Source: an uncultured Oscillospiraceae bacterium (GTDB lineage: Bacteria > Bacillota > Clostridia > Oscillospirales > Ruminococcaceae). Taken from it: a stretch of 64,000 nt of DNA. A model generated the notes under the pieces. It made no database searches and was not told where the DNA came from. It worked only from the letters and a program-made list of their open reading frames with translations. Position 1 is the stretch's first letter; each line of letters begins with the position of its first letter. Below are positions 1-64,000 of this stretch, in pieces. The stretch lies in contig CAKSIT010000012.1 of NCBI GenBank assembly GCA_934462925.1, positions 24,756-88,755 on the forward strand, in the 5' to 3' direction. The position numbers and the translations under genes were made by a program.

Positions 1-623
1 TTGCTCTTGAATCCGCTGAACAGAATGGCGTGAATATCATTAGTTTTTCCGAACAGGACGGACAGATATTCGCAGAGGTAACACAGGGCGAAAAAAGCTC
101 CGTTGTTCCCGTAAAGCGTACCGATGAGGATATTGCATATATCGAAGTCGGCGGCAAGCCTAATAAGCTGTCGGATATTCAGAGCTACGATTTGGAGCAG
201 TTTGAGATATACCGTTCCCCAATCACTCACGATATCAACGGTTATCATGCCGACGATTTGGACAAAGGCGATACCATTAAACTTGACGGAGAATTGTGGA
301 CGGTGAAATCGAAATCTACATACTCCATTTCGCTTGTAAACGATAACGGCAAGAAGAATATATACAATTCTCCTGAAAGCAAGTGGCAGGAAACTATTAC
401 AAAGGCAGGCTTTGAGTTTGTTTCCGATGAACCAGTTCCCCGTGAGAGAACGAGTAATGAACAGGAAACACGAAAGCCAGCTAGGGCGCAGCCGAAGCCG
501 ACTCCTGCAAAGCCCGAAGCCGAAAAGAAGCCGTCCGTCATTGGTGCTATTGAAGAACTAAAAAAAAATTGTTCAAAGCAGCCAAACGCCAAGGAAAATG
601 AGAAAGGAGCAGTAGCATTATGA
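1..623 (+). CDS. Hypothetical element protein, 5'-truncated by window edge
   Basis: Only the C-terminal part is visible. The frame is open from base 3, and the first start-like codon (GTG at 30) has no ribosome-binding site, so the true start lies upstream of the window. I do not recognise a family in the visible 206 residues. The last third is a Pro/Lys/Glu-rich linker leading to KKPSVIGAIEELKKN, one version of a C-terminal tail carried by five other proteins of this element. Its stop overlaps the next start as ATGA, so translation is coupled to the following gene. An accessory role in transfer or maintenance is inferred from context only. Confidence 0.6.
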   Translation, partial: ALESAEQNGVNIISFSEQDGQIFAEVTQGEKSSVVPVKRTDEDIAYIEVGGKPNKLSDIQSYDLEQFEIYRSPITHDINGYHADDLDKGDTIKLDGELWTVKSKSTYSISLVNDNGKKNIYNSPESKWQETITKAGFEFVSDEPVPRERTSNEQETRKPARAQPKPTPAKPEAEKKPSVIGAIEELKKNCSKQPNAKENEKGAVAL

Positions 624-841
624 GTGCAGATATGAACTATACCGTTGAGGAAATAAACTTTATATGCGCCGCTTATGCGGGTACAAGAGAAGATACCATT
701 GCAAAGATTTATTCCGTCATGCCTGAGATACAGGAGGACAAGGATATGCTTGCAATCGGCGCAAGAGTAATTATCAAGCTCAGCGAAATGAGCGATGAAA
801 CGTTTCAGGAATGCCACTTTAACGAGCTGTATTCCGAATAA
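620..841 (+). CDS. Transposon-transfer assisting (TTRAP-like) small protein
   Basis: This 73-residue acidic protein has the layout of the TTRAP family (PF14203) found in Firmicute conjugative elements. An N-terminal EEINFICAAY segment is followed by a TR-x-x-TI motif, then a C-terminal helix with KLSEMSDETF. The family assignment is from remembered motif pattern and is moderately secure; the biochemical role of the family is unknown to me. The start overlaps the upstream stop (ATGA), so the two genes are coupled. A leader of about 45 bases with a good AAAGGA site separates it from the next gene. Confidence 0.6.
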   Translation: MSADMNYTVEEINFICAAYAGTREDTIAKIYSVMPEIQEDKDMLAIGARVIIKLSEMSDETFQECHFNELYSE

Positions 842-885
842 GCATTTTCGGATTATCCACGGATAGTCCGCCGAAAGGAACGACA

Positions 886-1620
886 ATGAGCCTTATTAAA
901 TCCAAATTTCCCGAACATTCCGACCGTCAGCTTGAAGCAGACAAAAATCTGCTGCCGGAGGGTACAATCATTTCAGGCAATCAAGCCGTTATATCCGACA
1001 AAAGCATTGCCCTTGCTATTTACGACAACAATTGTGCGGTTTTTATTGCAGGCGAAAACGGCAGACTTCAGCTTCTGACGGACAGGAACGACATTGTTAA
1101 TCACAGCGGTACATATTCCGTATCGACAGCCGATTTAATGCCCGTTCTGGAGCTTGAAAGAAAACTCGAACAGGAAAAGCCGCAGGAGAAATCTGAAAGC
1201 GAGGTGCTGAAAGAAAAACAGGAGCTTGCTTTGTCCGAAATATCTGCTTTGACCGGAGTTTCCTTGTCGCAGCTTCAGGCACTTCCCGATGATATTAAGG
1301 AAGATGTGCTTCAGCTTTACGCCCGAAACGGTGGAACGCAGAGCGAACAGCTCAAGGAGGAGCTTAATCTGCTCCTTGTCGGTGCGCCTGCGCCGACTGT
1401 TGTTCCGCAGGAAAAGGAAAACTATCTTAAAACTACGGAGGAACTGATTGAGGGTAACTGCAACAGCATTGACGGCGTTATCAATAATCTTCCGTCAGGT
1501 ACTTCCAGTACTGAGAAGCCGTCCGTTCTCGCAGCTCTGCGGGAACTTTCCGGCGACAGCCATTCCGCACCGCCTATGAGTCAAAGTCTTGACTTAGGCG
1601 GCGACGAAAGGCAACGGTAG
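886..1620 (+). CDS. Hypothetical protein with element-type C-terminal tail
   Basis: This is a soluble 244-residue protein that I do not recognise. The ATG follows a GAAAGGA site. Residues 1-80 look like a small globular beta-rich domain, with no signal peptide or membrane segment. Residues 85-175 are Glu/Lys-rich and probably helical. The C terminus has EKPSVLAALREL, the tail motif shared with the gene ending at 623 and four more element proteins. The next gene starts one base after its stop, so they form an operon. Function unknown. Confidence 0.6.
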   Translation: MSLIKSKFPEHSDRQLEADKNLLPEGTIISGNQAVISDKSIALAIYDNNCAVFIAGENGRLQLLTDRNDIVNHSGTYSVSTADLMPVLELERKLEQEKPQEKSESEVLKEKQELALSEISALTGVSLSQLQALPDDIKEDVLQLYARNGGTQSEQLKEELNLLLVGAPAPTVVPQEKENYLKTTEELIEGNCNSIDGVINNLPSGTSSTEKPSVLAALRELSGDSHSAPPMSQSLDLGGDERQR

Positions 1621-1621
1621 T

Positions 1622-3595
1622 ATGAGCGACTTACAAAAGAAATCAGCGGAGCAAAATGCTCCGCTGAATGGCTCTTATGAAAGTTTTTCTAAGCAGGTTG
1701 ATGATTGCCTGCAAGGAAAAGCAGACAGATATAATGACTTGTTTGTGTGCAGCACACCAAAAGTAATTACAGATTTAGGGTTTCCACAGTTGCCCATGTT
1801 ATATACAAAACGGCACTTAAAGGACGCTATTCACGCAAAAGAGCCAAAAGGGCAAGAGAAACATCATTATCACGGACTAAAGGTAAGGCAAATCAAAAGA
1901 TTGCCGGAACTGTTAAAGGACCCTGTAATGATTTTTCGGTCGAAAACAGAAAAGAACAGCGTCGTTGTTGTTACGAATGAATTAGATAGTGATAATGCCC
2001 CGATAATAGCAGCCGTTAAAATCAGCGGTAAGGGAACTTATGAAAATAAGGAGCAGCCCTCAAATTTCATTGTAAGTGTATACGGAAAGGACAATCAGTT
2101 TCTTTCATTCGTTCACGAAGCAATCAAGTCAAACAAGATGTTATATGTGGATATAGAAAAAAGCCAGCGATTACTCAGTGTGCTGCAACTCCAATCGTCG
2201 CAGGGCTTAAGTATCGCTGACTTCAATTATATAATATCATATTTAAGTTCATTTGTCAATACCCAAAATCAAAATTCAGAAAAAAACAAGGAGGATAAAC
2301 CATTGACCAACGATGAATTATTGAAAGCCCTTGCCGAACAACTCGGAAAGAATAACGACCTTGTGGGGGCTTTAATCAACAAAATCAACACTCTGGAGGA
2401 AAAGGTGAACGAAACAACGCAGCAGCTCCAGAGCGTTACCGAAAAGCAGGAAATGTTCACGACCCACTTCAATCAGATTTACAACGCCAAATCAATGGAA
2501 GAAACGCTCGGCATTATGTCCGATTTAGGTAAATCAGACATGGAGGTCGAAAGCTGCGATGTATACAGCTATGACGCACTTGAAGATAAGCTGTTTACCG
2601 TGGACGAGAACGGAGAGCGTGTCTATACGGATATTTCGGACAACACGCCTATATCCGCTGCGCTTCTTAAAAACGAGCTGTTCATTGATAATAACTATAC
2701 GGGCGGCGAAATCGGCGACGGCAGGGACACCGAGAAGATACATAATGTTGCCGTTATCCCTATCGAAGCCAAAACAGGCGAAGTCATAGGTGTAGTCGTC
2801 GCTAAGAACAAGGCTGTTGACTTTGACAAGGACGACGTAGACAAATTTAATCTTGAAAACGGCAAAATCGGCTCTGCGTTCCGCATGGGACTTGAAAATA
2901 AGGCGTTAAAGCAGGCGGCTATCACGGACAAGCTCACTCACCTGCACAACCGTCAGGGAGCGCAGGAACACCTCAAAAACGTAGCTCTGCCGCAGATACA
3001 CGAGGGCAACGCCGTTTCGACCATAATGATAGATATTGACAAATTCAAGAGCTTCAACGATACATACGGACACGACGCAGGCGATAAAGTCCTCCAGACC
3101 GTTGCCGAAACTCTTAAATCGCAGACCCGCAGTTCTGACGGCGTATTCCGTTGGGGCGGCGAAGAAATGGTCGTTATCGCAAACATGAACGTAAATGAAG
3201 CCTATGAGCTTGCCGAACGGCTTCGCAAGGCTATTGAGAATACCCCTTGCGATATTGGCGACGGAAAGACTGTTCAGGTCACGGCGAGCATGGGCGTTGC
3301 GCAGGTAGTTACCGAACACCCTCAGCAGCTCAACGCTGCAAATATCATGGAATACTTCGAGTCGAAGCCGCTCAAACGTGCTGATGAACGTCTGTACGAA
3401 GCTAAGGAGAACGGCAGAAATCAGGTCGTAGCTCCTCCTGCTGTGATGAAATCACATCAGCAACAGCAAGACCGCCGTAAATCTTCGGTACTCGGTTCGA
3501 TAAAGTCTGCAAAGGAAGAAGAAAACACCCGTCCGAAGCAGTCAAAAGACGTAAACCGTGACAAGCCGAAGAAAGGCAATCAAGACCTTTCATAA
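1622..3595 (+). CDS. BECR/MuF-like + GAF-like + GGDEF diguanylate cyclase fusion
   Basis: This 657-residue protein probably makes a cyclic dinucleotide. Residues about 40-190 resemble the MuF C-terminal/BECR nuclease-fold domain of phage and element proteins (HHYHGL, then RLPELLKDPVMIF). Residues 250-280 are a likely coiled coil and about 285-420 look GAF-like. Residues 433-602 are a GGDEF domain with DIDKFK metal-binding residues (D471, D473), the active-site motif GGEEM at 512-516 (normally GG[DE]EF), and an RxxD inhibitory site at R503-D506 exactly five residues before it. A tail with RRKSSVLGSI and a Lys-rich end follows. The GGDEF call is firm; the N-terminal domain is tentative. It is the last gene of the 30-3595 operon. 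I infer that it couples a second messenger to transfer or host physiology. Confidence 0.8.
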   Translation: MSDLQKKSAEQNAPLNGSYESFSKQVDDCLQGKADRYNDLFVCSTPKVITDLGFPQLPMLYTKRHLKDAIHAKEPKGQEKHHYHGLKVRQIKRLPELLKDPVMIFRSKTEKNSVVVVTNELDSDNAPIIAAVKISGKGTYENKEQPSNFIVSVYGKDNQFLSFVHEAIKSNKMLYVDIEKSQRLLSVLQLQSSQGLSIADFNYIISYLSSFVNTQNQNSEKNKEDKPLTNDELLKALAEQLGKNNDLVGALINKINTLEEKVNETTQQLQSVTEKQEMFTTHFNQIYNAKSMEETLGIMSDLGKSDMEVESCDVYSYDALEDKLFTVDENGERVYTDISDNTPISAALLKNELFIDNNYTGGEIGDGRDTEKIHNVAVIPIEAKTGEVIGVVVAKNKAVDFDKDDVDKFNLENGKIGSAFRMGLENKALKQAAITDKLTHLHNRQGAQEHLKNVALPQIHEGNAVSTIMIDIDKFKSFNDTYGHDAGDKVLQTVAETLKSQTRSSDGVFRWGGEEMVVIANMNVNEAYELAERLRKAIENTPCDIGDGKTVQVTASMGVAQVVTEHPQQLNAANIMEYFESKPLKRADERLYEAKENGRNQVVAPPAVMKSHQQQQDRRKSSVLGSIKSAKEEENTRPKQSKDVNRDKPKKGNQDLS

Positions 3596-3636
3596 CTTGC
3601 ACAAAAAGCTAATGAAATGTTTGGTAATTGTGTCTA

Positions 3637-3665
3637 TTGTCATACTGTGTACAGTATGATATAAT
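3637..3665 (+). promoter_or_regulatory. SigmaA promoter with palindromic operator in the spacer
   Basis: TTGTCA and TATAAT are separated by 17 bases. The spacer is almost filled by the dyad CATACTG-TGTA-CAGTATG (3641-3658). The same dyad and the same -35 hexamer recur at 24.85 kb. It would drive the lipoprotein and giant helicase operon. A repressor bound to the dyad would occlude RNA polymerase. Confidence 0.75.
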
Positions 3666-3734
3666 AGGTACAACAAAAAAGTTAAAATACCCTTTCAGGG
3701 ATTTTAATATATCACAACTGCGAATAATCGCACA

Positions 3735-3751
3735 ATTCGCCAATGGCGAAT
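3735..3751. repeat. 17-bp palindrome ATTCGCCAATGGCGAAT, copy 1
   Basis: Perfect dyad placed just before the AAAGGAA ribosome-binding site of the lipoprotein gene. It is one of nine copies in the element. Confidence 0.8.
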
Positions 3752-3765
3752 AGAAAGGAATTATT

Positions 3766-4380
3766 ATGAAGAAATTCACCGCAATGCTCACAATTCTTTC
3801 AGTCGCTGTCTTTTCCCTTGTCGGTTGTTCCGGCAAGGAGGACGAACCCTCGTCAAGCGGCTTTTCCATGGAAAGCGAAGTCTTTACAACGACCGCCGCC
3901 ACTTCTTCCGTGGAAACGACGTCTGTTGAAGAAGAAATAATTCGTAAAAAAGCAAATTCTATGGAGGAGCTTTTAATCGGCGTAGCTAATGCAATCGGCA
4001 GTCATAACGAAGATGAGTTCAACTCTTATATTTCCCCTAAATACCGAAACCATAAGACATACGGGTATAAGACTATTCACAAGAAATTTATTGAAGCCTT
4101 AAACAATGCGGGGCTAGATTTCAGGCAAACTTATACTTATAGAGATTTCTGCTTTTTTAGATATGAAAACGGAAAATCATACGAATTTATATTGAAAGAA
4201 GCACCTGATGATGTTCGATTTGATTTAGGACAATTTTCCTTCGGTTACGATTTGGAAAACGACGAGTATTTCATATTATCAGTTTCCTTTACACCAATTA
4301 AGGGGCGCTATGAAAGAGCACTGAAAAATGATGAACAGTTAGACTTATCCGCATACGCCACGGAGGAGGTGACAGAGTAA
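3766..4380 (+). CDS. Element-encoded lipoprotein
   Basis: This 204-residue protein has a type II signal peptide: MKK, a hydrophobic stretch and the lipobox LVGC, so lipidation is predicted at Cys21 and the protein should sit on the outer face of the membrane. A Ser/Thr-rich linker (residues 22-60) leads to a globular domain of about 130 residues rich in aromatic residues that I do not recognise. The ATG follows AAAGGAA. The last base of its stop codon is the first base of the next start, so the pair is tightly coupled. Surface exclusion or a mating-surface role would fit a lipoprotein in a conjugative operon, but that is inference. Confidence 0.7.
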   Translation: MKKFTAMLTILSVAVFSLVGCSGKEDEPSSSGFSMESEVFTTTAATSSVETTSVEEEIIRKKANSMEELLIGVANAIGSHNEDEFNSYISPKYRNHKTYGYKTIHKKFIEALNNAGLDFRQTYTYRDFCFFRYENGKSYEFILKEAPDDVRFDLGQFSFGYDLENDEYFILSVSFTPIKGRYERALKNDEQLDLSAYATEEVTE

Positions 4381-4718
4381 TGCCCGAAACATACGATTTG
4401 GAAATAGTGCCTATCAGCACATATCTGTTTGAGCTTCCCGGAACGCCGGAGGGCGAGGACATAGAAGTTACGATTTCTTTTTTCAGGGACACAAAGCACA
4501 ACGTCATTGCAGAAGCATGGCTACGCCCGAAGAAATGCAGACTAAAGCAGTTCTGGGCGGACATTTACCAATTTGAGGACTACGATGACCTTTCAGACGA
4601 AGAAATCATAAAAAGGGTCTTGCCAGTGTTTAACGAGAGTGATGTATTCAACGAGAGCGTTCAGGCTGTCATTGATAACGCTTGGGATTACTTCGAGTTT
4701 ACGGAGAACGGAGGATAA
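4380..4718 (+). CDS. Hypothetical acidic protein
   Basis: A 112-residue acidic protein without signal peptide or membrane helix. It overlaps the upstream stop by one base and ends three bases before the giant helicase gene, so it is an internal operon member. The N-terminal half looks beta-rich (DLEIVPISTYLFELPG) and the C-terminal half helical (SDEEIIKRVLPVF). I do not recognise a family. Conserved placement next to the giant gene would suggest a partner or accessory role, but the sequence does not show it. Confidence 0.55.
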   Translation: MPETYDLEIVPISTYLFELPGTPEGEDIEVTISFFRDTKHNVIAEAWLRPKKCRLKQFWADIYQFEDYDDLSDEEIIKRVLPVFNESDVFNESVQAVIDNAWDYFEFTENGG

Positions 4719-4721
4719 TAA

Positions 4722-7700
4722 ATGACAAAACTTGAACAGTATTATAAACTTTCAAGGGAGAAATCGCAGCTGCTGTGGCAGGATAAGGACTATTATCTGT
4801 CCTTTCTTCGTACTGCGGGGCAGCTTTACAAGTACGAATTTCATGACCAGCTTCTTATTCACGCACAGAACCCCGCTGCGACTGCCTGCGCTGAATACGA
4901 CTTCTGGAATGACGAGTCCAAGATGAATAGGTATATCAAACGTGGAAGCAAGGGCATTGCCCTCATTGACCAAAGCGGCGCACATCACCGCCTGCGCTAT
5001 GTTTATGACGTATCGCAGACAGGCAGACGAGATGAACGCTCCAAAGACCCGTATCTGTGGGAGGTAAACGAGAATAACCGCCAAACGGTCATTGACGTCC
5101 TTGGTTCGACAGCCGAACATCTGGACACCGCTATCATGGAAAAAGCTCATGAGCTTGCTGAGGATTATGCAGATTATTACAGCAACGCTCTTACCAACAG
5201 CGACGTTTCTGACAACACGTTTCTTGAGGAGCTTGACGAGCTGAACACAAGGACTGATTTTTCTGAACTGTTGGAAAACAGCCTTGCTTACGTTCTCCTT
5301 TCCCGCTGCGGATATGAGCCTGACTTGTACTTTGACGAATACGATTTTGCAAAGCTCTACGAATTTAACAGTATCGGTGCTATGTCCGTACTCGGTACGG
5401 CTGTAAGCGACATTACGGAAACTGCGCTCAGAAGCATTGAGCGTGTCATAAAAGCTGAAAGGAGCATTGAAAATGAACGAAGCATTACCCAAAACAATAA
5501 CAGAGAACGGAATCAGTTACACTCTGGACGAGAGAACGCAGACATATCTTCCCGACCTGTTCCTGCCGGAAGAACAGGAACAGCCGATAGGCAGATACGG
5601 TCAAATGCGGCTGAATTATCTTCGGGAGAACCGCAGTCCGATGTATCAGGCAATGTGCCTGTCGGGAACGCTGTATCCTCACTTGATGGAGATAGAGGAA
5701 ACAGCGCAGAAACGGCTGAACACAATGCTCCCCGAAATGAAGAAGTCGGCAGGAGCGACGGAGGAGCTGAAAGCCGCCGACCAAATGAAGTGGGTGGGTT
5801 TGATGAACAGCATACAGCAGTCAGCGGACGAGATAATCATGAACGAGCTGATATTCAACAACTGAACAGCGAGCAGGCAGTACCGAACGGTGCTGCCTTT
5901 ACTGTTTCCGAAGATACTGTTCTCGGCATTATCAATCATTATGACGAGATGAACGTTATGAAGCAGGAAACCCTTGAATTTTTCCTCGACCACGATGATA
6001 ATGACCGCCGTGCGGAGTTTGTGAAAGCGGCTTACGGTCACAGAGCGGTAGAATTTGAGCTTGACGGAAAGCCCGTCGGGTATAAGAAGCTCGGCGACGG
6101 TCTGGAGATTTGGGAGAACACAGCTGAAAACAGCGTTATCCTGTCTTGGGATACCGTGCAGGAGCTGACGGCAAGCCTTATTGACAGGCATGAATTTATC
6201 GAAGCCCCTGAATATATCGACCTTGAGCCTGACATTGAAACAGCAGATGTACAGACTGAACCGAAGCAGCTTTCGCTTTTCGGCGATATGGACGAGCTTG
6301 ACGTTTCTGAAACAGCAATGCCGACCAGAACGGCGGCAGCAGCAGTCACCTATGACATGATAGATGATTTCCTGCGAACCGGCTCAAAGAAAAACAAAAG
6401 CCTTGAACGTATCGTTGCAGAGTTTCAGAAAGAAAAATCCGTCCCTGACAGGGCGGATTTTTTGCGCAGGGAGTTCGGAACTAACGGCAACGGTCTGAAT
6501 CACGTCAGCGCAGACGGAACGGAAGAAGCAAAGGTGTCCGTATGGCACAATGACAATGGAATAACAGTCGGTATCGGCGACAGAGCCGTGAACGGCACAA
6601 GCGTATCCGTTTCATGGGCGCAGGCGGCTGAAAGGATTTCCGAGCTTCTTCAAAACGGAGATTACTGCTCTCAGGACGTTATCGACCGTGCGTTTCCGAA
6701 TGAAATAAAGGAGCTTTCGGAAAAGCTGTGGTATCTTCGTGGGGACATTGAGGGAGAATACTTTATCCCCAAAGACTTTTTCACAGGCGGTTTTGAAACA
6801 AGCACACAGAAGATAGCCGAAGCTCTGCGGGGCGAGAAGCCCGTTCAGGAGTTCATCGACGGTATGACCGACCTTATCGAACGTACTAAAGCCGACAGCT
6901 CTGTACTGCGTTTTCATATCCATAATCTTCCGGCAATTCTCCAATCCCTCAAGGACTTGCAGCTTAACCGAACGGATTATACTGCAAAGGACGGTTTTTC
7001 ATTCAGTCCGAGCGTTTTCATAACCGAGGACGAAAAGGACTTTGCGCTTTGCCATTCGACATTTATGACAAAAAGCGACATTTCAGATTACTTCGCTCAG
7101 CCGCATACCGATAAGGAAAAGGCGAATTTCCTAAAGGATAAGTACGGCATTGGCGGCGGTTCGGTGGACGGCGGTTTCATCAACTATGATTATAAGGGCT
7201 TGGTTTACTTAAAGGGCAGCTTTGAAAAAGGCATAAGAGCTGCTATCAACTGGAATGAAGCGGTACGCAGAATAACCCGTTTAATCGACGAGGGCAAGTA
7301 TATTACCCGTGATGAAATCGACAGGCAGATAGCTTATGCCAAAAAGGTGGTTGCCGACCCGGAAAACCATTTTGAAGCAGACGTTGAGTTCTCGGAACGT
7401 TTTTTGAGAAGCCACGGAGCTATGCCGCAGAAAACTGTAACCATAACCTGCAACTGGAGTGAAAGCAGTGCTTTTGAGGACGGCAAAGAGTATACTGTTG
7501 CAGAGTTTGACCGTATCATGGCGCAGGCTGATAAGGAAAAACAGGACGGCAGACGGGCAGGTCTTGAAAAGTACGGCTCAGATGAAGCGTGGAGAGAGCA
7601 GGATATAGACGGATATTACAATTACCTCGGCTACGACAAGACGAGCTTTACGGTTAATCTGCCGAACGGCGACAGTATAACGGAAAGGCAGGATATAGGC

Positions 7701-10700
7701 GACGGCTTCGGCGGCGTTATAGACTATTTCCATGCGTTCGACTCTTTACAGCAATACGCTCCGCTGCTTGAAATTCAGAGAGGTTTGGACAATGCCATAA
7801 GCGCACGGGACGAGCTTGAGCAAACGCACAGGGAAACGGAACGAGAGCGTGAAATGCCTGACCGCACCCCTGCCCTTGCAGAAATCGACGGCGACAGGGC
7901 GGTCGGAATGATGACTTATGCGGATTTCAAGGTGTACACCGAAGATAACGAACTTATAACCGACACCTCATATATTATCGACCACGGCGAACAATCGTTT
8001 TGGGCAGCCGCAGAAGATGTAGAGGTGTTTGCAAAGCGTGAGGAAATCGCCTTGAAGATGGACGATATTTCCTCTGCGTATGAGTTCACTCCGCAGGAGT
8101 ACGGCGAGCCGTATCATCTTGACCTTATGCGATTTGCGCAGACCGAGTATGACTGGGACAGCTTCAACAGCAACAGAAACGTATACGAAAACGTAATGGC
8201 AGCACTTGATGAAAGCAATTTTGAAGTGCTTCAGGTGTATCTGAACGAGGTCATGAACGTTGAGGGCGATACCGAATTTGCAGATATGGCAAGCGAGGTC
8301 AAAGAGCTTCTTGCCGAATACAAGGAGAAGTATTCTGCGCTTACGGAGAAGGAACAGGTAACGGCTGCCGAGGAAAAGACATATTCCGAAATCACAAGGG
8401 ATATGTACCGTATGGATAACGTTGATGTTTTCGTTATCCCAAATAAGGGCAGCATTGCAAAGGTCGAGATAGAAGCCACGGACGAGCTTCTGGCACGTCT
8501 GGCTGACCACGGGTTAGTACCGCTGCCAAATACGGATAATATCCGCATTCTTTTCAATACCGACGGCGAGAACTGGAACAAGATTGCTCTGCCCGACAAG
8601 TGGGGCAATATGTACAACAACATTGACATAGCGGATATACTCACGCCCTCCGAGCTTTCCACGGCGTATGAGGTCGCACGTCTGGTAATCAGCGGCGAAT
8701 ACCTTGAACAGACGGAAAATTCGCCATTGGCGAACGAAGAACCGCATATCGAGGACAGACAGTATCAGCTTCAGGTCGGCGATAAAATAGAGTTTGACGA
8801 TGGTCTGTTTGAAGTCACGGAAATAGCGGACAGCGTTGATGATGTAAAATATCAGCTTCGTGACCTTAACAGCATTTATCCCATTTTCCGTGTAGTTTAC
8901 GAAACAGAGCTTTACGAAAAGGGCTTTTCCCTTGCAGTAGAAAAACCGCTCCCTGAGCCTGTCAGGTCTGCGCCGAATATTGCAAATGTTCCCGAAATCA
9001 GCGCAGAAAAGCATGACTTTGTAATCACGGACGATAATCTCGGCGTTGGCGGCGCAAAAACAAAATTCAAGAACAACGCAGCTGCTATACGGCTGCTGAA
9101 CGAGCTTGAATCAGAAAACAGACTTGCAACGCCCGAAGAACAGGAAGTTCTCTCAAAATACGTCGGTTGGGGCGGTCTGCCGCAGGCGTTCGATGAGAAC
9201 AACGACTCTTGGGCAGCGGAATTTATGGAGCTGTACACTCTGCTCTCCTCAGAGGAATACGAAAGTGCAAGAGCTTCCACGCTGAACGCTCACTACACCT
9301 CTCCGACAGTAATCAACGCTATCTATGAGGGGCTGTCCAATATGGGCTTTAAGGGCGGCAACGTGCTTGAACCGGCAATGGGCGTGGGAAACTTCTTCGG
9401 CGTAATGCCCGAAGGAATGAGAAGCAGCAAGCTGTACGGCGTTGAGCTTGATGAAATATCCGGCAGAATAGCAAAACAGCTATACCAGACCGCAAAAATT
9501 CAGGTGACAGGCTTTGAAAAAACTGCATACCCCGATAATTTCTTCGACGTTGCAATCGGCAACGTTCCTTTCGGTCAGTATAAGCTGTCTGAAAAGCGTT
9601 ATGACAAGCTAAATCTTCCCATTCACGACCATTTCTTCGCAAAGAGCTTGGATAAAGTCCGTGCAGGCGGCGTTGTGGCTTTCGTGACCTCGAAGGGTAC
9701 GCTTGACAAGGCAAACCCGCAGTTCCGCAGATACCTTGCGCAGAGAGCCGAGCTTGTCGGCGCAATTCGTTTGCCGAATACTGCGTTCAAGGATAATGCG
9801 GGAACGGAAGTTACCTCTGATATTATCTTCCTCCAAAAGCGTGACAAAATGGTGGATATAGAACCCGATTGGGTACAGCTCGGCGCAACGGCTGACGGAG
9901 TGCCTGTGAACAAGTATTTTGAGCAGCACCCTGAAATGGTACTCGGCGAAATGAAGCAGGGCGTTGAGTTCAGCTTGTACGGCAATGCAGAGGAAACAGC
10001 CTGTGTTCCGATGGACGGTGCCGACCTCAAGGAACAGCTCAAGGCGGCGATAAAGAATATTCAGGGAGTTATTCCCGAACTGGAAGTTCCCGACCTAGAG
10101 GAAGGACAAGCGGCGGAGAGCATACCCGCCGACCCGAACGTGCAGAACTATTCCTATGCTGTCGTAGATGATAATATCTATTACCGTGAAAATAGCCTTA
10201 TGTTCCTGCAAACGCTACCTAAAGCCACATCTGACCGCATAAAGGGAATGTGTGAGCTTCGTGACTGCGTGAGAACGCTTATCGACTATCAGCTCAACGA
10301 ATACAGCGATTTTGAGATAAGAGAACAGCAAGCCCGACTCAACTCTCTGTATGAGGATTTCAGCGGAAAGTACGGTCTAATCAACAGTCCCACAAATGAA
10401 AAAGCGTTCCGAGATGATAATTCATATCATCTGCTGTCCTCGCTTGAAATACTCGATGAGGACGGGAAGCTACAGCGCAAAGCAGATATGTTCACCAAGC
10501 GCACCATAAAGCAGCGCACACAGGTAACAAGCGTTGACACGGCTTCCGAAGCTCTGACGGTATCTATCGGAGAAAAGGCAGCAGTGGATATGCCGTTTAT
10601 GCAGCAGCTTACGGGCAAAACCGAGGAGCAGCTGTACAACGACCTCAAGGGAGCTATCTTCCTCAATCCTATGTACACCGATGAAAGCAGCAGCGTTCCG

Positions 10701-13700
10701 AAATATCTTCCCGCAGACGAGTATTTATCGGGAAATGTTCGTGAAAAGCTCAGCATTGCAGATATGAAGGCGTTTATACACCCCGAATATGCAATCAATG
10801 TTGAAGCTCTGACCGCAGTTCAGCCGAAGCCGCTGCAAGCTCACGAAATAGACGTTCGTCTGGGCGCAACTTGGGTCGAGCCAACATATATCAAGCAGTT
10901 TATGTTCGAGCTTCTTCATACTCCGCTTTACAGTCGGCGTGACATTGATGTGGAATTTTCAAAATTCACGTCTGAATGGCATATAAAGGGTAAGAGCGAG
11001 GACAGGAATAACGTTATGGTCGATATGACCTATGGAACACCCAGAAAGAACGCTTACAGCATTTTTGAGGACACGTTGAACTTGCGGGACGTAAGGGTTT
11101 ATGACAGAGTTGAAAATCCTGACGGAACGTTCAAATCTGTACTCAACCAAAAGGAAACGACCCTCGCACAGCAGAAACAGGAAGCGATAAAGTCGGCTTT
11201 CAAGGACTGGATTTTCAAAGACCCGGAACGCCGTGAAACGCTCGTGAAGCTGTACAATGAAAAGTTCAACAGCACTCGTCCCCGTGAGTATGACGGCAGT
11301 CATCTCACTTTTTCGGGAATGTCACCCGAAATAGCACTGCGTGAACATCAGGTGAACGCAATAGCTCATACGATTTACGGCGGGAATACTCTCCTTGCTC
11401 ATCAGGTCGGCGCAGGCAAAACCTTTGAAATGGTCGCTTCGGCGATGGAAAGCAAAAGGCTCGGCTTATGCAATAAGTCGATGTTCGTAGTGCCGAATCA
11501 TCTGACAGAGCAAATGGGCGCAGAGTTCCTGCGTTTATACCCTGCCGCAAATATTCTTGTGGCGACCAAAAAAGACTTTGAAGCGAAGAATCGCAAACGT
11601 TTATGTGCCAAAATCGCTACTGGCGACTATGACGCAGTAATCATCGGACATTCTCAACTTGAAAAAATCCCGATTTCCCCAGAGCGTGAGGAGAGAATGA
11701 TTAAAAATCAAATCAACGAAATCGCCGAGGGAATAAAGGAACTAAAATCAAGCGGCAGCCGCAATGCAGATAATTTCAGCGTAAAGCAGCTCGAAAAGAC
11801 GAAGAAGTCGCTTGAAGCTCGTCTGAAAAAGCTCATAGAAAGTCCCAAGCGTGATAATGTAGTCACTTTTGAGCAGCTCGGCATTGACAAGCTCTACGTC
11901 GATGAAGCGCACTCGTTCAAGAACCTGTTCCTATACACAAAAATGCGCAACGTCGCAGGCATACAGCAGACCGAAGCGCAGAAATCCTCCGACCTGTACA
12001 TGAAATGCCAGTATCTTGACGAGATAACAGGCGGCAAGGGCGTTGTGTTTGCCACAGGAACGCCAGTTTCAAACAGCATGACGGAGCTTTACACCATGAT
12101 GAGATACTTGCAGTCCGATACGCTGAGCCGGCTCGGAATGCAGAATTTCGACTCATGGGCTTCCAATTTCGGCGAAGCGGTCACAGCAATCGAGCTTGCG
12201 CCGGAAGGTACGGGATACCGTGCGAAAACTCGTTTCTCCAAATTCTTTAATCTGCCGGAGCTTATGAACATATTCAAAGAAGCGGCTGATATAAAGACGG
12301 CAGATATGCTTAATCTCCCCGTTCCCGAAGCTAAATTCCACAACATAGTGGTTCAGCCGACGGATATGCAGCGGGAAATGGTATCGGCTCTTTCAGAAAG
12401 AGCAAAGCTGATACACAATAAAGCTGTAATGCCCGAAGAAGATAATATGCTCAAGGTCACGAACGACGGGCGTAAAATCGGACTAGACCAAAGACTTATA
12501 GACCCGCTGCTGCCGGACGACCCATGTTCTAAGGTCAACACTTGTATCAACAATGTGTTCGATATTTATACCGAACACAGCGACAAAAAGTCTGCGCAGC
12601 TTATTTTCTGCGACTTCTCGACCCCGAAGAACGATGGCTCGTTCAACCTCTATGATGATATTCGCAATAAACTCGTTGCTAAAGGTGTGCCGAAAAACGA
12701 AATTGCCTTTATTCACGAAGCGGATACCGAAGTGAAGAAAAAGGAGCTTTTCGCAAAGGTCCGTTCCGGGCAAGTTCGTGTGCTTCTCGGCTCGACTGCG
12801 AAGTGCGGCGCAGGAACGAATATTCAGGACAAGCTGATTGCGCTTCATCATCTTGACTGCCCGTGGCGACCGTCAGATTTGGAGCAGCGAGAGGGCAGAA
12901 TTATCCGACAAGGCAATGAAAATCCCTCGGTAGACGTTTACCGTTATGTAACCGAAGCCACGTTTGACGCATACCTTTACCAGACGATTGAGAACAAGCA
13001 GCGGTTCATCTCGCAAATCATGACCTCAAAATCGCCTGTGCGCTCGATGGAGGACGTGGACGAAGCTACGCTCTCTTATGCGGAGGTCAAAGCACTCTGC
13101 GCAGGAAATCCTCTCATTAAGGAGAAAATGGACTTAGATGTTGAGGTCACAAAGCTAAAGGTAGCAAAGTCGAATCACACAGCGCAGCAGTACAGTCTTG
13201 AGGACAGAGTTCTGAAAACTCTGCCGCAGAGCATTTCCCGTGTCGAACAGCGAATAGATGGCTTGCGTTCGGACTGTGAGCATTTCAAGGCACAACCGAT
13301 TGTGGTGGAGGGAATATCCCCCATGACGGTGTGCAACGCTATATACACCGACAAGGAAGCCGCAGGACAGGCTATCCTAAAGGCTTGCAAGAATGTAAAG
13401 GCAAACGCTGATTATGACCTCGGCACATACAAAGGCTTCAGCATGACGCTTTCATACGACAGCTTTGCGCAGGAGTACCATTTAGACCTACAGCGTGAAG
13501 CTACGCACAGATTATCTCTCAGCACTTCGGCGTTAGGTAACATTACCCGCATAGACAACGCTCTTGCAGGCATTGAAAACAGGCTGAACCAGAGCATAGA
13601 ACAGCTTGCAGGACTGAAAGAGCAGCTAGAAACCGCAAAGGGCGAGCTTGGGAAGCCGTTCCCTATGGAACAGGAACTTTCCGAAAAGAGCGCAAGACTT

Positions 13701-13916
13701 ACCGAGCTTGAGCTGCTGCTGAAAATCGACGATAACAGCGAACACGATGAACATGATTCGGGTGAACACGATGTCGAATCCGAAGTGGCCGAAAAGCCGG
13801 GCATAAATGCGAAGCCCTCTGTGATAAAGCAGATTTCAGCAATTAAAGCGGAACAAATTCCGCAAAGTGCTGCAAATCCTGCGCAGAAAAAACTTGAAAT
13901 ATCCGTTGACAAATAA
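4722..13916 (+). CDS. Giant SNF2-type helicase / N6-adenine methylase-like protein
   Basis: At 3064 residues this is the largest gene seen complete in the window. The N terminus (about 1-110) resembles the antirestriction-type domain that opens many element helicases. Residues 250-380 are a low-complexity hydrophilic linker that also encodes TnpV in another frame. Near residue 1548 a methylase SAM motif (EPAMGVGNFFG) is followed by an N6-adenine-type motif IV, NVPFG, near 1613. A SNF2-like motor follows: Walker A HQVGAGKT near 2226, DEAH near 2392, and QREGRIIRQG of motif VI near 2720. The tail has AKPSVIKQISAIKAEQ. Such proteins are common in Firmicute conjugative elements, where they probably protect or remodel transferred DNA. 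The methylase may be inactive, since motif IV is usually [DNS]PP[FYW]. The ATG follows GGAGGATAATAA. Confidence 0.85.
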   Translation: MTKLEQYYKLSREKSQLLWQDKDYYLSFLRTAGQLYKYEFHDQLLIHAQNPAATACAEYDFWNDESKMNRYIKRGSKGIALIDQSGAHHRLRYVYDVSQTGRRDERSKDPYLWEVNENNRQTVIDVLGSTAEHLDTAIMEKAHELAEDYADYYSNALTNSDVSDNTFLEELDELNTRTDFSELLENSLAYVLLSRCGYEPDLYFDEYDFAKLYEFNSIGAMSVLGTAVSDITETALRSIERVIKAERSIENERSITQNNNRERNQLHSGRENADISSRPVPAGRTGTADRQIRSNAAELSSGEPQSDVSGNVPVGNAVSSLDGDRGNSAETAEHNAPRNEEVGRSDGGAESRRPNEVGGFDEQHTAVSGRDNHERADIQQLNSEQAVPNGAAFTVSEDTVLGIINHYDEMNVMKQETLEFFLDHDDNDRRAEFVKAAYGHRAVEFELDGKPVGYKKLGDGLEIWENTAENSVILSWDTVQELTASLIDRHEFIEAPEYIDLEPDIETADVQTEPKQLSLFGDMDELDVSETAMPTRTAAAAVTYDMIDDFLRTGSKKNKSLERIVAEFQKEKSVPDRADFLRREFGTNGNGLNHVSADGTEEAKVSVWHNDNGITVGIGDRAVNGTSVSVSWAQAAERISELLQNGDYCSQDVIDRAFPNEIKELSEKLWYLRGDIEGEYFIPKDFFTGGFETSTQKIAEALRGEKPVQEFIDGMTDLIERTKADSSVLRFHIHNLPAILQSLKDLQLNRTDYTAKDGFSFSPSVFITEDEKDFALCHSTFMTKSDISDYFAQPHTDKEKANFLKDKYGIGGGSVDGGFINYDYKGLVYLKGSFEKGIRAAINWNEAVRRITRLIDEGKYITRDEIDRQIAYAKKVVADPENHFEADVEFSERFLRSHGAMPQKTVTITCNWSESSAFEDGKEYTVAEFDRIMAQADKEKQDGRRAGLEKYGSDEAWREQDIDGYYNYLGYDKTSFTVNLPNGDSITERQDIGDGFGGVIDYFHAFDSLQQYAPLLEIQRGLDNAISARDELEQTHRETEREREMPDRTPALAEIDGDRAVGMMTYADFKVYTEDNELITDTSYIIDHGEQSFWAAAEDVEVFAKREEIALKMDDISSAYEFTPQEYGEPYHLDLMRFAQTEYDWDSFNSNRNVYENVMAALDESNFEVLQVYLNEVMNVEGDTEFADMASEVKELLAEYKEKYSALTEKEQVTAAEEKTYSEITRDMYRMDNVDVFVIPNKGSIAKVEIEATDELLARLADHGLVPLPNTDNIRILFNTDGENWNKIALPDKWGNMYNNIDIADILTPSELSTAYEVARLVISGEYLEQTENSPLANEEPHIEDRQYQLQVGDKIEFDDGLFEVTEIADSVDDVKYQLRDLNSIYPIFRVVYETELYEKGFSLAVEKPLPEPVRSAPNIANVPEISAEKHDFVITDDNLGVGGAKTKFKNNAAAIRLLNELESENRLATPEEQEVLSKYVGWGGLPQAFDENNDSWAAEFMELYTLLSSEEYESARASTLNAHYTSPTVINAIYEGLSNMGFKGGNVLEPAMGVGNFFGVMPEGMRSSKLYGVELDEISGRIAKQLYQTAKIQVTGFEKTAYPDNFFDVAIGNVPFGQYKLSEKRYDKLNLPIHDHFFAKSLDKVRAGGVVAFVTSKGTLDKANPQFRRYLAQRAELVGAIRLPNTAFKDNAGTEVTSDIIFLQKRDKMVDIEPDWVQLGATADGVPVNKYFEQHPEMVLGEMKQGVEFSLYGNAEETACVPMDGADLKEQLKAAIKNIQGVIPELEVPDLEEGQAAESIPADPNVQNYSYAVVDDNIYYRENSLMFLQTLPKATSDRIKGMCELRDCVRTLIDYQLNEYSDFEIREQQARLNSLYEDFSGKYGLINSPTNEKAFRDDNSYHLLSSLEILDEDGKLQRKADMFTKRTIKQRTQVTSVDTASEALTVSIGEKAAVDMPFMQQLTGKTEEQLYNDLKGAIFLNPMYTDESSSVPKYLPADEYLSGNVREKLSIADMKAFIHPEYAINVEALTAVQPKPLQAHEIDVRLGATWVEPTYIKQFMFELLHTPLYSRRDIDVEFSKFTSEWHIKGKSEDRNNVMVDMTYGTPRKNAYSIFEDTLNLRDVRVYDRVENPDGTFKSVLNQKETTLAQQKQEAIKSAFKDWIFKDPERRETLVKLYNEKFNSTRPREYDGSHLTFSGMSPEIALREHQVNAIAHTIYGGNTLLAHQVGAGKTFEMVASAMESKRLGLCNKSMFVVPNHLTEQMGAEFLRLYPAANILVATKKDFEAKNRKRLCAKIATGDYDAVIIGHSQLEKIPISPEREERMIKNQINEIAEGIKELKSSGSRNADNFSVKQLEKTKKSLEARLKKLIESPKRDNVVTFEQLGIDKLYVDEAHSFKNLFLYTKMRNVAGIQQTEAQKSSDLYMKCQYLDEITGGKGVVFATGTPVSNSMTELYTMMRYLQSDTLSRLGMQNFDSWASNFGEAVTAIELAPEGTGYRAKTRFSKFFNLPELMNIFKEAADIKTADMLNLPVPEAKFHNIVVQPTDMQREMVSALSERAKLIHNKAVMPEEDNMLKVTNDGRKIGLDQRLIDPLLPDDPCSKVNTCINNVFDIYTEHSDKKSAQLIFCDFSTPKNDGSFNLYDDIRNKLVAKGVPKNEIAFIHEADTEVKKKELFAKVRSGQVRVLLGSTAKCGAGTNIQDKLIALHHLDCPWRPSDLEQREGRIIRQGNENPSVDVYRYVTEATFDAYLYQTIENKQRFISQIMTSKSPVRSMEDVDEATLSYAEVKALCAGNPLIKEKMDLDVEVTKLKVAKSNHTAQQYSLEDRVLKTLPQSISRVEQRIDGLRSDCEHFKAQPIVVEGISPMTVCNAIYTDKEAAGQAILKACKNVKANADYDLGTYKGFSMTLSYDSFAQEYHLDLQREATHRLSLSTSALGNITRIDNALAGIENRLNQSIEQLAGLKEQLETAKGELGKPFPMEQELSEKSARLTELELLLKIDDNSEHDEHDSGEHDVESEVAEKPGINAKPSVIKQISAIKAEQIPQSAANPAQKKLEISVDK
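5473..5865 (+). CDS. tnpV: TnpV-like protein, nested in another frame of the giant gene
   Basis: A 130-residue frame lies wholly inside the giant helicase gene but is read in a different frame. It has its own strong ribosome-binding site (AAAGGAG, eight bases before the ATG). The product matches my recollection of TnpV proteins: KTITENGISYTL, then YLPDL, PIGRYGQMR-x-x-YLRE, and a helical C terminus with DQMKWVGLMNSI and ELIFNN. TnpV is an accessory protein of Tn4451-type elements whose function is poorly known. The overlapped part of the host gene encodes a Ser/Arg/Asn/Glu-rich linker, as expected where one frame is constrained by the other. Confidence 0.7.
   Translation: MNEALPKTITENGISYTLDERTQTYLPDLFLPEEQEQPIGRYGQMRLNYLRENRSPMYQAMCLSGTLYPHLMEIEETAQKRLNTMLPEMKKSAGATEELKAADQMKWVGLMNSIQQSADEIIMNELIFNN
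8719..8734. repeat. Palindrome copy 2 (ATTCGCCATTGGCGAA), inside coding sequence
   Basis: This copy lies within the giant helicase gene, where it encodes NSPLANE in a linker between domains. Placement inside a gene argues that the site has a role other than, or beyond, forming an mRNA leader hairpin. Confidence 0.75.
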
Positions 13917-13976
13917 TGTAATCTATAATATAATTCATAGTGTCATTATGATATGATGTTTCTAGGATTTCCTCAC

Positions 13977-14020
13977 AAAATCTCCCTCTTGGAGCGTTGC
14001 TTCAGGAGGGAGATTTTTTT
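13977..14020 (+). terminator. Rho-independent terminator after giant gene
   Basis: AAATCTCCCTC pairs with GAGGGAGATTT and is followed by a run of T. It closes the plus-strand operon that begins at 3637. Confidence 0.85.
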
Positions 14021-14070
14021 GTTGGCTGACAAACTACTCTGTTTTTTTACAGGAAAATAGTGAAAAGGTA

Positions 14071-14099
14071 TTGTAAATTTAATCGAAAAGGAGTATAAT
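14071..14099 (+). promoter_or_regulatory. SigmaA promoter of the AbiE-like pair
   Basis: TTGTAA, 17-base spacer, TATAAT, located 46 bases before the start of the AbiEi-like gene. Confidence 0.65.
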
Positions 14100-14144
14100 A
14101 TAATGTAAAGAATGCTATTGTTTTTTATTGATAGGAGGGGTATT

Positions 14145-14582
14145 ATGCGCACAAAGACGAGTGATGAGTATATTTCTAATCGGGCATGGCTTCGAGATGT
14201 AGTAGCAGGTCAGCCGATGATTCTTCGTGGCGTGTCTGCATTAGAGTACCTTGAATATATTGACGGCTACTTTGGAGAAGATGAAATATATGTATATGCG
14301 GAAAATGAAGGCACATATGAAAACATACATTATAAAATAATTGACAATGCAGCACATATTGAGTACAAGAAACTTGGAAACGTTCTTTGTTCGACTTTTA
14401 ACCAAGCTATAAACGATACACTAAACGACCAGTTCTCAGATGACCAAGTTATTTGTGAAGCGTTAAGCAACTACTTTTATTCCAACAACGAAAGTTTTGA
14501 TGAACTGCTGATAAGCAAGGATAATTTTGAGCGGTTCAACACCCTAGTTACTTCGGCAGTTTCGTTTTACAGTGGAGGGTAA
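14145..14582 (+). CDS. AbiEi-like antitoxin candidate of a type IV system
   Basis: A 145-residue protein beginning at the ATG after AGGAGGGG. An upstream in-frame start at 14112 lacks such a site. The N terminus (DEYISNRAWLRDVVAGQP, then ILRGVSALEYLEYIDGY) matches the pattern of abortive-infection AbiEi-like proteins, where the first gene is the antitoxin and regulator. The next gene, one base after the stop, is an AbiEii-like nucleotidyltransferase, the usual partner. It is read from its own promoter and set apart from the upstream operon by a terminator. Because the partner gene is interrupted, the pair may no longer work as a toxin-antitoxin or phage-defence module. Confidence 0.6.
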   Translation: MRTKTSDEYISNRAWLRDVVAGQPMILRGVSALEYLEYIDGYFGEDEIYVYAENEGTYENIHYKIIDNAAHIEYKKLGNVLCSTFNQAINDTLNDQFSDDQVICEALSNYFYSNNESFDELLISKDNFERFNTLVTSAVSFYSGG

Positions 14583-14583
14583 A

Positions 14584-15486
14584 ATGACAGAAAAAGAAAA
14601 GTTGATGTATGATATTATTTCCAAAATTTCCGACATGGACGTCCCCATTGTATTCAAAGGAGCTTTAATTACCAAACTGATACTGGACGAACATGGCTAC
14701 AAGGAAATTCAAAGAATGACTAAAGATATAGATGCTAACTGGATAGGTTCCCCGCCATCTATGTCGTATTTAAGAAATACCATTAGTGAAGCCCTCGGTG
14801 AATTAAATGAGAAATTCGATGTTGAAGAAAGCAGAGAATATGGACAAGGCAGGTCAGCAGGTCTTGCCATTCGTGATAAGTTGACAGGCGATAAAGTTAT
14901 TTCTATGGATATTGACATCAAGTCATCATCTGGAGCAAGAGCATATTATTATGGCGAAGCTAGTATTAAAGGCGTTTTAGCAAATGATATTCTTGCAGAT
15001 AAAATCAGTACTATGTCAAGTGATGCTGTATTTAAGCACCGTGCAAAAGACATGGTTGACGTGTATGCTTTAACGCATTGTGTTAAAGTAGATGTAAAAT
15101 AGATTTTTGATACCTGCGCTAGAACAGGCAGAAATATTCAATCGTTTGATAGCTTTTTCAATAGAAAAGCTGATGTTGAACACGCATACAACAAGTTGAA
15201 AGGAATAGAGGGAAAACCGCCATTTGCCACGGTTTACAGCTATTTGAGTAATTTTGTAGTTCCTTTCGCCAAAAGAGAGATTAAATCATGTATATGGAAT
15301 CCGCAAAAGAAAAGTTGGGATTCTGATGAACCCCAACGGATACGTTTACAGGATAATTCTGTTCCACAGGAAAAACGCTCCTCTGTTCTGGCAGACCTAA
15401 AGACCATAAAGGCAGAACAGGCGCAGGACAAGCCCGACCGCTCTCATCAGCGCAGCAAGACCAAATCGAATAACATAGAATTGTAA
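14584..15486 (+). pseudogene. AbiEii/AbiGii-type nucleotidyltransferase, interrupted by an amber codon
   Basis: The start follows GTGGAGGG. Residues 1-172 carry the AbiEii fold: VFKGALITKLIL, then RMTKDIDANWIG with the nucleotidyltransferase acidic residues, and ADKISTMSSDAVFKHRAKDMVDVY. A TAG at 15100-15102 ends the frame. The same frame then stays open for another 127 residues to 15486, with FDTCARTGRNIQSFDSFF and a C terminus holding KRSSVLADLKTIKAEQ. The full length of about 300 residues fits the family, and the tail is the element's shared tail, so this is one gene split by a point change rather than two genes. Readthrough is possible but not shown by the sequence. AbiEii proteins act as toxins, so a disabled copy would be tolerated. 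Confidence 0.7.
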
Positions 15487-15518
15487 ACAGCCCTGCCAGT
15501 AAGCAAGGCTGTTTCGCT

Positions 15519-15872
15519 TTATGTATCCACACAGAAATTACTCTTGACGTCGTTTTCCTTTACAATTTTATCGAGAAAGACCGCCAGAAGCTCTGGGGAA
15601 ATGTCTATCGGAATTTCTGCTGTAAAACCATTGCCTTTGAGTTTAATAACATTGAGCTGCGGTTCTTTCGGTTCTAACCCGCATAACCAGTCCATTGACA
15701 CATCGTATTTTGTCGCTATGCTTATAAGTGCAGCGACAGTCGGCTGCATTCTATCAGTTTCGTATGCCGATAGAGTGGTCTGTGGTATATTCAGCTCCAA
15801 GCCGAACTTCTTCTGACTGCACCCTGCGTTCTTGCGTATTATTTGAATACGCTCTCCAAACTGTGTTTTCAT
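15519..15872 (-). CDS. XRE-family helix-turn-helix regulator
   Basis: A 117-residue regulator. Residues 5-62 form a Cro/CI-type HTH (RIQIIRKNAGCSQKKFG, then IPQTTLSAYETDRMQP), and the C-terminal half is a short unclassified domain. I place the start at the ATG one base after the stop of the upstream gene, which implies coupling; a TTG nine bases earlier is the alternative. It sits at the distal end of the long minus-strand maintenance operon. A role in repressing transfer or excision genes would be typical for element XRE proteins, but no target is visible. Confidence 0.8.
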   Translation of the reverse strand: MKTQFGERIQIIRKNAGCSQKKFGLELNIPQTTLSAYETDRMQPTVAALISIATKYDVSMDWLCGLEPKEPQLNVIKLKGNGFTAEIPIDISPELLAVFLDKIVKENDVKSNFCVDT

Positions 15873-15873
15873 A

Positions 15874-16440
15874 TTAGTCAATCAAGCCTTCTGCGTCGTA
15901 AATTGATACGGCTTCCTGACAGGTTTTAACCTCACACATGGTTACTATACCGTCCTTCATAATGTCTTTCGTAGGCTGTGCAAACATCCTGTCGTAGTAG
16001 CAGAAGAAACCTATACATCTTATGTTAACGTCCTTTTTGTGCCAACAACAATCATCTAAATCATCTTTGTTTACAAAATTTGCAATGAGCAGTTCTTTGT
16101 CCCAATAAGGGATTTCGTAAAGATAAGTGTTTTCTATAGGAAAACCGTCCACAATCGCTTTCCTAATTACCGAAAGCAGACATTTCATTACCTGTAAATT
16201 ATAGTCGGCGTACATATCCCACAATGAACAAGTGTCCACTTTAATAGTTTTATTATTATCTTCATTATCCGCGCGATACGGGTCGTGATGAATTTTTTTG
16301 GCTATTTCAACTGCTTTGCGGTCAAGTTTATTTTTCTTTCGGAAAACTCTCATTTTCTTTTTTTGCAATTGTTTTGCACTAACTATGCCCCAATATTTTT
16401 TTTGGAGTTTCTTTGTTTTACGTTTATTTCTTCTGCTCAT
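15874..16440 (-). CDS. Hypothetical protein with very basic N terminus
   Basis: A 188-residue protein. The first 45 residues are strongly basic (RRNKRKTKKLQKKYW and further Lys/Arg runs), suggesting nucleic-acid contact. The rest has several Cys and His residues (DDCCWHKKDVNIRC, then FFCYYDR) but no motif I recognise. It is followed by the XRE gene with one base between stop and start. The codon use is AT-rich, as elsewhere in the element. Function unknown. Confidence 0.55.
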   Translation of the reverse strand: MSRRNKRKTKKLQKKYWGIVSAKQLQKKKMRVFRKKNKLDRKAVEIAKKIHHDPYRADNEDNNKTIKVDTCSLWDMYADYNLQVMKCLLSVIRKAIVDGFPIENTYLYEIPYWDKELLIANFVNKDDLDDCCWHKKDVNIRCIGFFCYYDRMFAQPTKDIMKDGIVTMCEVKTCQEAVSIYDAEGLID

Positions 16441-16488
16441 CAGGTCTGGTTCTCCTTATCATATTAGACAATAATTGATACAGCTGCT

Positions 16489-16504
16489 AGCAAGCAAGCA
16501 AGCA
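16489..16504. repeat. AGCA tetranucleotide microsatellite
   Basis: Four perfect AGCA units in the intergenic space between two minus-strand genes. Slippage here would not change a reading frame. Confidence 0.8.
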
Positions 16505-16520
16505 AGGCTGTTTTGGTTGT

Positions 16521-16754
16521 TCAGACCAAATCGGGAGCTGCCGAATAAAGCTGACAGCCAGCGGTAATTGTGCATTTTGACAACACAATGATTTTAGCAA
16601 TATTCATATCAATTTCAGGATTGTTGCTATCTGCGTATATTTTGGCGTTTTTCTTTTCTCTCGATAATAAAATGTTGTTTCCGTCAAAACCACAAAAGTA
16701 ACTGCCGTCATTGAGTGTTCTTATAACACATCTTGTATCAGTTTTGTTTTCCAT
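16521..16754 (-). CDS. Small hypothetical protein
   Basis: A 77-residue protein read from the ATG after GGAGGTATGGT. Longer in-frame starts upstream lack a ribosome-binding site and would overlap ssb. It is probably beta-rich (CVIRTLNDGSYFCGFDGNN, then NILLSREKKNAKIY) with two C-terminal Cys residues. It lies just downstream of ssb and is probably co-transcribed. No family is recognised. Confidence 0.5.
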   Translation of the reverse strand: MENKTDTRCVIRTLNDGSYFCGFDGNNILLSREKKNAKIYADSNNPEIDMNIAKIIVLSKCTITAGCQLYSAAPDLV

Positions 16755-16770
16755 ACCATACCTCCATACA

Positions 16771-17220
16771 TCAGAACGGGTAATCATCGTCGTCTGCACT
16801 CATTCTGTTAAGGTCATTAACGAGGTCGGCATAATTCTCAGACTCGGCGAGAGAGGAGTGAGGAGCTTCTGTGTTTTCTGAATCAGTGCTGTCCTTATCA
16901 GTAGTCTTGTTTCCAGTAAAGTAAATGTGTTCGGCAGCGATTTCTGTCGCTATACGCTGATTCCCTTTCTTATCCGTGTATTTCCTTGTGCGGAGCTTTC
17001 CGTCAAGTGCAGCGAGCTGTCCTTTTTGGAAGTGGGTTGAAATGAACTCCGCAAATTTGTTCCACGCAATGACATTGAAGAAGTCTGTTGCGTATTCACC
17101 GTTCTCGTCCTTAAAGTCACGAGAAACTGCAAGAGTAAAGCGGCATACGGTGTAGTTTTCACCTGTGAATACTTCGGGGTCTGCCACAAAACGCCCCATA
17201 AGCTGTACATTATTAAGCAT
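16771..17220 (-). CDS. ssb: Single-stranded DNA-binding protein
   Basis: A 149-residue SSB. Residues 1-105 are the OB fold (NNVQLMGRFVADPEV at the start, FFNVIAWNKFAEF and the basic strand LRTRKYTDKKGNQR). A flexible acidic linker and the protein-interaction tip DDDDYPF follow. The tip ends in PF as in bacterial SSBs, so it should recruit replication and repair partners. Element-borne SSBs coat the single strand during conjugative entry and blunt the SOS response. The ATG follows AGAAAGGACATTAT. Its 80-base leader is nearly identical to that of the gene at 17649, showing a local duplication. The first mini-CRISPR array lies just upstream. Confidence 0.92.
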   Translation of the reverse strand: MLNNVQLMGRFVADPEVFTGENYTVCRFTLAVSRDFKDENGEYATDFFNVIAWNKFAEFISTHFQKGQLAALDGKLRTRKYTDKKGNQRIATEIAAEHIYFTGNKTTDKDSTDSENTEAPHSSLAESENYADLVNDLNRMSADDDDYPF

Positions 17221-17225
17221 ATAAT

Positions 17226-17308
17226 GTCCTTTCTGACGGTTAAAGGCTTGCCCGTCTGCCTTATTTAATTCGCCATTGGCGAATTATTTCAATGTCTAAA
17301 TCAAGGTA
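17226..17308 (-). repeat. Duplicated leader segment, copy at ssb
   Basis: About 83 bases covering the ribosome-binding site and the 17-bp palindrome are repeated at 18189-18271 with two differences that I can see. The duplication places an identical leader before ssb and before the gene at 17649. Confidence 0.75.
17268..17284. repeat. 17-bp palindrome, copy 3
   Basis: Perfect copy of the dispersed palindrome in the ssb leader. Confidence 0.8.
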
Positions 17309-17332
17309 AACCGCAATGTTCCAATAATCGCA

Positions 17333-17501
17333 GTTTTCATTCTGTGCAAAACTGTAGAGGTCTAAAACTGATTGGATTTTTTCTATTGCTGGACTCTGTG
17401 CTTTCGTCATGTGCAAAACTGTAGAGGTCTAAAACATAGTTTAAATCAATCCTTTCTGTCAGCTCGCTTTCGTCATGTGCAAAACTGTAGAGTTCTAAAA
17501 C
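17333..17501 (-). CRISPR. Mini-CRISPR array 1 (three repeats, two spacers)
   Basis: The 36-base repeats lie at 17333-17368, 17400-17435 and 17466-17501, with spacers of 31 and 30 bases. Read on the minus strand, the consensus begins GTTTTAGACCTCTACAG and ends CACATGACGAAAGC. The repeat next to the structured RNA has one change near its 5' end (GAC to GAA). The far repeat has four changes in its 3' half, as expected of a leader-distal terminal repeat. I assign the minus strand because the adjacent RNA element and cas12f lie on it. An array this short with no cas1/cas2 suggests fixed guides rather than active spacer uptake. I saw no match of these spacers elsewhere in the window by eye. Confidence 0.8.
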
Positions 17502-17635
17502 CCCAAACCACATAACAACACATAACGTCCGTGCGGATTTTCATGCACGGAGCTTATACCTTCCCGTGAGTAAAGCCTACGTCGCAAGCGACGGTTTACG
17601 GCTACTATCACGGTCTTAGGCTGCAAAGTCAGCCC
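17502..17635 (-). ncRNA. Cas12f tracrRNA-like element, copy 1
   Basis: About 134 bases, nearly identical in three places, each ending exactly at a CRISPR repeat. Minus-strand folding gives a GGCTG/CAGCC hairpin, a CGTCG-CTTG-CGACG hairpin enclosed by a long pairing, and CCGTGC/GCACGG joined to the array by an A/T-rich segment. The CTCCGTGCA...CCGCACGGACG part is almost the same as in the guide RNA of AsCas12f1 as I recall it. The next bases, CGTTATGTGT, can pair with ACACATGACG at the 3' end of the commonest repeat variant, an antirepeat in the expected place. It begins just after the stop of the gene at 17649. Confidence 0.7.
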
Positions 17636-17648
17636 TTATATACGGTTA

Positions 17649-18182
17649 TTACAGTTCTACTGAGTGGGATTTCTTGACTGCCGGTTCGCTCTGGGTTCGG
17701 GACTGTTCCGATTTAATATTGTTCAGCTCTGAAAGAACAGATTTTCTTTCGTTTATTTCTTCTTTGGGGGGCATTTTTTCAAGTGCAATCTTGTTTTCCT
17801 GCACGTCTACGTCAATATCTCCTATTAACGTAAAATATGAAAGTCCAAAACTTTTCGGGTGTACATCTCCGTTAATGGTGTCGCTTTCGTAATTCTCTAT
17901 TTCTTCGATTTCTTCGATGGTTTTCTTTTCGTACTGTTCAATGGGTTCGCCGAAATCGCCGTTCAGAAAATCAACCTCATCAAAAGAAGTGTCGCTGTTC
18001 TGAATACGCAGTTTTTCAACAATGTCGTTAAACGTTTCTCCATGGAGGTCGCCATAGAGGTTGACATCACCCCAACAACCAGAGGGAGCAGTATCAGGCG
18101 CATACCACTTATCGCCGAAATTAAGCAAAATGTGGCGTGTTCCCTCGACTTCCTGAATGTACATTTTAGCTTTGTTGTCCAT
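17649..18182 (-). CDS. Hypothetical acidic protein with element-type C-terminal tail
   Basis: A 177-residue soluble acidic protein. The N-terminal half (EVEGTRHILLNFGDKWYAP, then FNDIVEKLRI) appears globular, followed by Glu-rich helices. The last 35 residues contain ERKSVLSELNNIKSEQ and end HSVEL, closely like the AbiEii tail that ends NNIEL. Its ATG is directly preceded by the duplicated leader shared with ssb. It lies between array 1 and array 2, so it is embedded in the Cas12f region, but nothing in the sequence shows a direct role there. Family not recognised. Confidence 0.55.
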   Translation of the reverse strand: MDNKAKMYIQEVEGTRHILLNFGDKWYAPDTAPSGCWGDVNLYGDLHGETFNDIVEKLRIQNSDTSFDEVDFLNGDFGEPIEQYEKKTIEEIEEIENYESDTINGDVHPKSFGLSYFTLIGDIDVDVQENKIALEKMPPKEEINERKSVLSELNNIKSEQSRTQSEPAVKKSHSVEL

Positions 18183-18188
18183 GTTACG

Positions 18189-18271
18189 TCCTTTCTGACG
18201 GTTAAAGGCTTGCCCGTCTGCCCTATTTAATTCGCCATTGGCGAATTATTTCAATATCTAAATCAAGGTAA
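18189..18271 (-). repeat. Duplicated leader segment, copy at 17649 gene
   Basis: Near-identical partner of 17226-17308. It includes the ribosome-binding region and a palindrome copy. Confidence 0.75.
18230..18246. repeat. 17-bp palindrome, copy 4
   Basis: Perfect copy of the dispersed palindrome, in the leader of the 177-residue protein gene. Confidence 0.8.
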
Positions 18272-18287
18272 GCATACCTGCTTCATC

Positions 18288-18388
18288 GCTTTCGTCATGT
18301 GTAAAACTGTAGAGGTCTAAAACTTCTGCTCTTTGCACAAATTGGAGGGACAGCTTTCGTCATGTGTAAAAACATAGAGTTCTAAAAC
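18288..18388 (-). CRISPR. Mini-CRISPR array 2 (two repeats, one spacer)
   Basis: Repeats at 18288-18323 and 18353-18388 enclose a 29-base spacer. On the minus strand the first repeat carries the GAA variant and a TATG/ACAC core; the second is close to consensus. The second repeat is not degenerate at its 3' end, so the bases beyond it (beginning GATGAAGCAGG) could serve as a further guide without a closing repeat. It directly follows tracr-like copy 2 and cas12f, giving the order cas12f, tracrRNA, array usual for type V-F loci. Confidence 0.78.
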
Positions 18389-18521
18389 TCAAACCACATA
18401 ACAACACATAACGTCCGTGCGGATTTTCATGCACGGAGCTTATACCTTCCCGTGAGTAAAGCCTACGTCGCAAGCGACGGTTTACGGCTACTGTCACGGT
18501 CTTAGGCTGCAAAGTCAGCCC
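18389..18521 (-). ncRNA. Cas12f tracrRNA-like element, copy 2
   Basis: Second copy of the structured element. It begins about 20 bases after the cas12f stop codon and runs into array 2. It differs from copy 1 by one internal base (in the TGACAG segment) and one missing base near the repeat. The CCGTGC/GCACGG and CGTCG/CGACG stems are intact. I see no separate strong promoter, so it may be released from the cas12f message by RNase III or Cas12f-guided processing. Confidence 0.7.
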
Positions 18522-18524
18522 GTT

Positions 18525-18541
18525 ATTCGCCATTAGCAAAT
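18525..18541. repeat. Degenerate palindrome, copy 5
   Basis: ATTCGCCATTAGCAAAT differs at two positions from the perfect form. It overlaps the last base of the cas12f stop codon. Confidence 0.6.
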
Positions 18542-19893
18542 CAATCATTATTTTCCGTGTTTGCTTTCAGCAGCTCGTCAATATCTTCTATAACAAGTGC
18601 CTTGGGTATATTGTAATCTATGTCAAAAGCCTGTCCGCAGCAGGTGCATATATCATACACCATTCCGTCATCTGTTTTCTTGCGTTCAACGGTAGGAGCT
18701 TTGCATTCGCTGCACCATTTGCGCAGACCCTTGTAACCGACCTTAACGACCTTGATACCAAATTCCTTTGCCTTATACTCAATCTTGCCGATAAGGTCGT
18801 AATAAGACCAGTTTTTAAGAAGCGTACTGCGTTCAAGTTCCTCGGAAGCAAGTCCATTTAAGTCCTCTATCTGAATAACCCCACATTTGTTTGCAACTGC
18901 CCAGTTTACAATCTGCCGTGAATAACGGTGATTTGTGGTGTTCCGAAAATTAGAAATCTTATTGCTTATATGATTCAAAGGCTCCATTTTTTTACGATAG
19001 CCATGTCCTACTCTGCCGTCGCCGCAAAGGACAGAATGCTTGGAACTTGCCATGCCGATGTTCCGTCTGCGCCGTTCTATCTGTGTTGCAAAAGCGAGAA
19101 CTTCACCGCCGTCAATCGTGTACTTTTTTGGTTTATGGCTAAAAGTACAGATAACCGCATTATGTTCTGCGATATGAACGCCCATTATATTTTTCATCTG
19201 TTCTTTGCTCGGTTCTGTCTTTGGCTTGTCGAAAGAGTAACAGAGCAGTAAGTACCACTTTCCGTTGTCGTATTTTATTTTGCTTCCCGCAATGCTGTAT
19301 ACTTCATCATAGCAGCGTTCAAGAATAGTTCTTACGCTTCCTGCTGATTTTGCAGGAACAATAGCCTTAAATATGAGCGAACCTGTCGAAAGGTTATATT
19401 CTTTCTTTGCAGCTCTTGAAAACAAGCTAAGTTCAAATATCCATTCTTTAACTCCGCCGTTTTCGTCCTTGTCGCATTGAAGTTTAATGCTGTTCTTATG
19501 CAGCTCAATGGGGATATTGCTTTTATATGAGGGAATAGACACGTTACCACGCAGTATATCGCCCTTTATGGCATTAAATCTGCCGCACACTCCTTGGCTT
19601 AACATTGAAAGATTACCAGTATTCATACTGGGAGCGTCCTCTTTGATACGATTGTAAATAACCGTAGAAAGCGATTTCCCAAGAATTTCTTTGTTTTCTT
19701 CACGGGTAGGGTATTCACCGTGTTTTTTCTTCCAGTCACTTTCAAAGCCGCTGTATTCCCAACACAATTGAATACATCTGTTGGCGGCAGTTCTTGTTTC
19801 TCGCTGAAGTTCCCAAAGCAGTTTATTTACTTCTTTATACTCAAGTACATCATCATTCTTTGAAATAAGTTGAATTTTTGTCGTTTTTGTCAT
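18541..19893 (-). CDS. cas12f: Cas12f1 (type V-F) homologue with altered RuvC-I, probably nuclease-dead
   Basis: A 450-residue protein aligning along its length with AsCas12f1 (422 residues, recalled). Shared segments are LQRETRTAANRCIQLCWEY, HGEYP, the LRGNVSIPSYK region, NFRNTTNHRYSRQIV and NWSYYDL. RuvC-II keeps Glu343 (IQIED) and RuvC-III keeps Asp426 (FDIDYN). In RuvC-I the usual GIDLG is GVHIA: the catalytic Asp is His240, codon CAT at 19174-19176. Two more conserved features are changed: the T-S before the zinc ribbon is GLRKW, and the Asn after RuvC-III is lost. The zinc ribbon has Cys394, Cys397, Cys416 and Cys419. Family knowledge says the RuvC Asp is needed for DNA cutting, so I infer guided binding without cleavage. 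The start follows CGAGGATAATAAA. Arrays and tracr-like copies lie on both sides. Confidence 0.88.
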   Translation of the reverse strand: MTKTTKIQLISKNDDVLEYKEVNKLLWELQRETRTAANRCIQLCWEYSGFESDWKKKHGEYPTREENKEILGKSLSTVIYNRIKEDAPSMNTGNLSMLSQGVCGRFNAIKGDILRGNVSIPSYKSNIPIELHKNSIKLQCDKDENGGVKEWIFELSLFSRAAKKEYNLSTGSLIFKAIVPAKSAGSVRTILERCYDEVYSIAGSKIKYDNGKWYLLLCYSFDKPKTEPSKEQMKNIMGVHIAEHNAVICTFSHKPKKYTIDGGEVLAFATQIERRRRNIGMASSKHSVLCGDGRVGHGYRKKMEPLNHISNKISNFRNTTNHRYSRQIVNWAVANKCGVIQIEDLNGLASEELERSTLLKNWSYYDLIGKIEYKAKEFGIKVVKVGYKGLRKWCSECKAPTVERKKTDDGMVYDICTCCGQAFDIDYNIPKALVIEDIDELLKANTENND

Positions 19894-19910
19894 TTTATTA
19901 TCCTCGCTTT

Positions 19911-20079
19911 ATTTTCATTATGCGCAAAAATGTAGAGGTCTAAAACAAGAGAGAGGTTTATACTATGACTACAACACGCTTTCGTCATGTGTAAAAACAT
20001 AGAGGTCTAAAACCTCACGCTTTGCCGACATACGGTACACCCCGCTTTCGTCATGTGTAAAAACATAGAGTTCTAAAAC
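19911..20079 (-). CRISPR. Mini-CRISPR array 3 (three repeats, two spacers)
   Basis: Repeats at 19911-19946, 19978-20013 and 20044-20079, with spacers of 31 and 30 bases. The last repeat on the minus strand (19911-19946) is degenerate in its 3' half and ends 17 bases before the cas12f start, so the array forms the cas12f leader. The two other repeats carry a TATGTTTTTACAC core instead of TACAGTTTTGCAC, and the one next to tracr copy 3 has the GAA variant. All five spacers of the three arrays differ from each other. Confidence 0.8.
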
Positions 20080-20213
20080 CCCAAACCACATAACAACACA
20101 TAACGTCTGTGCGGATTTTCATGCACGGAGCTTATACCTTCCCGTGAGTAAAGCCTACGTCGCAAGCGACGGTTTACGGCTACTGTCACGGTCTTAGGCT
20201 GCAAAGTCAGCCC
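20080..20213 (-). ncRNA. Cas12f tracrRNA-like element, copy 3
   Basis: Third copy, following the stop of the gene at 20242 and running into array 3. It differs from copy 1 at two positions. One changes GCACGG to GCACAG in the main stem, so this copy may fold less stably. Near identity of three copies beside unrelated spacers points to recent duplication or to selection and gene conversion on the RNA. Confidence 0.68.
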
Positions 20214-20216
20214 GTT

Positions 20217-20233
20217 ATTCGCCATTGGCGAAT
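20217..20233. repeat. 17-bp palindrome, copy 6
   Basis: Perfect copy between the gene at 20242 and tracr-like copy 3. Confidence 0.8.
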
Positions 20234-20241
20234 TGTTCATA

Positions 20242-20745
20242 TCATTTATGATTTTCATTATGCTCAGCTGCTTCCAAACAGTCAAAGCACCGTCCGTCTG
20301 CCGCCCCGTCATCAATGTATTTGCCACATATGGGGCAGTTATGCCAGAACGTTGATTTTGCGGGAACTGATGAAATACTTGTGCAGGGATTGTCCACCTC
20401 TGTAATATCCGCAATCATTTCGAGCATTTCGCAGTTAGACACTCGGTGTTTAACAGCATACCTGACACTATCCCGAAAACGCTGTATCGCTCGTCCCTTG
20501 CAGTCGATAATCAAATTGTAATCCTTGTCATACTCGCCGTACATTGCAAGCCTATGGTATATTTTGCAGCCATTTGTAGGCTTAATTCCAAGTTCCCTTG
20601 CAAATTTACGGGAATCGGGCAGAATACACAAATTATCGGGTAACGTTCCAGATTCAATGTAATCAACCATTTGAGATACAACCTGTTCAACCACGCTGGG
20701 CTTCCTTAAAGTTTTGTCAATCTTAATCAGGTCTTTTAATTCCAT
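20242..20745 (-). CDS. GntR-like winged-helix protein with C-terminal zinc ribbon
   Basis: A 167-residue protein. Residues 15-70 fit a GntR-type winged helix (VVSQMVDYIESGTLPDN, then LPDSRKFARELGIKPTNGC). The end is a CPICG / CFDC zinc ribbon. This pairing suggests a DNA-binding regulator. I use the ATG at 20745 because AAGGAG abuts the earlier GTG (20760) too closely, though that GTG cannot be excluded. It lies between parB and the Cas12f module in the same operon direction and could regulate either. Target sites are not evident. Confidence 0.6.
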   Translation of the reverse strand: MELKDLIKIDKTLRKPSVVEQVVSQMVDYIESGTLPDNLCILPDSRKFARELGIKPTNGCKIYHRLAMYGEYDKDYNLIIDCKGRAIQRFRDSVRYAVKHRVSNCEMLEMIADITEVDNPCTSISSVPAKSTFWHNCPICGKYIDDGAADGRCFDCLEAAEHNENHK

Positions 20746-20835
20746 TGGCTTATTTTTCACTCCTTGTGTAACATTTGAACAGTCCCCAAAATAGAGGACT
20801 ACTCTATGTTTCCTTGACGAACTTGATAATCAAGT

Positions 20836-21864
20836 TCAGATTTTCTGTGAGAAGTATTCTTTAAGCGCAAGATTGATAATATCCTGAACCCTAGCTTCGT
20901 CCCAATCGGGAGAGAAGTATTTATCGGATATTTCAGTATCAATCTTAACACGGATAGGCTTGCGTTTAGCCACAGGCGCATTGCCCAATCTTCCTGTAAT
21001 GAGGATTTCATGGATAGCATTGTCGTTGAGCTTATTCTGTCTGGACACCTCCCGCAGAAGTGCGGATTTCTTCATATCAACGCCGAAGTCTATCAGCTCT
21101 GCGACTTTTCTCTGTTCCGATGAGAACAGATAAGACAGATTGACTGCCGCTCTGACGGCAATCCTGCCCTCGTCAACATAGGGCTTTAGTTCGGGGACGA
21201 GCTTGTCAATGCGTATGAGCCTTGCGACGGTATCCTTACTCAGACCATAGTTTTCGCCGACTGCGGCGAGCTTGCTTTTCTTTTCGCCGTCCGCTGTATT
21301 CTCGACTTCCTCTCCATTAAGTATTGCAAGTTCTCTCACAATAGCGTTGCGCTTGTCCTCGTCGAACATGGCGGAATGCCGAGCAGCCAGAACGGCTGCT
21401 CGCTCGGTAATGGAGAGGTCGTCAAATCCACGCTGCATGAAGTTCGTTTCTGCGACGTACATTTCGGCTTCATCATAGGAAAGGTTCTCCTTGACTATAC
21501 CGGGAACAGACGTCTTTCCCGCAAGCTGTGCAGCATTACAGCGATTGTGTCCGGCAAGTATTTCATACTTGTCGAGATGTGAGCGGTAGAACTCTGCCGC
21601 TTCGCCGAGCTTTGCTTTCTTGTCCTCATCAGCGGTGTTCATCTCGCTTTCGATGAGCTTTACAAGCTCGTCGTTAATAAGCATGACAATGATGGGAGTT
21701 AATACGCCGTTGCTCCTGATACTCTGTACCATGTCCTGCAAGCGTTCGCCGTCATAGAGCTTGAACCTGTGATTGTGACGGGGTACGAGCAGATTAAGCG
21801 GGAGCTGTTTCAGAGTATTGCTCTCGGAAATGAAGCTTCCGAAATTAAATGCGGGTCCGACCAT
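20836..21864 (-). CDS. parB: ParB-family partition protein
   Basis: A 342-residue ParB/RepB/Spo0J-type protein. The N-terminal ParB domain has LPLNLLVPRHNHRFK, MVQSIRSNGVLTPIIV, and AGHNRCNAAQLAG in place of the usual GERR-x-RA motif, which binds nucleotide in this family. A central HTH follows (KLAAVGENYGLSKDTVARLI). With ParA three genes upstream on the same strand, it should segregate the excised circular form or stabilise the element. Its DNA site is unknown; the dispersed 17-bp palindrome is a candidate. The ATG follows AAAGGAGGAT. Confidence 0.88.
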   Translation of the reverse strand: MVGPAFNFGSFISESNTLKQLPLNLLVPRHNHRFKLYDGERLQDMVQSIRSNGVLTPIIVMLINDELVKLIESEMNTADEDKKAKLGEAAEFYRSHLDKYEILAGHNRCNAAQLAGKTSVPGIVKENLSYDEAEMYVAETNFMQRGFDDLSITERAAVLAARHSAMFDEDKRNAIVRELAILNGEEVENTADGEKKSKLAAVGENYGLSKDTVARLIRIDKLVPELKPYVDEGRIAVRAAVNLSYLFSSEQRKVAELIDFGVDMKKSALLREVSRQNKLNDNAIHEILITGRLGNAPVAKRKPIRVKIDTEISDKYFSPDWDEARVQDIINLALKEYFSQKI

Positions 21865-21951
21865 GGTTTTATCCTCCTTTGGGTAGTCTTTTCCTCTGCG
21901 GCAGGAAAAGTATTAGCAATGTCATATCGGTGAAAATGAGTTTTTTATGTG

Positions 21952-22305
21952 TTAATCGCCGTCCTCCGTCAAATCGGTCAGCTCAATCAATTTTTGGGTC
22001 AGTTCATCATATTCATCGAGAAATTCTGAAAGTATAACACACAGTTCCAAAAGGTATTGCAGCAAATTCGCTATTTGGCTTGATGAAATGATTACACTTT
22101 CTTCATCGTTTTCATCATACCTTTCCTTATGCTGAGCTTTGTTAAAGGTTTTAATAAGCGATTCGTTATACTCTTCTCTGTATTCTTCATTGATATAACC
22201 GTTAATGGCATTAGAAATATTTCGTACAAATTCTTGCTTTTCGTTATCATCTAAAAAGCGAAGTATCCAGAACGAGTCACCTTTTTGTTTTCGCTCAATG
22301 TACAT
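21952..22305 (-). CDS. Hypothetical acidic helical protein
   Basis: A 117-residue protein taken from the ATG after AGAGGTGTAAAT; a longer form would overlap the upstream gene. The N terminus begins MYIERKQKGDSFWILRFLDD, and the rest is Glu/Asp-rich helix (INGYINEEYREEYNES, then LIELTDLTEDGD). No family is recognised. It lies between parB and a small membrane protein gene in the partition operon. Confidence 0.55.
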   Translation of the reverse strand: MYIERKQKGDSFWILRFLDDNEKQEFVRNISNAINGYINEEYREEYNESLIKTFNKAQHKERYDENDEESVIISSSQIANLLQYLLELCVILSEFLDEYDELTQKLIELTDLTEDGD

Positions 22306-22324
22306 ATTTACACCTCTTATCTCG

Positions 22325-22698
22325 TTATCCGTTCTCTGTATTCTCCGTTTCAGAAACAAGTCTGAAGTTCAGGCTGTCATAGTAGTCGCCTATATCATAG
22401 GCAAGGTAGACATCACGCTCGACTTCAAAATCTTTACTTTCTACAGTTACCTCACCATCTTTTTCGTATTCCCATTCAACTTCAAAAAAGTATCTGACTG
22501 GAACATAACCCTTAAAAATCCCCGTGTATCCTTCTTCTATTCTCTTTTCGACAATCTCTCCCGCTGAAACGGACGATTTTAATCGTTTATAATCCACCGC
22601 CGTCTTGAAATCTTGGTTTACTTGGATTAAAAGAAATATACAAAATCCCAATCCGAAAAGTATGAAAAAAGTCCCATTATCGTTTTAACAATATTCAT
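22325..22698 (-). CDS. Small membrane-anchored protein, frame broken at a T6 run
   Basis: A strong AGGAGGTATAAAATG at 22698 opens a frame (MNIVKTIMGLF) that stops after 23 codons. A -1 shift at the run of six T (minus strand, plus-strand A at 22665-22670) would join it to FILFGLGFCIFLLIQ, a transmembrane helix, and to a 90-residue beta-rich extracytoplasmic domain (YFFEVEWEYEKDGEVTVESK) with a loose DUF3592-like look. Without the shift the domain would need a TTG start with no good site. Possible explanations are programmed slippage, phase variation, a real inactivating indel, or an assembly error. Confidence 0.5.
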
Positions 22699-22717
22699 TT
22701 TATACCTCCTGAATTTT

Positions 22718-23518
22718 TTAGCTATTTGACTGTTCAGCCATGAAGCACCTTGCTTTAACCTCTGCTCCGACCTCAAGATACTCCGTGCCGAGCTTGCTTT
22801 TTCCCATAAAAGTAAGTGCTTTCTGCTGTTCGGAACTGTTGGCAGCGGTAACTGACTTGCTGATTTTTGTGGTGAACAGCTTGCTGCCGTACTTAGCTGA
22901 AAGCTGTTCAAGTACCGCCTTGCTCATGTTCGTATTATCAACCATAGTTGCAAGAACGCCGATAAGCTCCAGTTTTTCGTTTACGGCGTCCTTGACTTGC
23001 TGAACGATGTTGTTCAGCATTGTAAGTCCGTCAAGGGCGAACTTTTGTGTCTGAACAGGAATAATCAGACCGTCTGAAGCCGTAAGTGCGTTCGTAAGAA
23101 GAATACCGAGCGAGGGCAGGCAGTCTATGATGATATAATCATAGGACTGAAAGCATTCGTTCGTAAGAATGCGCTTTAAGACCTTTTCTCTCGCCACAGC
23201 CTGAATGAGATAGTAGTCGGCATTCGCAAGGTTGATGTCAGAGGGAATGAAGTCAAGTTTGTTCGTATCATTGTGGTAGATACAGTCTTGTGCGTAGACC
23301 TCCATTCCTGTTACACAGCTCATCATCAGGTGCGAGATAGTAGGATTATCGTACTTCCCGATTTTCTCAAAGCCAAGATAGCTTGAAAGATTTGCCTGCG
23401 GGTCAAGGTCGATAAGAAGCACCTTGTTTCCCTCAATCTGCAAGGCAGAGCCGAGGTTTACTGCGGTCGTGGTCTTGCCAACGCCGCCTTTCTGATTTGC
23501 AATAGAGATGATTTTCAT
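22718..23518 (-). CDS. parA: ParA-family partition ATPase
   Basis: A 266-residue Soj/ParA ATPase starting at the ATG after AAGGAGGAAGAAA. The deviant Walker [10 protein letters not shown] is at residues 10-18, Walker A' is [17 protein letters not shown] and Walker B is [16 protein letters not shown]. The protein should bind nucleoid DNA with ATP and move ParB-bound element DNA. It is the upstream partner of parB, with two small genes between. The gene is preceded by a 19-base form of the dispersed palindrome. Confidence 0.93.
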
Positions 23519-23537
23519 TTTCTTCCTCCTTATTTTT

Positions 23538-23556
23538 ACTTCGCCAATGGCGAAGT
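23538..23556. repeat. Palindrome copy 7, extended to 19 bp
   Basis: ACTTCGCCAATGGCGAAGT lies between parA and its upstream regulator. A palindrome directly before parA is a natural place for autoregulation or a partition site. Confidence 0.8.
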
Positions 23557-23560
23557 ACAT

Positions 23561-24166
23561 TCAGTATGGTATGTATTCTCTGAAAAGAGGGTCGGTGAAA
23601 AATTCCTCAATGGTAATTCCAAGTCCCTCACAGAGCTTTTGGAGTGTGACAACGCCAACATTTTTAGACTTGCCGTTGACAATATCGCTGACCGTAGATT
23701 GGGTAATGCCGGACAACTCGCTAAGATGATTGACCGTATAACCGTATTCGCTGCAAAGGTTGAGAATACGCTGTGCGACTGCTTTGGACACATATTCTAT
23801 GCGCCGTACTTCCTTTGTTTTAAGTATGTCGTGTGCGCTTGCGATGAAAGCCTTTCCGCAGCCGGATTTTCCCGTTGTAATATCTCCGCTTGCGTTTTTC
23901 AAAAGCTCGAAAAGCTCGTCAAGCATATCATTCGTTGGGATTATAGTGAGAATGTACGCTCCATCTCTGCGCTTGTCAGAGGAAGCTATACAGCGACTAT
24001 TCTGGATGACCTTACAAGGATAGAACTTGTCGGGAGTATCAAGAAAATGCCCCTCATATAAGTCGCCGTCATTTTCTGATTGCAGAATAAGCAGAACATC
24101 ATCGCTGTCCCTAGCAGTTCCGAACTGCTCTTTCCATTTGTCAACCCATGCTTTTACCGTTTTCAT
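23561..24166 (-). CDS. Regulator with N-terminal unknown domain and C-terminal XRE HTH
   Basis: A 201-residue protein. Residues 1-115 are an unclassified domain (VKAWVDKWKEQFGT, then LLILQSENDGDLYEG), and about 125-195 form a Cro/CI-type HTH (LCSEYGYTVNHLSELSG, TQSTVSDIVNGKSKNV, LCEGLGITIEEFF). It is encoded directly upstream of parA. XRE proteins in this position often control partition or transfer genes. The N-terminal part could be a ligand or peptide sensor, which is inference. Confidence 0.75.
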   Translation of the reverse strand: MKTVKAWVDKWKEQFGTARDSDDVLLILQSENDGDLYEGHFLDTPDKFYPCKVIQNSRCIASSDKRRDGAYILTIIPTNDMLDELFELLKNASGDITTGKSGCGKAFIASAHDILKTKEVRRIEYVSKAVAQRILNLCSEYGYTVNHLSELSGITQSTVSDIVNGKSKNVGVVTLQKLCEGLGITIEEFFTDPLFREYIPY

Positions 24167-24201
24167 ATTGTCCTCCGTTTCCGCAGCTCGTCATTAAACA
24201 A

Positions 24202-24570
24202 TCAGCAGGGCAGAATGCTGATGTCACATATGAAGTCCCAGAGATTGTCGCCCCAATCGTGTATCAGGGCGCCAACAAATTCGACCCATTTCGACATGGT
24301 GGCGATAACAAGTCCTACTGCTATTCCGATAATACTTGATACCCACCAAAGCGATATTTCCTGCAAGCCGCCGAAATTGACTATACCACATATTGTGTAA
24401 AAAACAGCGACAAGGAAGATAATGCCCCCGATGAGGTTTGTGACCCACCCGCAGACGTGCGAGAACGCCATTATCACAAAGCCAATAAACTTAATGACAG
24501 CGGCTATTGTGAAGCCGACGAGCTTCAATATGATTTTGAAAGGGATAAGTAAAATCTGTAAGAATAACAT
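24202..24570 (-). CDS. Multi-pass membrane protein (CD1845-like)
   Basis: A 122-residue hydrophobic protein with three to four predicted membrane segments (from LLIPFKIILKLVGFTIAAV onwards). The order and composition resemble the small CD1845-type membrane proteins carried by Clostridia conjugative elements; that resemblance is from memory. The ATG follows GGAGGAACGACC. It is the second gene from the minus-strand promoter at 24.85 kb. Function is unknown; an entry-exclusion or mating-complex role would be a guess. Confidence 0.65.
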   Translation of the reverse strand: MLFLQILLIPFKIILKLVGFTIAAVIKFIGFVIMAFSHVCGWVTNLIGGIIFLVAVFYTICGIVNFGGLQEISLWWVSSIIGIAVGLVIATMSKWVEFVGALIHDWGDNLWDFICDISILPC

Positions 24571-24595
24571 GGTCGTTCCTCCGTTCAGTAGTCCA

Positions 24596-24793
24596 TTACC
24601 TCGTTGTAGGTTTTCTATGACCTACAATCTCGCTGTTCGCCATTGGCGAATGCTGTTCCCGTCCCTTGCGCTTTCTTTCCTTTGTGTGCCTGATATATGT
24701 CAAGAGAGCTTCAAGAATACCGCCCACAACATATATCAGCGTTAAAATTCCCACAAGGATAAGCACTATAACAAGCGAAGCTGCAAAATTCAT
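24596..24793 (-). CDS. Small single-span membrane protein
   Basis: A 65-residue protein from the ATG after CAGGAGGTAAAAAGC, with a membrane helix at residues 5-28 followed by a basic tail (RHTKERKRKGR). The dispersed palindrome occurs inside its C-terminal codons and again before its start. A longer frame without a ribosome-binding site exists upstream and is rejected. It is the first gene of the minus-strand maintenance operon. Family not recognised. Confidence 0.6.
   Translation of the reverse strand: MNFAASLVIVLILVGILTLIYVVGGILEALLTYIRHTKERKRKGREQHSPMANSEIVGHRKPTTR
24636..24650. repeat. Palindrome copy 8
   Basis: TTCGCCATTGGCGAA core, inside the C-terminal codons of the small membrane protein gene. 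Confidence 0.75.
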
Positions 24794-24817
24794 GCTTTTT
24801 ACCTCCTGTGTTCTCTG

Positions 24818-24832
24818 TTCGCCATTGGCGAA
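24818..24832. repeat. Palindrome copy 9
   Basis: TTCGCCATTGGCGAA core in the leader between the minus-strand promoter and the first gene of the operon. Confidence 0.75.
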
Positions 24833-24849
24833 TTTCTTACTGCTCTTAT

Positions 24850-24878
24850 AGTATATCATACTGTGTACAGTATGACAA
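24850..24878 (-). promoter_or_regulatory. SigmaA promoter with palindromic operator (maintenance operon)
   Basis: On the minus strand TTGTCA and TATACT are 17 bases apart, with the perfect dyad CATACTG-N4-CAGTATG (24857-24874) in the spacer. The architecture is the same as at 3637. It drives the small membrane genes and very likely parA, parB and the Cas12f region. Confidence 0.75.
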
Positions 24879-24923
24879 TTCGCATTTTATACAAAATTTC
24901 AGTCCGTGTTTTGGTAAATATAT

Positions 24924-24957
24924 CATATTGTCACCAGTATGACAAATGTGGTATAAT
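24924..24957 (+). promoter_or_regulatory. Divergent promoter of the ribbon-helix-helix gene, with operator
   Basis: TTGTCA (24928-24933), 18-base spacer, TATAAT (24952-24957). A one-mismatch copy of the dyad (CATATTG-TCAC-CAGTATG, 24924-24941) overlaps the -35, which suggests autoregulation by the downstream gene product. Confidence 0.65.
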
Positions 24958-24992
24958 TAACACGGAACGCCAAACAGACAGGAGATGAAAAA

Positions 24993-25259
24993 ATGCCCCC
25001 CAAGAAAGAGAACCCCAAGTACATTAAGGGTAAGTATACCGAGGGAACAAAAGAGTCCGTCGCAAAGTATAACGCTGCACATTATGACAGTATCAGAGTG
25101 CGTGTACAGAAAGGTCGTTTGGAACGGCTGAAGGCTATTGCCGAAAAGCAGAGAACAAGCGTAAATAACCTCTATAATACTGCGCTGCTGAAATATCTTT
25201 ATGAGAATTATCCCGAAGATTTTGAGTACCTCACTTCGCCCATTGTCGATAAGGAATAA
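24993..25259 (+). CDS. Arc-type ribbon-helix-helix DNA-binding protein
   Basis: An 88-residue protein whose core (YDSIRVRVQKGRLERLKAIA, then QRTSVNNLYNTALLKYL) is a ribbon-helix-helix fold: an N-terminal beta strand for DNA contact followed by two helices. Such proteins act as dimers or tetramers on palindromes. It sits alone on the plus strand behind a promoter with a palindromic operator, and the same dyad lies in the promoters of both large operons of the element, so it is the best candidate for an element-wide repressor. The start follows CAGGAGATGAAAAA. Confidence 0.75.
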   Translation: MPPKKENPKYIKGKYTEGTKESVAKYNAAHYDSIRVRVQKGRLERLKAIAEKQRTSVNNLYNTALLKYLYENYPEDFEYLTSPIVDKE

Positions 25260-25265
25260 CCGCTG

Positions 25266-25297
25266 AACGTTCCCGAATTTTCGGGAGCGTTTTTCTT
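25266..25297. terminator. Bidirectional terminator between RHH and relaxase genes
   Basis: AACG(T)TCCCGA pairs with TCGGGA(G)CGTT and has T-rich sequence on the plus side. It separates convergent genes. Confidence 0.75.
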
Positions 25298-25302
25298 TTC
25301 CC

Positions 25303-26679
25303 TTATGTAAGGTTGTCCGTCTTGGATTTATCGAGGTTCGGCTCGGTCTTTGCAAGATTTTCAAGACTTGCCTTGAGCTTTTCGACCTCAGTAATCTCTT
25401 TCTTAATATCTCTGTATTGCTGCATAAGTTCGCCTTTCTTTTCTTTCAGGAAAGCTCTCTGGTTTTCCAAATCCGAAACAGCAGGAAGTCTGCCGTTCTC
25501 ATTGAGCAATCCCTGAACATTTTTCTTCGCTACCTGATATAGCAGAAGCTCTTGTTCATGCTCACGGAAGAACTTGTCCTTGTTCTTCGCACCATTGTAT
25601 TTCTGATTGACCTCTTTGGTTTCGTGATAGGTCTGAAGCTGTTTGATTTGCAACGACAAATCAGTCATTTGTGCTTCGACCTGTTTGATTTCGTCCTGAA
25701 TGTCAAGTCGTTCATCGTAAAGGTCAATCTGCTTTGCCCGAACCTGTTCGGGACTGTCGAAGCCACGCTCTGACAGCTCGTTAATGAGCTTGGAAGCGTT
25801 CTTCATGTTTTGGAGCATAGCCCAACGCTTCAAGCCCTCGTTTTCTTCAACCTTGCCCTCAATAGCAATAAACCGTTGACCTCGTGGAATATATCTGTAT
25901 TCCCGCGAGGTTTTTTGTCTTTCACGCCACATAAGGCGGCGTTCAATGCGGTATCGTATCTGTTCCTCGGTATAGTAATAGCCGAGTGTTTTAGCACGGG
26001 TAAAGCGTTCCTGACCTTTGGCACGGAACGCTATATGTTTTCCGTGTTTTATCTCATAGTCAAGGGCTTTCATTCTTTCGAGGAAATCATCGAAACTTGA
26101 AGCATATTTAATGCACTCGTCAATGGAGATTTTCAGCTTCGCTTTCCAACTGTTGCCCGCTCGTTCCTGCTCCCATTCGTAACGGCTCTTACCCTTTCCA
26201 CGTTCGGGGTTGCTGATAACGGATAGCCCATATTCTCTGCACAGTTCGTCGCTGATATTCCGTATATTCTGCCATGCAGGATTATTCTTTCGGTCATGCT
26301 CTGTGCTGAACGATTTTCCCGTTTCAAAGTTTACGGCATTTATGATAATATGATTATGAATATGTTCCTTATCGACGTGAGTTGAAAGCACATATTCATA
26401 CTGACCGCCGAGCAGTTTTTGCGCAAGTTTAACTCCCAGTTCATGCGCCTGCTCTGGAGTAGCTTCTCCCGGTGAAAAAGACTGTATCAGATGAAAGGCA
26501 AGATTCTTTCCCTTATAGCCGTTTGCTGTTTGAGTTTTCAGCATTTCTTCCGCAGCGACCCTCACCGTGCAGGCGTATCCCTCGACATATTTCTGCTCCT
26601 CGGTTTTGTTCGGTTTTACGATATAGGCTATTGCAAGATTTAGGGTAGATTCGATAGAATGGATTTTTGTAATTGCCAT
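25303..26679 (-). CDS. mobA: MOBP-type relaxase
   Basis: A 458-residue relaxase. The N-terminal domain has a candidate catalytic Tyr in LNLAIAYIVKPNKT (Tyr19) and the metal-binding three-His motif HVDKEHIHNHIIIN near residues 101-114. The C-terminal half is basic and strongly coiled coil (from KQIDLYDERLDIQDEI onward). It nicks the element at oriT and covalently carries the strand to the recipient. It overlaps mobC by 40 bases, so the two are co-translated. The likely nick site is in the non-coding DNA upstream of mobC. Confidence 0.92.
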   Translation of the reverse strand: MAITKIHSIESTLNLAIAYIVKPNKTEEQKYVEGYACTVRVAAEEMLKTQTANGYKGKNLAFHLIQSFSPGEATPEQAHELGVKLAQKLLGGQYEYVLSTHVDKEHIHNHIIINAVNFETGKSFSTEHDRKNNPAWQNIRNISDELCREYGLSVISNPERGKGKSRYEWEQERAGNSWKAKLKISIDECIKYASSFDDFLERMKALDYEIKHGKHIAFRAKGQERFTRAKTLGYYYTEEQIRYRIERRLMWRERQKTSREYRYIPRGQRFIAIEGKVEENEGLKRWAMLQNMKNASKLINELSERGFDSPEQVRAKQIDLYDERLDIQDEIKQVEAQMTDLSLQIKQLQTYHETKEVNQKYNGAKNKDKFFREHEQELLLYQVAKKNVQGLLNENGRLPAVSDLENQRAFLKEKKGELMQQYRDIKKEITEVEKLKASLENLAKTEPNLDKSKTDNLT

Positions 26680-26972
26680 ACTTTTTCAATCATTTCTTTT
26701 ATGTAATTCAAGTCATCTCTGTACACATTATCGGTGGAATTTACTCTGGCAACAAGCTGATTTACATTAACGCCGATTGCGTTAATCTGCTTGTTCATTT
26801 CTTTTATCACAGAAAAATCATACACAGTCACTTTATTGTAGCAGGCAGCCTGCCGCAAATAGTCCGACATATTTCTTTTGCCGCTAATCTTGACTTTTTT
26901 GTCAATCAGGATTTTTTCTTCTTCGCAGACGTAAAAAGTCAGCAGGATTTTACGTTTTCGGTTTTTGGGCAT
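26640..26972 (-). CDS. mobC: MobC-like relaxosome accessory protein
   Basis: A 110-residue basic protein from the ATG after GGAGAAAGC. It has a ribbon-helix-helix-like N-terminal region (ILLTFYVCEEEKILIDKK, then GKRNMSDYLRQAA) and the C-terminal helix motif INAIGVNVNQLVARVNST, typical of MobC proteins that open DNA at oriT and help the relaxase. The 3' end overlaps the relaxase start. It is the first gene downstream of the candidate oriT. Confidence 0.88.
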   Translation of the reverse strand: MPKNRKRKILLTFYVCEEEKILIDKKVKISGKRNMSDYLRQAACYNKVTVYDFSVIKEMNKQINAIGVNVNQLVARVNSTDNVYRDDLNYIKEMIEKVWQLQKSILSNLP

Positions 26973-27099
26973 TGCTTTCTCCGTTTCTTTCATCAATGAT
27001 GAAGTCAATGTATTCGGCTATTTTCTTTGCCGCCGTCGGCAAAGAGTTGACTAACGCTTTTGAGCGTTTCGAGGGGTTTGGGGATACTTCACCAACAAG

Positions 27100-27230
27100 C
27101 AAGTTTTTGACCTGTTATACAGAACAGGAAAAAGGGCAAAAACGTGCAAGTGTCTATACACTTGCGTTGCTTGCTGTTTTACTTTTCGATTTTCGGGGAT
27201 TTAAGACTTATGCGAAAATCGAAAACCATG
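27100..27230. other. Candidate origin of transfer (oriT)
   Basis: Two inverted repeats lie directly upstream of mobC: GCAAGTGT/ACACTTGC with a 4-base loop (27146-27165), and a 13-base pair TTTTCGATTTTCG/CGAAAATCGAAAA (27183-27195 and 27213-27225). An inverted repeat next to mobC-mobA is the usual MOBP oriT layout. The nick site is not recognisable by eye. Confidence 0.4.
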
Positions 27231-27238
27231 CGCAGCAT

Positions 27239-27281
27239 AAAAACCTCTCTACATATTAACCGAAAAATGAGAGGTTTTTTT
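27239..27281 (+). terminator. Terminator in the oriT-sigma gene interval
   Basis: AAAAACCTCTC pairs with GAGAGGTTTTT and is followed by T residues. Confidence 0.8.
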
Positions 27282-27360
27282 CACGGGTCGAGGACCCGCA
27301 ATGCCGAAAGACACCTTTCAAATTCAATTAACGCCGTGCCGACAATTATTTAGAATACGC

Positions 27361-27389
27361 TTGACAATTTCCAGAATATGGTATATAAT
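27361..27389 (+). promoter_or_regulatory. Consensus sigmaA promoter of the sigma-like gene
   Basis: TTGACA, 17 bases, TATAAT: a perfect consensus. The transcript would carry a leader of about 185 bases before the sigma-like gene. Confidence 0.8.
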
Positions 27390-27578
27390 ATGTATTGTAA
27401 AATATTTTAGCACAAAAGTATTGAAATGTCAATATTTACCATTTAGAATTTTTTCGTTTAAAAAGTCCTAAAAAATTGGGATTTTACAAACAGCTTGTGG
27501 CTAATAACATGAGTTGTCCTGTAAGATGATTATGGGAGCTTTTAACGCCCCTAAATAATCTTATAGGAGGTGCGACCA

Positions 27579-27962
27579 ATGAAGTACATACGCATTGGAA
27601 GCAAAAAAATCTATGTGAGCGAGGAGGTGTATGAAGTCTATCGCAGCTCACATCGGCAAGAACGGTATCAGACCGAGCGTTCTATCGCTCACCGTGACGT
27701 GAGCATAGACGGAATGAAACGTGAACTTGCTTCGCCGATTTCCGTGGAGGACAGCTTTGAGCGTTCAGAAGAAATGAAGAAGCTCTGGCGTGCGCTCCAT
27801 TCCCTGAGCAGCGATGAGTTTAATTTTATCAATCTGCACTTTTTCGAGGGCTACTCTCTTGCAGAACTTGCCGAGCTTCGTCATAGCTCGTATATCAAGT
27901 GCTGGAGATTTCGCAAGCAAATACTTGAGAAGCTCCGCACAATTCTTAGTCATTGTGAATAA
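27579..27962 (+). CDS. Sigma-70 region 4-like regulator of conjugative elements
   Basis: A 127-residue protein starting at the ATG after ATAGGAGGTGCGACCA. The N terminus (MKYIRIGSKKIYVSEEVYEV) matches the small sigma-like HTH proteins carried beside recombinase genes in Firmicute elements. The C-terminal half fits sigma region 4 (LSSDEFNFINLHFFEGYSLA, then ELRHSSYIKCWRFRKQILEK). Region 2 is absent, so it probably acts as a DNA-binding regulator rather than a full sigma factor. Its place between the transfer genes and the integrase suggests control of excision. Confidence 0.78.
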   Translation: MKYIRIGSKKIYVSEEVYEVYRSSHRQERYQTERSIAHRDVSIDGMKRELASPISVEDSFERSEEMKKLWRALHSLSSDEFNFINLHFFEGYSLAELAELRHSSYIKCWRFRKQILEKLRTILSHCE

Positions 27963-28391
27963 GAGTTGGCTTCAAAGTTGTGCAATCATACGAACTTGAA
28001 AACAAAGTGCGGAAATACTGTAAAAAAATCTCGATTTTTCGGTTAATAGATGAGGGCACATTTTGTCCGCCAACACAGTACCTTGAAAATTGAATAGTAC
28101 AGCACGGAACGTTACCGAGCATTGCTCCGTTAATGTCCGAATACGCCACGACCTCCTGTTATGCTCCGCATAATCAACCTCATGTATCCTATGAGCAGCA
28201 TAGGGTGAAAGCAAGGAACGAGCGAACGCTATTCGGAACAGAAGCCGTCCTCGGTTATAATGATACTCCTGTTCAGACGTGAAAATCGTAACAGCTTGTC
28301 CATAGGAATGGCTTGAAGTTGAAAGACTTGTGGTGCGTACTGCCTGCGCCGTCCGTGTTGCTTTATTATTATATTTCTTGGAGGATTTTTT
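27963..28391. other. Non-coding region upstream of tnpW, no recognised RNA
   Basis: No frame here is convincing. The region has several short inverted segments (CTGTTATGCTCCGCATAA..., CTATGAGCAGCATAG) and ends in GGAGGATTTTTT, the ribosome-binding site of the TnpW gene. It could be a structured leader or attenuator, but I cannot name a family. Confidence 0.4.
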
Positions 28392-28535
28392 ATGGAAAAG
28401 CCCAAAAAGAATATCGAGCGGAAAATCGGCTCGACCACTTACATTGTTTCTTCCTATCGCACATCATTTTCGGCAGCTGCCGTCAAACAGAAAGTTTCAA
28501 AGTTGATTAAGACAGAGGCAGTCAAGCGAAAATAA
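28392..28535 (+). CDS. tnpW: TnpW-like small protein
   Basis: A 47-residue basic protein with an excellent start signal (GGAGG, then 7 bases, ATG). The core RKIGSTTYIVSSYR followed by KVSKLIKTEA fits the TnpW family (PF14202) of Tn4451-type elements, as I recall its pattern. It lies just upstream of the serine recombinase gene, as in related elements. Function not established. Confidence 0.65.
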   Translation: MEKPKKNIERKIGSTTYIVSSYRTSFSAAAVKQKVSKLIKTEAVKRK

Positions 28536-28609
28536 AAGCAAGAAAAAACCACTATACTTTTTCGGCGATTTGTGATATAATAAATGCGTTACAATCGTCG
28601 TGTGTTTAA

Positions 28610-30295
<1,686 letters not shown>

Positions 30296-30384
30296 AAATT
30301 AAAGAAAAGTATCCCTATTAGGATTTAACAGTTGATAAACGCAAAAGCGTACGCTATAATAGAATTGAACAGGATGTGCTATCC

Positions 30385-30636
30385 ATGATAAACACGAACG
30401 TAACGAACTTCCGCAAAAACATTTACGCCATGCTCGAACTGACCATCAAGTACAACGAGCCGCTGAACATCAGCACTAAAAACGGCAACGCTGTCATTAT
30501 GAGCGAAGCAGAATACAAAAGCATTGTTGAAACGCTGTATCTCACCTCTGACCCAAAGACAAAAAAGGAAATACTCGACGGAATGGCTGAACCCGTTTCA
30601 GAGGGCATTGAATACGACCCGAACGAGGAATGGTAA
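30385..30636 (+). CDS. Phd/YefM-family antitoxin
   Basis: An 83-residue antitoxin from the ATG after ACAGGA; a GTG nine bases earlier is less likely. The N terminus (TNVTNFRKNIYAMLELTIKY, then NEPLNISTKNGNAVIMSEAE) is the YefM/Phd DNA-binding fold, and the acidic C terminus (EYDPNEEW) binds and neutralises the toxin. The toxin starts immediately after the stop. It lies just beyond the recombinase, so it is either the first chromosomal gene or a stabilising cargo at the element end. Confidence 0.88.
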   Translation: MINTNVTNFRKNIYAMLELTIKYNEPLNISTKNGNAVIMSEAEYKSIVETLYLTSDPKTKKEILDGMAEPVSEGIEYDPNEEW

Positions 30637-30900
30637 ATGTTCAGAATAGTATTTTCAAAAACCGCAGCCGAACAGCGAGCGCTTGTCAAACAAGCCGGGC
30701 TTGAAAATGAGGTAAAAGCATTGCTGAACCTTATCGCTGATGACCCGTTCCAAACCCCGCCGCCCTGCGAAAAGCTGATAGGCGACCTTGAGGGATTGTT
30801 TTCCCGACGGATAAACATCAAGCACCGCCTTGTTTACCATGTAGTTAACGAGGAAAACGCAGTCCATATCGTGAGTATGTGGGCGCACTACGGATACTGA
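30637..30900 (+). CDS. yoeB: YoeB/Txe-family mRNA interferase toxin
   Basis: An 87-residue RelE-superfamily toxin matching YoeB/Txe from end to end. Key segments are FSKTAAEQ at the start, the strand PCEKLIGDLEGLFSRRI holding the conserved Glu and Arg residues, HRLVYHVV, and the C-terminal SMWAHYGY with the catalytic His. The family cleaves mRNA on the ribosome. It is directly adjacent to its antitoxin with no gap, the standard arrangement. Confidence 0.92.
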   Translation: MFRIVFSKTAAEQRALVKQAGLENEVKALLNLIADDPFQTPPPCEKLIGDLEGLFSRRINIKHRLVYHVVNEENAVHIVSMWAHYGY

Positions 30901-30946
30901 AAAAACGCTGCCGTTTTCGGCGGCAACACGACAGCGGCGCTTTTTC
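30899..30946 (+). terminator. Terminator of the toxin-antitoxin operon
   Basis: AACGCTGCCGT folds against ACG-CAGCGGCGC and is followed by TTTTT. Confidence 0.65.
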
Positions 30947-31035
30947 ATTTCCCAAAATGTCCGCGATATCCCCACCGCCCGCTTCCACCATAACAGGCGC
31001 ACTCTTTTACCCGCCCTATTCCCCCACAACACAAA

Positions 31036-31070
31036 ATCCCCCGCCCTGCCAAGCAGAACGGGGGATATTT
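31036..31070. terminator. Terminator between convergent genes
   Basis: ATCCCCCG pairs with CGGGGGAT, followed by ATTTTC. It lies downstream of the minus-strand nitroreductase and downstream of the toxin. Confidence 0.65.
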
Positions 31071-31105
31071 TCAACTACAGAAGTCCGCCTTAAACGGCGC
31101 GGCTT

Positions 31106-31624
31106 TTACACGTACCTTATATAGTCGCTCTTGCGGGGAAGCGCGGGCTTCGGCTCTGCGGCGGCGTAGCCCAACACAAGGTTGCCTATGCCCTCGTAGT
31201 CGCCCTCTATGCCAAGGCGCTTTAACAGAGCCTTGCCCTCGGGGCGCTCAAACGTTTCCTTTGCGCGGTGAATCCAGCAGCTGCCAAGCCCGAGCGCCGT
31301 CGCAGCCTGCATCATGTTCCCCATAACAAGGCTGCCGTCGTATACGTGCGTGGGAATGCTCTTGTCCGCAAGAACTACAAGCACCACGGGCGCGCCGTAA
31401 AACGGGTCGATTGAAGCGCCCATTATGTCCGCGTTTACGCAGGAAAGTTCGTTTCTCACCTCGAGGTCGGTTACTGCCAGAATTATGGGCGACTGCCTGC
31501 CCATTCCCGTTGCGGCGTGAGTTCCAACCTCAAGCACCGCGTCGATAAGCTCCTTTGCGGGCATATCGGGCTTATAGCTTTTCGTGCTTCTGCGTGAAAG
31601 CAGCGAGCGTATTACTTCGTTCAT
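31106..31624 (-). CDS. Nitroreductase-family flavoprotein
   Basis: A 172-residue FMN-dependent nitroreductase starting at the ATG after CGGAGGGATACT. FMN-binding features are SRRSTKSYKPD at the N terminus, THAATGMGRQSPIILAV, the NMMQAATALGLGSCWI helix and NLVLGYA near the end. The family reduces nitro groups, quinones or similar acceptors with NAD(P)H; the substrate cannot be told. It stands alone between the toxin-antitoxin pair and serA, and could be a short monomer-type member. Confidence 0.85.
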   Translation of the reverse strand: MNEVIRSLLSRRSTKSYKPDMPAKELIDAVLEVGTHAATGMGRQSPIILAVTDLEVRNELSCVNADIMGASIDPFYGAPVVLVVLADKSIPTHVYDGSLVMGNMMQAATALGLGSCWIHRAKETFERPEGKALLKRLGIEGDYEGIGNLVLGYAAAEPKPALPRKSDYIRYV

Positions 31625-31687
31625 AGTATCCCTCCGAAAATCCGTACAGTAAGGGCGCACAAAACTCTGTGCGCCCCATAGTTATTT

Positions 31688-32851
31688 TCACTTGATAACT
31701 CTTACGGAGATAACGTTTGCTGCCTCCTTGAGCTTCGCTTCAATGCCTGCGGTGTCGCCCTTAACGTCAAGGCAGGTGTAAGCGTAGTCCTTCTTGGACT
31801 TGCTTATCATGTTCTCGATGTTAAGACCCGCAGCCGAAACGGGAGCGGTAAGGCTGTTGATAACGCCCTCCGCGTTCTTGTGGATAACGCAGATTTTAGC
31901 GTTGCCGCTAATGCTCATGGAAACGTTGGGCAGGTTTACGGAGTTTGTGATGTTGCCGTTGTCGATGTAGTCGATAATCTCCTTAACCGCCATAATCGCG
32001 CAGTTGTCCTCGCTCTCGGGGGTGGAAGCGCCGAGGTGCGGCATTGCAACAACGCCGTCAACGCCGAGCAGACCGTCGGTCGCGAAGTCCGTTACGTAGC
32101 ACGCCATACCGCCGTTTGCAAGAGCGTCCAGTATAGCCTTCTCCTCAACAAGACCATCGCGGCTGAAGTTCAGCAGGCGTACGTTCTTCTTCATGGAAGC
32201 TATAGCCTCTGCGTTTATCATGCCCTTTGTGTCTGCCATAAGCGGAACGTGGAGCGTGATGTAGTCGCACTTCTCAAATATCTCCTTGTTGGACTTTACA
32301 TAGTGAACGCTGCCGTCAAGCTTGAGCGCGTTCTCTACGGAAAGGAACGGGTCTGCGCCGTAAACCTCCATGCCGAGCTTTGCAGCCGCGTTAGCAACGA
32401 GGATACCGATAGCGCCAAGACCGATAACACCAAGCTTCTTGCCCATTATCTCAGGGCCTGCGAACTGGCTCTTGCCCTTTTCAACCAGCTTGCCTACCTC
32501 GTCGCCCTTGCCCTTAAGGGTCTTTATCCACTCGAACGAAGCGGGTATCTTTCTCGAAGCCATAAGCAGGCCTGCAATTACAAGCTCCTTAACGGCGTTT
32601 GCGTTTGCGCCGGGCGTGTTGAACACTACAACGCCCTTTTCGCTGCACTTGTCTATCGGAATGTTGTTTGTGCCTGCGCCCGCTCTTGCAATTGCAAGCA
32701 GGTTCGCGGGCAGCTCCATTTCGTGCATGGAAGCGGAGCGCACCAGTATAGCGTCGGGGTCTGCCATGTCCTCGGCAAAGGCGTATCTCGTCTTGTCAAA
32801 GAGGTCCGTGCCGCAAGCGGCAATCTTATTAAGCGTAAGTACGTTATACAT
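31688..32851 (-). CDS. serA: D-3-phosphoglycerate dehydrogenase with ACT domain
   Basis: A 387-residue SerA performing the first step of serine synthesis. The NAD-binding fold has the glycine motif VIGLGAIGILVANAAAKLGM, and the catalytic triad lies in LLNFSRDGLV (Arg), the following Glu and MPHLGASTPE (His). A C-terminal ACT domain (about 315-387, from SMSISGNAKICVIH) suggests feedback control by serine. The short form without the intervening domain is common in Firmicutes. It is encoded with serC on the minus strand, with the DUF6440 gene and a terminator-like hairpin between them. Confidence 0.93.
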   Translation of the reverse strand: MYNVLTLNKIAACGTDLFDKTRYAFAEDMADPDAILVRSASMHEMELPANLLAIARAGAGTNNIPIDKCSEKGVVVFNTPGANANAVKELVIAGLLMASRKIPASFEWIKTLKGKGDEVGKLVEKGKSQFAGPEIMGKKLGVIGLGAIGILVANAAAKLGMEVYGADPFLSVENALKLDGSVHYVKSNKEIFEKCDYITLHVPLMADTKGMINAEAIASMKKNVRLLNFSRDGLVEEKAILDALANGGMACYVTDFATDGLLGVDGVVAMPHLGASTPESEDNCAIMAVKEIIDYIDNGNITNSVNLPNVSMSISGNAKICVIHKNAEGVINSLTAPVSAAGLNIENMISKSKKDYAYTCLDVKGDTAGIEAKLKEAANVISVRVIK

Positions 32852-32894
32852 AATAATGATGTCCTTTCAGTAGGTGTGTTCGCACCGTGATTAA

Positions 32895-32924
32895 GTTTTC
32901 TCCCCCGTTGTCGGGGGAGAAAAC
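32895..32924 (-). terminator. Hairpin between DUF6440 gene and serA
   Basis: GTTTTCTCCCCCG is perfectly inverted across a 4-base loop. It lies in the serC-to-serA direction and may act as a partial terminator or attenuator inside the operon. Confidence 0.6.
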
Positions 32925-32927
32925 AGT

Positions 32928-33107
32928 TTACTTGATAATGTCCGTAATAACAGGCTTGCCGTCCTTGTCAACAAGAACCGTAAGTCCGCCGCCGTAGCCG
33001 TCGCGATGCCATAAGTAGGCTACGCCCGTGGCGGTATCCACAAGAATCTTTGTCTGGGACGATAACCCGTCAGACTGCTTGTGAACCACTACAAACCTGT
33101 CAGCCAT
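32928..33107 (-). CDS. DUF6440-like small protein
   Basis: A 59-residue protein taken from the ATG overlapping the end of serC by eight bases. The motif set (RFVVVHKQSD near the start, ILVDTATGVAYLW, GGGLTVLVDKDGKPVI) matches the DUF6440 family as I recall it. The function is unknown. Being squeezed between serC and serA suggests co-expression with serine synthesis, although such small proteins occur in many contexts. Confidence 0.6.
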   Translation of the reverse strand: MADRFVVVHKQSDGLSSQTKILVDTATGVAYLWHRDGYGGGLTVLVDKDGKPVITDIIK

Positions 33108-34179
33108 TGTCAGCCTCAAACTTCTTCATGAACTCAACGAGCTTTTCAACGCCCTCGATAGGCATTGCGTTGTAGATGGAGGCTCTCATGCCGCCTACGG
33201 TTCTGTGACCCTTAAGGTTTACAAAGCCCGCAGCCGTTGCTTCCTTGACGAACTTAGCGTCAAGCTCCTCGTTGCCCGTAACGAACGGAACGTTCATCAG
33301 CGAGCGGTCCTTAGGCTCTACAGTACCCTTGAACAGCTTGCTGCTGTCGAGGAAATCGTACAGTATCTTAGCCTTCTTCTCGTTGTGAGCCTTCATAGCC
33401 TCAAGGCCGCCCATCTTCTTTATCCACTTGAATACCTTGCCGCAGATGTAGATAGCGTAGCAGTTAGGCGTGTTGTAAAGCGAATCGTTGTCAGCCTGAG
33501 TCTTCCACTTAAGCATGGTGGGCGTGCCGGGCAGAACGTCGTCGGTGATGAGGTCCTCGCGGATTATGGAGATAACAAGACCCGCAGGGCCAACGTTCTT
33601 CTGAACGCCGCCGTAGATAACGCCGTACTTTGTAACGTCAACAGGCTCGCTTAAGAAGCAGGAGGATACGTCTGCAACAAGGATATGACCCTTGGTGTTG
33701 GGGAGGGTCTTGTACTTTGTACCGTAAATGGTGTTGTTCTCGCAGATGTAAACATAATCCGCGTCCTCGGGGATATCGAGGTCGGAGCAGTCGGGGATAT
33801 AGGAAAAGGTCTTGTCTGCGGAGGAAGCGACAGCAACGGCGTCGCCGTAGAGCTTAGCCTCCTGATAAGCCTTCTTAGCCCACTGACCTGTGATTATGTA
33901 CGCTGCCTTCCTGTTCTTCATGAGGTTCATGGGAACAGCCGCGAACTGCTGAGAAGCGCCGCCCTGAAGGAACAGTACCTTATAGTTGTCGGGAATGTTC
34001 ATTATCTCCCTGATGTCCGCTTCCGCTTCCTTGATGATAGCGTCGTAAGCCTTGGAGCGGTGTGACATCTCCATAACGGACATACCCGTGCCCTTGTAGT
34101 CGAGCATTTCGTCTGCCGCTTCCTTAAGCACTTCCTCGGGGAGAACTGCAGGACCTGCGCTGAAATTGTAAACTCTCAT
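33100..34179 (-). CDS. serC: Phosphoserine aminotransferase
   Basis: A 359-residue PLP enzyme making 3-phosphoserine from 3-phosphohydroxypyruvate and glutamate. Recognised segments are YNFSAGPAVLPEEVL, LFLQGGASQQFAAVPMNL, VADVSSCFLSEP before the PLP lysine region, YGVIYGGVQKNVGPAGLVI (Lys of QKN binds PLP), and GGMRASIYNAMP near the end. It is the first gene of the serC-DUF6440-serA group, with a consensus promoter about 100 bases upstream and AGGAGGATATTCTA before the ATG. SerB is not in the window. Confidence 0.95.
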   Translation of the reverse strand: MRVYNFSAGPAVLPEEVLKEAADEMLDYKGTGMSVMEMSHRSKAYDAIIKEAEADIREIMNIPDNYKVLFLQGGASQQFAAVPMNLMKNRKAAYIITGQWAKKAYQEAKLYGDAVAVASSADKTFSYIPDCSDLDIPEDADYVYICENNTIYGTKYKTLPNTKGHILVADVSSCFLSEPVDVTKYGVIYGGVQKNVGPAGLVISIIREDLITDDVLPGTPTMLKWKTQADNDSLYNTPNCYAIYICGKVFKWIKKMGGLEAMKAHNEKKAKILYDFLDSSKLFKGTVEPKDRSLMNVPFVTGNEELDAKFVKEATAAGFVNLKGHRTVGGMRASIYNAMPIEGVEKLVEFMKKFEADNG

Positions 34180-34284
34180 TAGAATATCCTCCTGAATTAT
34201 TCCGCCGCGCCAGCCGTAGCAGCGGCATTTACGATAAGGCAGTACGCACTTTGCAAGCGCTTAACGTATTGCCATAACATTATT

Positions 34285-34313
34285 ATTATAAGACAAATCC
34301 GCCGATATGTCAA
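34285..34313 (-). promoter_or_regulatory. Consensus sigmaA promoter of serC
   Basis: On the minus strand TTGACA, 17 bases, TATAAT. The leader of about 95 bases has no T-box or other riboswitch that I recognise. Confidence 0.8.
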
Positions 34314-34374
34314 GCGGGAAATACCCGTTATGCACGGTTTTTTCAATTTTTTGTCGATTTCTTCGTGATACTTC

Positions 34375-35307
34375 TCACCTGTTGCTTTTTAAGCCCGTCC
34401 TCATCTGCGCCCTGAGCCGCGCGCGTATAAGCTCGGCGAACTCCTGCGGGTGCGCCACCCTTACCAGCGGCCCGAACGACAGCACCTGCTGCGCAAGCTC
34501 GTCGCGGTCCGCCTTGCTGTAGGTTATGCGCAGTATGCAGCCGTTTTCGGTAAGCTCGGTTTCGCGCTCATAGTGCGCGAAGTGGAGCAGCGCGCGCTCC
34601 ACAGTCATGCGCTCGTCGCTTATTTCAAGCGTTACCTGCTCCTTTGCGAGCGCGGGCAGCCTGTCGGGGATATCGCCCGCCGCGGAGAGCAGCTCGGCGT
34701 CCTCCACGCGGCAGAGGTTGATTATATTGCCAAGCACGTGGCTGTTCACCCAAAGGCGCAGCCTGTCCTCCCGCTCGGAGTACTCGAACAGGTACGGCGA
34801 CACCTCGGCGGTGCGCTCGCCCCTTTCCGTGCGGTAGGTAACGCGCGCCTTAGTACCGTTCTTAACGGCGGTAAACAGCGTGCGAAAGCACCTTATATAG
34901 CGCTCCTCGGCAAACGGGTCGCCGTTCGCATACCTGTCCGTAACGTATACGTCCTGCGGGGTGAACAGCGGCTCAACGTCCTTAAGCGGCGAATCCTCCC
35001 CGAAAAAGCTGCCGTCAATGTCAAAAAGCGCTATCCTCGGGTCGAGCGTCACCGCCTTTAGCCACCGCAGCTGCACAACGCTCGGCGGCAGCTCGGGCGC
35101 GTGGGTAAGCGGCGTGGTCATATCCCCGCGCAAAAGCTGCCAGCGCCCGCTCTTTAGCGCGGGGATTATCGTCTGCGCGCTTTCCGCAAACGCCTCGTCC
35201 GCGCACAGCTCGCGCATTTTCCTTTCGTCAAGCCCGCCGCGCAGCGCCTGCTTCAGTATTTTTGCGACCGCGTTGTAGTAGCACCCGTATATCTCATTAA
35301 ACAGCAT
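34375..35307 (-). CDS. WYL-domain transcriptional regulator
   Basis: A 310-residue protein from the ATG after GGAGGCGGAAT; a longer frame upstream lacks a start signal. The N-terminal part (LFNEIYGCYYNAVAKILKQA) and the central domain with RVTYRTERGERTAEVSPYLF, LWVNSHVLGNIINLCR and a C-terminal WCX-like region (FAHYERETEL, SFGPLVRVAHP) fit WYL proteins of Clostridia. WYL domains bind ligands or nucleic acids and often regulate stress or defence genes. The neighbours serC and spo0A do not reveal its target. Confidence 0.85.
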   Translation of the reverse strand: MLFNEIYGCYYNAVAKILKQALRGGLDERKMRELCADEAFAESAQTIIPALKSGRWQLLRGDMTTPLTHAPELPPSVVQLRWLKAVTLDPRIALFDIDGSFFGEDSPLKDVEPLFTPQDVYVTDRYANGDPFAEERYIRCFRTLFTAVKNGTKARVTYRTERGERTAEVSPYLFEYSEREDRLRLWVNSHVLGNIINLCRVEDAELLSAAGDIPDRLPALAKEQVTLEISDERMTVERALLHFAHYERETELTENGCILRITYSKADRDELAQQVLSFGPLVRVAHPQEFAELIRARLRAQMRTGLKSNR

Positions 35308-35766
35308 ATTCCGCCTCCTGCACCGCCCGCTTTGTTTCAAAGCATTTCGCAGTATTTGCCAGTAATTGTCCTTGTATTTCCATAATTCCCTGTAATAAAA
35401 TGTAAAAAATTCCAAATATTCATACTCTTGATGTTAAGATACCGTTAAGAAAATAATTGACTACAGTCGATAAAAGCTCTAAAAACATTGCAGTTATCTA
35501 ATTTGTCGCACTTTGCAATATAAGTTCGCAGCAAGAGAAAAATGCAAGAATTTTCCAAAAGGGGGTTGCAATAATTTCCAGTTCGTGGTATGATATATAC
35601 AGACCCGATAAACGAGTTTTAAGACAGGCGCAAAATCCAAAAAGCGCCCGCCTTAAGGGTGCAAAAACTGCGTAAGCGTGCTTCCGGCTGACAGGGGAAC
35701 AGCACAAATACGTTTGCGCTCAGTATAGACATAGACAGACAAATTAAAAAACGGAGGATAACGCAA
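35308..35766. other. Divergent control region between WYL gene and spo0A
   Basis: This 459-base stretch has no gene. It contains A/T-rich DNA, one 0A-box-like site (TTTGTCGCA at 35502-35510, one base from TTTGTCGAA), the spo0A promoter at 35566 and a 170-base leader. Confidence 0.55.
35566..35594 (+). promoter_or_regulatory. SigmaA promoter of spo0A
   Basis: TTGCAA, 17 bases, TATGAT. A Spo0A-box-like sequence lies about 60 bases upstream, consistent with autoregulation. Confidence 0.65.
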
Positions 35767-36552
35767 ATGACGAATCAAATCAAGGTACTTATCGGAAACG
35801 ACACCGCCGAGTGCGGCATGACATGGGCAGGCGCGCTTAAAAGCGCGGGAATGTACGCAATAACGCGCCACTGCGACGGGAACGCGGTGCTAAGCTCGAT
35901 AAAGTCCGAAGCGCCCGACGTAGCCGTGCTTGAAGCTAAAATGCCGTTCTGCGACGCTATAGAGGTGATACGCCGCCTTAAGCTCGAAAAGAAATACATA
36001 CCGAGCATAATAATCATCTCGAACGTTCCCGACCCCGCGCTCGAGCGCGACGCCGCCGCGGCAGGGGCTGCGTTCCTTGTAAAGCCCGTAGACCCGCAGT
36101 ACCTTGTAAGCAGGGTGTCCAAGCTGTGCGGGCTGTACACCGACGCACCGCAGGACGCCGCTCCCGACGACACCGACCTTGAATGCGCCGTGACCGAGAT
36201 AATACATCAGGTGGGTATCCCCGCGCATATAAAGGGCTACCACTACCTGCGCACCGCAATAATGCTCTGCGTGAACAACGACGAGATGATAAACAGCATA
36301 ACAAAGCTGCTCTACCCCACCGTTGCAAAGCGCTATCAGACCACCTCGTCGCGCGTTGAGCGCGCCATTCGCCACGCTATAGAAATCGCGTGGGACAGGG
36401 GCGACATAGACGTGCTGACGAAGCTTTTCTCCTACACCGTTCACACCTCGCGCGGCAAGCCCACCAACTCCGAGTTTATCGCGCTTATCGCAGACCACCT
36501 GCGCCTGAAGTTCAAGGCGAAGCAGAGCATAGGCACAGGCTCGTACAGGTAA
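35767..36552 (+). CDS. spo0A: Spo0A sporulation master regulator, phosphoacceptor Asp replaced by Glu
   Basis: A 261-residue response regulator. The receiver domain (1-120) has [11 protein letters not shown] for the acidic pocket and [11 protein letters not shown] with the conserved Lys. The residue equivalent to Asp56 of B. subtilis Spo0A is Glu56 in [10 protein letters not shown]. Residues 145-255 are the Spo0A effector domain ([20 protein letters not shown], then [20 protein letters not shown]), whose recognition helix is well conserved. Family knowledge says phosphorylation of Asp56 drives dimerisation; Glu cannot be phosphorylated the same way and may mimic the active state. The start follows ACGGAGGATAACGCAA. 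The gene stands alone. Confidence 0.9.
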
Positions 36553-36572
36553 GCCGCGCCCTGCCGCTGCAA

Positions 36573-36832
36573 TAAGAATACGGGGCTGTCCTTTATCGGG
36601 GCAGCACTCAAACCGTCGAAAAACCCCCATACGGGGGTTTCCCGACGGGACATCCGCGCTGCGCGCACGGTTTGACGGCACACCGTCAAACCGCACACTT
36701 GCGCGGATAGAGGAGTTTTTTGCCTCGGGAAGCCCGAGGCAAAAAAGTTATTTCAAAGCCCGCATACGAAGGCAAAATTGATTTTTTCGACAAGCTGCGG
36801 GGCTGTCCTTTATCGGGGCAGCCCCTTTTCGC
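36573..36832. repeat. Intergenic palindromic repeat family, copy A
   Basis: A block of nested palindromes: GGGGCTGTCC...GGGGCAGC at both ends, ACCCCCAT/ATGGGGG-type stem, a GGTTTGACGG/CCGTCAAACC stem with GCGCTGCGCGCAC, and TTTTTTGCCTCGGG-aa-GCCCGAGGCAAAAAA. The same modules recur at 42028-42172 and, inverted, at 53812-54056. It fills the spo0A-galM gap and supplies terminators. Confidence 0.8.
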
Positions 36833-36835
36833 GCT

Positions 36836-37876
36836 TTATCTTACAGAGAACTCGTAAACCGTGGTGAAATGGTAAACCTCGCCCGCCTTAAGCGTGCAGC
36901 TGCCGAACTGCGGCTTGTTGGGCGTGTCGGGACAGAACTGGCTCTCGAAGCACAGGCCGCCGTACTTGTTGTACTTTGCGCCGCCCTTGCCCTTCTCGCC
37001 GTCAAGCCCTATGCCTATGTAAAACTGGAGCGCGGGCATATCGGTCTTTACCGTCATCAGTCTGCCGCTCTTGCGTTCCCACGCCTCGGCTGCCGTACGC
37101 ATTTCGCCCGCAGCGCCAAGCACAAAGTTGTGGTCGTAGCCGTTGGGCAGCCTGCCGTTGTCCATGTCCTCGCCTACGCGCTTTTCGGTTCTGAAGTCGA
37201 ACGGCGTACCCATAACGTACGCAAGCTTGCCCGTGGGTATAAGCAGCTCGTCTACGGGGGTGTACTGCGTGGAGTTTATCTGCACTACATGGTCCTTGAT
37301 GTCGCCGCTGCCCGCGCCCTTAAGGTTGAAGTAGGAGTGGTTCGTGAGATTAACAACTGTCGTTTTGTCGGTATGCGCGGTGTACTCAATGGAAAGCCCG
37401 TTGTTCGCGGTGAGCGTGTACTTTACCGCAATGTCGAGCGTTCCGGGGTAGTTCTCCTCGCCGTCGGGGCTTACGTAGCCGAACGTTACCGACGGCTCGT
37501 CGCCGCCGCAGGTCTCCTTTACGGTCCACACGCGCTTGTTGTAGCCGAAGAAACCGCCGTGCAGATGGTTCACCTTATTATCGTTGGCGGAGAGCCTGTA
37601 CTCCACGCCGTCTACGGTTATTTTTGCGCCGCCTATGCGGTTTGCATACCTGCCGACAAGCGCGCCGTGCGAGGAGTTGCCGTCAACGTACTCCTGTAAC
37701 GTGTCATAGCCGAGTACGACGTCCGCGTACTTGCCCTTTTTGTCGGGGACGTTAAGCTGCACCACAGCGCCGCCGAAGTTCGTGAGAGCCGCGCTCATGC
37801 CGTTCTTGTTCGTAAGCGTGAACAGAAAGCACTTGTAGCCGCGGAAAAAACCAAATTCCTTTGTTTCAATGCTCAT
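36836..37876 (-). CDS. galM: Aldose 1-epimerase (mutarotase)
   Basis: A 346-residue galactose mutarotase-like enzyme that interconverts alpha and beta anomers of hexoses. Typical segments are FGGAVVQLNVPD, GRYANRIGG, VNHLHGGFFGYNKRVW, VNLTNHSYFNLKG with the catalytic His, GYDHNFVL, and CFESQFCPD with the catalytic Glu. It has no signal peptide, so it is cytoplasmic. It is a single gene with a good GGAGG site, not linked to galactose genes here. Confidence 0.93.
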   Translation of the reverse strand: MSIETKEFGFFRGYKCFLFTLTNKNGMSAALTNFGGAVVQLNVPDKKGKYADVVLGYDTLQEYVDGNSSHGALVGRYANRIGGAKITVDGVEYRLSANDNKVNHLHGGFFGYNKRVWTVKETCGGDEPSVTFGYVSPDGEENYPGTLDIAVKYTLTANNGLSIEYTAHTDKTTVVNLTNHSYFNLKGAGSGDIKDHVVQINSTQYTPVDELLIPTGKLAYVMGTPFDFRTEKRVGEDMDNGRLPNGYDHNFVLGAAGEMRTAAEAWERKSGRLMTVKTDMPALQFYIGIGLDGEKGKGGAKYNKYGGLCFESQFCPDTPNKPQFGSCTLKAGEVYHFTTVYEFSVR

Positions 37877-37894
37877 GGGTGAAACCTCCGTGTG

Positions 37895-39907
37895 TTAATA
37901 TTTGTCGTCATCAAGGACGATGGTTCTCTTGGGTGCTGCGGGCGTTTCAGCGGCGTGCGAGGGTACTGTCGCAGTAGGCTTGAAAGCTGGCGCAGGCTTT
38001 ACCGCACCTGCTGCGGGAGCGGGCTTTGCCGCCTTGGGAGCGGGAGCGGGCTTCTCAACCTTGGGAGCGGGAGCGGGCTTCTCAACCTTGGGGGCGGGAG
38101 CGGGCTTTGCCGCCTTGGGGGCGGGAGCGGGCTTCTCAACCTTGGGCGCGGGTGCAGGCTTCTCCGCCTTGGGGGCGGGAGCGGGCTTCTCAACCTTGGG
38201 GGCGGGAGCGGGAGCGGGCTTCTCTGCCTTGGGCGCGGGAGTGGGCTTTGCCGCCTTGGGAGCGGGCGCGGGCTGCTTATCGTTCAGCCTGAAGCCGCTT
38301 ACCATGCCCAGCAGAATGCCGCTCTCGTCCGAAAGCATACCTGCGGAGCGCGCGCACTCCTCCGCGGAGCGGTTCGTCCTGCTTACGGACTCGGAAATGC
38401 GCGACATACTCTGCGTTATATTCTTTGCGGAAGCCGCCTGCTCCTCCGAAGCCGCGGCTATCATGCCTATAACCTCGGTGGTGCTTTGCGTTTCTTCAAC
38501 TATCTTAGCGAGCATTTCTGCGGTTTCGTTTGCAATAAGAGCGCCGTTCTTTACGGACTTTATCGAGCTGTTTATGAGAGAGGACGTGTTCTTAGCCGCC
38601 TGCGCGGTCTTGTTTGCAAGGTCGCCTACCTCGCCTGCGACAACCGCGAAGCCCTTGCCCGCCTCGCCCGCGCGCGCAGCCTCTATCGAAGCGTTGAGCG
38701 CGAGAATATTCGTCTGGAACGAGATGTCCTCTATAGTATGTATTATCTTCGCTATCTCCGACGAGGTGGAGCTTATCTCCTCCATAGCGCCGAGCATCTG
38801 CGTCATCTTTTCGTTGCCCGCGTTCACTATGCTCATGGAGTCCTCAGCAAGCGCGTGAGCCTTTGTGGCGTTCTCGGCGTTCACGGATATCTTGTCGGAT
38901 ATTTCAAGCACGCCCGCGTCGAGCGCCCTTACCGTGTCTTCCTGCTCAGCCGCCGCAGCGGAGAGCGACTGCGAGTTCTCGCTCATCTGCTTTGAGTGCA
39001 TATCCACCTGCCTGCCCGAGCTGCCAAGCTGTCCCACAACGTCCGAAAGTGACGCGATTATGCCGCACAGCGAGGTCTTTATCGGGGCGTAGTCGCCCAT
39101 GTAGTCCGCCGCGGGCGCAGCGCACAGGTCCTTTGCGGAGATTCTTGCGGCGGTGCTGCCGATATCCTTTATAATAGCGTTCGTGCTGTCCGCCATGGTG
39201 TTCACGGATTCCGCGAGAGAGCCAAGCTCGTCGTTCGAGCGCACCTCGATACGCTCGCCCGAAAGGTCGCCCTTAGCCATTGCAGAGATTTTCGACTGTA
39301 TCTTGTCAACCGTGTTCATAAAGCGGTTTACAACGCGCGAGATTATAAGCGTGTTCACAACGAACGCGAGCGCGATTATTCCCGCGAAAATTGCCATGAT
39401 GATAAGCGGAAAGCTCATGTAGCTGCTGTCCGTGCTGCACACGATAACGTTCCAGTCCGTACCCTCTATGCAGCGCGCGGCTAGCCTGCGGTAGTCCTTG
39501 CTGCCCGTGCTTGAATAGAACTTGCTGCCGCTCGTCTGCGCGAACGCGCGGAAGAACGACAGGTCGTCGTTTCCGTCCGACACCGCTTCGCCCGTTTTTG
39601 CGTTTACAACGACAACGCGCACCGAGTCGCTCGACACGATGCCCGCAACCCTGTATATCTGCTCGCCCGTGAGCTGCGACGCGTCCGTGCCGAGCGCCTG
39701 CGCGTAGCTCAGCGCCGCGGCCTCGCCCGTTTTCGCCTGCGTGTTAAGCGAGCTGCGCAGCGCGCTTTCCGCCTGTATGAACAGGGAGAATACCCCCGTA
39801 AACGAACACCACAGCAGCGCTACCGCGAGTATGGCGCTCACGGCGAGTATTATCTTCTTTCTGAGGGAAGCGCGCGGGCGCTTTGCAACCTCTGCTGTCT
39901 TTTCCAT
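37895..39907 (-). CDS. Methyl-accepting chemotaxis protein with Pro/Ala/Lys repeat tail
   Basis: A 670-residue chemoreceptor. The start is the ATG after AGGAGGGGACATACA; the open frame continues upstream without a start signal. A membrane helix at about 19-43 is followed by an extracytoplasmic sensor of about 120 residues, a second helix at about 166-192, HAMP to about 245 and a signalling domain with the hairpin-tip region [20 protein letters not shown] and [20 protein letters not shown]. Residues about 574-650 are tandem 9-residue units of the type EKPAPAPKV, then [11 protein letters not shown] tail this long is unusual and may act as a spacer. No che genes are nearby. Confidence 0.92.
37980..38280. 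repeat. Tandem 27-base repeats in the chemoreceptor gene
   Basis: Units encoding KPAPAPK-[VA]-[EA] repeat about nine to ten times with small variation. Copy number could change by slippage without shifting the frame. Confidence 0.8.
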
Positions 39908-40223
39908 TGTATGTCCCCTCCTGATGAGTCTTTCTTTGTATCCGCAGCGCGGGCTGTCTTTGAACCCTGTATATTCTGCGGGTACTTTAATAATACCACA
40001 AAATAGCCTAAAAGTCAACAGCCGCACAGGGGATTTTTGTGAAAAAAGCAATAACGCCCACGCGGTATACGCCGCAAATTTCGACAGTCTATGATTTTTT
40101 GCGCATACCCCTTGAAAAATGCTCGGCATAATGTTATAATAAGTCTGTATGAGCCTGCAAAAGCGCAGGACGGATTGTGTAAACCATATTATCCGCGGAA
40201 TATAACGAAAGAAGGAAACGAAA
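39908..40223. other. Divergent region between chemoreceptor and aspS
   Basis: No gene. It holds the ribosome-binding site of the chemoreceptor, the aspS promoter at 40112 and no recognised T-box or other RNA. Confidence 0.55.
40112..40140 (+). promoter_or_regulatory. SigmaA promoter of aspS
   Basis: TTGAAA, 17 bases, TATAAT, about 84 bases before the aspS start. Confidence 0.75.
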
Positions 40224-42002
40224 ATGGCAGACACCATGCAAGGATTGAAAAGAACCTGCTACTGCGGCGAGGTAACGCTGGAGATGGGCAGCGCGGTAGT
40301 CGGCGGCTTTGTGCAGAGGGTGCGCGACAAGGGCAGCCTTATATTCATAGACCTGCGCGACAAGACGGGGCTTGTGCAGCTCGTGTTCAACGAGAACACC
40401 GACAGAACCGTGTTTGAAAAGGCGGAGAGCGTGCGCCCCGAGTACGTGCTTCTCGCAAAGGGCGAGGTAAGGGCGCGCGAAAGCGTAAACACCGAAATAA
40501 AAACGGGCGGCGTTGAGATAATCGTAAGCGAGCTGCGCATTCTCTCAAAGGCGCAGACGCCCCCCTTTGAGATAGTAAGCAACAGTAAAACCAACGAGGA
40601 GCTTCGCCTGAGATACCGCTACCTCGACCTGCGCCGCGAGCCGCTCCAGCGCAACATAATGATGCGCCACGAAATAGCCAAGTGCGCGCGCGAGTACTTC
40701 TACGAAAACGGCTTTACCGAGATAGAAACGCCGATGATGATAAAGTCCACGCCAGAGGGCGCGCGCGACTATATCGTCCCGTCGCGCATTCACAACGGCA
40801 GATTCTACGCGCTGCCGCAGTCCCCGCAGATTTACAAGCAGCTGCTGATGATAGCGGGCATGGACAGGTATATCCAGCTTGCGCGGTGCTTCCGCGACGA
40901 GGACCTGAGAGCCGACAGACAGCCCGAGTTCACGCAGATAGACCTTGAAATGTCGTTCGTGGACGTGGACGATATTCTCGAGTGCCTTGAGGGCTTTGTT
41001 AAGCGCCTTTACAAGCAGGTGCTGGGCGTTGATATCCCCACCCCCCTGCCGCGCCTTACCTACGACGAGGCAATGTCGCGCTACGGCTCTGACAAGCCCG
41101 ACACGCGCTTCGGCATGGAGATAACCGACATTTCCGACATTGTTAAGGACTGCGGCTTCTCGGTATTCAAGGACGCCGTGGCTAACGGCGGCTCGGTGCG
41201 CGGTATCGTTGCAAAGGGCGCTGCGGACAAGCTCACCCGCAAGGAAATAGACAAGCAGACGGAATTTGTGCGCGGCATAGGCGCAAAGGGGCTTGCTTAC
41301 GTGCGCTGGGTAGAGGACGCGCCCAACTGCTCGTTCGGCAAGTTTATGGGCGAGGGCGAACTTGAGAGGATTCTCACAGCCCTTGGCTGCGAAAAGGGCG
41401 ACGCTGCGTTCATCGTTGCGGACAAGGACAAGGTAACGCTGCCGACGCTCGGCGCGCTTCGCCTTAAAATAGCAAAGCAGCTCGACATTATCCCCGAGGG
41501 GTGGAACTTCCTGTGGATAGTTGAGTTCCCGTTCTTCGAGTACGACGAGGAGAGCGGCGAGTGGCTTGCAATGCACCACCCGTTCACCATGCCGCTTGAC
41601 GAGTGCATTCCCTACCTTGACACGGACAAGGCAAAGGTGCGCGCAAAGTGCTACGACCTCGTGCTTAACGGCATAGAGCTTTCGAGCGGCTCGATAAGAA
41701 TAACCGACCCCGAGCTTCAGCAGCATATGTTTGAAATGCTCGGCATGACGGACGAGGAGATTCAGGCGAAGTTCGGCTTCCTTGTGGACGCGTACAAGTA
41801 CGGCGCTCCCCCTCACGGCGGCGCGGGCATAGGCCTTGACAGGCTTGCAATGCTGATGTGCGGTTGCGACAGCCTGCGCGACGTTGTAGCGTTCCCCAAG
41901 GTAAAGGACGCAAGCGAGCTTATGAGCGAAGCGCCGAGCGTTGTAAGCGACGAGCAGCTGCAGGAGCTGGGCATTGCAGTGGTAAACACCACGGACGAAT
42001 AA
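40224..42002 (+). CDS. aspS: Aspartyl-tRNA synthetase, bacterial type
   Basis: A 592-residue class II synthetase charging tRNA with aspartate. The N-terminal OB fold binds the anticodon ([20 protein letters not shown]). The catalytic core has motif 1 and 2 regions ([52 protein letters not shown]) and motif 3 ([13 protein letters not shown]). The insertion domain of the bacterial type is present between residues about 290 and 420. The length is normal for the family. The start follows AAGAAGGAAACGAAA. The gene stands alone behind its own promoter. Confidence 0.97.
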
Positions 42003-42027
42003 TAAGCATGAAACGGCGCTGCACCTG

Positions 42028-42172
42028 TTGCCGCGCCGAAGCACCCGCGCTGCGCGCACGGGTTGACGGCACACCGTCAACCCGTACACTTGTGCGGATA
42101 GAAGAATTTTTCCCTCGGGAAACCCGAGGGAAAAAAATATTTTCAAGCCCGCTTTGCGGACAAAAGGCGGTG
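42028..42172. repeat. Intergenic palindromic repeat family, copy B
   Basis: A shorter copy with the GCGCTGCGCGCACGGGTTGACGG/CCGTCAACCC stem and the TTTTTCCCTCGGG/CCCGAGGGAAAAA stem. The stem sequences differ from copy A by paired changes (for example GGTTTGACGG to GGGTTGACGG with a matching change opposite), which suggests selection on RNA or DNA pairing. Confidence 0.78.
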
Positions 42173-42176
42173 AAGC

Positions 42177-42644
42177 ATGGACAAGCGCGAATACAAGGAA
42201 ACTGCGGCAATGGCTGCCAGCGGCGACGCGGGCGCGTTCGGCAGGCTTTACGAAACGCTCTACGAGGAGATGTACTACGCCGCGTACTACTCGCTGAAAA
42301 GCGAGGCTGACGCGCTCGACGCGGTAACGGGTACGATACGCGACGGTTTTGCGGCGATAGGCAGGCTGCGCAGCGAGAGCGCGTTCCGCACGTTTATGAT
42401 GAAGAACCTGTGTGCCCGCGTAAAACAGTACTTCAAGGACTACGCAAAAAATCCGCCCGCAGAGCCTGACAGCACCGGTATCAAGCGCGAGTTCGACCGC
42501 CTTACGGACATGGAGCGGCTTGTTACGTCGCTTTACGTCGCGGGGCGATTTCTGCCCGACGAGATAGCGGCGTTCACGGGGCTGTCCGCGGGCGCGGTAA
42601 AAAAGAAGATAGAGCGCTGCATAGAGCAGTTCTCGCTTGATTAA
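42177..42644 (+). CDS. Sigma-70-like (ECF type) protein
   Basis: A 155-residue protein. The N-terminal half resembles region 2 (FGRLYETLYEEMYYAAYY, then DALDAVTGTIRDGFAAI) and the C-terminal half region 4 (LTDMERLVTSLYVAGRFLPD, FTGLSAGAVKKKIERCI). The region 2 promoter-contact motif is weaker than in the two other sigma genes of this window. It lies directly before the cytidine deaminase and the beta-propeller-like gene with short gaps, forming a three-gene operon, and may control it. No anti-sigma is recognised next to it unless the membrane protein at 43073 acts as one. Confidence 0.7.
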   Translation: MDKREYKETAAMAASGDAGAFGRLYETLYEEMYYAAYYSLKSEADALDAVTGTIRDGFAAIGRLRSESAFRTFMMKNLCARVKQYFKDYAKNPPAEPDSTGIKREFDRLTDMERLVTSLYVAGRFLPDEIAAFTGLSAGAVKKKIERCIEQFSLD

Positions 42645-42653
42645 GGGGTAAGC

Positions 42654-43046
42654 ATGGACGAAATCTGGCACGAACTGTACCGCGCGGCAAAAGCGGTGCA
42701 AAACGGCAGGAAAATATCCGACTATGTAGAAGCGGGCGGCGTGGCGGCGGCTGTGCAGTCCGCCTCGGGCAGGGTTTACACGGGCGTTTGCGTGGACACC
42801 TGCTCCACGCTCGGTATTTGCGCGGAGCGAAACGCGATTTTCAATATGCTCACAAACGGCGAGCAGGAGATAAGGCGCGTTCTCGCGGTAATGCCCGACG
42901 GGCGCTGCGGCGCTCCGTGCGGCGCTTGCAGGGAGCTTATGGTGCAGCTTATGCCAAAGGGCTACAAGTCTGTTGAAATAATGCTCGACTATGAGAACGA
43001 AAAGGTTATAACTCTCGGGGAGATAACGCCCGAGTGGTGGATTTGA
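42654..43046 (+). CDS. cdd: Cytidine deaminase-family protein
   Basis: A 130-residue zinc deaminase. The metal-binding and catalytic motifs are CAERNAIF (Cys plus the catalytic Glu) and PCGACREL (two Cys). The short form matches homotetrameric cytidine or blasticidin-S deaminases. Its substrate is a free nucleoside in the cytoplasm; cytidine is the usual one. The start follows AAGGGGTAAGC, nine bases after the sigma-like gene. The connection to neighbouring regulatory genes is not obvious. Confidence 0.88.
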   Translation: MDEIWHELYRAAKAVQNGRKISDYVEAGGVAAAVQSASGRVYTGVCVDTCSTLGICAERNAIFNMLTNGEQEIRRVLAVMPDGRCGAPCGACRELMVQLMPKGYKSVEIMLDYENEKVITLGEITPEWWI

Positions 43047-43072
43047 CGGCATTCTGAAAGGAGGGGGCTTCG

Positions 43073-45301
43073 TTGACGGTATCAAAGCTTCGCGAAAATA
43101 TGCTGCAAAAGGTAGTCCCCGAAAAGGTAATGCCGCAGAATATCGAAGCGCTTCTGCACTCCGACGGGGAAAGCGAGCTGCCCGAGCTTGACGCGTTCAC
43201 GTTTCTTAACCGCCTGCGCTCGCTCGGCATAGGGTCTGCGGATTTTCTGTACCTGCTCAAAGGCTGCGGCGCTCCCGAAGCTGCCGTAAGCGAGATTGAG
43301 CGCGACCCCGCGATGAATCTTCAGTCGCTTATCGTAACGCTTGACGGCGCGGGGCTTACCTCGCAGGACTATACGAGAATGCTCTACACTGCCCGCCAGC
43401 TGTGGGAGCGCACGCTCACCATGCGGCTTGACGGTGCGCGCGCGCCGTCCGTAACGGAGTATGCGGAGCATTCGGCGCAAAGCGACCCCGCCGAGCGGGA
43501 GTACGAACCGCAGGACGACCCCGCCGAGCGGGAATACGAGCCGCAGGACGACCCCGCCGAGTTGGAGTACGAGCCGCAAAGCGACCACGCCGAGCAGGAG
43601 TACGAGCCGCAAAGCGACCCCGCCGAGCGGGAGTACGAGCCGCAAAGCGACCACGCCGAGCGGGAATACGAGCCGCAAAGCGACCCCGAAGCGCTCAACA
43701 TAAGCGCGCGCGTTTACACCGAAACCACGCAGTTTATGCGCGCAGAAGCCAACGCTTTGCCAGAGGACGAAACTGAAGAATCAAACGAAACCGAAGAATC
43801 GGACGAAGCATACGAAGCCGAAGAATCGGACGAACCCGAGGAATACCCCGAAACAAAAGAACCCGCCGAGCGCGGGGCTGCGCACACGGGCGCGCTTGTC
43901 GCTGCGGCTGTCGGGGCGCTTGTGGTTATTGCGGCGGGAACGCTCGCGGAGCTTACGGACTTCGGGGCGCTGGCGCGCGCGCGGTACGCTGATAACTATG
44001 AGGATATTTTCGCGCAGATATACGCTTCGTATAATGCGGGCGTTATCGGCGGAGAGAACGCCGCGCCTTACGCCGTGCCAAACGAGCAGCTTTTCGCGGG
44101 GATTTTAGTAGAAAGCACGGGCGGGCAGGCTGCGGTATGCCTTGACGATTTCGCTTACTTTGCGCAGGCGGACGCCCTGCTTGTTTACGAGCGCGGCGCG
44201 GACGGGCTTTCCGAGCGCGCGGCGATTGAACCGCCCGAGGGCGCGCAGTTTTTGTGTGTGCGCGAGGAGAACGGCGCGCTTTACGCCGTATTCAGCGGGG
44301 AAACGAGCGGCGCTATGCGGCTTTCGGACGGCGAGGCGGCGTACATATCCGAGCAGGACGGCGTTCTCACCGACATTGCGTTTGTGGACGGCGAGGTGCG
44401 CATTGGCACGGTTTACGTGCCGCCGTTCACGCAGAGCTTTACCGTGCAGGTCGTGCAGGAGTACCTGCCGAGCGCGGGCGGCGCGCTTATTGAACCGCAG
44501 CGGGTTTTGCTAAGCGATACCAAGGGCTGCGGGTATGCGCTCGCCGCGCGTTATTCAGCGGAAAACGGCGAGCTTATGGGCTGCACGGCGGTTCTCGGCG
44601 ACCCCGTGTTCACGCGGGCGGACGGCACGGCGGGAGTGCTTGCAGACGGCGGCGGGCTTATCGTGCAGCCGCTTGAAACGCCCGTATTCCACAAAACGGG
44701 CGCTATAAGCGCGTGGGCGTGCGGGGGCGGCGTGCTTGCCCTTGCGGAAACGCAGGACGGCACGGAGCGGATATACCTGCGCGGCGAGGATATGTCGCCG
44801 CTCGCGGGGTTTGAGAACCTTGCGGAAAAGCCGCTGCGGCTCACGCTTTCGGGTGGAACGTTGTGCGCCTACGGCGAAAACGGCGTGTTTATGAGCGCGG
44901 ACTGCGCCGACCCTGCAGCGCCCGCAATGCTCTCCCCCGAGCGGAAAAGCGGCGTAATTCTCGGCGACACGGCGCTTATCTGCGAAAAGACCGCGAGCGG
45001 GCTTCGGCTGTCGCTGCGCGGCGCGCAGGGCGAGCTGTGCGCCTACGAAAAGCAGCTTTCCGCGCAGGAGCTTGAAACGCTGCGCTTTGGCGGGGCGCAG
45101 ACCGTATTCACGGACGGCGCGCTCTGCGGCGCGGAATACAGCCGCTTCGACGGGGTAAGCATGGTGTCGGAGTACGTGGTATTCGGCAGGCAGAACATTG
45201 TAAAAACGCTTTACGACGACCCTGCGGGGTACACCGCAGCGGCGCTTGTGGGCGGCGAAATGTTCGTGCTAAGCGGCGAAAAGGCGCTCAGCCTGCCGTA
45301 A
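43073..45301 (+). CDS. Membrane-anchored protein with 11-residue repeats and beta-propeller-like ectodomain
   Basis: A 742-residue protein with a TTG start after AAAGGAGGGGGCTTCG. Residues 1-130 are a cytoplasmic helical domain (DAFTFLNRLRSLGIGSADF). Residues 136-202 are six tandem 11-residue units of the form QSDPAEREYEP. A Glu-rich stretch, one membrane helix (272-294) and an ectodomain of about 440 residues follow. The ectodomain's blade-like strands (CLDDFAYFAQADALLVYE, then LFVDNN-type turns) resemble secreted beta-propeller proteins of Clostridia. The orientation, inside first, recalls anti-sigma or sensor proteins, and the gene lies in an operon with a sigma-like gene. The function is inferred, not shown. 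Confidence 0.65.
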   Translation: MTVSKLRENMLQKVVPEKVMPQNIEALLHSDGESELPELDAFTFLNRLRSLGIGSADFLYLLKGCGAPEAAVSEIERDPAMNLQSLIVTLDGAGLTSQDYTRMLYTARQLWERTLTMRLDGARAPSVTEYAEHSAQSDPAEREYEPQDDPAEREYEPQDDPAELEYEPQSDHAEQEYEPQSDPAEREYEPQSDHAEREYEPQSDPEALNISARVYTETTQFMRAEANALPEDETEESNETEESDEAYEAEESDEPEEYPETKEPAERGAAHTGALVAAAVGALVVIAAGTLAELTDFGALARARYADNYEDIFAQIYASYNAGVIGGENAAPYAVPNEQLFAGILVESTGGQAAVCLDDFAYFAQADALLVYERGADGLSERAAIEPPEGAQFLCVREENGALYAVFSGETSGAMRLSDGEAAYISEQDGVLTDIAFVDGEVRIGTVYVPPFTQSFTVQVVQEYLPSAGGALIEPQRVLLSDTKGCGYALAARYSAENGELMGCTAVLGDPVFTRADGTAGVLADGGGLIVQPLETPVFHKTGAISAWACGGGVLALAETQDGTERIYLRGEDMSPLAGFENLAEKPLRLTLSGGTLCAYGENGVFMSADCADPAAPAMLSPERKSGVILGDTALICEKTASGLRLSLRGAQGELCAYEKQLSAQELETLRFGGAQTVFTDGALCGAEYSRFDGVSMVSEYVVFGRQNIVKTLYDDPAGYTAAALVGGEMFVLSGEKALSLP
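43478..43678. repeat. Tandem 33-base coding repeat
   Basis: Six units encoding QSD[PH]AE-x-EYEP. Unit-to-unit DNA identity is high, so copy number may vary between strains. Confidence 0.85.
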
Positions 45302-45351
45302 CCTGCGGCGCACTATGTCGCTCTCTTTCATCAAAAATTCACATTTGTATA

Positions 45352-45381
45352 TTGACAGGAATACCCTGCGGGGTGTATAAT
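45352..45381 (+). promoter_or_regulatory. SigmaA promoter of the small protein / YesL-like operon
   Basis: TTGACA, 18 bases, TATAAT. Confidence 0.75.
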
Positions 45382-45429
45382 ATGTGACAGGGGTCTGCGC
45401 CCCGAACCGGCAATGTGAAAGGAATAACA

Positions 45430-45537
45430 ATGGACGAAAAGAAACGAGAGCGCCTGATGAAAATTTTTCGCGTTGTGGCGCTGATTCTCGCGGTGCTTAT
45501 GATAGCGGGAATCATATTTCAGGCGTTTATGTACTAA
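45430..45537 (+). CDS. 35-residue single-span membrane peptide
   Basis: A short gene with a clear start signal (GAAAGGAATAACA, ATG). It encodes a basic N terminus (MDEKKRERLMKIFR) and one membrane helix (VVALILAVLMIAGIIF). It lies 17 bases before the YesL-like gene behind a shared promoter, so it is probably translated and may regulate or bind the larger membrane protein. No family recognised. Confidence 0.6.
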   Translation: MDEKKRERLMKIFRVVALILAVLMIAGIIFQAFMY

Positions 45538-45554
45538 AATAAAAGGAGCATAAA

Positions 45555-46367
45555 ATGGGGCTTTTCTACAATGACAGAGAGGCGGGGTCGGGCGTTGCGA
45601 AGCACGGACCGCAAAAAAAGCCGTTCTTCCGCTTCTGGGAGATATTCGGCAACAAATTCTGGACGTTCTTCAAGATAAATCTGATATACTTCGCGTTCTG
45701 CATTCCCATATTCACGTTCGGGCCTGCCACGGCGGCGCTCACCGCGGTTATGAGGAACATCTGCCTTGAAAAGCCGCAGTTTATCTTCCACGACTTTTTC
45801 AAGGAGTTCAAGAAGAACTTCAAGCAGTCGTTCGCTATCGGCGTGCTTGACATTATCGTTATTTGTCTTGGCGTCTTCGCGTATATTTTCTACGAAACGC
45901 ACCTTGACACCAACGACTACTACTGGTTCTTCTTCGCGCTTGCAATGGCGGCGCAGGTAATATTCCTGCTGATAAACTTTTACATCTACCCGCAGATAGT
46001 GGCGCTTGACCTGCGCATGGGCGCTATCGTCAAAAACGCCGTTATCCTCGCGTTCGTGAACCTTAAGGGCAACCTTATCTCGCTTGCGTGCTTCCTTATT
46101 TACGGGCTGCTTATCGTGTTCTTCCGCATTTACGTGCTGATTTTAGCGCCGCTCGTGCCGCTCGCATGGCTGGCGTTCGTTACGGTGTTCAACTGCTACC
46201 CCGCGATACAGAAGTTCATCATTAACCCGTTCTACGAGGCGAGGGGCGAAAAGAACCCCGAGCTTCCCGACTACGAGGGAGAGGACGTTATTTTCGAGGA
46301 CAAGGGCGGCAGCGAAGCGCCCCTTAAGCTGAAAAAAGAGGACAAAAAGGGCAGAGTTATCAAGTAA
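45555..46367 (+). CDS. YesL-like DUF624 membrane protein
   Basis: A 270-residue protein with five to six membrane segments. The N-terminal region FFRFWEIFGNKFWTFFKINL, then FTFGPATAALTAVMR, is the hallmark of the DUF624/YesL family, often encoded near sugar-transport or glycosidase genes in Firmicutes. The C-terminal tail is hydrophilic and charged (EDKGGSEAPLKLKKEDKKG). The function of the family is not established; the GH3 gene downstream fits its usual carbohydrate context. Confidence 0.85.
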   Translation: MGLFYNDREAGSGVAKHGPQKKPFFRFWEIFGNKFWTFFKINLIYFAFCIPIFTFGPATAALTAVMRNICLEKPQFIFHDFFKEFKKNFKQSFAIGVLDIIVICLGVFAYIFYETHLDTNDYYWFFFALAMAAQVIFLLINFYIYPQIVALDLRMGAIVKNAVILAFVNLKGNLISLACFLIYGLLIVFFRIYVLILAPLVPLAWLAFVTVFNCYPAIQKFIINPFYEARGEKNPELPDYEGEDVIFEDKGGSEAPLKLKKEDKKGRVIK

Positions 46368-46542
46368 AACAAAATGGCTGGCGGGAACGTCAGCCGCATC
46401 CTGTTGAAAAAGTAGCATACGAGGCTGTTGAGAAAGGTGCAGCTGCTAGGAAACGTTATTTCGGCTAGGCTATTTGCCTGCCGAAATGACGTTGACGACG
46501 CAGATGTGCCTTTATCGACAGCATTTTCTTTTAGGAGGAGCT

Positions 46543-47748
46543 ATGAAAAGACTTTTCGCCGCTCTTATGGCGGCGCTTACGCTTGGCGCGTGCGGGTGCA
46601 AAGACGCTTCCCGCCCCGCGCAGACCGCGCCCGTAAACTTAATTACGGGAACGCCCGCCGAATCCACGCAAGACCCAGCGCAGGAGTCCGGACAGACTTC
46701 CGCCGAACCCACACAAGAAACCGAACCCGCCGAGCCGACCGCTTCGCCCAACGAGCGCACCGCCGCGCTTCTCGCGCAGATGACCCCCGAGGAAAAGGCG
46801 GGGCAGGTAGTGCTTGGGCGCTTCCCCGAAAGCAGCGAGGTGGAGCAGGCGCAGACGTACCACCTGGGCGGCTACACGCTTTTCGCGGAGGACTTTAAGG
46901 ACGTTACGCCCGAGCAGGCGGCGGAGCGCTCCGCACGGCTGCAGCAGGCAATGCCGCTCGGAATGCTGCTTGCCGCGGACGAGGAGGGCGGCAGCATTGT
47001 AAGGCTGTCAAAGTTCCCGCAGTACCGCGCAGAGCCGTTCCCAGCCCCGCAGGCCGTGCTGGAAAGCGGCGGGCTGGCGGGCGTTGCGGCGGACGCCGCG
47101 GAAAAGGCGGCGCTTCTCAAAAGCGCAGGCCTTAACATGAACCTTGCGCCCGTGTGCGACCTGCCGCGCAGCGCCGACGACTACATAGCGCCGCGCGCGT
47201 TCGGCACGAGCGAGCCGCAGGTTTCCGCGGCGGTGGGCGCTGCCGCCGCTTCCTATGCGGAAAACGGGCTTATCTGCACGCTTAAGCACTTCCCCGGCTA
47301 CGGCGACAACGCCGACACGCACACGGGCATTTCCATAGACAAGCGCCCGCTTGAGGAGCTTGAGCGGCTCGACCTAAAGCCCTTTTCGGCGGGAATTGCG
47401 GCGGGCGCACCCGTTGTAATGGTGTCGCACAATATAGTGGAGTGCCTTGACGATTCGCTGCCCGCGTCGCTTTCGCCGCAGTCCTACGCAAAGCTGCGCG
47501 ATATGGGCTTCGGGGGCGTTATCATGACCGACGACCTTTCAATGAAAGCCGTGGACGGCTTCTGCGAGGACAACGCCGCGGTAACGGCGTTTCTCGCGGG
47601 GGCTGACCTGCTGTGCTGCACGGACTACGCGCAGGCGGTACAGGCGCTTACCGCCGCGGTGGACGACGGGAGAATATCCGCGCAGCGCCTTGACGAGTCG
47701 GTGACAAGGATTCTGCTGATGAAGATTGAATACGGGATAATCGAATAG
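46543..47748 (+). CDS. nagZ: GH3-family beta-N-acetylhexosaminidase-like lipoprotein
   Basis: A 401-residue exported enzyme starting at the ATG after TTAGGAGGAGCT. A signal peptide with lipobox LGAC gives a lipidated Cys17, then a Ser/Thr/Glu/Pro-rich linker to about residue 65. The GH3 catalytic domain has NLAPVCDLP, ICTLKHFPGYGDNADTHTGI (His of the KHFPG...DTH motif acts as acid/base in NagZ enzymes) and VIMTDDLSMKAV with the nucleophile Asp. It probably removes N-acetylglucosamine from peptidoglycan fragments or chitin-type sugars outside the cell. Confidence 0.88.
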   Translation: MKRLFAALMAALTLGACGCKDASRPAQTAPVNLITGTPAESTQDPAQESGQTSAEPTQETEPAEPTASPNERTAALLAQMTPEEKAGQVVLGRFPESSEVEQAQTYHLGGYTLFAEDFKDVTPEQAAERSARLQQAMPLGMLLAADEEGGSIVRLSKFPQYRAEPFPAPQAVLESGGLAGVAADAAEKAALLKSAGLNMNLAPVCDLPRSADDYIAPRAFGTSEPQVSAAVGAAAASYAENGLICTLKHFPGYGDNADTHTGISIDKRPLEELERLDLKPFSAGIAAGAPVVMVSHNIVECLDDSLPASLSPQSYAKLRDMGFGGVIMTDDLSMKAVDGFCEDNAAVTAFLAGADLLCCTDYAQAVQALTAAVDDGRISAQRLDESVTRILLMKIEYGIIE

Positions 47749-47753
47749 CGCTG

Positions 47754-49016
47754 CTACGCAAGCTCGTAAAGCGCCTGCGCGAGTATCTCGCCCAAAAGCT
47801 CGCCCGTGTACTTCGCCTCGTCAAGCGAGTTCGCGTGGCTTCCCACCTCGATAAGAAGCGAGCCTGTGGTTATGTGCTGGTTGTAGTTGCGGTAATCGAA
47901 CAGCACGGGGCGCGCAAGCTCGGGATAGAGCCGCTGCGCGGTGTTCTGAATAAGGCAGGCGAACTTGAAGTTTTCCATGTAGTCGGGCATATTGAACAGC
48001 CCGTTGTCGCACCCCGCTATTATCATGAACTGCGCGGCGTTCCTGCCGTTTATCTCAGTCACGGGCGCTATGCGCGCGCCGTCGGAGTTTTCCATGGCGT
48101 CGCGGTGCAGGTCGATAACCACTTTTATGCTCGGGTATTCCTCGAGCGCGGCGCGTATCGTAGCTTCGCTCCTGTCGTACGCGCCCGTGTACACGGGGGA
48201 ATCATGCACCGTGCCGTCGTGCAGCACGGACACTCCCCTTTCCGCGAGAGCCTGCGCGAGCGCCTCGCCCACGGCGGTGACGTTCTGCGCTCCGTCAAGC
48301 GTGCGCGTGGGGAAGTCCGCGTCGTAGAAGCCGCGCGCAGTCGGCTCGTAGTCCTCGGTGGTGTGGGTATGCACGATAAGCACCTGCGGCTCGTCCGTAT
48401 CAAGGTTCACGCGGAACGCGGGGAGCTGCTCCGCCGCTTCAAGCAGCTGTTCGGCGGGGAGCGTGGTGCAGCTGCGCACCTGCGCTCCGCTTGAAAGGGT
48501 GATGTGGTCCTCGCCCTGCGACGCGCCGTAATGCTCGCGCAAAATAGCGCCGCTTTGCGCGTTGTAGCCGCTTAAATCCTCGCTTACCTGCGATATGCTG
48601 CGGGAAATCACCCTGCCCGTATGCACGCCCGATTCCGCGGGCGACAACGATTCCGCAGGCGACAGCGATTCGACAGGTCGTTCGCTTTCTATCGGCGCTA
48701 CCTGCGCGGTTTCATCGGGGAAAACGGGCGCGGGTTCGGTTTCGGGCAGGAACGGCTCGTAAGATTCGGCGTATTCGTTGTATTCGGTGTATTCGGCGGA
48801 TTCGTCAAGCTCGCTTTGCGCATTGTATTCTGTGGATTCCGCAGCCCTTTCGCCGTCCTGCGGCGTTTGCGCGAGCGTTCCCTGCGATACCGACAGCCCG
48901 CCGCCCGCCGCGATAACGGCAGCGCCGCGCACAAATTCCCCTGCGGCGGTGGAGCTTCCCGCAAGAATGGGGCAGGCGGCGGCAGCGACTGCAATAAGTA
49001 TTTTCAGCTTTCCCAT
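47754..49016 (-). CDS. spoIIP: Stage II sporulation protein P
   Basis: A 420-residue peptidoglycan hydrolase of the engulfment complex. A signal/anchor sequence (LKILIAVAAAACPILAG) is followed by a Glu/Ser/Pro-rich linker with short repeats (ESLSPAESLSPAES) to about residue 175. The catalytic domain has VLIVHTHTTEDYEP, VVIDLHRDAM and LLIEVGSHANSLDEA, the zinc and catalytic residues of the amidase-endopeptidase family. With SpoIID it digests septal wall during engulfment. The start follows AAAGGAGGAAAAT. It is convergent with the GH3 gene. Confidence 0.92.
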   Translation of the reverse strand: MGKLKILIAVAAAACPILAGSSTAAGEFVRGAAVIAAGGGLSVSQGTLAQTPQDGERAAESTEYNAQSELDESAEYTEYNEYAESYEPFLPETEPAPVFPDETAQVAPIESERPVESLSPAESLSPAESGVHTGRVISRSISQVSEDLSGYNAQSGAILREHYGASQGEDHITLSSGAQVRSCTTLPAEQLLEAAEQLPAFRVNLDTDEPQVLIVHTHTTEDYEPTARGFYDADFPTRTLDGAQNVTAVGEALAQALAERGVSVLHDGTVHDSPVYTGAYDRSEATIRAALEEYPSIKVVIDLHRDAMENSDGARIAPVTEINGRNAAQFMIIAGCDNGLFNMPDYMENFKFACLIQNTAQRLYPELARPVLFDYRNYNQHITTGSLLIEVGSHANSLDEAKYTGELLGEILAQALYELA

Positions 49017-49082
49017 ATTTTCCTCCTTTGTCGGCTTGTCTGATTATATGCGGCTGATTTTAGAAAAATGCGGGCATAGCAA

Positions 49083-49113
49083 AAGCCCCGCAACTCTACA
49101 GGCTGCGGGGCTT
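49083..49113 (-). terminator. Terminator of the 49119 nitroreductase gene
   Basis: AAGCCCCGCA pairs with TGCGGGGCTT; the minus side continues with TTTTGC. Confidence 0.8.
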
Positions 49114-49118
49114 CTTTC

Positions 49119-49745
49119 TTACCACTTATTCAGATGAATGCGCTCTTTCACGTCGATATCTTTCTGCTTTATCACGGGCGCGCCGACCTTTGGTCTGCCT
49201 ATGCCTATAAAGCACGGCATAAAATAATCCTCTGGGAAGCCGAGAACCTCCCTTGCATAGCCGCTTTCATTGCCCAGCGGCACGCGCAGCGTACAGCCGT
49301 AGCCCTCCGCCGTTGCAGCCAAAAATATATTCTCAATGCTGCACCAAATCGAAGCGAAGCCGTTAAGGTGGGAAACGCTTTCGGGGCGCAGAATGTCCGT
49401 TTTCTGCTTCAGCAGGGGGATTATTACCGCCGCGGCGTCCATGAGCATTTTGTGCTGCTTTGGAACGGCGTTTCTGTAGGCGCTCTGCTGTTCGCTGTCG
49501 GTTAAGCTCCAGTCCTTTAAGAGCTGCTCCATGTCCTCGTCCGAAATACCCTTGGGGATAATGTCGAGCAGCCTTGCAACGACTTCCTTATCCTGTATCA
49601 CGATGTAGTGCCAGTCGCGCATATGGTCGTTTGTGGGCGCTTGCAAGCCCGCCCCGATTATTTTTTCGATAACCTGCGCGGGTATCGCTTCGTTTGTAAA
49701 ATCGCGTATCGTTCTTCTTTTTTCTATCGCTTCAAAAAGCTCCAT
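49119..49745 (-). CDS. Nitroreductase-family flavoprotein
   Basis: A 208-residue FMN protein with AIEKRRTIRDFTNEAIPAQV at the N terminus, LQAPTNDHMRDWHYIVI, AFIWCS-type helix (SIWCSIENIFLAATAEGYGC) and FMPCFIGIGRP. It differs in length and sequence from the other nitroreductase at 31106, so the two are not a recent duplicate. NAD(P)H-dependent reduction of an unknown electrophile is expected. The start follows GGAAAGGAAACAAGCT. Confidence 0.88.
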   Translation of the reverse strand: MELFEAIEKRRTIRDFTNEAIPAQVIEKIIGAGLQAPTNDHMRDWHYIVIQDKEVVARLLDIIPKGISDEDMEQLLKDWSLTDSEQQSAYRNAVPKQHKMLMDAAAVIIPLLKQKTDILRPESVSHLNGFASIWCSIENIFLAATAEGYGCTLRVPLGNESGYAREVLGFPEDYFMPCFIGIGRPKVGAPVIKQKDIDVKERIHLNKW

Positions 49746-49777
49746 AGCTTGTTTCCTTTCCGTATATCCGCGTTATT

Positions 49778-50509
49778 TCAGCGCACGTCGTAGTAAAATT
49801 CGTCCGCCGCTTCCCTGTCCGTGCCTGTAAAAATGCGCTTTGTGAGCTGACGGTTCTTTATGAGATACCAGTCGCCGAACTCGTCGAACTTCCTGCTTGA
49901 CGTTATTATGCGCGACTTTTTGAGCGTGCCGTATTTCTGATTCCTGCTTACGCCAAGCTTATTGAGCCTTGCCGCAAAGTCAAGGTCCTCAACGCTTACA
50001 TAGCGCTCGTCAAAGCCGCCAATCGCCTCAAAATCCCTCTTGTACAGCCAGAACATTCCCCCCGTGAGCGCCGCCTTGTTTTTCGCCATAACGGGAATAA
50101 GGTTCGCCGCAACGTACATCGCCGAAAACGCAATGCCTATCGACATTCTGTCGAACTTTGACACCGTGCCGCCGCCGACAAATTTCCCGCTTTCAAGCAT
50201 TTGCTTTATTTCAAGCAGCGAACCCTCGGTCATGCAGCTGTCCGCGTCAATGGTAACTATTATCTCGCCAGAAGCCGCGCGCACGCCCATATTGCGTATG
50301 GCGCTTATAGTCCTGTCCTCGTTCGGCAGGACCGCCGCGCCGTGCTGCCGCGCTATTTCCGCAGTCCCGTCCGTGCAGCGGTTGGCAACGACGATAACCT
50401 CGGTTTCAAGCGGGCGCGCCTTTTCTGCGGCTTTGCTAATAGCTTCAAGGCATTTGCCTATGTATTTTTCTTCGTTGTGCGCGGGGATAACTACGGAAAA
50501 CGTGTACAT
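49778..50509 (-). CDS. Family 2 glycosyltransferase
   Basis: A 243-residue GT2 enzyme with a GT-A fold. The start FSVVIPAHNEEKYIGKCLEA, EVIVVANRCTDGTAEIA and the metal-binding VTIDADSCM (DxD) are typical, with GGMFWLYKRDFEAIGGFDER and VSVEDLDFAARLNKLG for acceptor side and catalytic ED. It has no membrane helices. It probably transfers a sugar to a lipid or surface polymer. The start follows GGAGTCCTGCAAA. Confidence 0.88.
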   Translation of the reverse strand: MYTFSVVIPAHNEEKYIGKCLEAISKAAEKARPLETEVIVVANRCTDGTAEIARQHGAAVLPNEDRTISAIRNMGVRAASGEIIVTIDADSCMTEGSLLEIKQMLESGKFVGGGTVSKFDRMSIGIAFSAMYVAANLIPVMAKNKAALTGGMFWLYKRDFEAIGGFDERYVSVEDLDFAARLNKLGVSRNQKYGTLKKSRIITSSRKFDEFGDWYLIKNRQLTKRIFTGTDREAADEFYYDVR

Positions 50510-50587
50510 TTTGCAGGACTCCTTTACGCTAAAATTATTGCTATAATTGTACCATATACTGTTATATAAGTCAAGTACACTTGCCTA

Positions 50588-50682
50588 AAAACGACAAAAT
50601 CCCCGACGTTCGGCACATCGGGGATATTCAATAACATTACAAAACGAAAATGCCTTAACGCGCGAATACGCATTAAGGCATA
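50588..50682 (-). terminator. Two tandem terminator hairpins after tRNA-Leu
   Basis: Reading on the minus strand, GCCTTAATGCG/CGCGTTAAGGC is followed by ATCCCCGA/TCGGGGAT and TTTTGTCGTTTTT. They end the tRNA transcript and shield the GT2 gene. Confidence 0.7.
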
Positions 50683-50686
50683 ATAC

Positions 50687-50770
50687 TGGTGCGAGTGGCG
50701 GGACTTGAACCCGCATGTCTTCGACACACGCACCTCAAACGTGCCTGTCTGCCTATTCCAGCACACTCGC
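50687..50770 (-). tRNA. tRNA-Leu (anticodon GAG)
   Basis: An 84-base tRNA with an encoded CCA end. The acceptor stem GCGAGTG pairs with CACTCGC. The anticodon stem CACGT/GCGTG holds loop TTGAGGT, so the anticodon is GAG. A long variable arm, as in leucine tRNAs, is present (GTGTCGAAGACAT region), and the T-arm has GGGTTCAAGTCCC. Its 3' end shows no integrated element. Confidence 0.95.
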
Positions 50771-50974
50771 ATTTCTTATGTATCGCCGTGAACTCTTTGC
50801 TGTTCCCTGACGACTAGTATATTATATCACACGTTCTCCGAAATGTCAAGGGGTTTTCTAAATTTTTTTCAAAAATTTTTCCCGCTCGGGGATTCCCCAA
50901 AAACCGCACGGTAAAGCGCTTTTTTGTCGAATGGCGGGCAAAAGCGCGAAAAAATTTTTTCGCCCCGCCGAAAA

Positions 50975-51223
50975 CTACCTCCTGCGCTCGTAAATTTCAA
51001 GCGTGATACCCTCCGCGCGCGCCTGCTTGTAGAGCGCGGACAGCCTGCACAGCACGGCGTTCTCCTCGTAAATGAGCGCGTCGGTGGTGTCGTCGTCGTG
51101 CGCCATGTCGAACGCGGCGCGTATGTCCGAAAGGCGCTCCACAAGCCGCGTACAGCGCCTTTCAAACTGCCTGCGCCTGTCGTCGGGCGCGGTTTTTTTG
51201 CGGAATAATTCTGCAAGCTTCAT
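50975..51223 (-). CDS. DUF2508-like small protein
   Basis: An 82-residue charged helical protein. RAAFDMAHDDDTTDALIYEE followed by LYKQARAEGI fits the DUF2508 pattern of short Firmicute proteins usually found near recombination or DNA-replication genes. That neighbourhood is not present here. The start follows GGGAGAACGACAT. Function unknown. Confidence 0.6.
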   Translation of the reverse strand: MKLAELFRKKTAPDDRRRQFERRCTRLVERLSDIRAAFDMAHDDDTTDALIYEENAVLCRLSALYKQARAEGITLEIYERRR

Positions 51224-51299
51224 ATGTCGTTCTCCCTTCGCAGGCGCTCGGCACGATGCAAGCGCCCTGCTAAGAGAATCTATTCAAAAATATTGCGGA

Positions 51300-52064
51300 T
51301 TATTCCTGCACGGTTGGGCGCTTAACGCCGTAAAGCGCGTAGGGGTCGCGCGTAAGCTCGTCCTTATAGAGTCCCACTACCGCGCCCACTTCAAAAAACA
51401 TCATCTCGCAAGAACCCGCGCGCCCGCGCCTTATCAGCCCGCGCTCGTCCGCCGTTTGCTGAATCGTGTACCACGCCTTTATCGGCGGACGGCCCGTTTC
51501 AACGAACCATTCGCCCTCGGGATAACGGCGCGCCGCCTGCTCGTTCGGGCCGAATATGCGCGTTACGCCCTCGGGCAGAAGATACTCGACATAGTGCATT
51601 GCGGTAAGCTTGTAGATGTCCACGCCCAGCATTAGCGCCATACCGCCGTTTTTCAGCACGTAGTCAAGCCCGCCCGCTGCCGCCTCCTCGGCGTGCGCGC
51701 CCCAGCCCGCTATTTGCATTATGCCGCCGCCCGTCACCGTGTCCGCGCGCATTCTGAACGCGTCCGCTATTGCGCCCATTGCGGTGCGCCCGCGGTCCTC
51801 GGGGAGAACGCGTATCTTCGTTGTTATGCCCAGCGCCCTGTCCTCGTCCGTAAGCGCAAGCTCGGGGCTTAATCTCAGCGCGGGCATGAATATGCTGCCG
51901 CTCCCGCCCACGCTCTCCATAAGCGCCGCTATAACCGTTTCAGCGCCGCCCTCCACGCGCCCGAAACTGCTAAGGCTGCTGTGTACCTCGAGCGCCATGC
52001 CCTCGCGCACGCCGATAGCTCTGAACGCCTGAACCAAATCCTGCTGTGTTAATACGTTTGCCAT
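51300..52064 (-). CDS. AAC(3)-family N-acetyltransferase
   Basis: A 254-residue member of the aminoglycoside 3-N-acetyltransferase fold. LEVHSSLSSFGRVEGGAETV at the N terminus, GSIFMPAL and the core region LMLGVDIYKLTAMHYVEYLL with the catalytic His are typical. Chromosomal members in gut Firmicutes often act on unknown amines, so resistance cannot be assumed. The usual T-xx-H-xxE pattern is recognisable as TAMHYVE. The start follows AGGAGGTGCAAA. Single gene. Confidence 0.85.
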   Translation of the reverse strand: MANVLTQQDLVQAFRAIGVREGMALEVHSSLSSFGRVEGGAETVIAALMESVGGSGSIFMPALRLSPELALTDEDRALGITTKIRVLPEDRGRTAMGAIADAFRMRADTVTGGGIMQIAGWGAHAEEAAAGGLDYVLKNGGMALMLGVDIYKLTAMHYVEYLLPEGVTRIFGPNEQAARRYPEGEWFVETGRPPIKAWYTIQQTADERGLIRRGRAGSCEMMFFEVGAVVGLYKDELTRDPYALYGVKRPTVQE

Positions 52065-52248
52065 TTTGCACCTCCTGTTTTGTATGAAAGGGTATATATT
52101 TTACCACCATTTTTTCAAAAAGTCAATAACAGCCGTCCAAATCCGCACATTAGTCTCTGCGAAATATTTACCACCGCGCTCCTGCCATGTAATTTACCTG
52201 CGGCGAAACGCACGCAAAATTCCGCGAAAAAATTTTTTGCTAACCCCC

Positions 52249-52277
52249 TTGAAAACGTTTTCATTATATGCTATAAT
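52249..52277 (+). promoter_or_regulatory. Promoter with LacI/CcpA-type palindrome
   Basis: TTGAAA, 17 bases, TATAAT. The perfect palindrome GAAAACGTTTTC (52251-52262) overlaps the -35 and spacer and resembles operators of LacI-family sugar regulators. Confidence 0.7.
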
Positions 52278-52355
52278 ACGATATAGCAAGCCGCGCAGGC
52301 GGCGATAAGCAGAAATAATGCGGAATGCTCCGCAATAACAGGAAAGGAAAATACA

Positions 52356-53801
52356 ATGGAACACAAGCTCTATAACATCACCCTCGGCGCTGCAAAGTGC
52401 GCGGTAGACCTCGGCGACGGAAGCGAGCGCGGCGAGTACGTAGACCAGGACTATATCCTGCACAAGCTCGGCAGACCCCACCGCGCGGTAAGCCTTATGT
52501 ACTGCTACTACCCGCTTGACGAAACATGGCCCGTGCGCGCGCGCCACGCGTTCGCGGACAAGGAGGTTTCGTTCCAGTGGGACTACCCCTACGACGACTA
52601 CTTTACATACAAGGGCGGCATAGGCGGCACGACCGACGGCGAGCCGTTCACCTGCATGAGAGACGTGCGCCGCCACGGACAGGACGTTATCCTCACCATG
52701 ACCATTGACCCGAACCTGCCCGACGAGTTCCTTACGAGAATCGCAAAGGAGCTGCGCACCTACGGCAGAATGCAGCTTCGCATTAACCACGAGGCTACGG
52801 GCAACTGGTTCAGCTTTACAAAGAGGGCGAGCTATCAGCAGATTGCCGACTTCTTCGTGCGCTTCCACAACATTATTAAAAAGGAAGCGCCCAACGTTTC
52901 CACCATACTCTGCATAGGCGGCGTTGAACACCCCGAGAACGGCCCTGAAATCGAGATGGAAAAGGAGTTCGCCGAGGCCGTAAAGGCGACCGACATATGG
53001 AGCGTTGACAAGTATATGTCGCTGCACTGGGGCTGGCCCTACGACGTTGCGGACGAGGGCGGCACAAGCTTCTCGAGAAGCAAGGTAAGCGACACCTACA
53101 ACCTTACAAAGCTCTCCGAAAAGCGCTACAAGGAGATTTGCGGCGGCGTTAAGAAGCCCATGGTAATGAGCGAGTTCAACGCGGACGGCGACGTTACAGG
53201 TCCTTACGACCAGGCTGCGATGATAAAGGAATTCTGCGATATGCTCAAAAACGACCCCGAGCAGGGCTGGTTCAACGGCTTTACGTTCTACCAGTTCCGC
53301 GACAGGGGCAGGCTCGGGCTTGAAATAGAAGACCCGAACAACTCGAACGTCGGCATAGAGCAGCCCGCGCTTCAGACCTACAAGGAGATAATCCACGACG
53401 AGTATTTCAGCCCGTCCGTAACGCAGGGCAGCGAGGCTTCGCTTCCCGCAAGGCTGCGCTGGGGCGGCAGCGAGGACGCAGAGGGACTCGCTATCCCGCT
53501 GCACTTTGAAAAGAACCCCGTGTTCTGCGAAATCTACTTTGACGAGCCGCTTAACCTTATGATGGAGATAAACGGCAAGTGGTTCTACAAGAGTCCCGAG
53601 GCTAAGTGCATAGACCTTATGCCCGCGTTCTTCGAGAAGCCGCTCGACGGCGCTGCGGACCTCACGCTGAAGCTTTTCGCGCCCCCCGCAAGCGGCGAAA
53701 ACGACCCCTCGCAGGGCGACGACTGGCAGACCAACTACTACGCTACTATCACCAAAATGCCGAACATTCGCATAAGATTCGCACCTATCATTAAGGGATA
53801 A
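52356..53801 (+). CDS. TIM-barrel glycoside hydrolase-like protein (GH26-like)
   Basis: A 481-residue cytoplasmic protein with no signal peptide. The central region looks like a clan-A (beta/alpha)8 glycosidase: LRINHEATGNWFSF holds a likely acid/base Glu after beta strand 4, and KKPMVMSEFN a likely nucleophile Glu at strand 7. GFTFYQFRDRGR follows at strand 8. The last 110 residues form a beta domain (ARLRWGGSEDAEG onward). GH26 mannanase-like is my best guess; GH5 or GH39 relatives are possible. A sugar-type operator in the promoter supports control by carbohydrate supply. The start follows CAGGAAAGGAAAATACA. Confidence 0.65.
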   Translation: MEHKLYNITLGAAKCAVDLGDGSERGEYVDQDYILHKLGRPHRAVSLMYCYYPLDETWPVRARHAFADKEVSFQWDYPYDDYFTYKGGIGGTTDGEPFTCMRDVRRHGQDVILTMTIDPNLPDEFLTRIAKELRTYGRMQLRINHEATGNWFSFTKRASYQQIADFFVRFHNIIKKEAPNVSTILCIGGVEHPENGPEIEMEKEFAEAVKATDIWSVDKYMSLHWGWPYDVADEGGTSFSRSKVSDTYNLTKLSEKRYKEICGGVKKPMVMSEFNADGDVTGPYDQAAMIKEFCDMLKNDPEQGWFNGFTFYQFRDRGRLGLEIEDPNNSNVGIEQPALQTYKEIIHDEYFSPSVTQGSEASLPARLRWGGSEDAEGLAIPLHFEKNPVFCEIYFDEPLNLMMEINGKWFYKSPEAKCIDLMPAFFEKPLDGAADLTLKLFAPPASGENDPSQGDDWQTNYYATITKMPNIRIRFAPIIKG

Positions 53802-53811
53802 CAAATAGCAT

Positions 53812-54056
53812 TAAGGGCTGTCCTTTCGGGCAGCCCTCAGTCTGTCAAAAAAGTCCATTTTGCCCGTGTATGCGGGCTTTGAAATAACTTTTTTGCCTCG
53901 GGCTTCCCGAGGCAAAAAACACTTCTATCCGCACAAGTGTGCGGTTTGGCGGCAAGCCGTCAAACCGTGCGCGCAGTGCGGATGTCCCGTCGGAAAACCC
54001 CCGTATGGGGGTTTTTCGACGGTCAGAGGGCTGTCCTTTCGGGCAGCCCTCAACAA
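53812..54056. repeat. Intergenic palindromic repeat family, copy C (inverted)
   Basis: The modules of copy A appear in reverse order: GGGCTGTCC/GGGCAGCCC at both ends, TTTTTTGCCTCGGG/CCCGAGGCAAAAAA, GGTTTGGCGG/CCGTCAAACC and CCCCCGTATGGGGG. It lies between the glycosidase and the anti-sigma gene and would terminate both convergent transcripts. Confidence 0.8.
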
Positions 54057-54071
54057 TTTATTCAACGGAAA

Positions 54072-55139
54072 TTATGATACCTTGTATTCCGTGCCGTTTA
54101 TCGAAAGCGCCTTTACCTGCGCAAGGTCAACGGCTGTCGCCGCTTCTTCGTAAATGCTCTTGTACTCAAGCTCCATTGAGAAGTTTACGCGCCCGCCGTC
54201 AAGTGTTTTGCGGTAGCCGCCGAGCGAAGCCGCAGCCGTGCTGCCGTCAGCCATAATAAGCTCAATGTCGTTCTTGCACATAAAGGTGTTCATTACGTAC
54301 TTGTCGAAGTCGTAGCCGCCAAGGTCGTAGCTGCCCGAGATTACGCCCTTTTCCGCGCGCAGGTCTATCGAGTCAAGCTGAACCTCGAACGGAATATCCC
54401 TGCCCGTGGGAAGCTCGCCCTCGCCGCTTATGTTAAAGAGAATGCTGCAGCTCTGGGTAAGGTCCTCGCCTGACAGGCTGCCGAGAGAAGCCTCGGACGG
54501 CGTGTAAACGTACTCCACGCTGAAGTCGAACGGCTTTGCGCCGTCAAGCTCGATACCCGTTATCTCCATGAGTATCGTTTTGCCCGTCAGCACCTCATCA
54601 GACGAAAAGTCCTCGGGCGGCATGCTAAGCTCAATCGTAAAGCTTGCCGCGCCGTTTTCAACCACGCCGCTGCGGTAGCTTGCCGTTAAGTACTTGTCAA
54701 CGTCCTCGCACTTTGCAGCTACCCTGCCAAGCTCTGCGTCGCCGCTTATCGGCTTGCCGTCGCTGCGCGCCGCGCCTATATTCGCGATAATGCTGTTGGC
54801 TGTGCCTGTAACGCCCTTAAGCAGCACCTCGTAGTCGTCGCTTGAACACGCTGAGTTCAGTACATCTGCCTGTCCCATAAGGTTTATCGAAAGCTCCTCG
54901 GACGGTGCGGTTATCAGCTTGCCAAACAGCTCGTCAAACCGCAGCACGCCTGCCGCCGCAGCCCCTGTGATACCAAGCGCCACGACTGCCGCCGCCGCGC
55001 ACGCCGCTATAACGGGCTTTTTAATGCTTTTCTTATTCGTTCCCATATCTTCCGCCTTTCTGAGCGCTGCATAAAGCAGCTCGTCGTCGCCCAAATCGGA
55101 GGTTATTTTGTCAAACAGCTTGTTGTATTCGGCTCTCAT
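54072..55139 (-). CDS. Membrane-bound anti-sigma-like protein (DUF4179 type)
   Basis: A 355-residue protein translated from the ATG overlapping the sigma stop (TGATG). The cytoplasmic N terminus (residues 1-42) would bind the sigma factor, one membrane helix (VIAACAAAAVVALGITGAAA) follows, and the ectodomain of about 290 residues resembles DUF4179 proteins (FTIELSMPPEDFSSDEVLTG, ILMEITGIELDGAKPFDFSV). Family members hold ECF sigma factors at the membrane until a signal arrives. The coupled sigma gene directly upstream supports this. Confidence 0.78.
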   Translation of the reverse strand: MRAEYNKLFDKITSDLGDDELLYAALRKAEDMGTNKKSIKKPVIAACAAAAVVALGITGAAAAGVLRFDELFGKLITAPSEELSINLMGQADVLNSACSSDDYEVLLKGVTGTANSIIANIGAARSDGKPISGDAELGRVAAKCEDVDKYLTASYRSGVVENGAASFTIELSMPPEDFSSDEVLTGKTILMEITGIELDGAKPFDFSVEYVYTPSEASLGSLSGEDLTQSCSILFNISGEGELPTGRDIPFEVQLDSIDLRAEKGVISGSYDLGGYDFDKYVMNTFMCKNDIELIMADGSTAAASLGGYRKTLDGGRVNFSMELEYKSIYEEAATAVDLAQVKALSINGTEYKVS

Positions 55140-55606
55140 CACAGTTCCTCCTTCGTGAGCAGTTCCCTCAGCTGATTACGGGCGCGGTTGAGCCGCGTTT
55201 TTACCGCCGAGGACGTTGTTCTGCGCAATGCTGCTATCTCCTTTACGGAATAGCCCTCATAGTAAAACAGATAAATCACCGCCGCGTATTCGGGCTTCAG
55301 CCTTTTTACGCTCTCGAGCAGCCGCAGCTCCTCGCGCGTTTCAACGGGGATATTATCGGGCAGCTCCTCCCTGCTCCTGTACCAGCCTGATTTAAGCATA
55401 TCCTTTGCAAGATTGACTGTAACGCGTATAAGCCACGCCTTGACATGGGCGCTGTCCGCAAAGTTCTGTGTTGTGGTGAACAGCCGCATAAAAGCGTCCT
55501 GCGTGATGTCGTCCGCATTCTCGCGGTTCTTCACATAGCTGTAGGCAAGACGAAAGACCGTGCCTCTGTGCTCTTTTATGTATTGCTCCAGCAAGTTCTG
55601 CTCCAT
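55139..55606 (-). CDS. ECF sigma factor
   Basis: A 155-residue sigma factor starting at the ATG after GAGGGTGGCAGCGT. Region 2 is clear (FRLAYSYVKNRENADDITQD, then FMRLFTT and VKAWLIRVTVNLAKDMLKS), and region 4 has LKPEYAAVIYLFYYEGYSVK followed by LRRTTSSAVKTRLNRARNQL. It should direct RNA polymerase to stress promoters when released by the coupled anti-sigma. Its promoter and regulon are not visible. Confidence 0.92.
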   Translation of the reverse strand: MEQNLLEQYIKEHRGTVFRLAYSYVKNRENADDITQDAFMRLFTTTQNFADSAHVKAWLIRVTVNLAKDMLKSGWYRSREELPDNIPVETREELRLLESVKRLKPEYAAVIYLFYYEGYSVKEIAALRRTTSSAVKTRLNRARNQLRELLTKEEL

Positions 55607-55734
55607 ACGCTGCCACCCTCTCAAAAAAGCGCTTTTGCCTATATAACGAATATGAATGCGCAAAGGTTACAAAAAATCGGCGGAAAAAGCGCAGCGCGCC
55701 TTTCCCACCGATATTTACCGTATTTTCCCTGTCA

Positions 55735-56646
55735 TTAACCGAGCCTGAGCATTTCGTCGATAGGTCTGCGCGCCTTTTCGGCAAGCTCGGGCGCTATCTC
55801 TATCTCCTCGCCGTCCGTTCCCTCTATCGCGTGGAGAACGTCGGTTATCGTGGTAAGCTTCATGTTATGGCACACGCAGTCCTTGGACAGCGGGAAGAAA
55901 AGCTTTTCGGGACAGGCAACGCCGAGGTGCTGCACTATGCTGTTTTCCGTGCCGATTATGAACTCGCGCGAGTCGCTTTTCTGCGCGTAGGACATTATCT
56001 CGGTGGTGCTGCCGACAAAGTCCGCAAGCTCCACAACAGCAGGCACGCACTCGGGGTGAACCAGCAGCTTTGCATTCGGGTGAGCCGCCTTCGCCTTTTC
56101 AGCCTCCGCGCGGGAAATGCGCGCGTGCGTGGGACAGCCGCCGCTTATGAGCATTATCTCCTTTTCGGGGACTTGCTGCTTTATGTGGCTGCCGAGGTTT
56201 ATATCGGGAATGAACAGTATCTTGTCCGCTTCCATCTTCTTTATTATCTTTACCGCCGAGCTTGACGTAACGCACACGTCGCACAGCGCCTTAAGCTCCG
56301 CGGTGGTGTTTATGTACGCCGCCACGGCGTAGCCCTTGTACATCTCCTTGAGCTGCGTGAGCATTTCCGGGTCTAGCTGTTCCGCCATGGGGCAGCCCGC
56401 ATCCGCCTTGGGCAGAAGCACGCGCTTTTCGGGCGAGAGAAGCTTCACCGTTTCCGCCATGAAGCGCACCCCGCACATTACCACCGTGCTTTGCTTTGCC
56501 TGCGCCGCTTTTTCCGCCAGTCCGAAGCTGTCGCCCACGTGGTCGGCTATCTCCAGTATATCCTCGCTCTGATAGCAGTGCGCAAGAATGCACACATTCC
56601 TTTCGCGCTTGAGCCTGTTTATTTTCTCGGCTATATCCTTAAGCAT
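55735..56646 (-). CDS. nadA: Quinolinate synthase
   Basis: A 303-residue NadA making quinolinate from iminoaspartate and dihydroxyacetone phosphate for NAD synthesis. It is an iron-sulphur enzyme; likely cluster ligands lie in KADAGCPMAEQ (Cys85), ISGGCPTHARIS and KDCVCHNMKL. Other conserved segments are ILAHCYQSEDI, CGVRFMAETVKLL, YINTTAELKAL and HPECVPAVV. The start follows GAACGGAGGAAAT. nadB and nadC, its usual partners, are not in the window. Confidence 0.95.
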   Translation of the reverse strand: MLKDIAEKINRLKRERNVCILAHCYQSEDILEIADHVGDSFGLAEKAAQAKQSTVVMCGVRFMAETVKLLSPEKRVLLPKADAGCPMAEQLDPEMLTQLKEMYKGYAVAAYINTTAELKALCDVCVTSSSAVKIIKKMEADKILFIPDINLGSHIKQQVPEKEIMLISGGCPTHARISRAEAEKAKAAHPNAKLLVHPECVPAVVELADFVGSTTEIMSYAQKSDSREFIIGTENSIVQHLGVACPEKLFFPLSKDCVCHNMKLTTITDVLHAIEGTDGEEIEIAPELAEKARRPIDEMLRLG

Positions 56647-56763
56647 ATTTCCTCCGTTCTGCACACCGCCGCTCGCGCGGAGCATACCCTTTTGTGAGCG
56701 GCGCTCCCGCCGCCTCTTTCAGTATAGCATACCCGCGCGGTTTTTTCAAGTGGTTTTATGCAA

Positions 56764-58203
56764 TCAGGGCGTGCAGACCGTTCCCACAAAAAGCGGGATA
56801 CCCGCGTCGTTTGTGATAACAAAGATAAACGGGCGGTCGTAATAAAGCTCTATCTCCTCCTCGGGCGGCATTGCAGAGCCCGCGAGCGGCATACGCACCA
56901 CGGCTGCGGCGGTAACGCCCTGCTCGTCCATGCTCACGCGCGCGGAGTGCTTTACGCCCGCAAGCGCTACCACGTCCTCGTCGGGCAGCAGCGGGGAGAA
57001 GTCGCCGCCCTCGAACACGCTCGTTACGCCAAGCTCCCTAAGCCCCTGCGCCAAATCAAGGTCTGAGGACACGTCGAACTTAGGCACGTGCAGGTGTATG
57101 CGGAGCGTTTTCTGCTTGTCGTAGTCGCTTGCGCCGCCGAACACGAACCGCGTAAAGTCGCCGTCCGCAAGCACGTCGTCTATGGACTTGCCCTCGTCCG
57201 GCAGGATAAACGTCATTGTGCCGCCGTGGTCAAGCCCCTTGCGCACCGCGCCGAACGTTTCGCCGAAATAATAGCGGCCCGTCATATCGTACTCGTACAT
57301 GAATTCCGCCGTAACGTCGCCGCCCGCCGCGTGGAACGTCAGCCGCTCGTTTTTCAACCTGCTGAACTCGTCCACCCAGTTCGCCTTGTAATAAATGGTG
57401 GACACAAGCTCCGCAAGCTGCAGCTCCCCGGACTCGAAGCGCGCGGGCGTGTTTATAAGCCCGCCCGTCTGCGCGCTTATCCAGTCTGTAAGCGCCCTTG
57501 AATAGCCGCTGCTGCTCATATCCCCCGTAAATACCGAAGCGCGGAACGTCTGCGCCAGCGTATCCGCCGTGGAGCGGTCCGCCTTAACGCCGTTGTCAAG
57601 CCACAGCGAGTTTGCAAGCAGCACCTTTGCAACGCCGTCGTCAACGTAGCTTGCGTTCCACAGAGCCTGCGCGTAACCGCCCGCCGCTTCGGCGCTGTCA
57701 GCTCCCATGAGCGACAGCACCTGCCCGCGCGCCGCGCCGTCCGTAGACTGCGCGAGCATTGCAAGCGCCATGTAAAGGTTCGCGGGGGAGTATATGCGGT
57801 TCTCGCCGTCCGCGCCGCTCAGGAACTGCCGCGCGGTGAGCGAGAAGAACTCGCCCGCGGATTCGGGCAGACCGTCTGCGGCTTCCATGCGCGTCCTGCG
57901 CTCCTGCGACCATTCGTCCCACTTTTCGTCGCGGTTCGTATCAAGCACAGAGGGATAGCGCGCGGCTTTCGGGTACTCCGCCTTTGCTATGGCGTAGCGT
58001 GAATAGGACAGCTCCGCGAAACGCTGCGGCAGCAGCGATATCCCCCACGCCGCGCAGAAGCACAGCGCAGCCGCCGCAGCCGCGCCGCCTATCCACAGCG
58101 GAACACGCCGTTTGCGCTCGCGCTTTCTGCGCGCGGCGTCGGTCTGTTCAACAAGCTTTTCGTCTATGTCCTGCATTGCGTTCATTATGTCGTCACGTTT
58201 CAT
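56764..58203 (-). CDS. Membrane-anchored serpin in an ECF sigma operon
   Basis: A 479-residue protein. The N terminus (1-34) is charged and cytoplasmic, one membrane helix lies at about 36-58, and residues about 115-479 form a full serpin domain. Serpin marks are NRIYSPANLYMALAMLAQST, LANSLWLDNGVKAD, TIYYKANWVDEF, MTFILPDEG and the end ELYYDRPFIFVITNDAGIPL. The reactive-loop hinge is DEQGVTAAAVVRM; the P1 residue cannot be fixed by eye. It overlaps the sigma gene by ATGA, exactly where an anti-sigma gene is expected. The fold predicts a suicide protease inhibitor displayed outside the cell; the operon predicts a signalling role. Confidence 0.88.
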   Translation of the reverse strand: MKRDDIMNAMQDIDEKLVEQTDAARRKRERKRRVPLWIGGAAAAAALCFCAAWGISLLPQRFAELSYSRYAIAKAEYPKAARYPSVLDTNRDEKWDEWSQERRTRMEAADGLPESAGEFFSLTARQFLSGADGENRIYSPANLYMALAMLAQSTDGAARGQVLSLMGADSAEAAGGYAQALWNASYVDDGVAKVLLANSLWLDNGVKADRSTADTLAQTFRASVFTGDMSSSGYSRALTDWISAQTGGLINTPARFESGELQLAELVSTIYYKANWVDEFSRLKNERLTFHAAGGDVTAEFMYEYDMTGRYYFGETFGAVRKGLDHGGTMTFILPDEGKSIDDVLADGDFTRFVFGGASDYDKQKTLRIHLHVPKFDVSSDLDLAQGLRELGVTSVFEGGDFSPLLPDEDVVALAGVKHSARVSMDEQGVTAAAVVRMPLAGSAMPPEEEIELYYDRPFIFVITNDAGIPLFVGTVCTP

Positions 58204-58757
58204 ATGTCGTAGCCCTCCTTTATAAGATACTCCTTAAGCGCCGCGCGCATACGGAACAGCAGGCTTTTCATGCCGCCCTCGCTCATGCCGCAGAGCTTCG
58301 CCACGTCCTTGAGCGGGTCCATGAAAAAATACCGCGCCACGAACGCGCACCGCGCTTTCTGCGGCTGCTCCCACAAAAAGCGGGATATCGCCGCGGACAG
58401 CTCGCGCGTTTCCGCAAGCTGCTCCGCGCCACCGCCGCCAACGCACTCCGCAAGCTCGTCCAGCGAGAGCGCATACTGCGAGGCGGCGCGCTTCTCCGCG
58501 TGCTTTTTGCGCCACACGTCAATAGACAGGCAGCGCGTTATCCCCGCAAGGAACGCGGAGAGTATATTCGGCGCGTGCGGCGGCATGGTTTCCCACGCGC
58601 GCATATAGGTGTCGTTCACGCAGTCCTGCGTTTCCTCGCAGCTGCCGAGAATATTGTGCGCGACCTTTGTAAGATACCTGCCGTATTTGTGCTGGGTCTC
58701 CTTTACGGCGCGCTCGTCGCGGCTGTGGTAAAGCGCAACGATTTCCTTGTCCTCCAT
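58200..58757 (-). CDS. ECF-type sigma factor
   Basis: A 185-residue sigma factor. Region 2 contains VKETQHKYGRYLTKVAHNIL, ETQDCVNDTYMRAWETMPP and FLAGITRCLSIDVWRKK; region 4 has CAFVARYFFMDPLKDVAKLC followed by MSEGGMKSLLFRMRAAL. A Gly-rich linker (CVGGGGAEQ) joins them. The stop overlaps the serpin start, so the two are made together. It lies well away from, and is distinct from, the sigma gene at 55139. Confidence 0.9.
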   Translation of the reverse strand: MEDKEIVALYHSRDERAVKETQHKYGRYLTKVAHNILGSCEETQDCVNDTYMRAWETMPPHAPNILSAFLAGITRCLSIDVWRKKHAEKRAASQYALSLDELAECVGGGGAEQLAETRELSAAISRFLWEQPQKARCAFVARYFFMDPLKDVAKLCGMSEGGMKSLLFRMRAALKEYLIKEGYDI

Positions 58758-58840
58758 GATGTCAGCCTCCTTTTTCGCGGTTTTGCCGCTTGTTATTATT
58801 ATAGCCGTTTTTCGCAGAAAAAGGTTTCACTTTTTAATAA

Positions 58841-58873
58841 AAAAACGGCTCGGGGCGGTATGCTCCGAGCCGT
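58841..58873 (-). terminator. Terminator of the DUF3795 gene
   Basis: On the minus strand ACGGCTCGG pairs with CCGAGCCGT and is followed by TTTTTT. Confidence 0.85.
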
Positions 58874-58878
58874 CAGTA

Positions 58879-59253
58879 TTATCTTACGCCCGTTCTGATA
58901 AACTCTATGAGCTCCTCGGGGTCGTCAAATTCGTCGTAATCGCCCGTTATTCCCTCGCGGTGGTAAACAACGCCCTGCCGCTCGTTGCGCTTAAGGCAGT
59001 CGAGCAGCGCCGCCTCGCCATAGCGCCTGACAAACGCCGTGAAAGCGTAGGGCTTTATCTTGCCAAGCAGTCCTCTGCGGCAGTCCTGCGCGCAGTCGCT
59101 GCAATGCTCAAAGCCATTGCTTATTGAACACTTTCTGTTTTCGCACCGGTCCTTATCGGGGCAGTCGCCGGAATTGCAGCCCCTGCACTCGCTGTTTTCA
59201 GAGCATAAGCAGCACGCAAGACCGCAGCGGGCTATACCTAATTCCCGTTTCAT
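58879..59253 (-). CDS. DUF3795 cysteine-rich protein
   Basis: A 124-residue protein. The first half is Cys-rich in the DUF3795 pattern (IARCGLACCLCS, CRGCNSGDCPDKDRC, CSISNGFEHCSDCAQDC), which probably binds zinc or another metal. The second half is helical and acidic. The start follows AAGGAGGAGAC. The family function is not known. It is a single gene with its own terminator. Confidence 0.85.
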   Translation of the reverse strand: MKRELGIARCGLACCLCSENSECRGCNSGDCPDKDRCENRKCSISNGFEHCSDCAQDCRRGLLGKIKPYAFTAFVRRYGEAALLDCLKRNERQGVVYHREGITGDYDEFDDPEELIEFIRTGVR

Positions 59254-59642
59254 GTCTCCTCCTTACAATTCTTTACGGCTGTCACCTTCCTGACTATGCA
59301 ATAGCCGCAGACCGTTTTCCGCGGGTGAGGCCCCGCCTGAAAAGCGCCCGCGGCTTAGCTTCGGGATTTTTTCCTTTCAGGCTCAAACCCATTGCTTGCA
59401 TAAACATTATAATATATTATCCTGCAAATGTCAACCCCTTACCCAGCATTATCAAGCGGTTGAACCTTTCAAGAAAAATAACGGCGCTTTTAATCCGATT
59501 TGCAGCAAAACAAGCTTTGTTAAATTCAGGTGCAAACCCTTAAAAAATATTGACAAATTCCCCAAAACTAATTATAATAAATGGTGTAATGGTATGAATA
59601 CAGGGTCTTGCTCACAGCAGACCCGAACATTGGGAGGTATAT
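59254..59642. other. Divergent region between DUF3795 and the GLUG protein gene
   Basis: No gene in 389 bases. It contains a GC-rich inverted repeat (CCGCGGGTG with CGCCCGCGG, about 59320-59355), an A/T-rich stretch, the promoter at 59550 and a short leader hairpin (GGGTC/GACCC at about 59607-59628). Confidence 0.55.
59550..59578 (+). promoter_or_regulatory. Consensus sigmaA promoter of the GLUG protein gene
   Basis: TTGACA, 17 bases, TATAAT, 65 bases before the start codon. Confidence 0.8.
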
Positions 59643-62600
59643 ATGATAAAAACGAGAAATCGGCTGATTTCAGTCGGGATTGCATTGCTGTTGTTTATTG
59701 CAGCGGCTGTGTTTATTATTCCGACGGCAACGGCAAGCGCGGAGGGCGTTTGGGACGGAACTGTTGCCAGTACATTCGCTGGCGGCGATGGTTCGGAAAC
59801 GAGTCCGTTTCAAATATCAAACGGCGCGCAGCTTGCCCATCTCGCAGATTTGGTAAATGGAGGAAACACGGTCACTGCAACCACATTCTTCGAGCTTACC
59901 GACAATATCAACCTTGGCGGCAAGGAATGGACGCCGATAGGAAAAGAATCTTACACATTTAAGGGTCAATTCAACGGCAACGGACACACCATCAGCAATT
60001 TCACGATAAACAAGCCGAATGAAGATTATATAGGTCTGTTCGGCTATAGCGAAGGCACAATTATGAAGCTTGCCGTTAATAGCGGCAATGTCAAAGGCGA
60101 AAGATATGTCGGCGGTATCTGCGGGCAAAACGAAGGCACAATTTCCTGCTGCTCCTTTGACGGAACGGTGAGCGGATATACCTTTGTCGGCGGTATCTGC
60201 GGAAAAAATGAAAAATCCGGTGAAATTAGTAATTGCTTCAATTCGGGCAACATCAATGGCACAGTTAGCGTAGGCGGCATTTGCGGATTTCAGATGGGCA
60301 GAGGTCTCTTGATTTCATATTGCATAAGCGTAGGAACAGTCACAGGAGACGGATACGTTGGCGGTGTGCTTGGAGAAAATGAGGGTGAAGCTACTATAAC
60401 CAACTGCTATTATGACTACGAAGTATGCAAAGTGCCTGATGATTATGCTGTTGGCGAAACAGAAAACGACCCCGAAACTGCTAAAGTCAACTTTGCGGCT
60501 ACAGCGGCATTGTGCTACGGCAACGAAACTGACATGGTGGCATTTACTAGTAGCGGACTTTGGGAAGCGGGTTCTGTTCCCGCTGATAATGAGGCAAAAG
60601 TCGTAGACGGAAGATTCGGCAAAAAAACGTCTACATATATCCACCTTAAGGACATCGGCACGCCAAAATCCGTGGATTTGCCCGTCTATAACTTCAGCAC
60701 AGACGCCAGAGGAGCGGCTGACTGGCAGACATACGTTCTCGTCAGCTCAACAACAGAGTTTAAGAAGATTGCGGACGACCTGAGCCGGAATTACGTTCTT
60801 ATGAACGATATCGACTTCGGCGGCAATTCAATTGAGCCGATAGGCAATAAAACCACTCCGTTTACGGGCAAATTCAGCGGCGAAAACCATACCATCAGCA
60901 ATTTTAAGATAGACAAATCGAGTGACGATGATATAGGTCTGTTCGGCTATACCAGCGACACAAGCGTAATTATGAACCTTGCCGTTGAGGGCGGCGTGGT
61001 TAACGGCAGCAGCTATGTCGGCGGTATCTGCGGCTTAAATAAAGGTACGATTTACTGCTGCTCCTTTGACGGAGAGGTAAGCGGAAGAAGCTTTGTTGGC
61101 GGTATCTGCGGTGAGGATGACAGCATAATCGACAACTGCTTCAATTCAGGCAATATCAAGGGCAACAGTCATGTCGGCGGCATTTGCGGAAGACTTTACT
61201 CAGGTTCGATTTCATATTGCATTAGCGTAGGCAAAATCGAAAGTACAGGAACATTGTGCATTGGCGGCGTGCTTGGAAGCAGAAACACTAGCAATAGCCC
61301 TACCATAGTCTACTGCTATTATGACTACGAAGTATGCAAAGTGCCTAACGATGTGGCTGTTGGCAGTACAACGTCAAACACCGTATCTACAGTCAACGCT
61401 GCGAATACAGAAGCATTGTGCTACGGCGACGAAACCTCCATGGAGGTATTTACTAATAGCGGACTTTGGGAAGCGGGTATAGTTCCCGGCGATGATGGCG
61501 TAGGTAACATAAAAGACAGATTCGGCACGAAAACATATACATATATCCACCTTAAGGACATCGGCACGGCGAAAACCAGAGATGTGGGCGTGTATAACTT
61601 CTCCGAATACATCGATATCCCCGAGTGGAAAACATATGTTCCGATTACAGAGTTTCAGGAAATAACTGACATGAGTCGGAACTACGTTCTTATGAACGAT
61701 ATCAACGGCGAGGAAATTACCCCGATAGGCACTGCCAGCGCTCCGTTCTATGGCTATTTCAGCGGCGACGGTCACACCATAAGCAATTTCACGATAAACT
61801 CTGTGGGCGACAATGTCGGCTTGTTCGGGTATATGCACAACAAAGGTGTGATTATGAATCTAGGCGTTGTTGACGCCTTGGTTAACGGCGGCAGCAATGT
61901 CGGCGCTATCTGCGGATATAGCGAGGGGTATATCGTCAACTGCTATGTTTTTGCCGACGTTGAGGCAAGCGGCAACTATGCAGGCGGAATTTGCGGTCAG
62001 AATAGCGGCTCAACGATAAGGAACTGCTATTTTGTCGGAACGGTCAAGGGTACGAATAAAGTTTCTCCAATAGCTTCAGGCGGCGGTTCTGTCGATAAAT
62101 GCTATTACAACAAGGACCTTTTTACAGGCAGCGTTATTAACAACGGCACAGGTCTTAATACCGAATCGATGACCAATAATGACGCGCTCCGTTTTTTTAT
62201 GAGCGGCTTTGGTTCGTTCCTGACGATAAAGTCCAACGACAAGGGCGCAAACGGCAGCGGAACGGCGTATTACCCCATATTCCCAAACACCAAGGTTACG
62301 CCGAGCGTGGATTACGAGGCGGCGCTTACGTTTACAACGGCAAACACTAATATTACTTACGGCGATGATATCGTGTTTGACGGCTCGATGAAAATCAGCT
62401 TCGATAACGGCGGTTATACTTACTATATCAATACAGCCCAGTACGCAATAACAATAGACAATAAATCTGTTGTTGACAGCATTACCACAAACGCTGATTA
62501 TCAAACGTTCAGCGCAATATACAAGCCAACCAAAGCCGGCGAAATCACGTTTACTCTTGTTTATGATAACCCCAACTGCGCGTTTGTAGACGGCAAGCTG

Positions 62601-64000
62601 ACGAAAGACCTCACGGTCAATATCGCGAGAAAGACGCTTACCGCGGACGATTTCAATTTTAGTATAATGTCGTCTAATCTTGTCTTTGACGGCAAACCGA
62701 AGTCTGCTCTGGTGATGCCTAAATCCGGCATAGACGGCATGGGCAATCAAATCGACGTCAAGTATTTCGACAGCGAGGGCAATGGGGTTACATCGGCTAT
62801 CAACGCCGGCAAATATACTATGAAAATTGACGTTTCCGAGGGCGTTGGTTATGAGGCTGCTTCCAATCTCACAAGCGAAGACTGGACATTTACTATAAAA
62901 AAGGCTTCCTCTTTGACGATTCCGAATATCAATCTTTCATACAAGTGGGCGGCTAACAAGGATATAATGATAATCGTAGGAATACCCGATAATGCCGGAG
63001 CGGTAAATGATGTATCTTCAACATTATCGAACGAATCAACGATTGAGGTTGACTTTACAGGCAACTATACTGCCAACGGCGAGTTTACGTTACACGTTGG
63101 TCCTAACACCGCTGCAGATATAGGCAAGAAACGCACAATAAATGTAGAGCTTGTTACGGGCAACTATGAGAGCGTTACGTTTAGCATTATAGTTACCCTG
63201 ACCGACAGGGACGACCAGGCAGCGCCCGACTCAACCGCGTTTGACGTTACATTCACCAACGACGACGGCGAGCTTAGGGCCGTGATAAATACCGAGCTTG
63301 AGGGCGTTGAGTACAGCTTTGACGGCGGCATTACATGGAGCGATGTAAACACCGCGGCAGTAGCTCACAACGAGGAAGTTACCGTTTGTATCCGCTATAA
63401 GGAAACGGACGAAATGAACGCAAGCGCGGCTGTTCCCAAGACGGTAAATTCTGGACACGGCACGCTCATTCACCACGAGGCAGCACAGGCGACCTGCCAG
63501 AGCGAGGGCAACACCGAGTACTGGGAGTGCGCAGCGTGCGCAAAGTATTACAGCGACGAGGCTGCTACAACGGAAGTCGCTCTTGCAGACACGATTCTTG
63601 CAAAGGCAGACCACAAGTGGGAAGTTAAGTACACCTACGACAAGGACGGCCATTGGCACAAGTGCGAAAACTGCGACGCCGTGACCGCTGCCGAGAGCCA
63701 CGTTTCAAGCGGCGAAGCAACCGAAACGACAGATGAATACTGCACGGTGTGCGGTTACGTGATAACCCCCAAAAAGGTCGTAAAGGATAATCAGACCGCG
63801 CCCGACCCCGCTGCGTTCGACGTAATATTCACAAACGACGGCAGCAATCTTAAGGCGACGATAAAGACCGCGCTTACGGGCGTTGAGTACAGCTTTGACG
63901 GCACGACATGGAGCAGCGAGAACACCACGACTGTGGCTCACCTCGTAGACGTTACAGCGTATATCCGCTACGCAGAAACTGACGAACTGAATTTCAGCGA
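59643..64000 (+). CDS. Giant secreted GLUG-repeat protein, 3'-truncated by window edge
   Basis: The frame is open from the ATG after TTGGGAGGTATAT to the window end, 1452 codons so far. A signal peptide (RLISVGIALLLFIAAAVFII, cleavage near TASA) opens it. Residues about 40-820 contain three tandem blocks built on GLUG-type repeats (YIGLFGY, YVGGICG, TISNF units), each with a variable linker (YNFS, YIHLKDIG). Then come MBG/YDG-like beta domains (LTADDFNFSIMSS, GKPKSALVMPKSG) and, near the end, repeated modules with AFDVTFTND, GVEYSFDGGITWS and Cys motifs (CSECG-like ECAACAKYY, HKCENCD). It is probably surface or extracellular and adhesive. The anchor would be beyond the edge. Confidence 0.85.
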   Translation, partial: MIKTRNRLISVGIALLLFIAAAVFIIPTATASAEGVWDGTVASTFAGGDGSETSPFQISNGAQLAHLADLVNGGNTVTATTFFELTDNINLGGKEWTPIGKESYTFKGQFNGNGHTISNFTINKPNEDYIGLFGYSEGTIMKLAVNSGNVKGERYVGGICGQNEGTISCCSFDGTVSGYTFVGGICGKNEKSGEISNCFNSGNINGTVSVGGICGFQMGRGLLISYCISVGTVTGDGYVGGVLGENEGEATITNCYYDYEVCKVPDDYAVGETENDPETAKVNFAATAALCYGNETDMVAFTSSGLWEAGSVPADNEAKVVDGRFGKKTSTYIHLKDIGTPKSVDLPVYNFSTDARGAADWQTYVLVSSTTEFKKIADDLSRNYVLMNDIDFGGNSIEPIGNKTTPFTGKFSGENHTISNFKIDKSSDDDIGLFGYTSDTSVIMNLAVEGGVVNGSSYVGGICGLNKGTIYCCSFDGEVSGRSFVGGICGEDDSIIDNCFNSGNIKGNSHVGGICGRLYSGSISYCISVGKIESTGTLCIGGVLGSRNTSNSPTIVYCYYDYEVCKVPNDVAVGSTTSNTVSTVNAANTEALCYGDETSMEVFTNSGLWEAGIVPGDDGVGNIKDRFGTKTYTYIHLKDIGTAKTRDVGVYNFSEYIDIPEWKTYVPITEFQEITDMSRNYVLMNDINGEEITPIGTASAPFYGYFSGDGHTISNFTINSVGDNVGLFGYMHNKGVIMNLGVVDALVNGGSNVGAICGYSEGYIVNCYVFADVEASGNYAGGICGQNSGSTIRNCYFVGTVKGTNKVSPIASGGGSVDKCYYNKDLFTGSVINNGTGLNTESMTNNDALRFFMSGFGSFLTIKSNDKGANGSGTAYYPIFPNTKVTPSVDYEAALTFTTANTNITYGDDIVFDGSMKISFDNGGYTYYINTAQYAITIDNKSVVDSITTNADYQTFSAIYKPTKAGEITFTLVYDNPNCAFVDGKLTKDLTVNIARKTLTADDFNFSIMSSNLVFDGKPKSALVMPKSGIDGMGNQIDVKYFDSEGNGVTSAINAGKYTMKIDVSEGVGYEAASNLTSEDWTFTIKKASSLTIPNINLSYKWAANKDIMIIVGIPDNAGAVNDVSSTLSNESTIEVDFTGNYTANGEFTLHVGPNTAADIGKKRTINVELVTGNYESVTFSIIVTLTDRDDQAAPDSTAFDVTFTNDDGELRAVINTELEGVEYSFDGGITWSDVNTAAVAHNEEVTVCIRYKETDEMNASAAVPKTVNSGHGTLIHHEAAQATCQSEGNTEYWECAACAKYYSDEAATTEVALADTILAKADHKWEVKYTYDKDGHWHKCENCDAVTAAESHVSSGEATETTDEYCTVCGYVITPKKVVKDNQTAPDPAAFDVIFTNDGSNLKATIKTALTGVEYSFDGTTWSSENTTTVAHLVDVTAYIRYAETDELNFS

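Follow-up and report, generated by a model that had tools for sequence, protein, structure and literature searches.

A Cas12f-like protein without its RuvC-I aspartate and three guide cassettes on a mobile element: probable silencing of integrative mobilizable elements

Described systems and layout of the locus

The PAM of Cas12f lies on the 5' side and is T-rich. The dCas12f of PDB entries 9n9c and 9n9m is described as a nuclease-deactivated Cas12f with guide RNA and reportedly partners with a sigma factor. TldR, to our knowledge, comes without a CRISPR array. It is described as a TnpB-type protein that was repeatedly inactivated and acts as an RNA-guided repressor; one clade is placed on prophages, and a TldR-gRNA cassette is described as regulating flagellin (PMC13418256). 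For type V-M Cas12m2, a histidine at the RuvC-I position and transcriptional silencing without cleavage are reported (PMC10442227), and the system is described as carried by mobile elements (PMC10442227, PMC11656645). Type IV CRISPR systems of plasmids are described as acting without a nuclease, by repression of genes essential to competing elements (PMC11656645).

We analyzed a stretch of 64,000 nucleotides, referred to as the window. Its minus strand harbors a single cas12f-like gene together with a structured RNA scaffold that occurs three times, each time with two to three repeats (Table 1). This arrangement, already given in a preliminary description of the DNA, was borne out by the coordinates and by covariation of the scaffolds. 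The system is flanked by ssb downstream and by a "GntR-like" gene upstream. Of the neighbors named beforehand, ssb, the hypothetical gene, and cas12f held, and the GntR-like assignment proved weak (NCBIfam match of 19 bits against a cut-off of 170, no Pfam match). PADLOC detected no Cas gene besides cas12f among the ten neighboring ORFs scanned, and for these ten the claimed absence of cas1, cas2, cas4, and other effectors stands.

Table 1. Positions of the guide modules, genes, and element functions in the window
Feature	Position	Strand	Basis
ssb, single-strand DNA-binding protein of the element	16771..17220	-	PF00436, E 8.8e-26
Module 1	17333..17637	-	
Module 1 mini-array, 3 repeats, 2 spacers	17333..17501	-	repeat search
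Spacer M1S2	17369..17399	-	repeat search
Spacer M1S1	17436..17465	-	repeat search
Module 1 scaffold	17502..17637	-	repeat search, covariance model
Hypothetical gene between modules 1 and 2	17649..18182	-	no family match
Module 2	18288..18523	-	
Module 2 mini-array, 2 repeats, 1 spacer	18288..18388	-	repeat search
Spacer M2S1	18324..18352	-	repeat search
Module 2 scaffold, 17 bases past the cas12f stop codon	18389..18523	-	repeat search, covariance model
cas12f-like gene between modules 2 and 3, 450 aa	18541..19893	-	PADLOC Cas12f, E 2.3e-93; AsCas12f1 chain 8j12, E 2.8e-83
Module 3	19911..20215	-	
Module 3 mini-array, 3 repeats, 2 spacers	19911..20079	-	repeat search
Module 3 repeats (last one degenerate)	20044..20079, 19978..20013, 19911..19946	-	repeat search
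Spacer M3S2	19947..19977	-	matches start of next, excisionase-like gene
Spacer M3S1	20014..20043	-	matches DUF3987 gene
Module 3 tracrRNA-like scaffold, fused to first repeat	20080..20215	-	repeat search, covariation, covariance model
ParB-like gene, upstream of the system	20836..21864	-	PF02195, E 1e-12
Relaxase of the carrying element	25303..26679	-	PF03432, E 1.3e-39
Sigma-like ORF	27570..27962		E 0.0015, below cut-off
Large serine recombinase	28631..30274	+	PF00239, PF07508

The carrier, whose host is probably a relative of Ruminococcus, looks like an integrative conjugative element (ICE), and the large serine recombinase probably lies near its end. The window yielded no gene for a conjugation channel, and the label "ICE-like" therefore refers to the relaxase, the recombinase, and the par genes only. 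The sigma-like ORF, ~8 kb from cas12f, was the only one of its kind among the ORFs scanned. Promoter-like sites occurred at chance level (11 seen versus 9.2 expected). Terminator-like sites numbered 9 versus 5.4 (sd 1.9) in shuffles and showed no tie to module ends.

The closest described system is type V-F1 Cas12f. Homology to AsCas12f1 extends over nearly the full length, type V-F1 proteins supplied the first eight Foldseek matches, and both systems have a scaffold RNA followed by repeats, in module 2 directly after the effector gene. The window differs by its RuvC-I histidine, its three scaffold-array modules, and the predicted absence of cutting. With Cas12m2 it shares, by sequence, the replacement of the RuvC-I aspartate by histidine, and also its location on a mobile element, but it has a tracrRNA-like scaffold and a His-Glu-Asp instead of a His-Asp-Asp site. 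No chain named Cas12m was present among 17 PDB sequence matches (E up to 1) and no Cas12m model among the 15 PADLOC models matched; only remote fold matches to Cas12m were found (Foldseek ranks 36-48, E 3e-8 to 1e-7). An inactivated TnpB-type protein serving as RNA-guided repressor, as predicted here, would be common to the window and TldR, whereas the mini-arrays of two to three CRISPR-type repeats in three modules, the several cassettes, and the targets in other mobile elements set the window apart. The dCas12f mentioned above resembles the predicted system in its deactivation but is distant from the window protein (sequence E 1.7e-15; Foldseek fold ranks 14-15). Plasmid type IV systems likewise are mobile-element CRISPR systems repressing competitors, which is predicted here, but they use an unrelated multi-protein effector and target conjugative plasmids rather than mobilizable elements.

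Active site of the Cas12f-like protein

Judged by its sequence, the protein is a Cas12f1 relative. Further matches were PADLOC Cas12u3 (E 1.9e-90) and Pfam PF07282 (E 5.3e-7). Its RuvC residues are His240-Glu343-Asp426 in place of the Asp-Glu-Asp usual in type V-F, and His240 aligns with the aspartate of AsCas12f1 chain 8j12. This exchange had not been mentioned in the preliminary description.

A homology search returned 243 proteins, the best 120 of which were listed; 73 of these, not counting the window's own protein (P0001), were aligned with the window protein, giving 74 rows. When 68 of the 74 rows were placed in a tree (P0048, P0053, P0054, P0055, P0060, and P0063 omitted), the clade of the window protein formed one side of a branch with an SH-aLRT of 99. 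Clade counts were based on 57 of the 74 aligned rows. Among the matches listed, RuvC-I was histidine in 56 clade rows, asparagine in one, and aspartate in none. Glu343 was kept in all 55 listed clade rows reaching that position; of the 52 that reach the third aspartate, 11 have Asn, Glu, or Ala there. Restricting the count to the 53 listed clade rows with 400 or more residues gave histidine in 52 and asparagine in one at RuvC-I, and the zinc-finger cysteines were kept in 51-53. The 17 listed rows outside the clade had Asp (9), Asn (3), Phe (3), Tyr (1), or Val (1) at this position. A separate second lineage carries phenylalanine in place of both aspartates. L020 was rejected as a dead Cas12f, its aspartate standing five residues earlier than the aligned column.

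Loss of cutting is predicted from these residues, two of the three catalytic ones remaining. Because the RuvC-I aspartate has changed to histidine, silencing is likelier than cutting. An AlphaFold model of the protein reached a mean pLDDT of 83 and a pTM of 0.56. Full-chain TM-scores to Cas12f were only ~0.45 because the domains are placed differently in the model, and the fold assignment is therefore based on the sequence together with Foldseek E-values and TMt values of 0.87-0.89 to partial chains.

Scaffold RNAs, guides, and their targets

Across loci, 17 of 42 scaffold pairs exhibited double changes and 98.7% of cells were paired, a level reached in none of 500 shuffles. The anti-repeat:repeat helix comprises 10 pairs, with 100% of cells paired and two pairs double-changed; tracrRNA-repeat pairing is thus seen at sequence level. 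A covariance model built from the window scaffolds together with those of two relatives recovered the three window copies with E 7e-45 to 5e-43, a match by construction because the same three scaffolds had trained the model. No Rfam family matched at gathering score, and a viral scan found no scaffold core. A comparison of related loci, as suggested at the outset, revealed scaffold copies in L001 (five) and L002 (two) besides the three of the window; ordinary loci mostly have one, in broad agreement with the earlier statement that a single tracrRNA is normal for type V-F. Only a single scaffold is present in L004 and in L006, both dead loci; copy number is therefore not strictly tied to deadness. 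Several ordinary Cas12f loci (e.g. L003, L005, L009, and L010) also have a scaffold just downstream of the effector.

Both spacers of module 3 matched adjacent genes of putative integrative mobilizable elements (IMEs), at sites ~1.35 kb apart. The M3S1 site lies 186-215 bases past the predicted start codon of a DUF3987 gene, and the M3S2 site (-18 to +12) covers the ribosome-binding site and start codon of an excisionase-like gene. Neither match was perfect: the best M3S1 match had 3/30 mismatches, and the best M3S2 match had 2/31 when aligned without gaps, or a single gap. The best M3S2 match had an E of 6.4e-7 for a single genome, ~2e-4 over 297; nine genomes reached 4e-4. Ten of the 12 loci fetched on such matches represented the element, with the M3S1 site in nine of the ten and the M3S2 site in nine of the ten. 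In nine loci, 47 of 54 M3S1 mismatches fell on third codon positions, as expected if the target is coding sequence. A chance origin was ruled out by the pair of adjacent genes in one element, the several genomes, and these third-position mismatches. L145 and L146 were rejected as M3S1 targets (8 and 6 mismatches, M3S2 site absent), as was an 18-mer match of M3S1 in two viral contigs (12 mismatches across the spacer).

The gene order of the target element is DUF3987 (E 4e-83), HTH_17, and then a Mob_Pre relaxase, the latter seen in L135; a tyrosine integrase was found in L140. When an IME is taken as an element with integrase and relaxase and without a conjugation apparatus of its own, L135 offers the relaxase, L140 the integrase, and L172 and L173 each both together among the ORFs scanned. 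The excisionase match (25.1 versus an NCBIfam cut-off of 28.8) and the MobV match (37.9 versus 100) were below cut-off.

Spacer searches yielded no target for M1S1, M1S2, or M2S1 in the 297 family genomes or in 8 further genomes, which may overlap the 297, nor in the searched parts of plasmid, phage, and viral collections. M1S1 resembles a ribosome-binding site and weakly matches such sites in several genomes. The best M2 match had an E of 1.7e-4 with 8 mismatches over the spacer. For M1S2, an 18-mer shared with a single viral contig was discarded (6 mismatches), as were weak M1 and M2 matches in family genomes, which cover the repeat or only part of the spacer, and matches of the M1 array in G113, which resemble other CRISPR repeats. 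Neither the plasmid searches, run with the region and the three arrays, nor the phage searches, run with the arrays, yielded a convincing match.

Guides of related loci were located as well. Two L002 spacers matched 35/35 and 32/35 bases in adjacent genes of one putative mobilizable element in G254 (E 2.9e-12 and 6.2e-8 for a single genome of 222), one gene weakly Rep-like and the other a relaxase; a Rep-like match in L172 scored 24.3, below its cut-off of 27.8. In the second dead lineage, an L004 spacer matched 33/35 bases at the start of an integrase gene in G825 (E 9.8e-10, 225 genomes). The G844 match of the L004 array was discarded because it covers the repeat, and no L004 spacer matches the stretch L174. 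One L001 array, searched against its own genome, found only arrays and one 16-base stretch (E 0.6). The guides are few, as had been proposed; that they are also fixed is not borne out by the window, L001, and L002, whose spacers differ. All five located protospacers (window, L002, and L004) lie in mobile-element genes, at or within 275 bases of the predicted start codon. Positions -3 and -2 were pyrimidines in 10/10 cases, a post hoc observation on five sites only. No relative turned up when genome and viral contigs were scanned with the single protein; alignment-based scans did find relatives, L001 and L002 being the only clade members. Among 394 genomes of the order of G001, no clade member besides G001 was found.

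Proposed silencing and its alternatives

At sequence level, the change from Asp to His is clade-wide, the covarying scaffold is present three times, and two guides match adjacent genes of putative IMEs. One DNA-cutting residue is missing and two guides point to genes of rival elements, and therefore the system likely switches rivals off rather than cuts them. We consider it likely (probability roughly 0.7) that the mobile element's Cas12f, having lost a catalytic aspartate, uses its predicted guides to bind and silence genes for replication and excision in competing IMEs. Each cassette RNA would fold as a natural single guide, in which the anti-repeat pairs with the first repeat, itself fused to the scaffold. 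The His-Glu-Asp site may bind DNA without cutting, as reported for His-Asp-Asp of Cas12m2, and the bound complex would block transcription at gene starts in a CRISPRi-like manner. The carrier would likely benefit because IMEs could then no longer replicate, excise, and exploit conjugation to its cost. Silencing of rival-element genes, one of three possibilities raised earlier, is well supported for module 3 by both of its guides, and guides of two relatives match such elements as well; for modules 1 and 2 no target was found.

The other two possibilities correspond to a domesticated, TldR-like regulator of host or own genes, with the IME matches being secondary. The residues predictive of nuclease death, the few guides, their siting among element genes, and the likeness of M1S1 to ribosome-binding sites would fit, and modules 1 and 2 may have host targets, the window's own genome lying outside the searched set. 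However, away from its own location, each of the five window spacers has at least 10 mismatches to any site in the window, which speaks against silencing of own genes; no support for host genes was found, the L001 array gave only the 16-base stretch outside arrays in its host, and all located protospacers fall in mobile-element genes. We regard such a regulator as unlikely. Ordinary type V-F immunity, in which the protein would still cut with His replacing Asp and the small arrays would be remnants of an adaptive system, appears rather improbable. The close relationship to Cas12f1, the retention of Glu343 and usually of Asp426, and guides matching foreign elements with a pyrimidine-rich flank are in keeping with it, but not one of the 57 listed clade rows has the RuvC-I aspartate, the third aspartate is also exchanged in 11/52, cas12f is the sole Cas gene among the ten ORFs scanned, targets cluster at gene starts, which cutting does not need, and in a second lineage both aspartates are Phe. 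A functionless, decaying CRISPR remnant, to which degenerate last repeats, the changed RuvC, and few spacers might point, is very improbable given the steadiness of the changed site and of the zinc-finger cysteines among the matches listed, the compensatory changes maintaining RNA pairing, and the multiplied scaffold copies in the window, L001, and L002.

Extending the silencing of IME genes to the family, we lean slightly towards the view that ICEs of gut Clostridia have, on at least two occasions, deprived Cas12f of its cutting ability (through Asp to His and through Phe in place of two Asp) and turned it into a programmable CRISPRi shield against conjugation-pirating IMEs, with tracrRNA-mini-array units copied between element genes as plug-in single-guide cassettes and with Asp-to-His independently repeating the Cas12m solution. 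No RNA-guided system was found in the literature searched on conjugative elements versus the mobilizable elements exploiting them. If true, this would be a natural Cas12f CRISPRi with nameable targets. The cassettes are compact natural guide units (~135-base scaffold plus fused repeat) and candidate ready-made multiplex guides for a 450-residue protein. The RuvC aspartate has been lost in separate lineages, once to the residue of Cas12m2, which makes convergence on silencing directly testable.

RuvC residues of the Cas12f-like protein

The 450-residue product of the cas12f-like gene matched Cas12f models (PADLOC, E 2.3e-93) and AsCas12f1 chains (E 2.8e-83). As evident from residue-wise comparison with three AsCas12f1 chains, the first RuvC site is His in the window, Asp in 8j12, and Ala in 7wju and 8dzj. 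An alignment of 74 proteins contained 57 rows of the window clade, with His (56 rows) or Asn (one row) at this site. The RuvC Glu was kept in all 55 clade rows reaching it, and the third RuvC Asp site held Asp in 41, Asn in 8, Glu in 2, Ala in 1, and a gap in 5. In a tree of 68 rows, 52 clade rows formed one side of a branch with an SH-aLRT value of 99. In a midpoint-rooted drawing, the clade was adjoined by three sequences whose first site is Tyr, Val, or Phe; thus, loss of the first Asp may predate the clade.

P0096, a homologous protein with Phe at both RuvC aspartates, sat on a long branch elsewhere in the tree. Phe also replaces both aspartates in the cas12f genes of the fetched loci L004, L006, and L007, and Thr and His occupy these sites in L008. 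Judged by residues, the first three would constitute a second nuclease-dead lineage and L008 a further one. Because such changed sites occur both within the clade and elsewhere, cutting is predicted to have been lost more than once in Cas12f. L007 and L008 stem from the same assembly. A gene that by reading resembles ParA stands immediately downstream of the array in L004 and L007.

Locus layout, scaffold RNAs, and carrier element

On the minus strand, the order is ParB-like gene, GntR-like gene, module 3, cas12f-like gene, module 2, hypothetical gene, module 1, and ssb. Each module opens with a tracrRNA-like scaffold (~135 bases) that is fused with a 36-base repeat; spacers, 29-31 bases long, and additional repeats come next, and in module 3 the final repeat is degenerate. 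Rfam gave no match at gathering score. Modules 1 and 2 are each followed immediately downstream by a 92-base leader; the two leaders are 95% identical, as though leader and module had been duplicated jointly. The palindrome ATTCGCCATTGGCGAAT, altered in one copy, is possibly an operator or processing site.

Coordinates of features in the window
Feature	Position	Remark
MuF-C/GGDEF protein	1622-3595	MuF-C domain joined to GGDEF diguanylate cyclase domain
ORF	14572-15102	partial match to AbiEii toxin-antitoxin models, PADLOC E 1.6e-8
Leader	17218-17309	before ssb
Palindrome	17268-17288	within leader
Leader	18180-18271	before hypothetical gene
Palindrome	18230-18250	within leader
Palindrome	18525-18545	directly upstream of module 2 scaffold
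Spacer M3S2	19947-19977	module 3, minus strand
Spacer M3S1	20014-20043	module 3
Palindrome	20217-20237	directly upstream of module 3 scaffold
GC-rich inverted repeat	36660-36693	recurring; right chromosome-like part; side match of spacer scan
GC-rich inverted repeat	42055-42084	as above
GC-rich inverted repeat	53934-53963	as above

Ten scaffolds (three from the window and five and two from the same-clade loci L001 and L002) were aligned. The consensus held 42 pairs, 17 of them with double compensatory changes, two of these in the helix of anti-repeat and first repeat; the structure was derived from the same ten sequences, which biases it favorably against slid controls. When folded in isolation, the scaffold of module 3 was only moderately more stable than shuffled sequences (z -2.0; 6 of 200 shuffles as low). 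Because the scaffold runs directly into the first repeat, which is shortened in L002, a single cassette RNA might adopt the fold of a natural single guide.

A model built from the ten scaffolds, all from dead loci, was searched in 33 sources. It found three copies in the window, five in L001, two each in L002 and L007, two in L008 (one truncated by the contig end), and one each in L004 and L006, the latter locus ending shortly after. Among loci with an intact first Asp, a single copy was present in L003, L005, L009, L010, L011, L013, L015, L019, L069, L071, L075, L077, L094, and L095, and L083 had two, one of them weak; no copy was detected in L012, L014, L016, L017, L018, L070, L073, and L074, for which the model is possibly too distant. 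L020, whose first site is Asp once its alignment is corrected, and L022 had one copy each, and L076, with Asn at the first site, one weak copy. Additional scaffolds tend to accompany dead proteins, but the loci have unequal flanks, the model was trained on dead loci, and L004 and L006 contain a single copy each.

The carrier was named ICE-like (integrative conjugative element) because it has ssb and genes for a relaxase, a serine recombinase, a ParB-like protein, and a ParA-like protein (match below cut-off). Its left part lies beyond the window, within which no genes for a conjugation channel were identified. SerC from the chromosomal part was 94% identical to SerC of genomes G002, G224, and G113, the best among 245 genomes of the order of G002; its top matches carry names such as Ruminiclostridium, Hominimerdicola, and Ruminococcus. 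G002 holds L002, whose dead Cas12f is of the same kind.

Targets of the spacers

The module 3 array was searched against 297 genomes from G002's family, one per species. M3S2 matched nine genomes (E 6e-7 to 4e-4 per single genome) and M3S1 three (E 1e-5 to 1e-3), two of these on contigs shared with M3S2 matches. Twelve loci were fetched on this basis; L145 and L146 were rejected as chance matches. The M3S1 site was present in nine of the ten remaining loci with 3-9 mismatches, 47 of 54 at third codon positions, and the M3S2 site in nine of ten, with a one-base gap in at least two. No perfect target of either spacer was found. The M3S1 site is situated 186 bases inside a DUF3987 gene (PF13148, E 4e-83 in L135). 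The M3S2 site spans the ribosome-binding site and the start of the gene that follows, whose HTH_17 product matches an excisionase model below its threshold. A Mob_Pre relaxase gene follows this pair in L135, and L140 contains a tyrosine integrase gene. In L136, the targeted pair occurs twice on one contig (3813-5199 and 18168-19555, ~14 kb apart). For three of the five window spacers, no target was found in the 297 family genomes or in the searched parts of plasmid, phage, and viral collections.

Spacers of L002 were searched in 222 genomes and those of L004 in 225. One L002 spacer matched G254 perfectly (35 of 35 bases), in a gene whose Rep-like similarity is weak (PF23343, 24.3 bits against a cut-off of 27.8); a second matched the adjacent Mob_Pre relaxase gene at 32 of 35 bases, with a tyrosine integrase gene near both. 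An L004 spacer, from the two-Phe lineage, matched G825 at 33 of 35 bases at the start of a tyrosine integrase gene, downstream of which lie NikA/MobC-type and relaxase genes; the remaining L004 spacers gave no convincing match in the 225 genomes. Thus, three carriers, which belong to two lineages, possess guides aimed at elements that encode an integrase and a relaxase.

Proposed silencing of rival elements

Relative to predicted start codons, the five protospacers lie at +186 to +215, -18 to +12, +240 to +274, +168 to +202, and -20 to +14. Four have the same sense as the gene and that of M3S2 the opposite; bases -3 and -2 are pyrimidines at all five, a pattern noted post hoc. These positions would fit a block of transcription.

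Cas12m2, with His-Asp-Asp at the RuvC site and the displaced strand visible there, is described in part of PMC10442227 as silencing without cutting. Type V-M and IV systems are assigned roles in inter-plasmid competition in the part of PMC11656645 covered here, which names subtype V-F as plasmid-enriched and leaves Cas12f itself unmentioned. No naturally inactive Cas12f was seen in the portion of PMC13186708 covered, and a search that lay largely outside the subscription literature found no paper on natural dead Cas12f against integrative mobilizable elements. Judged from sequence, silencing of rival elements by dead Cas12f would be the likeliest mechanism.
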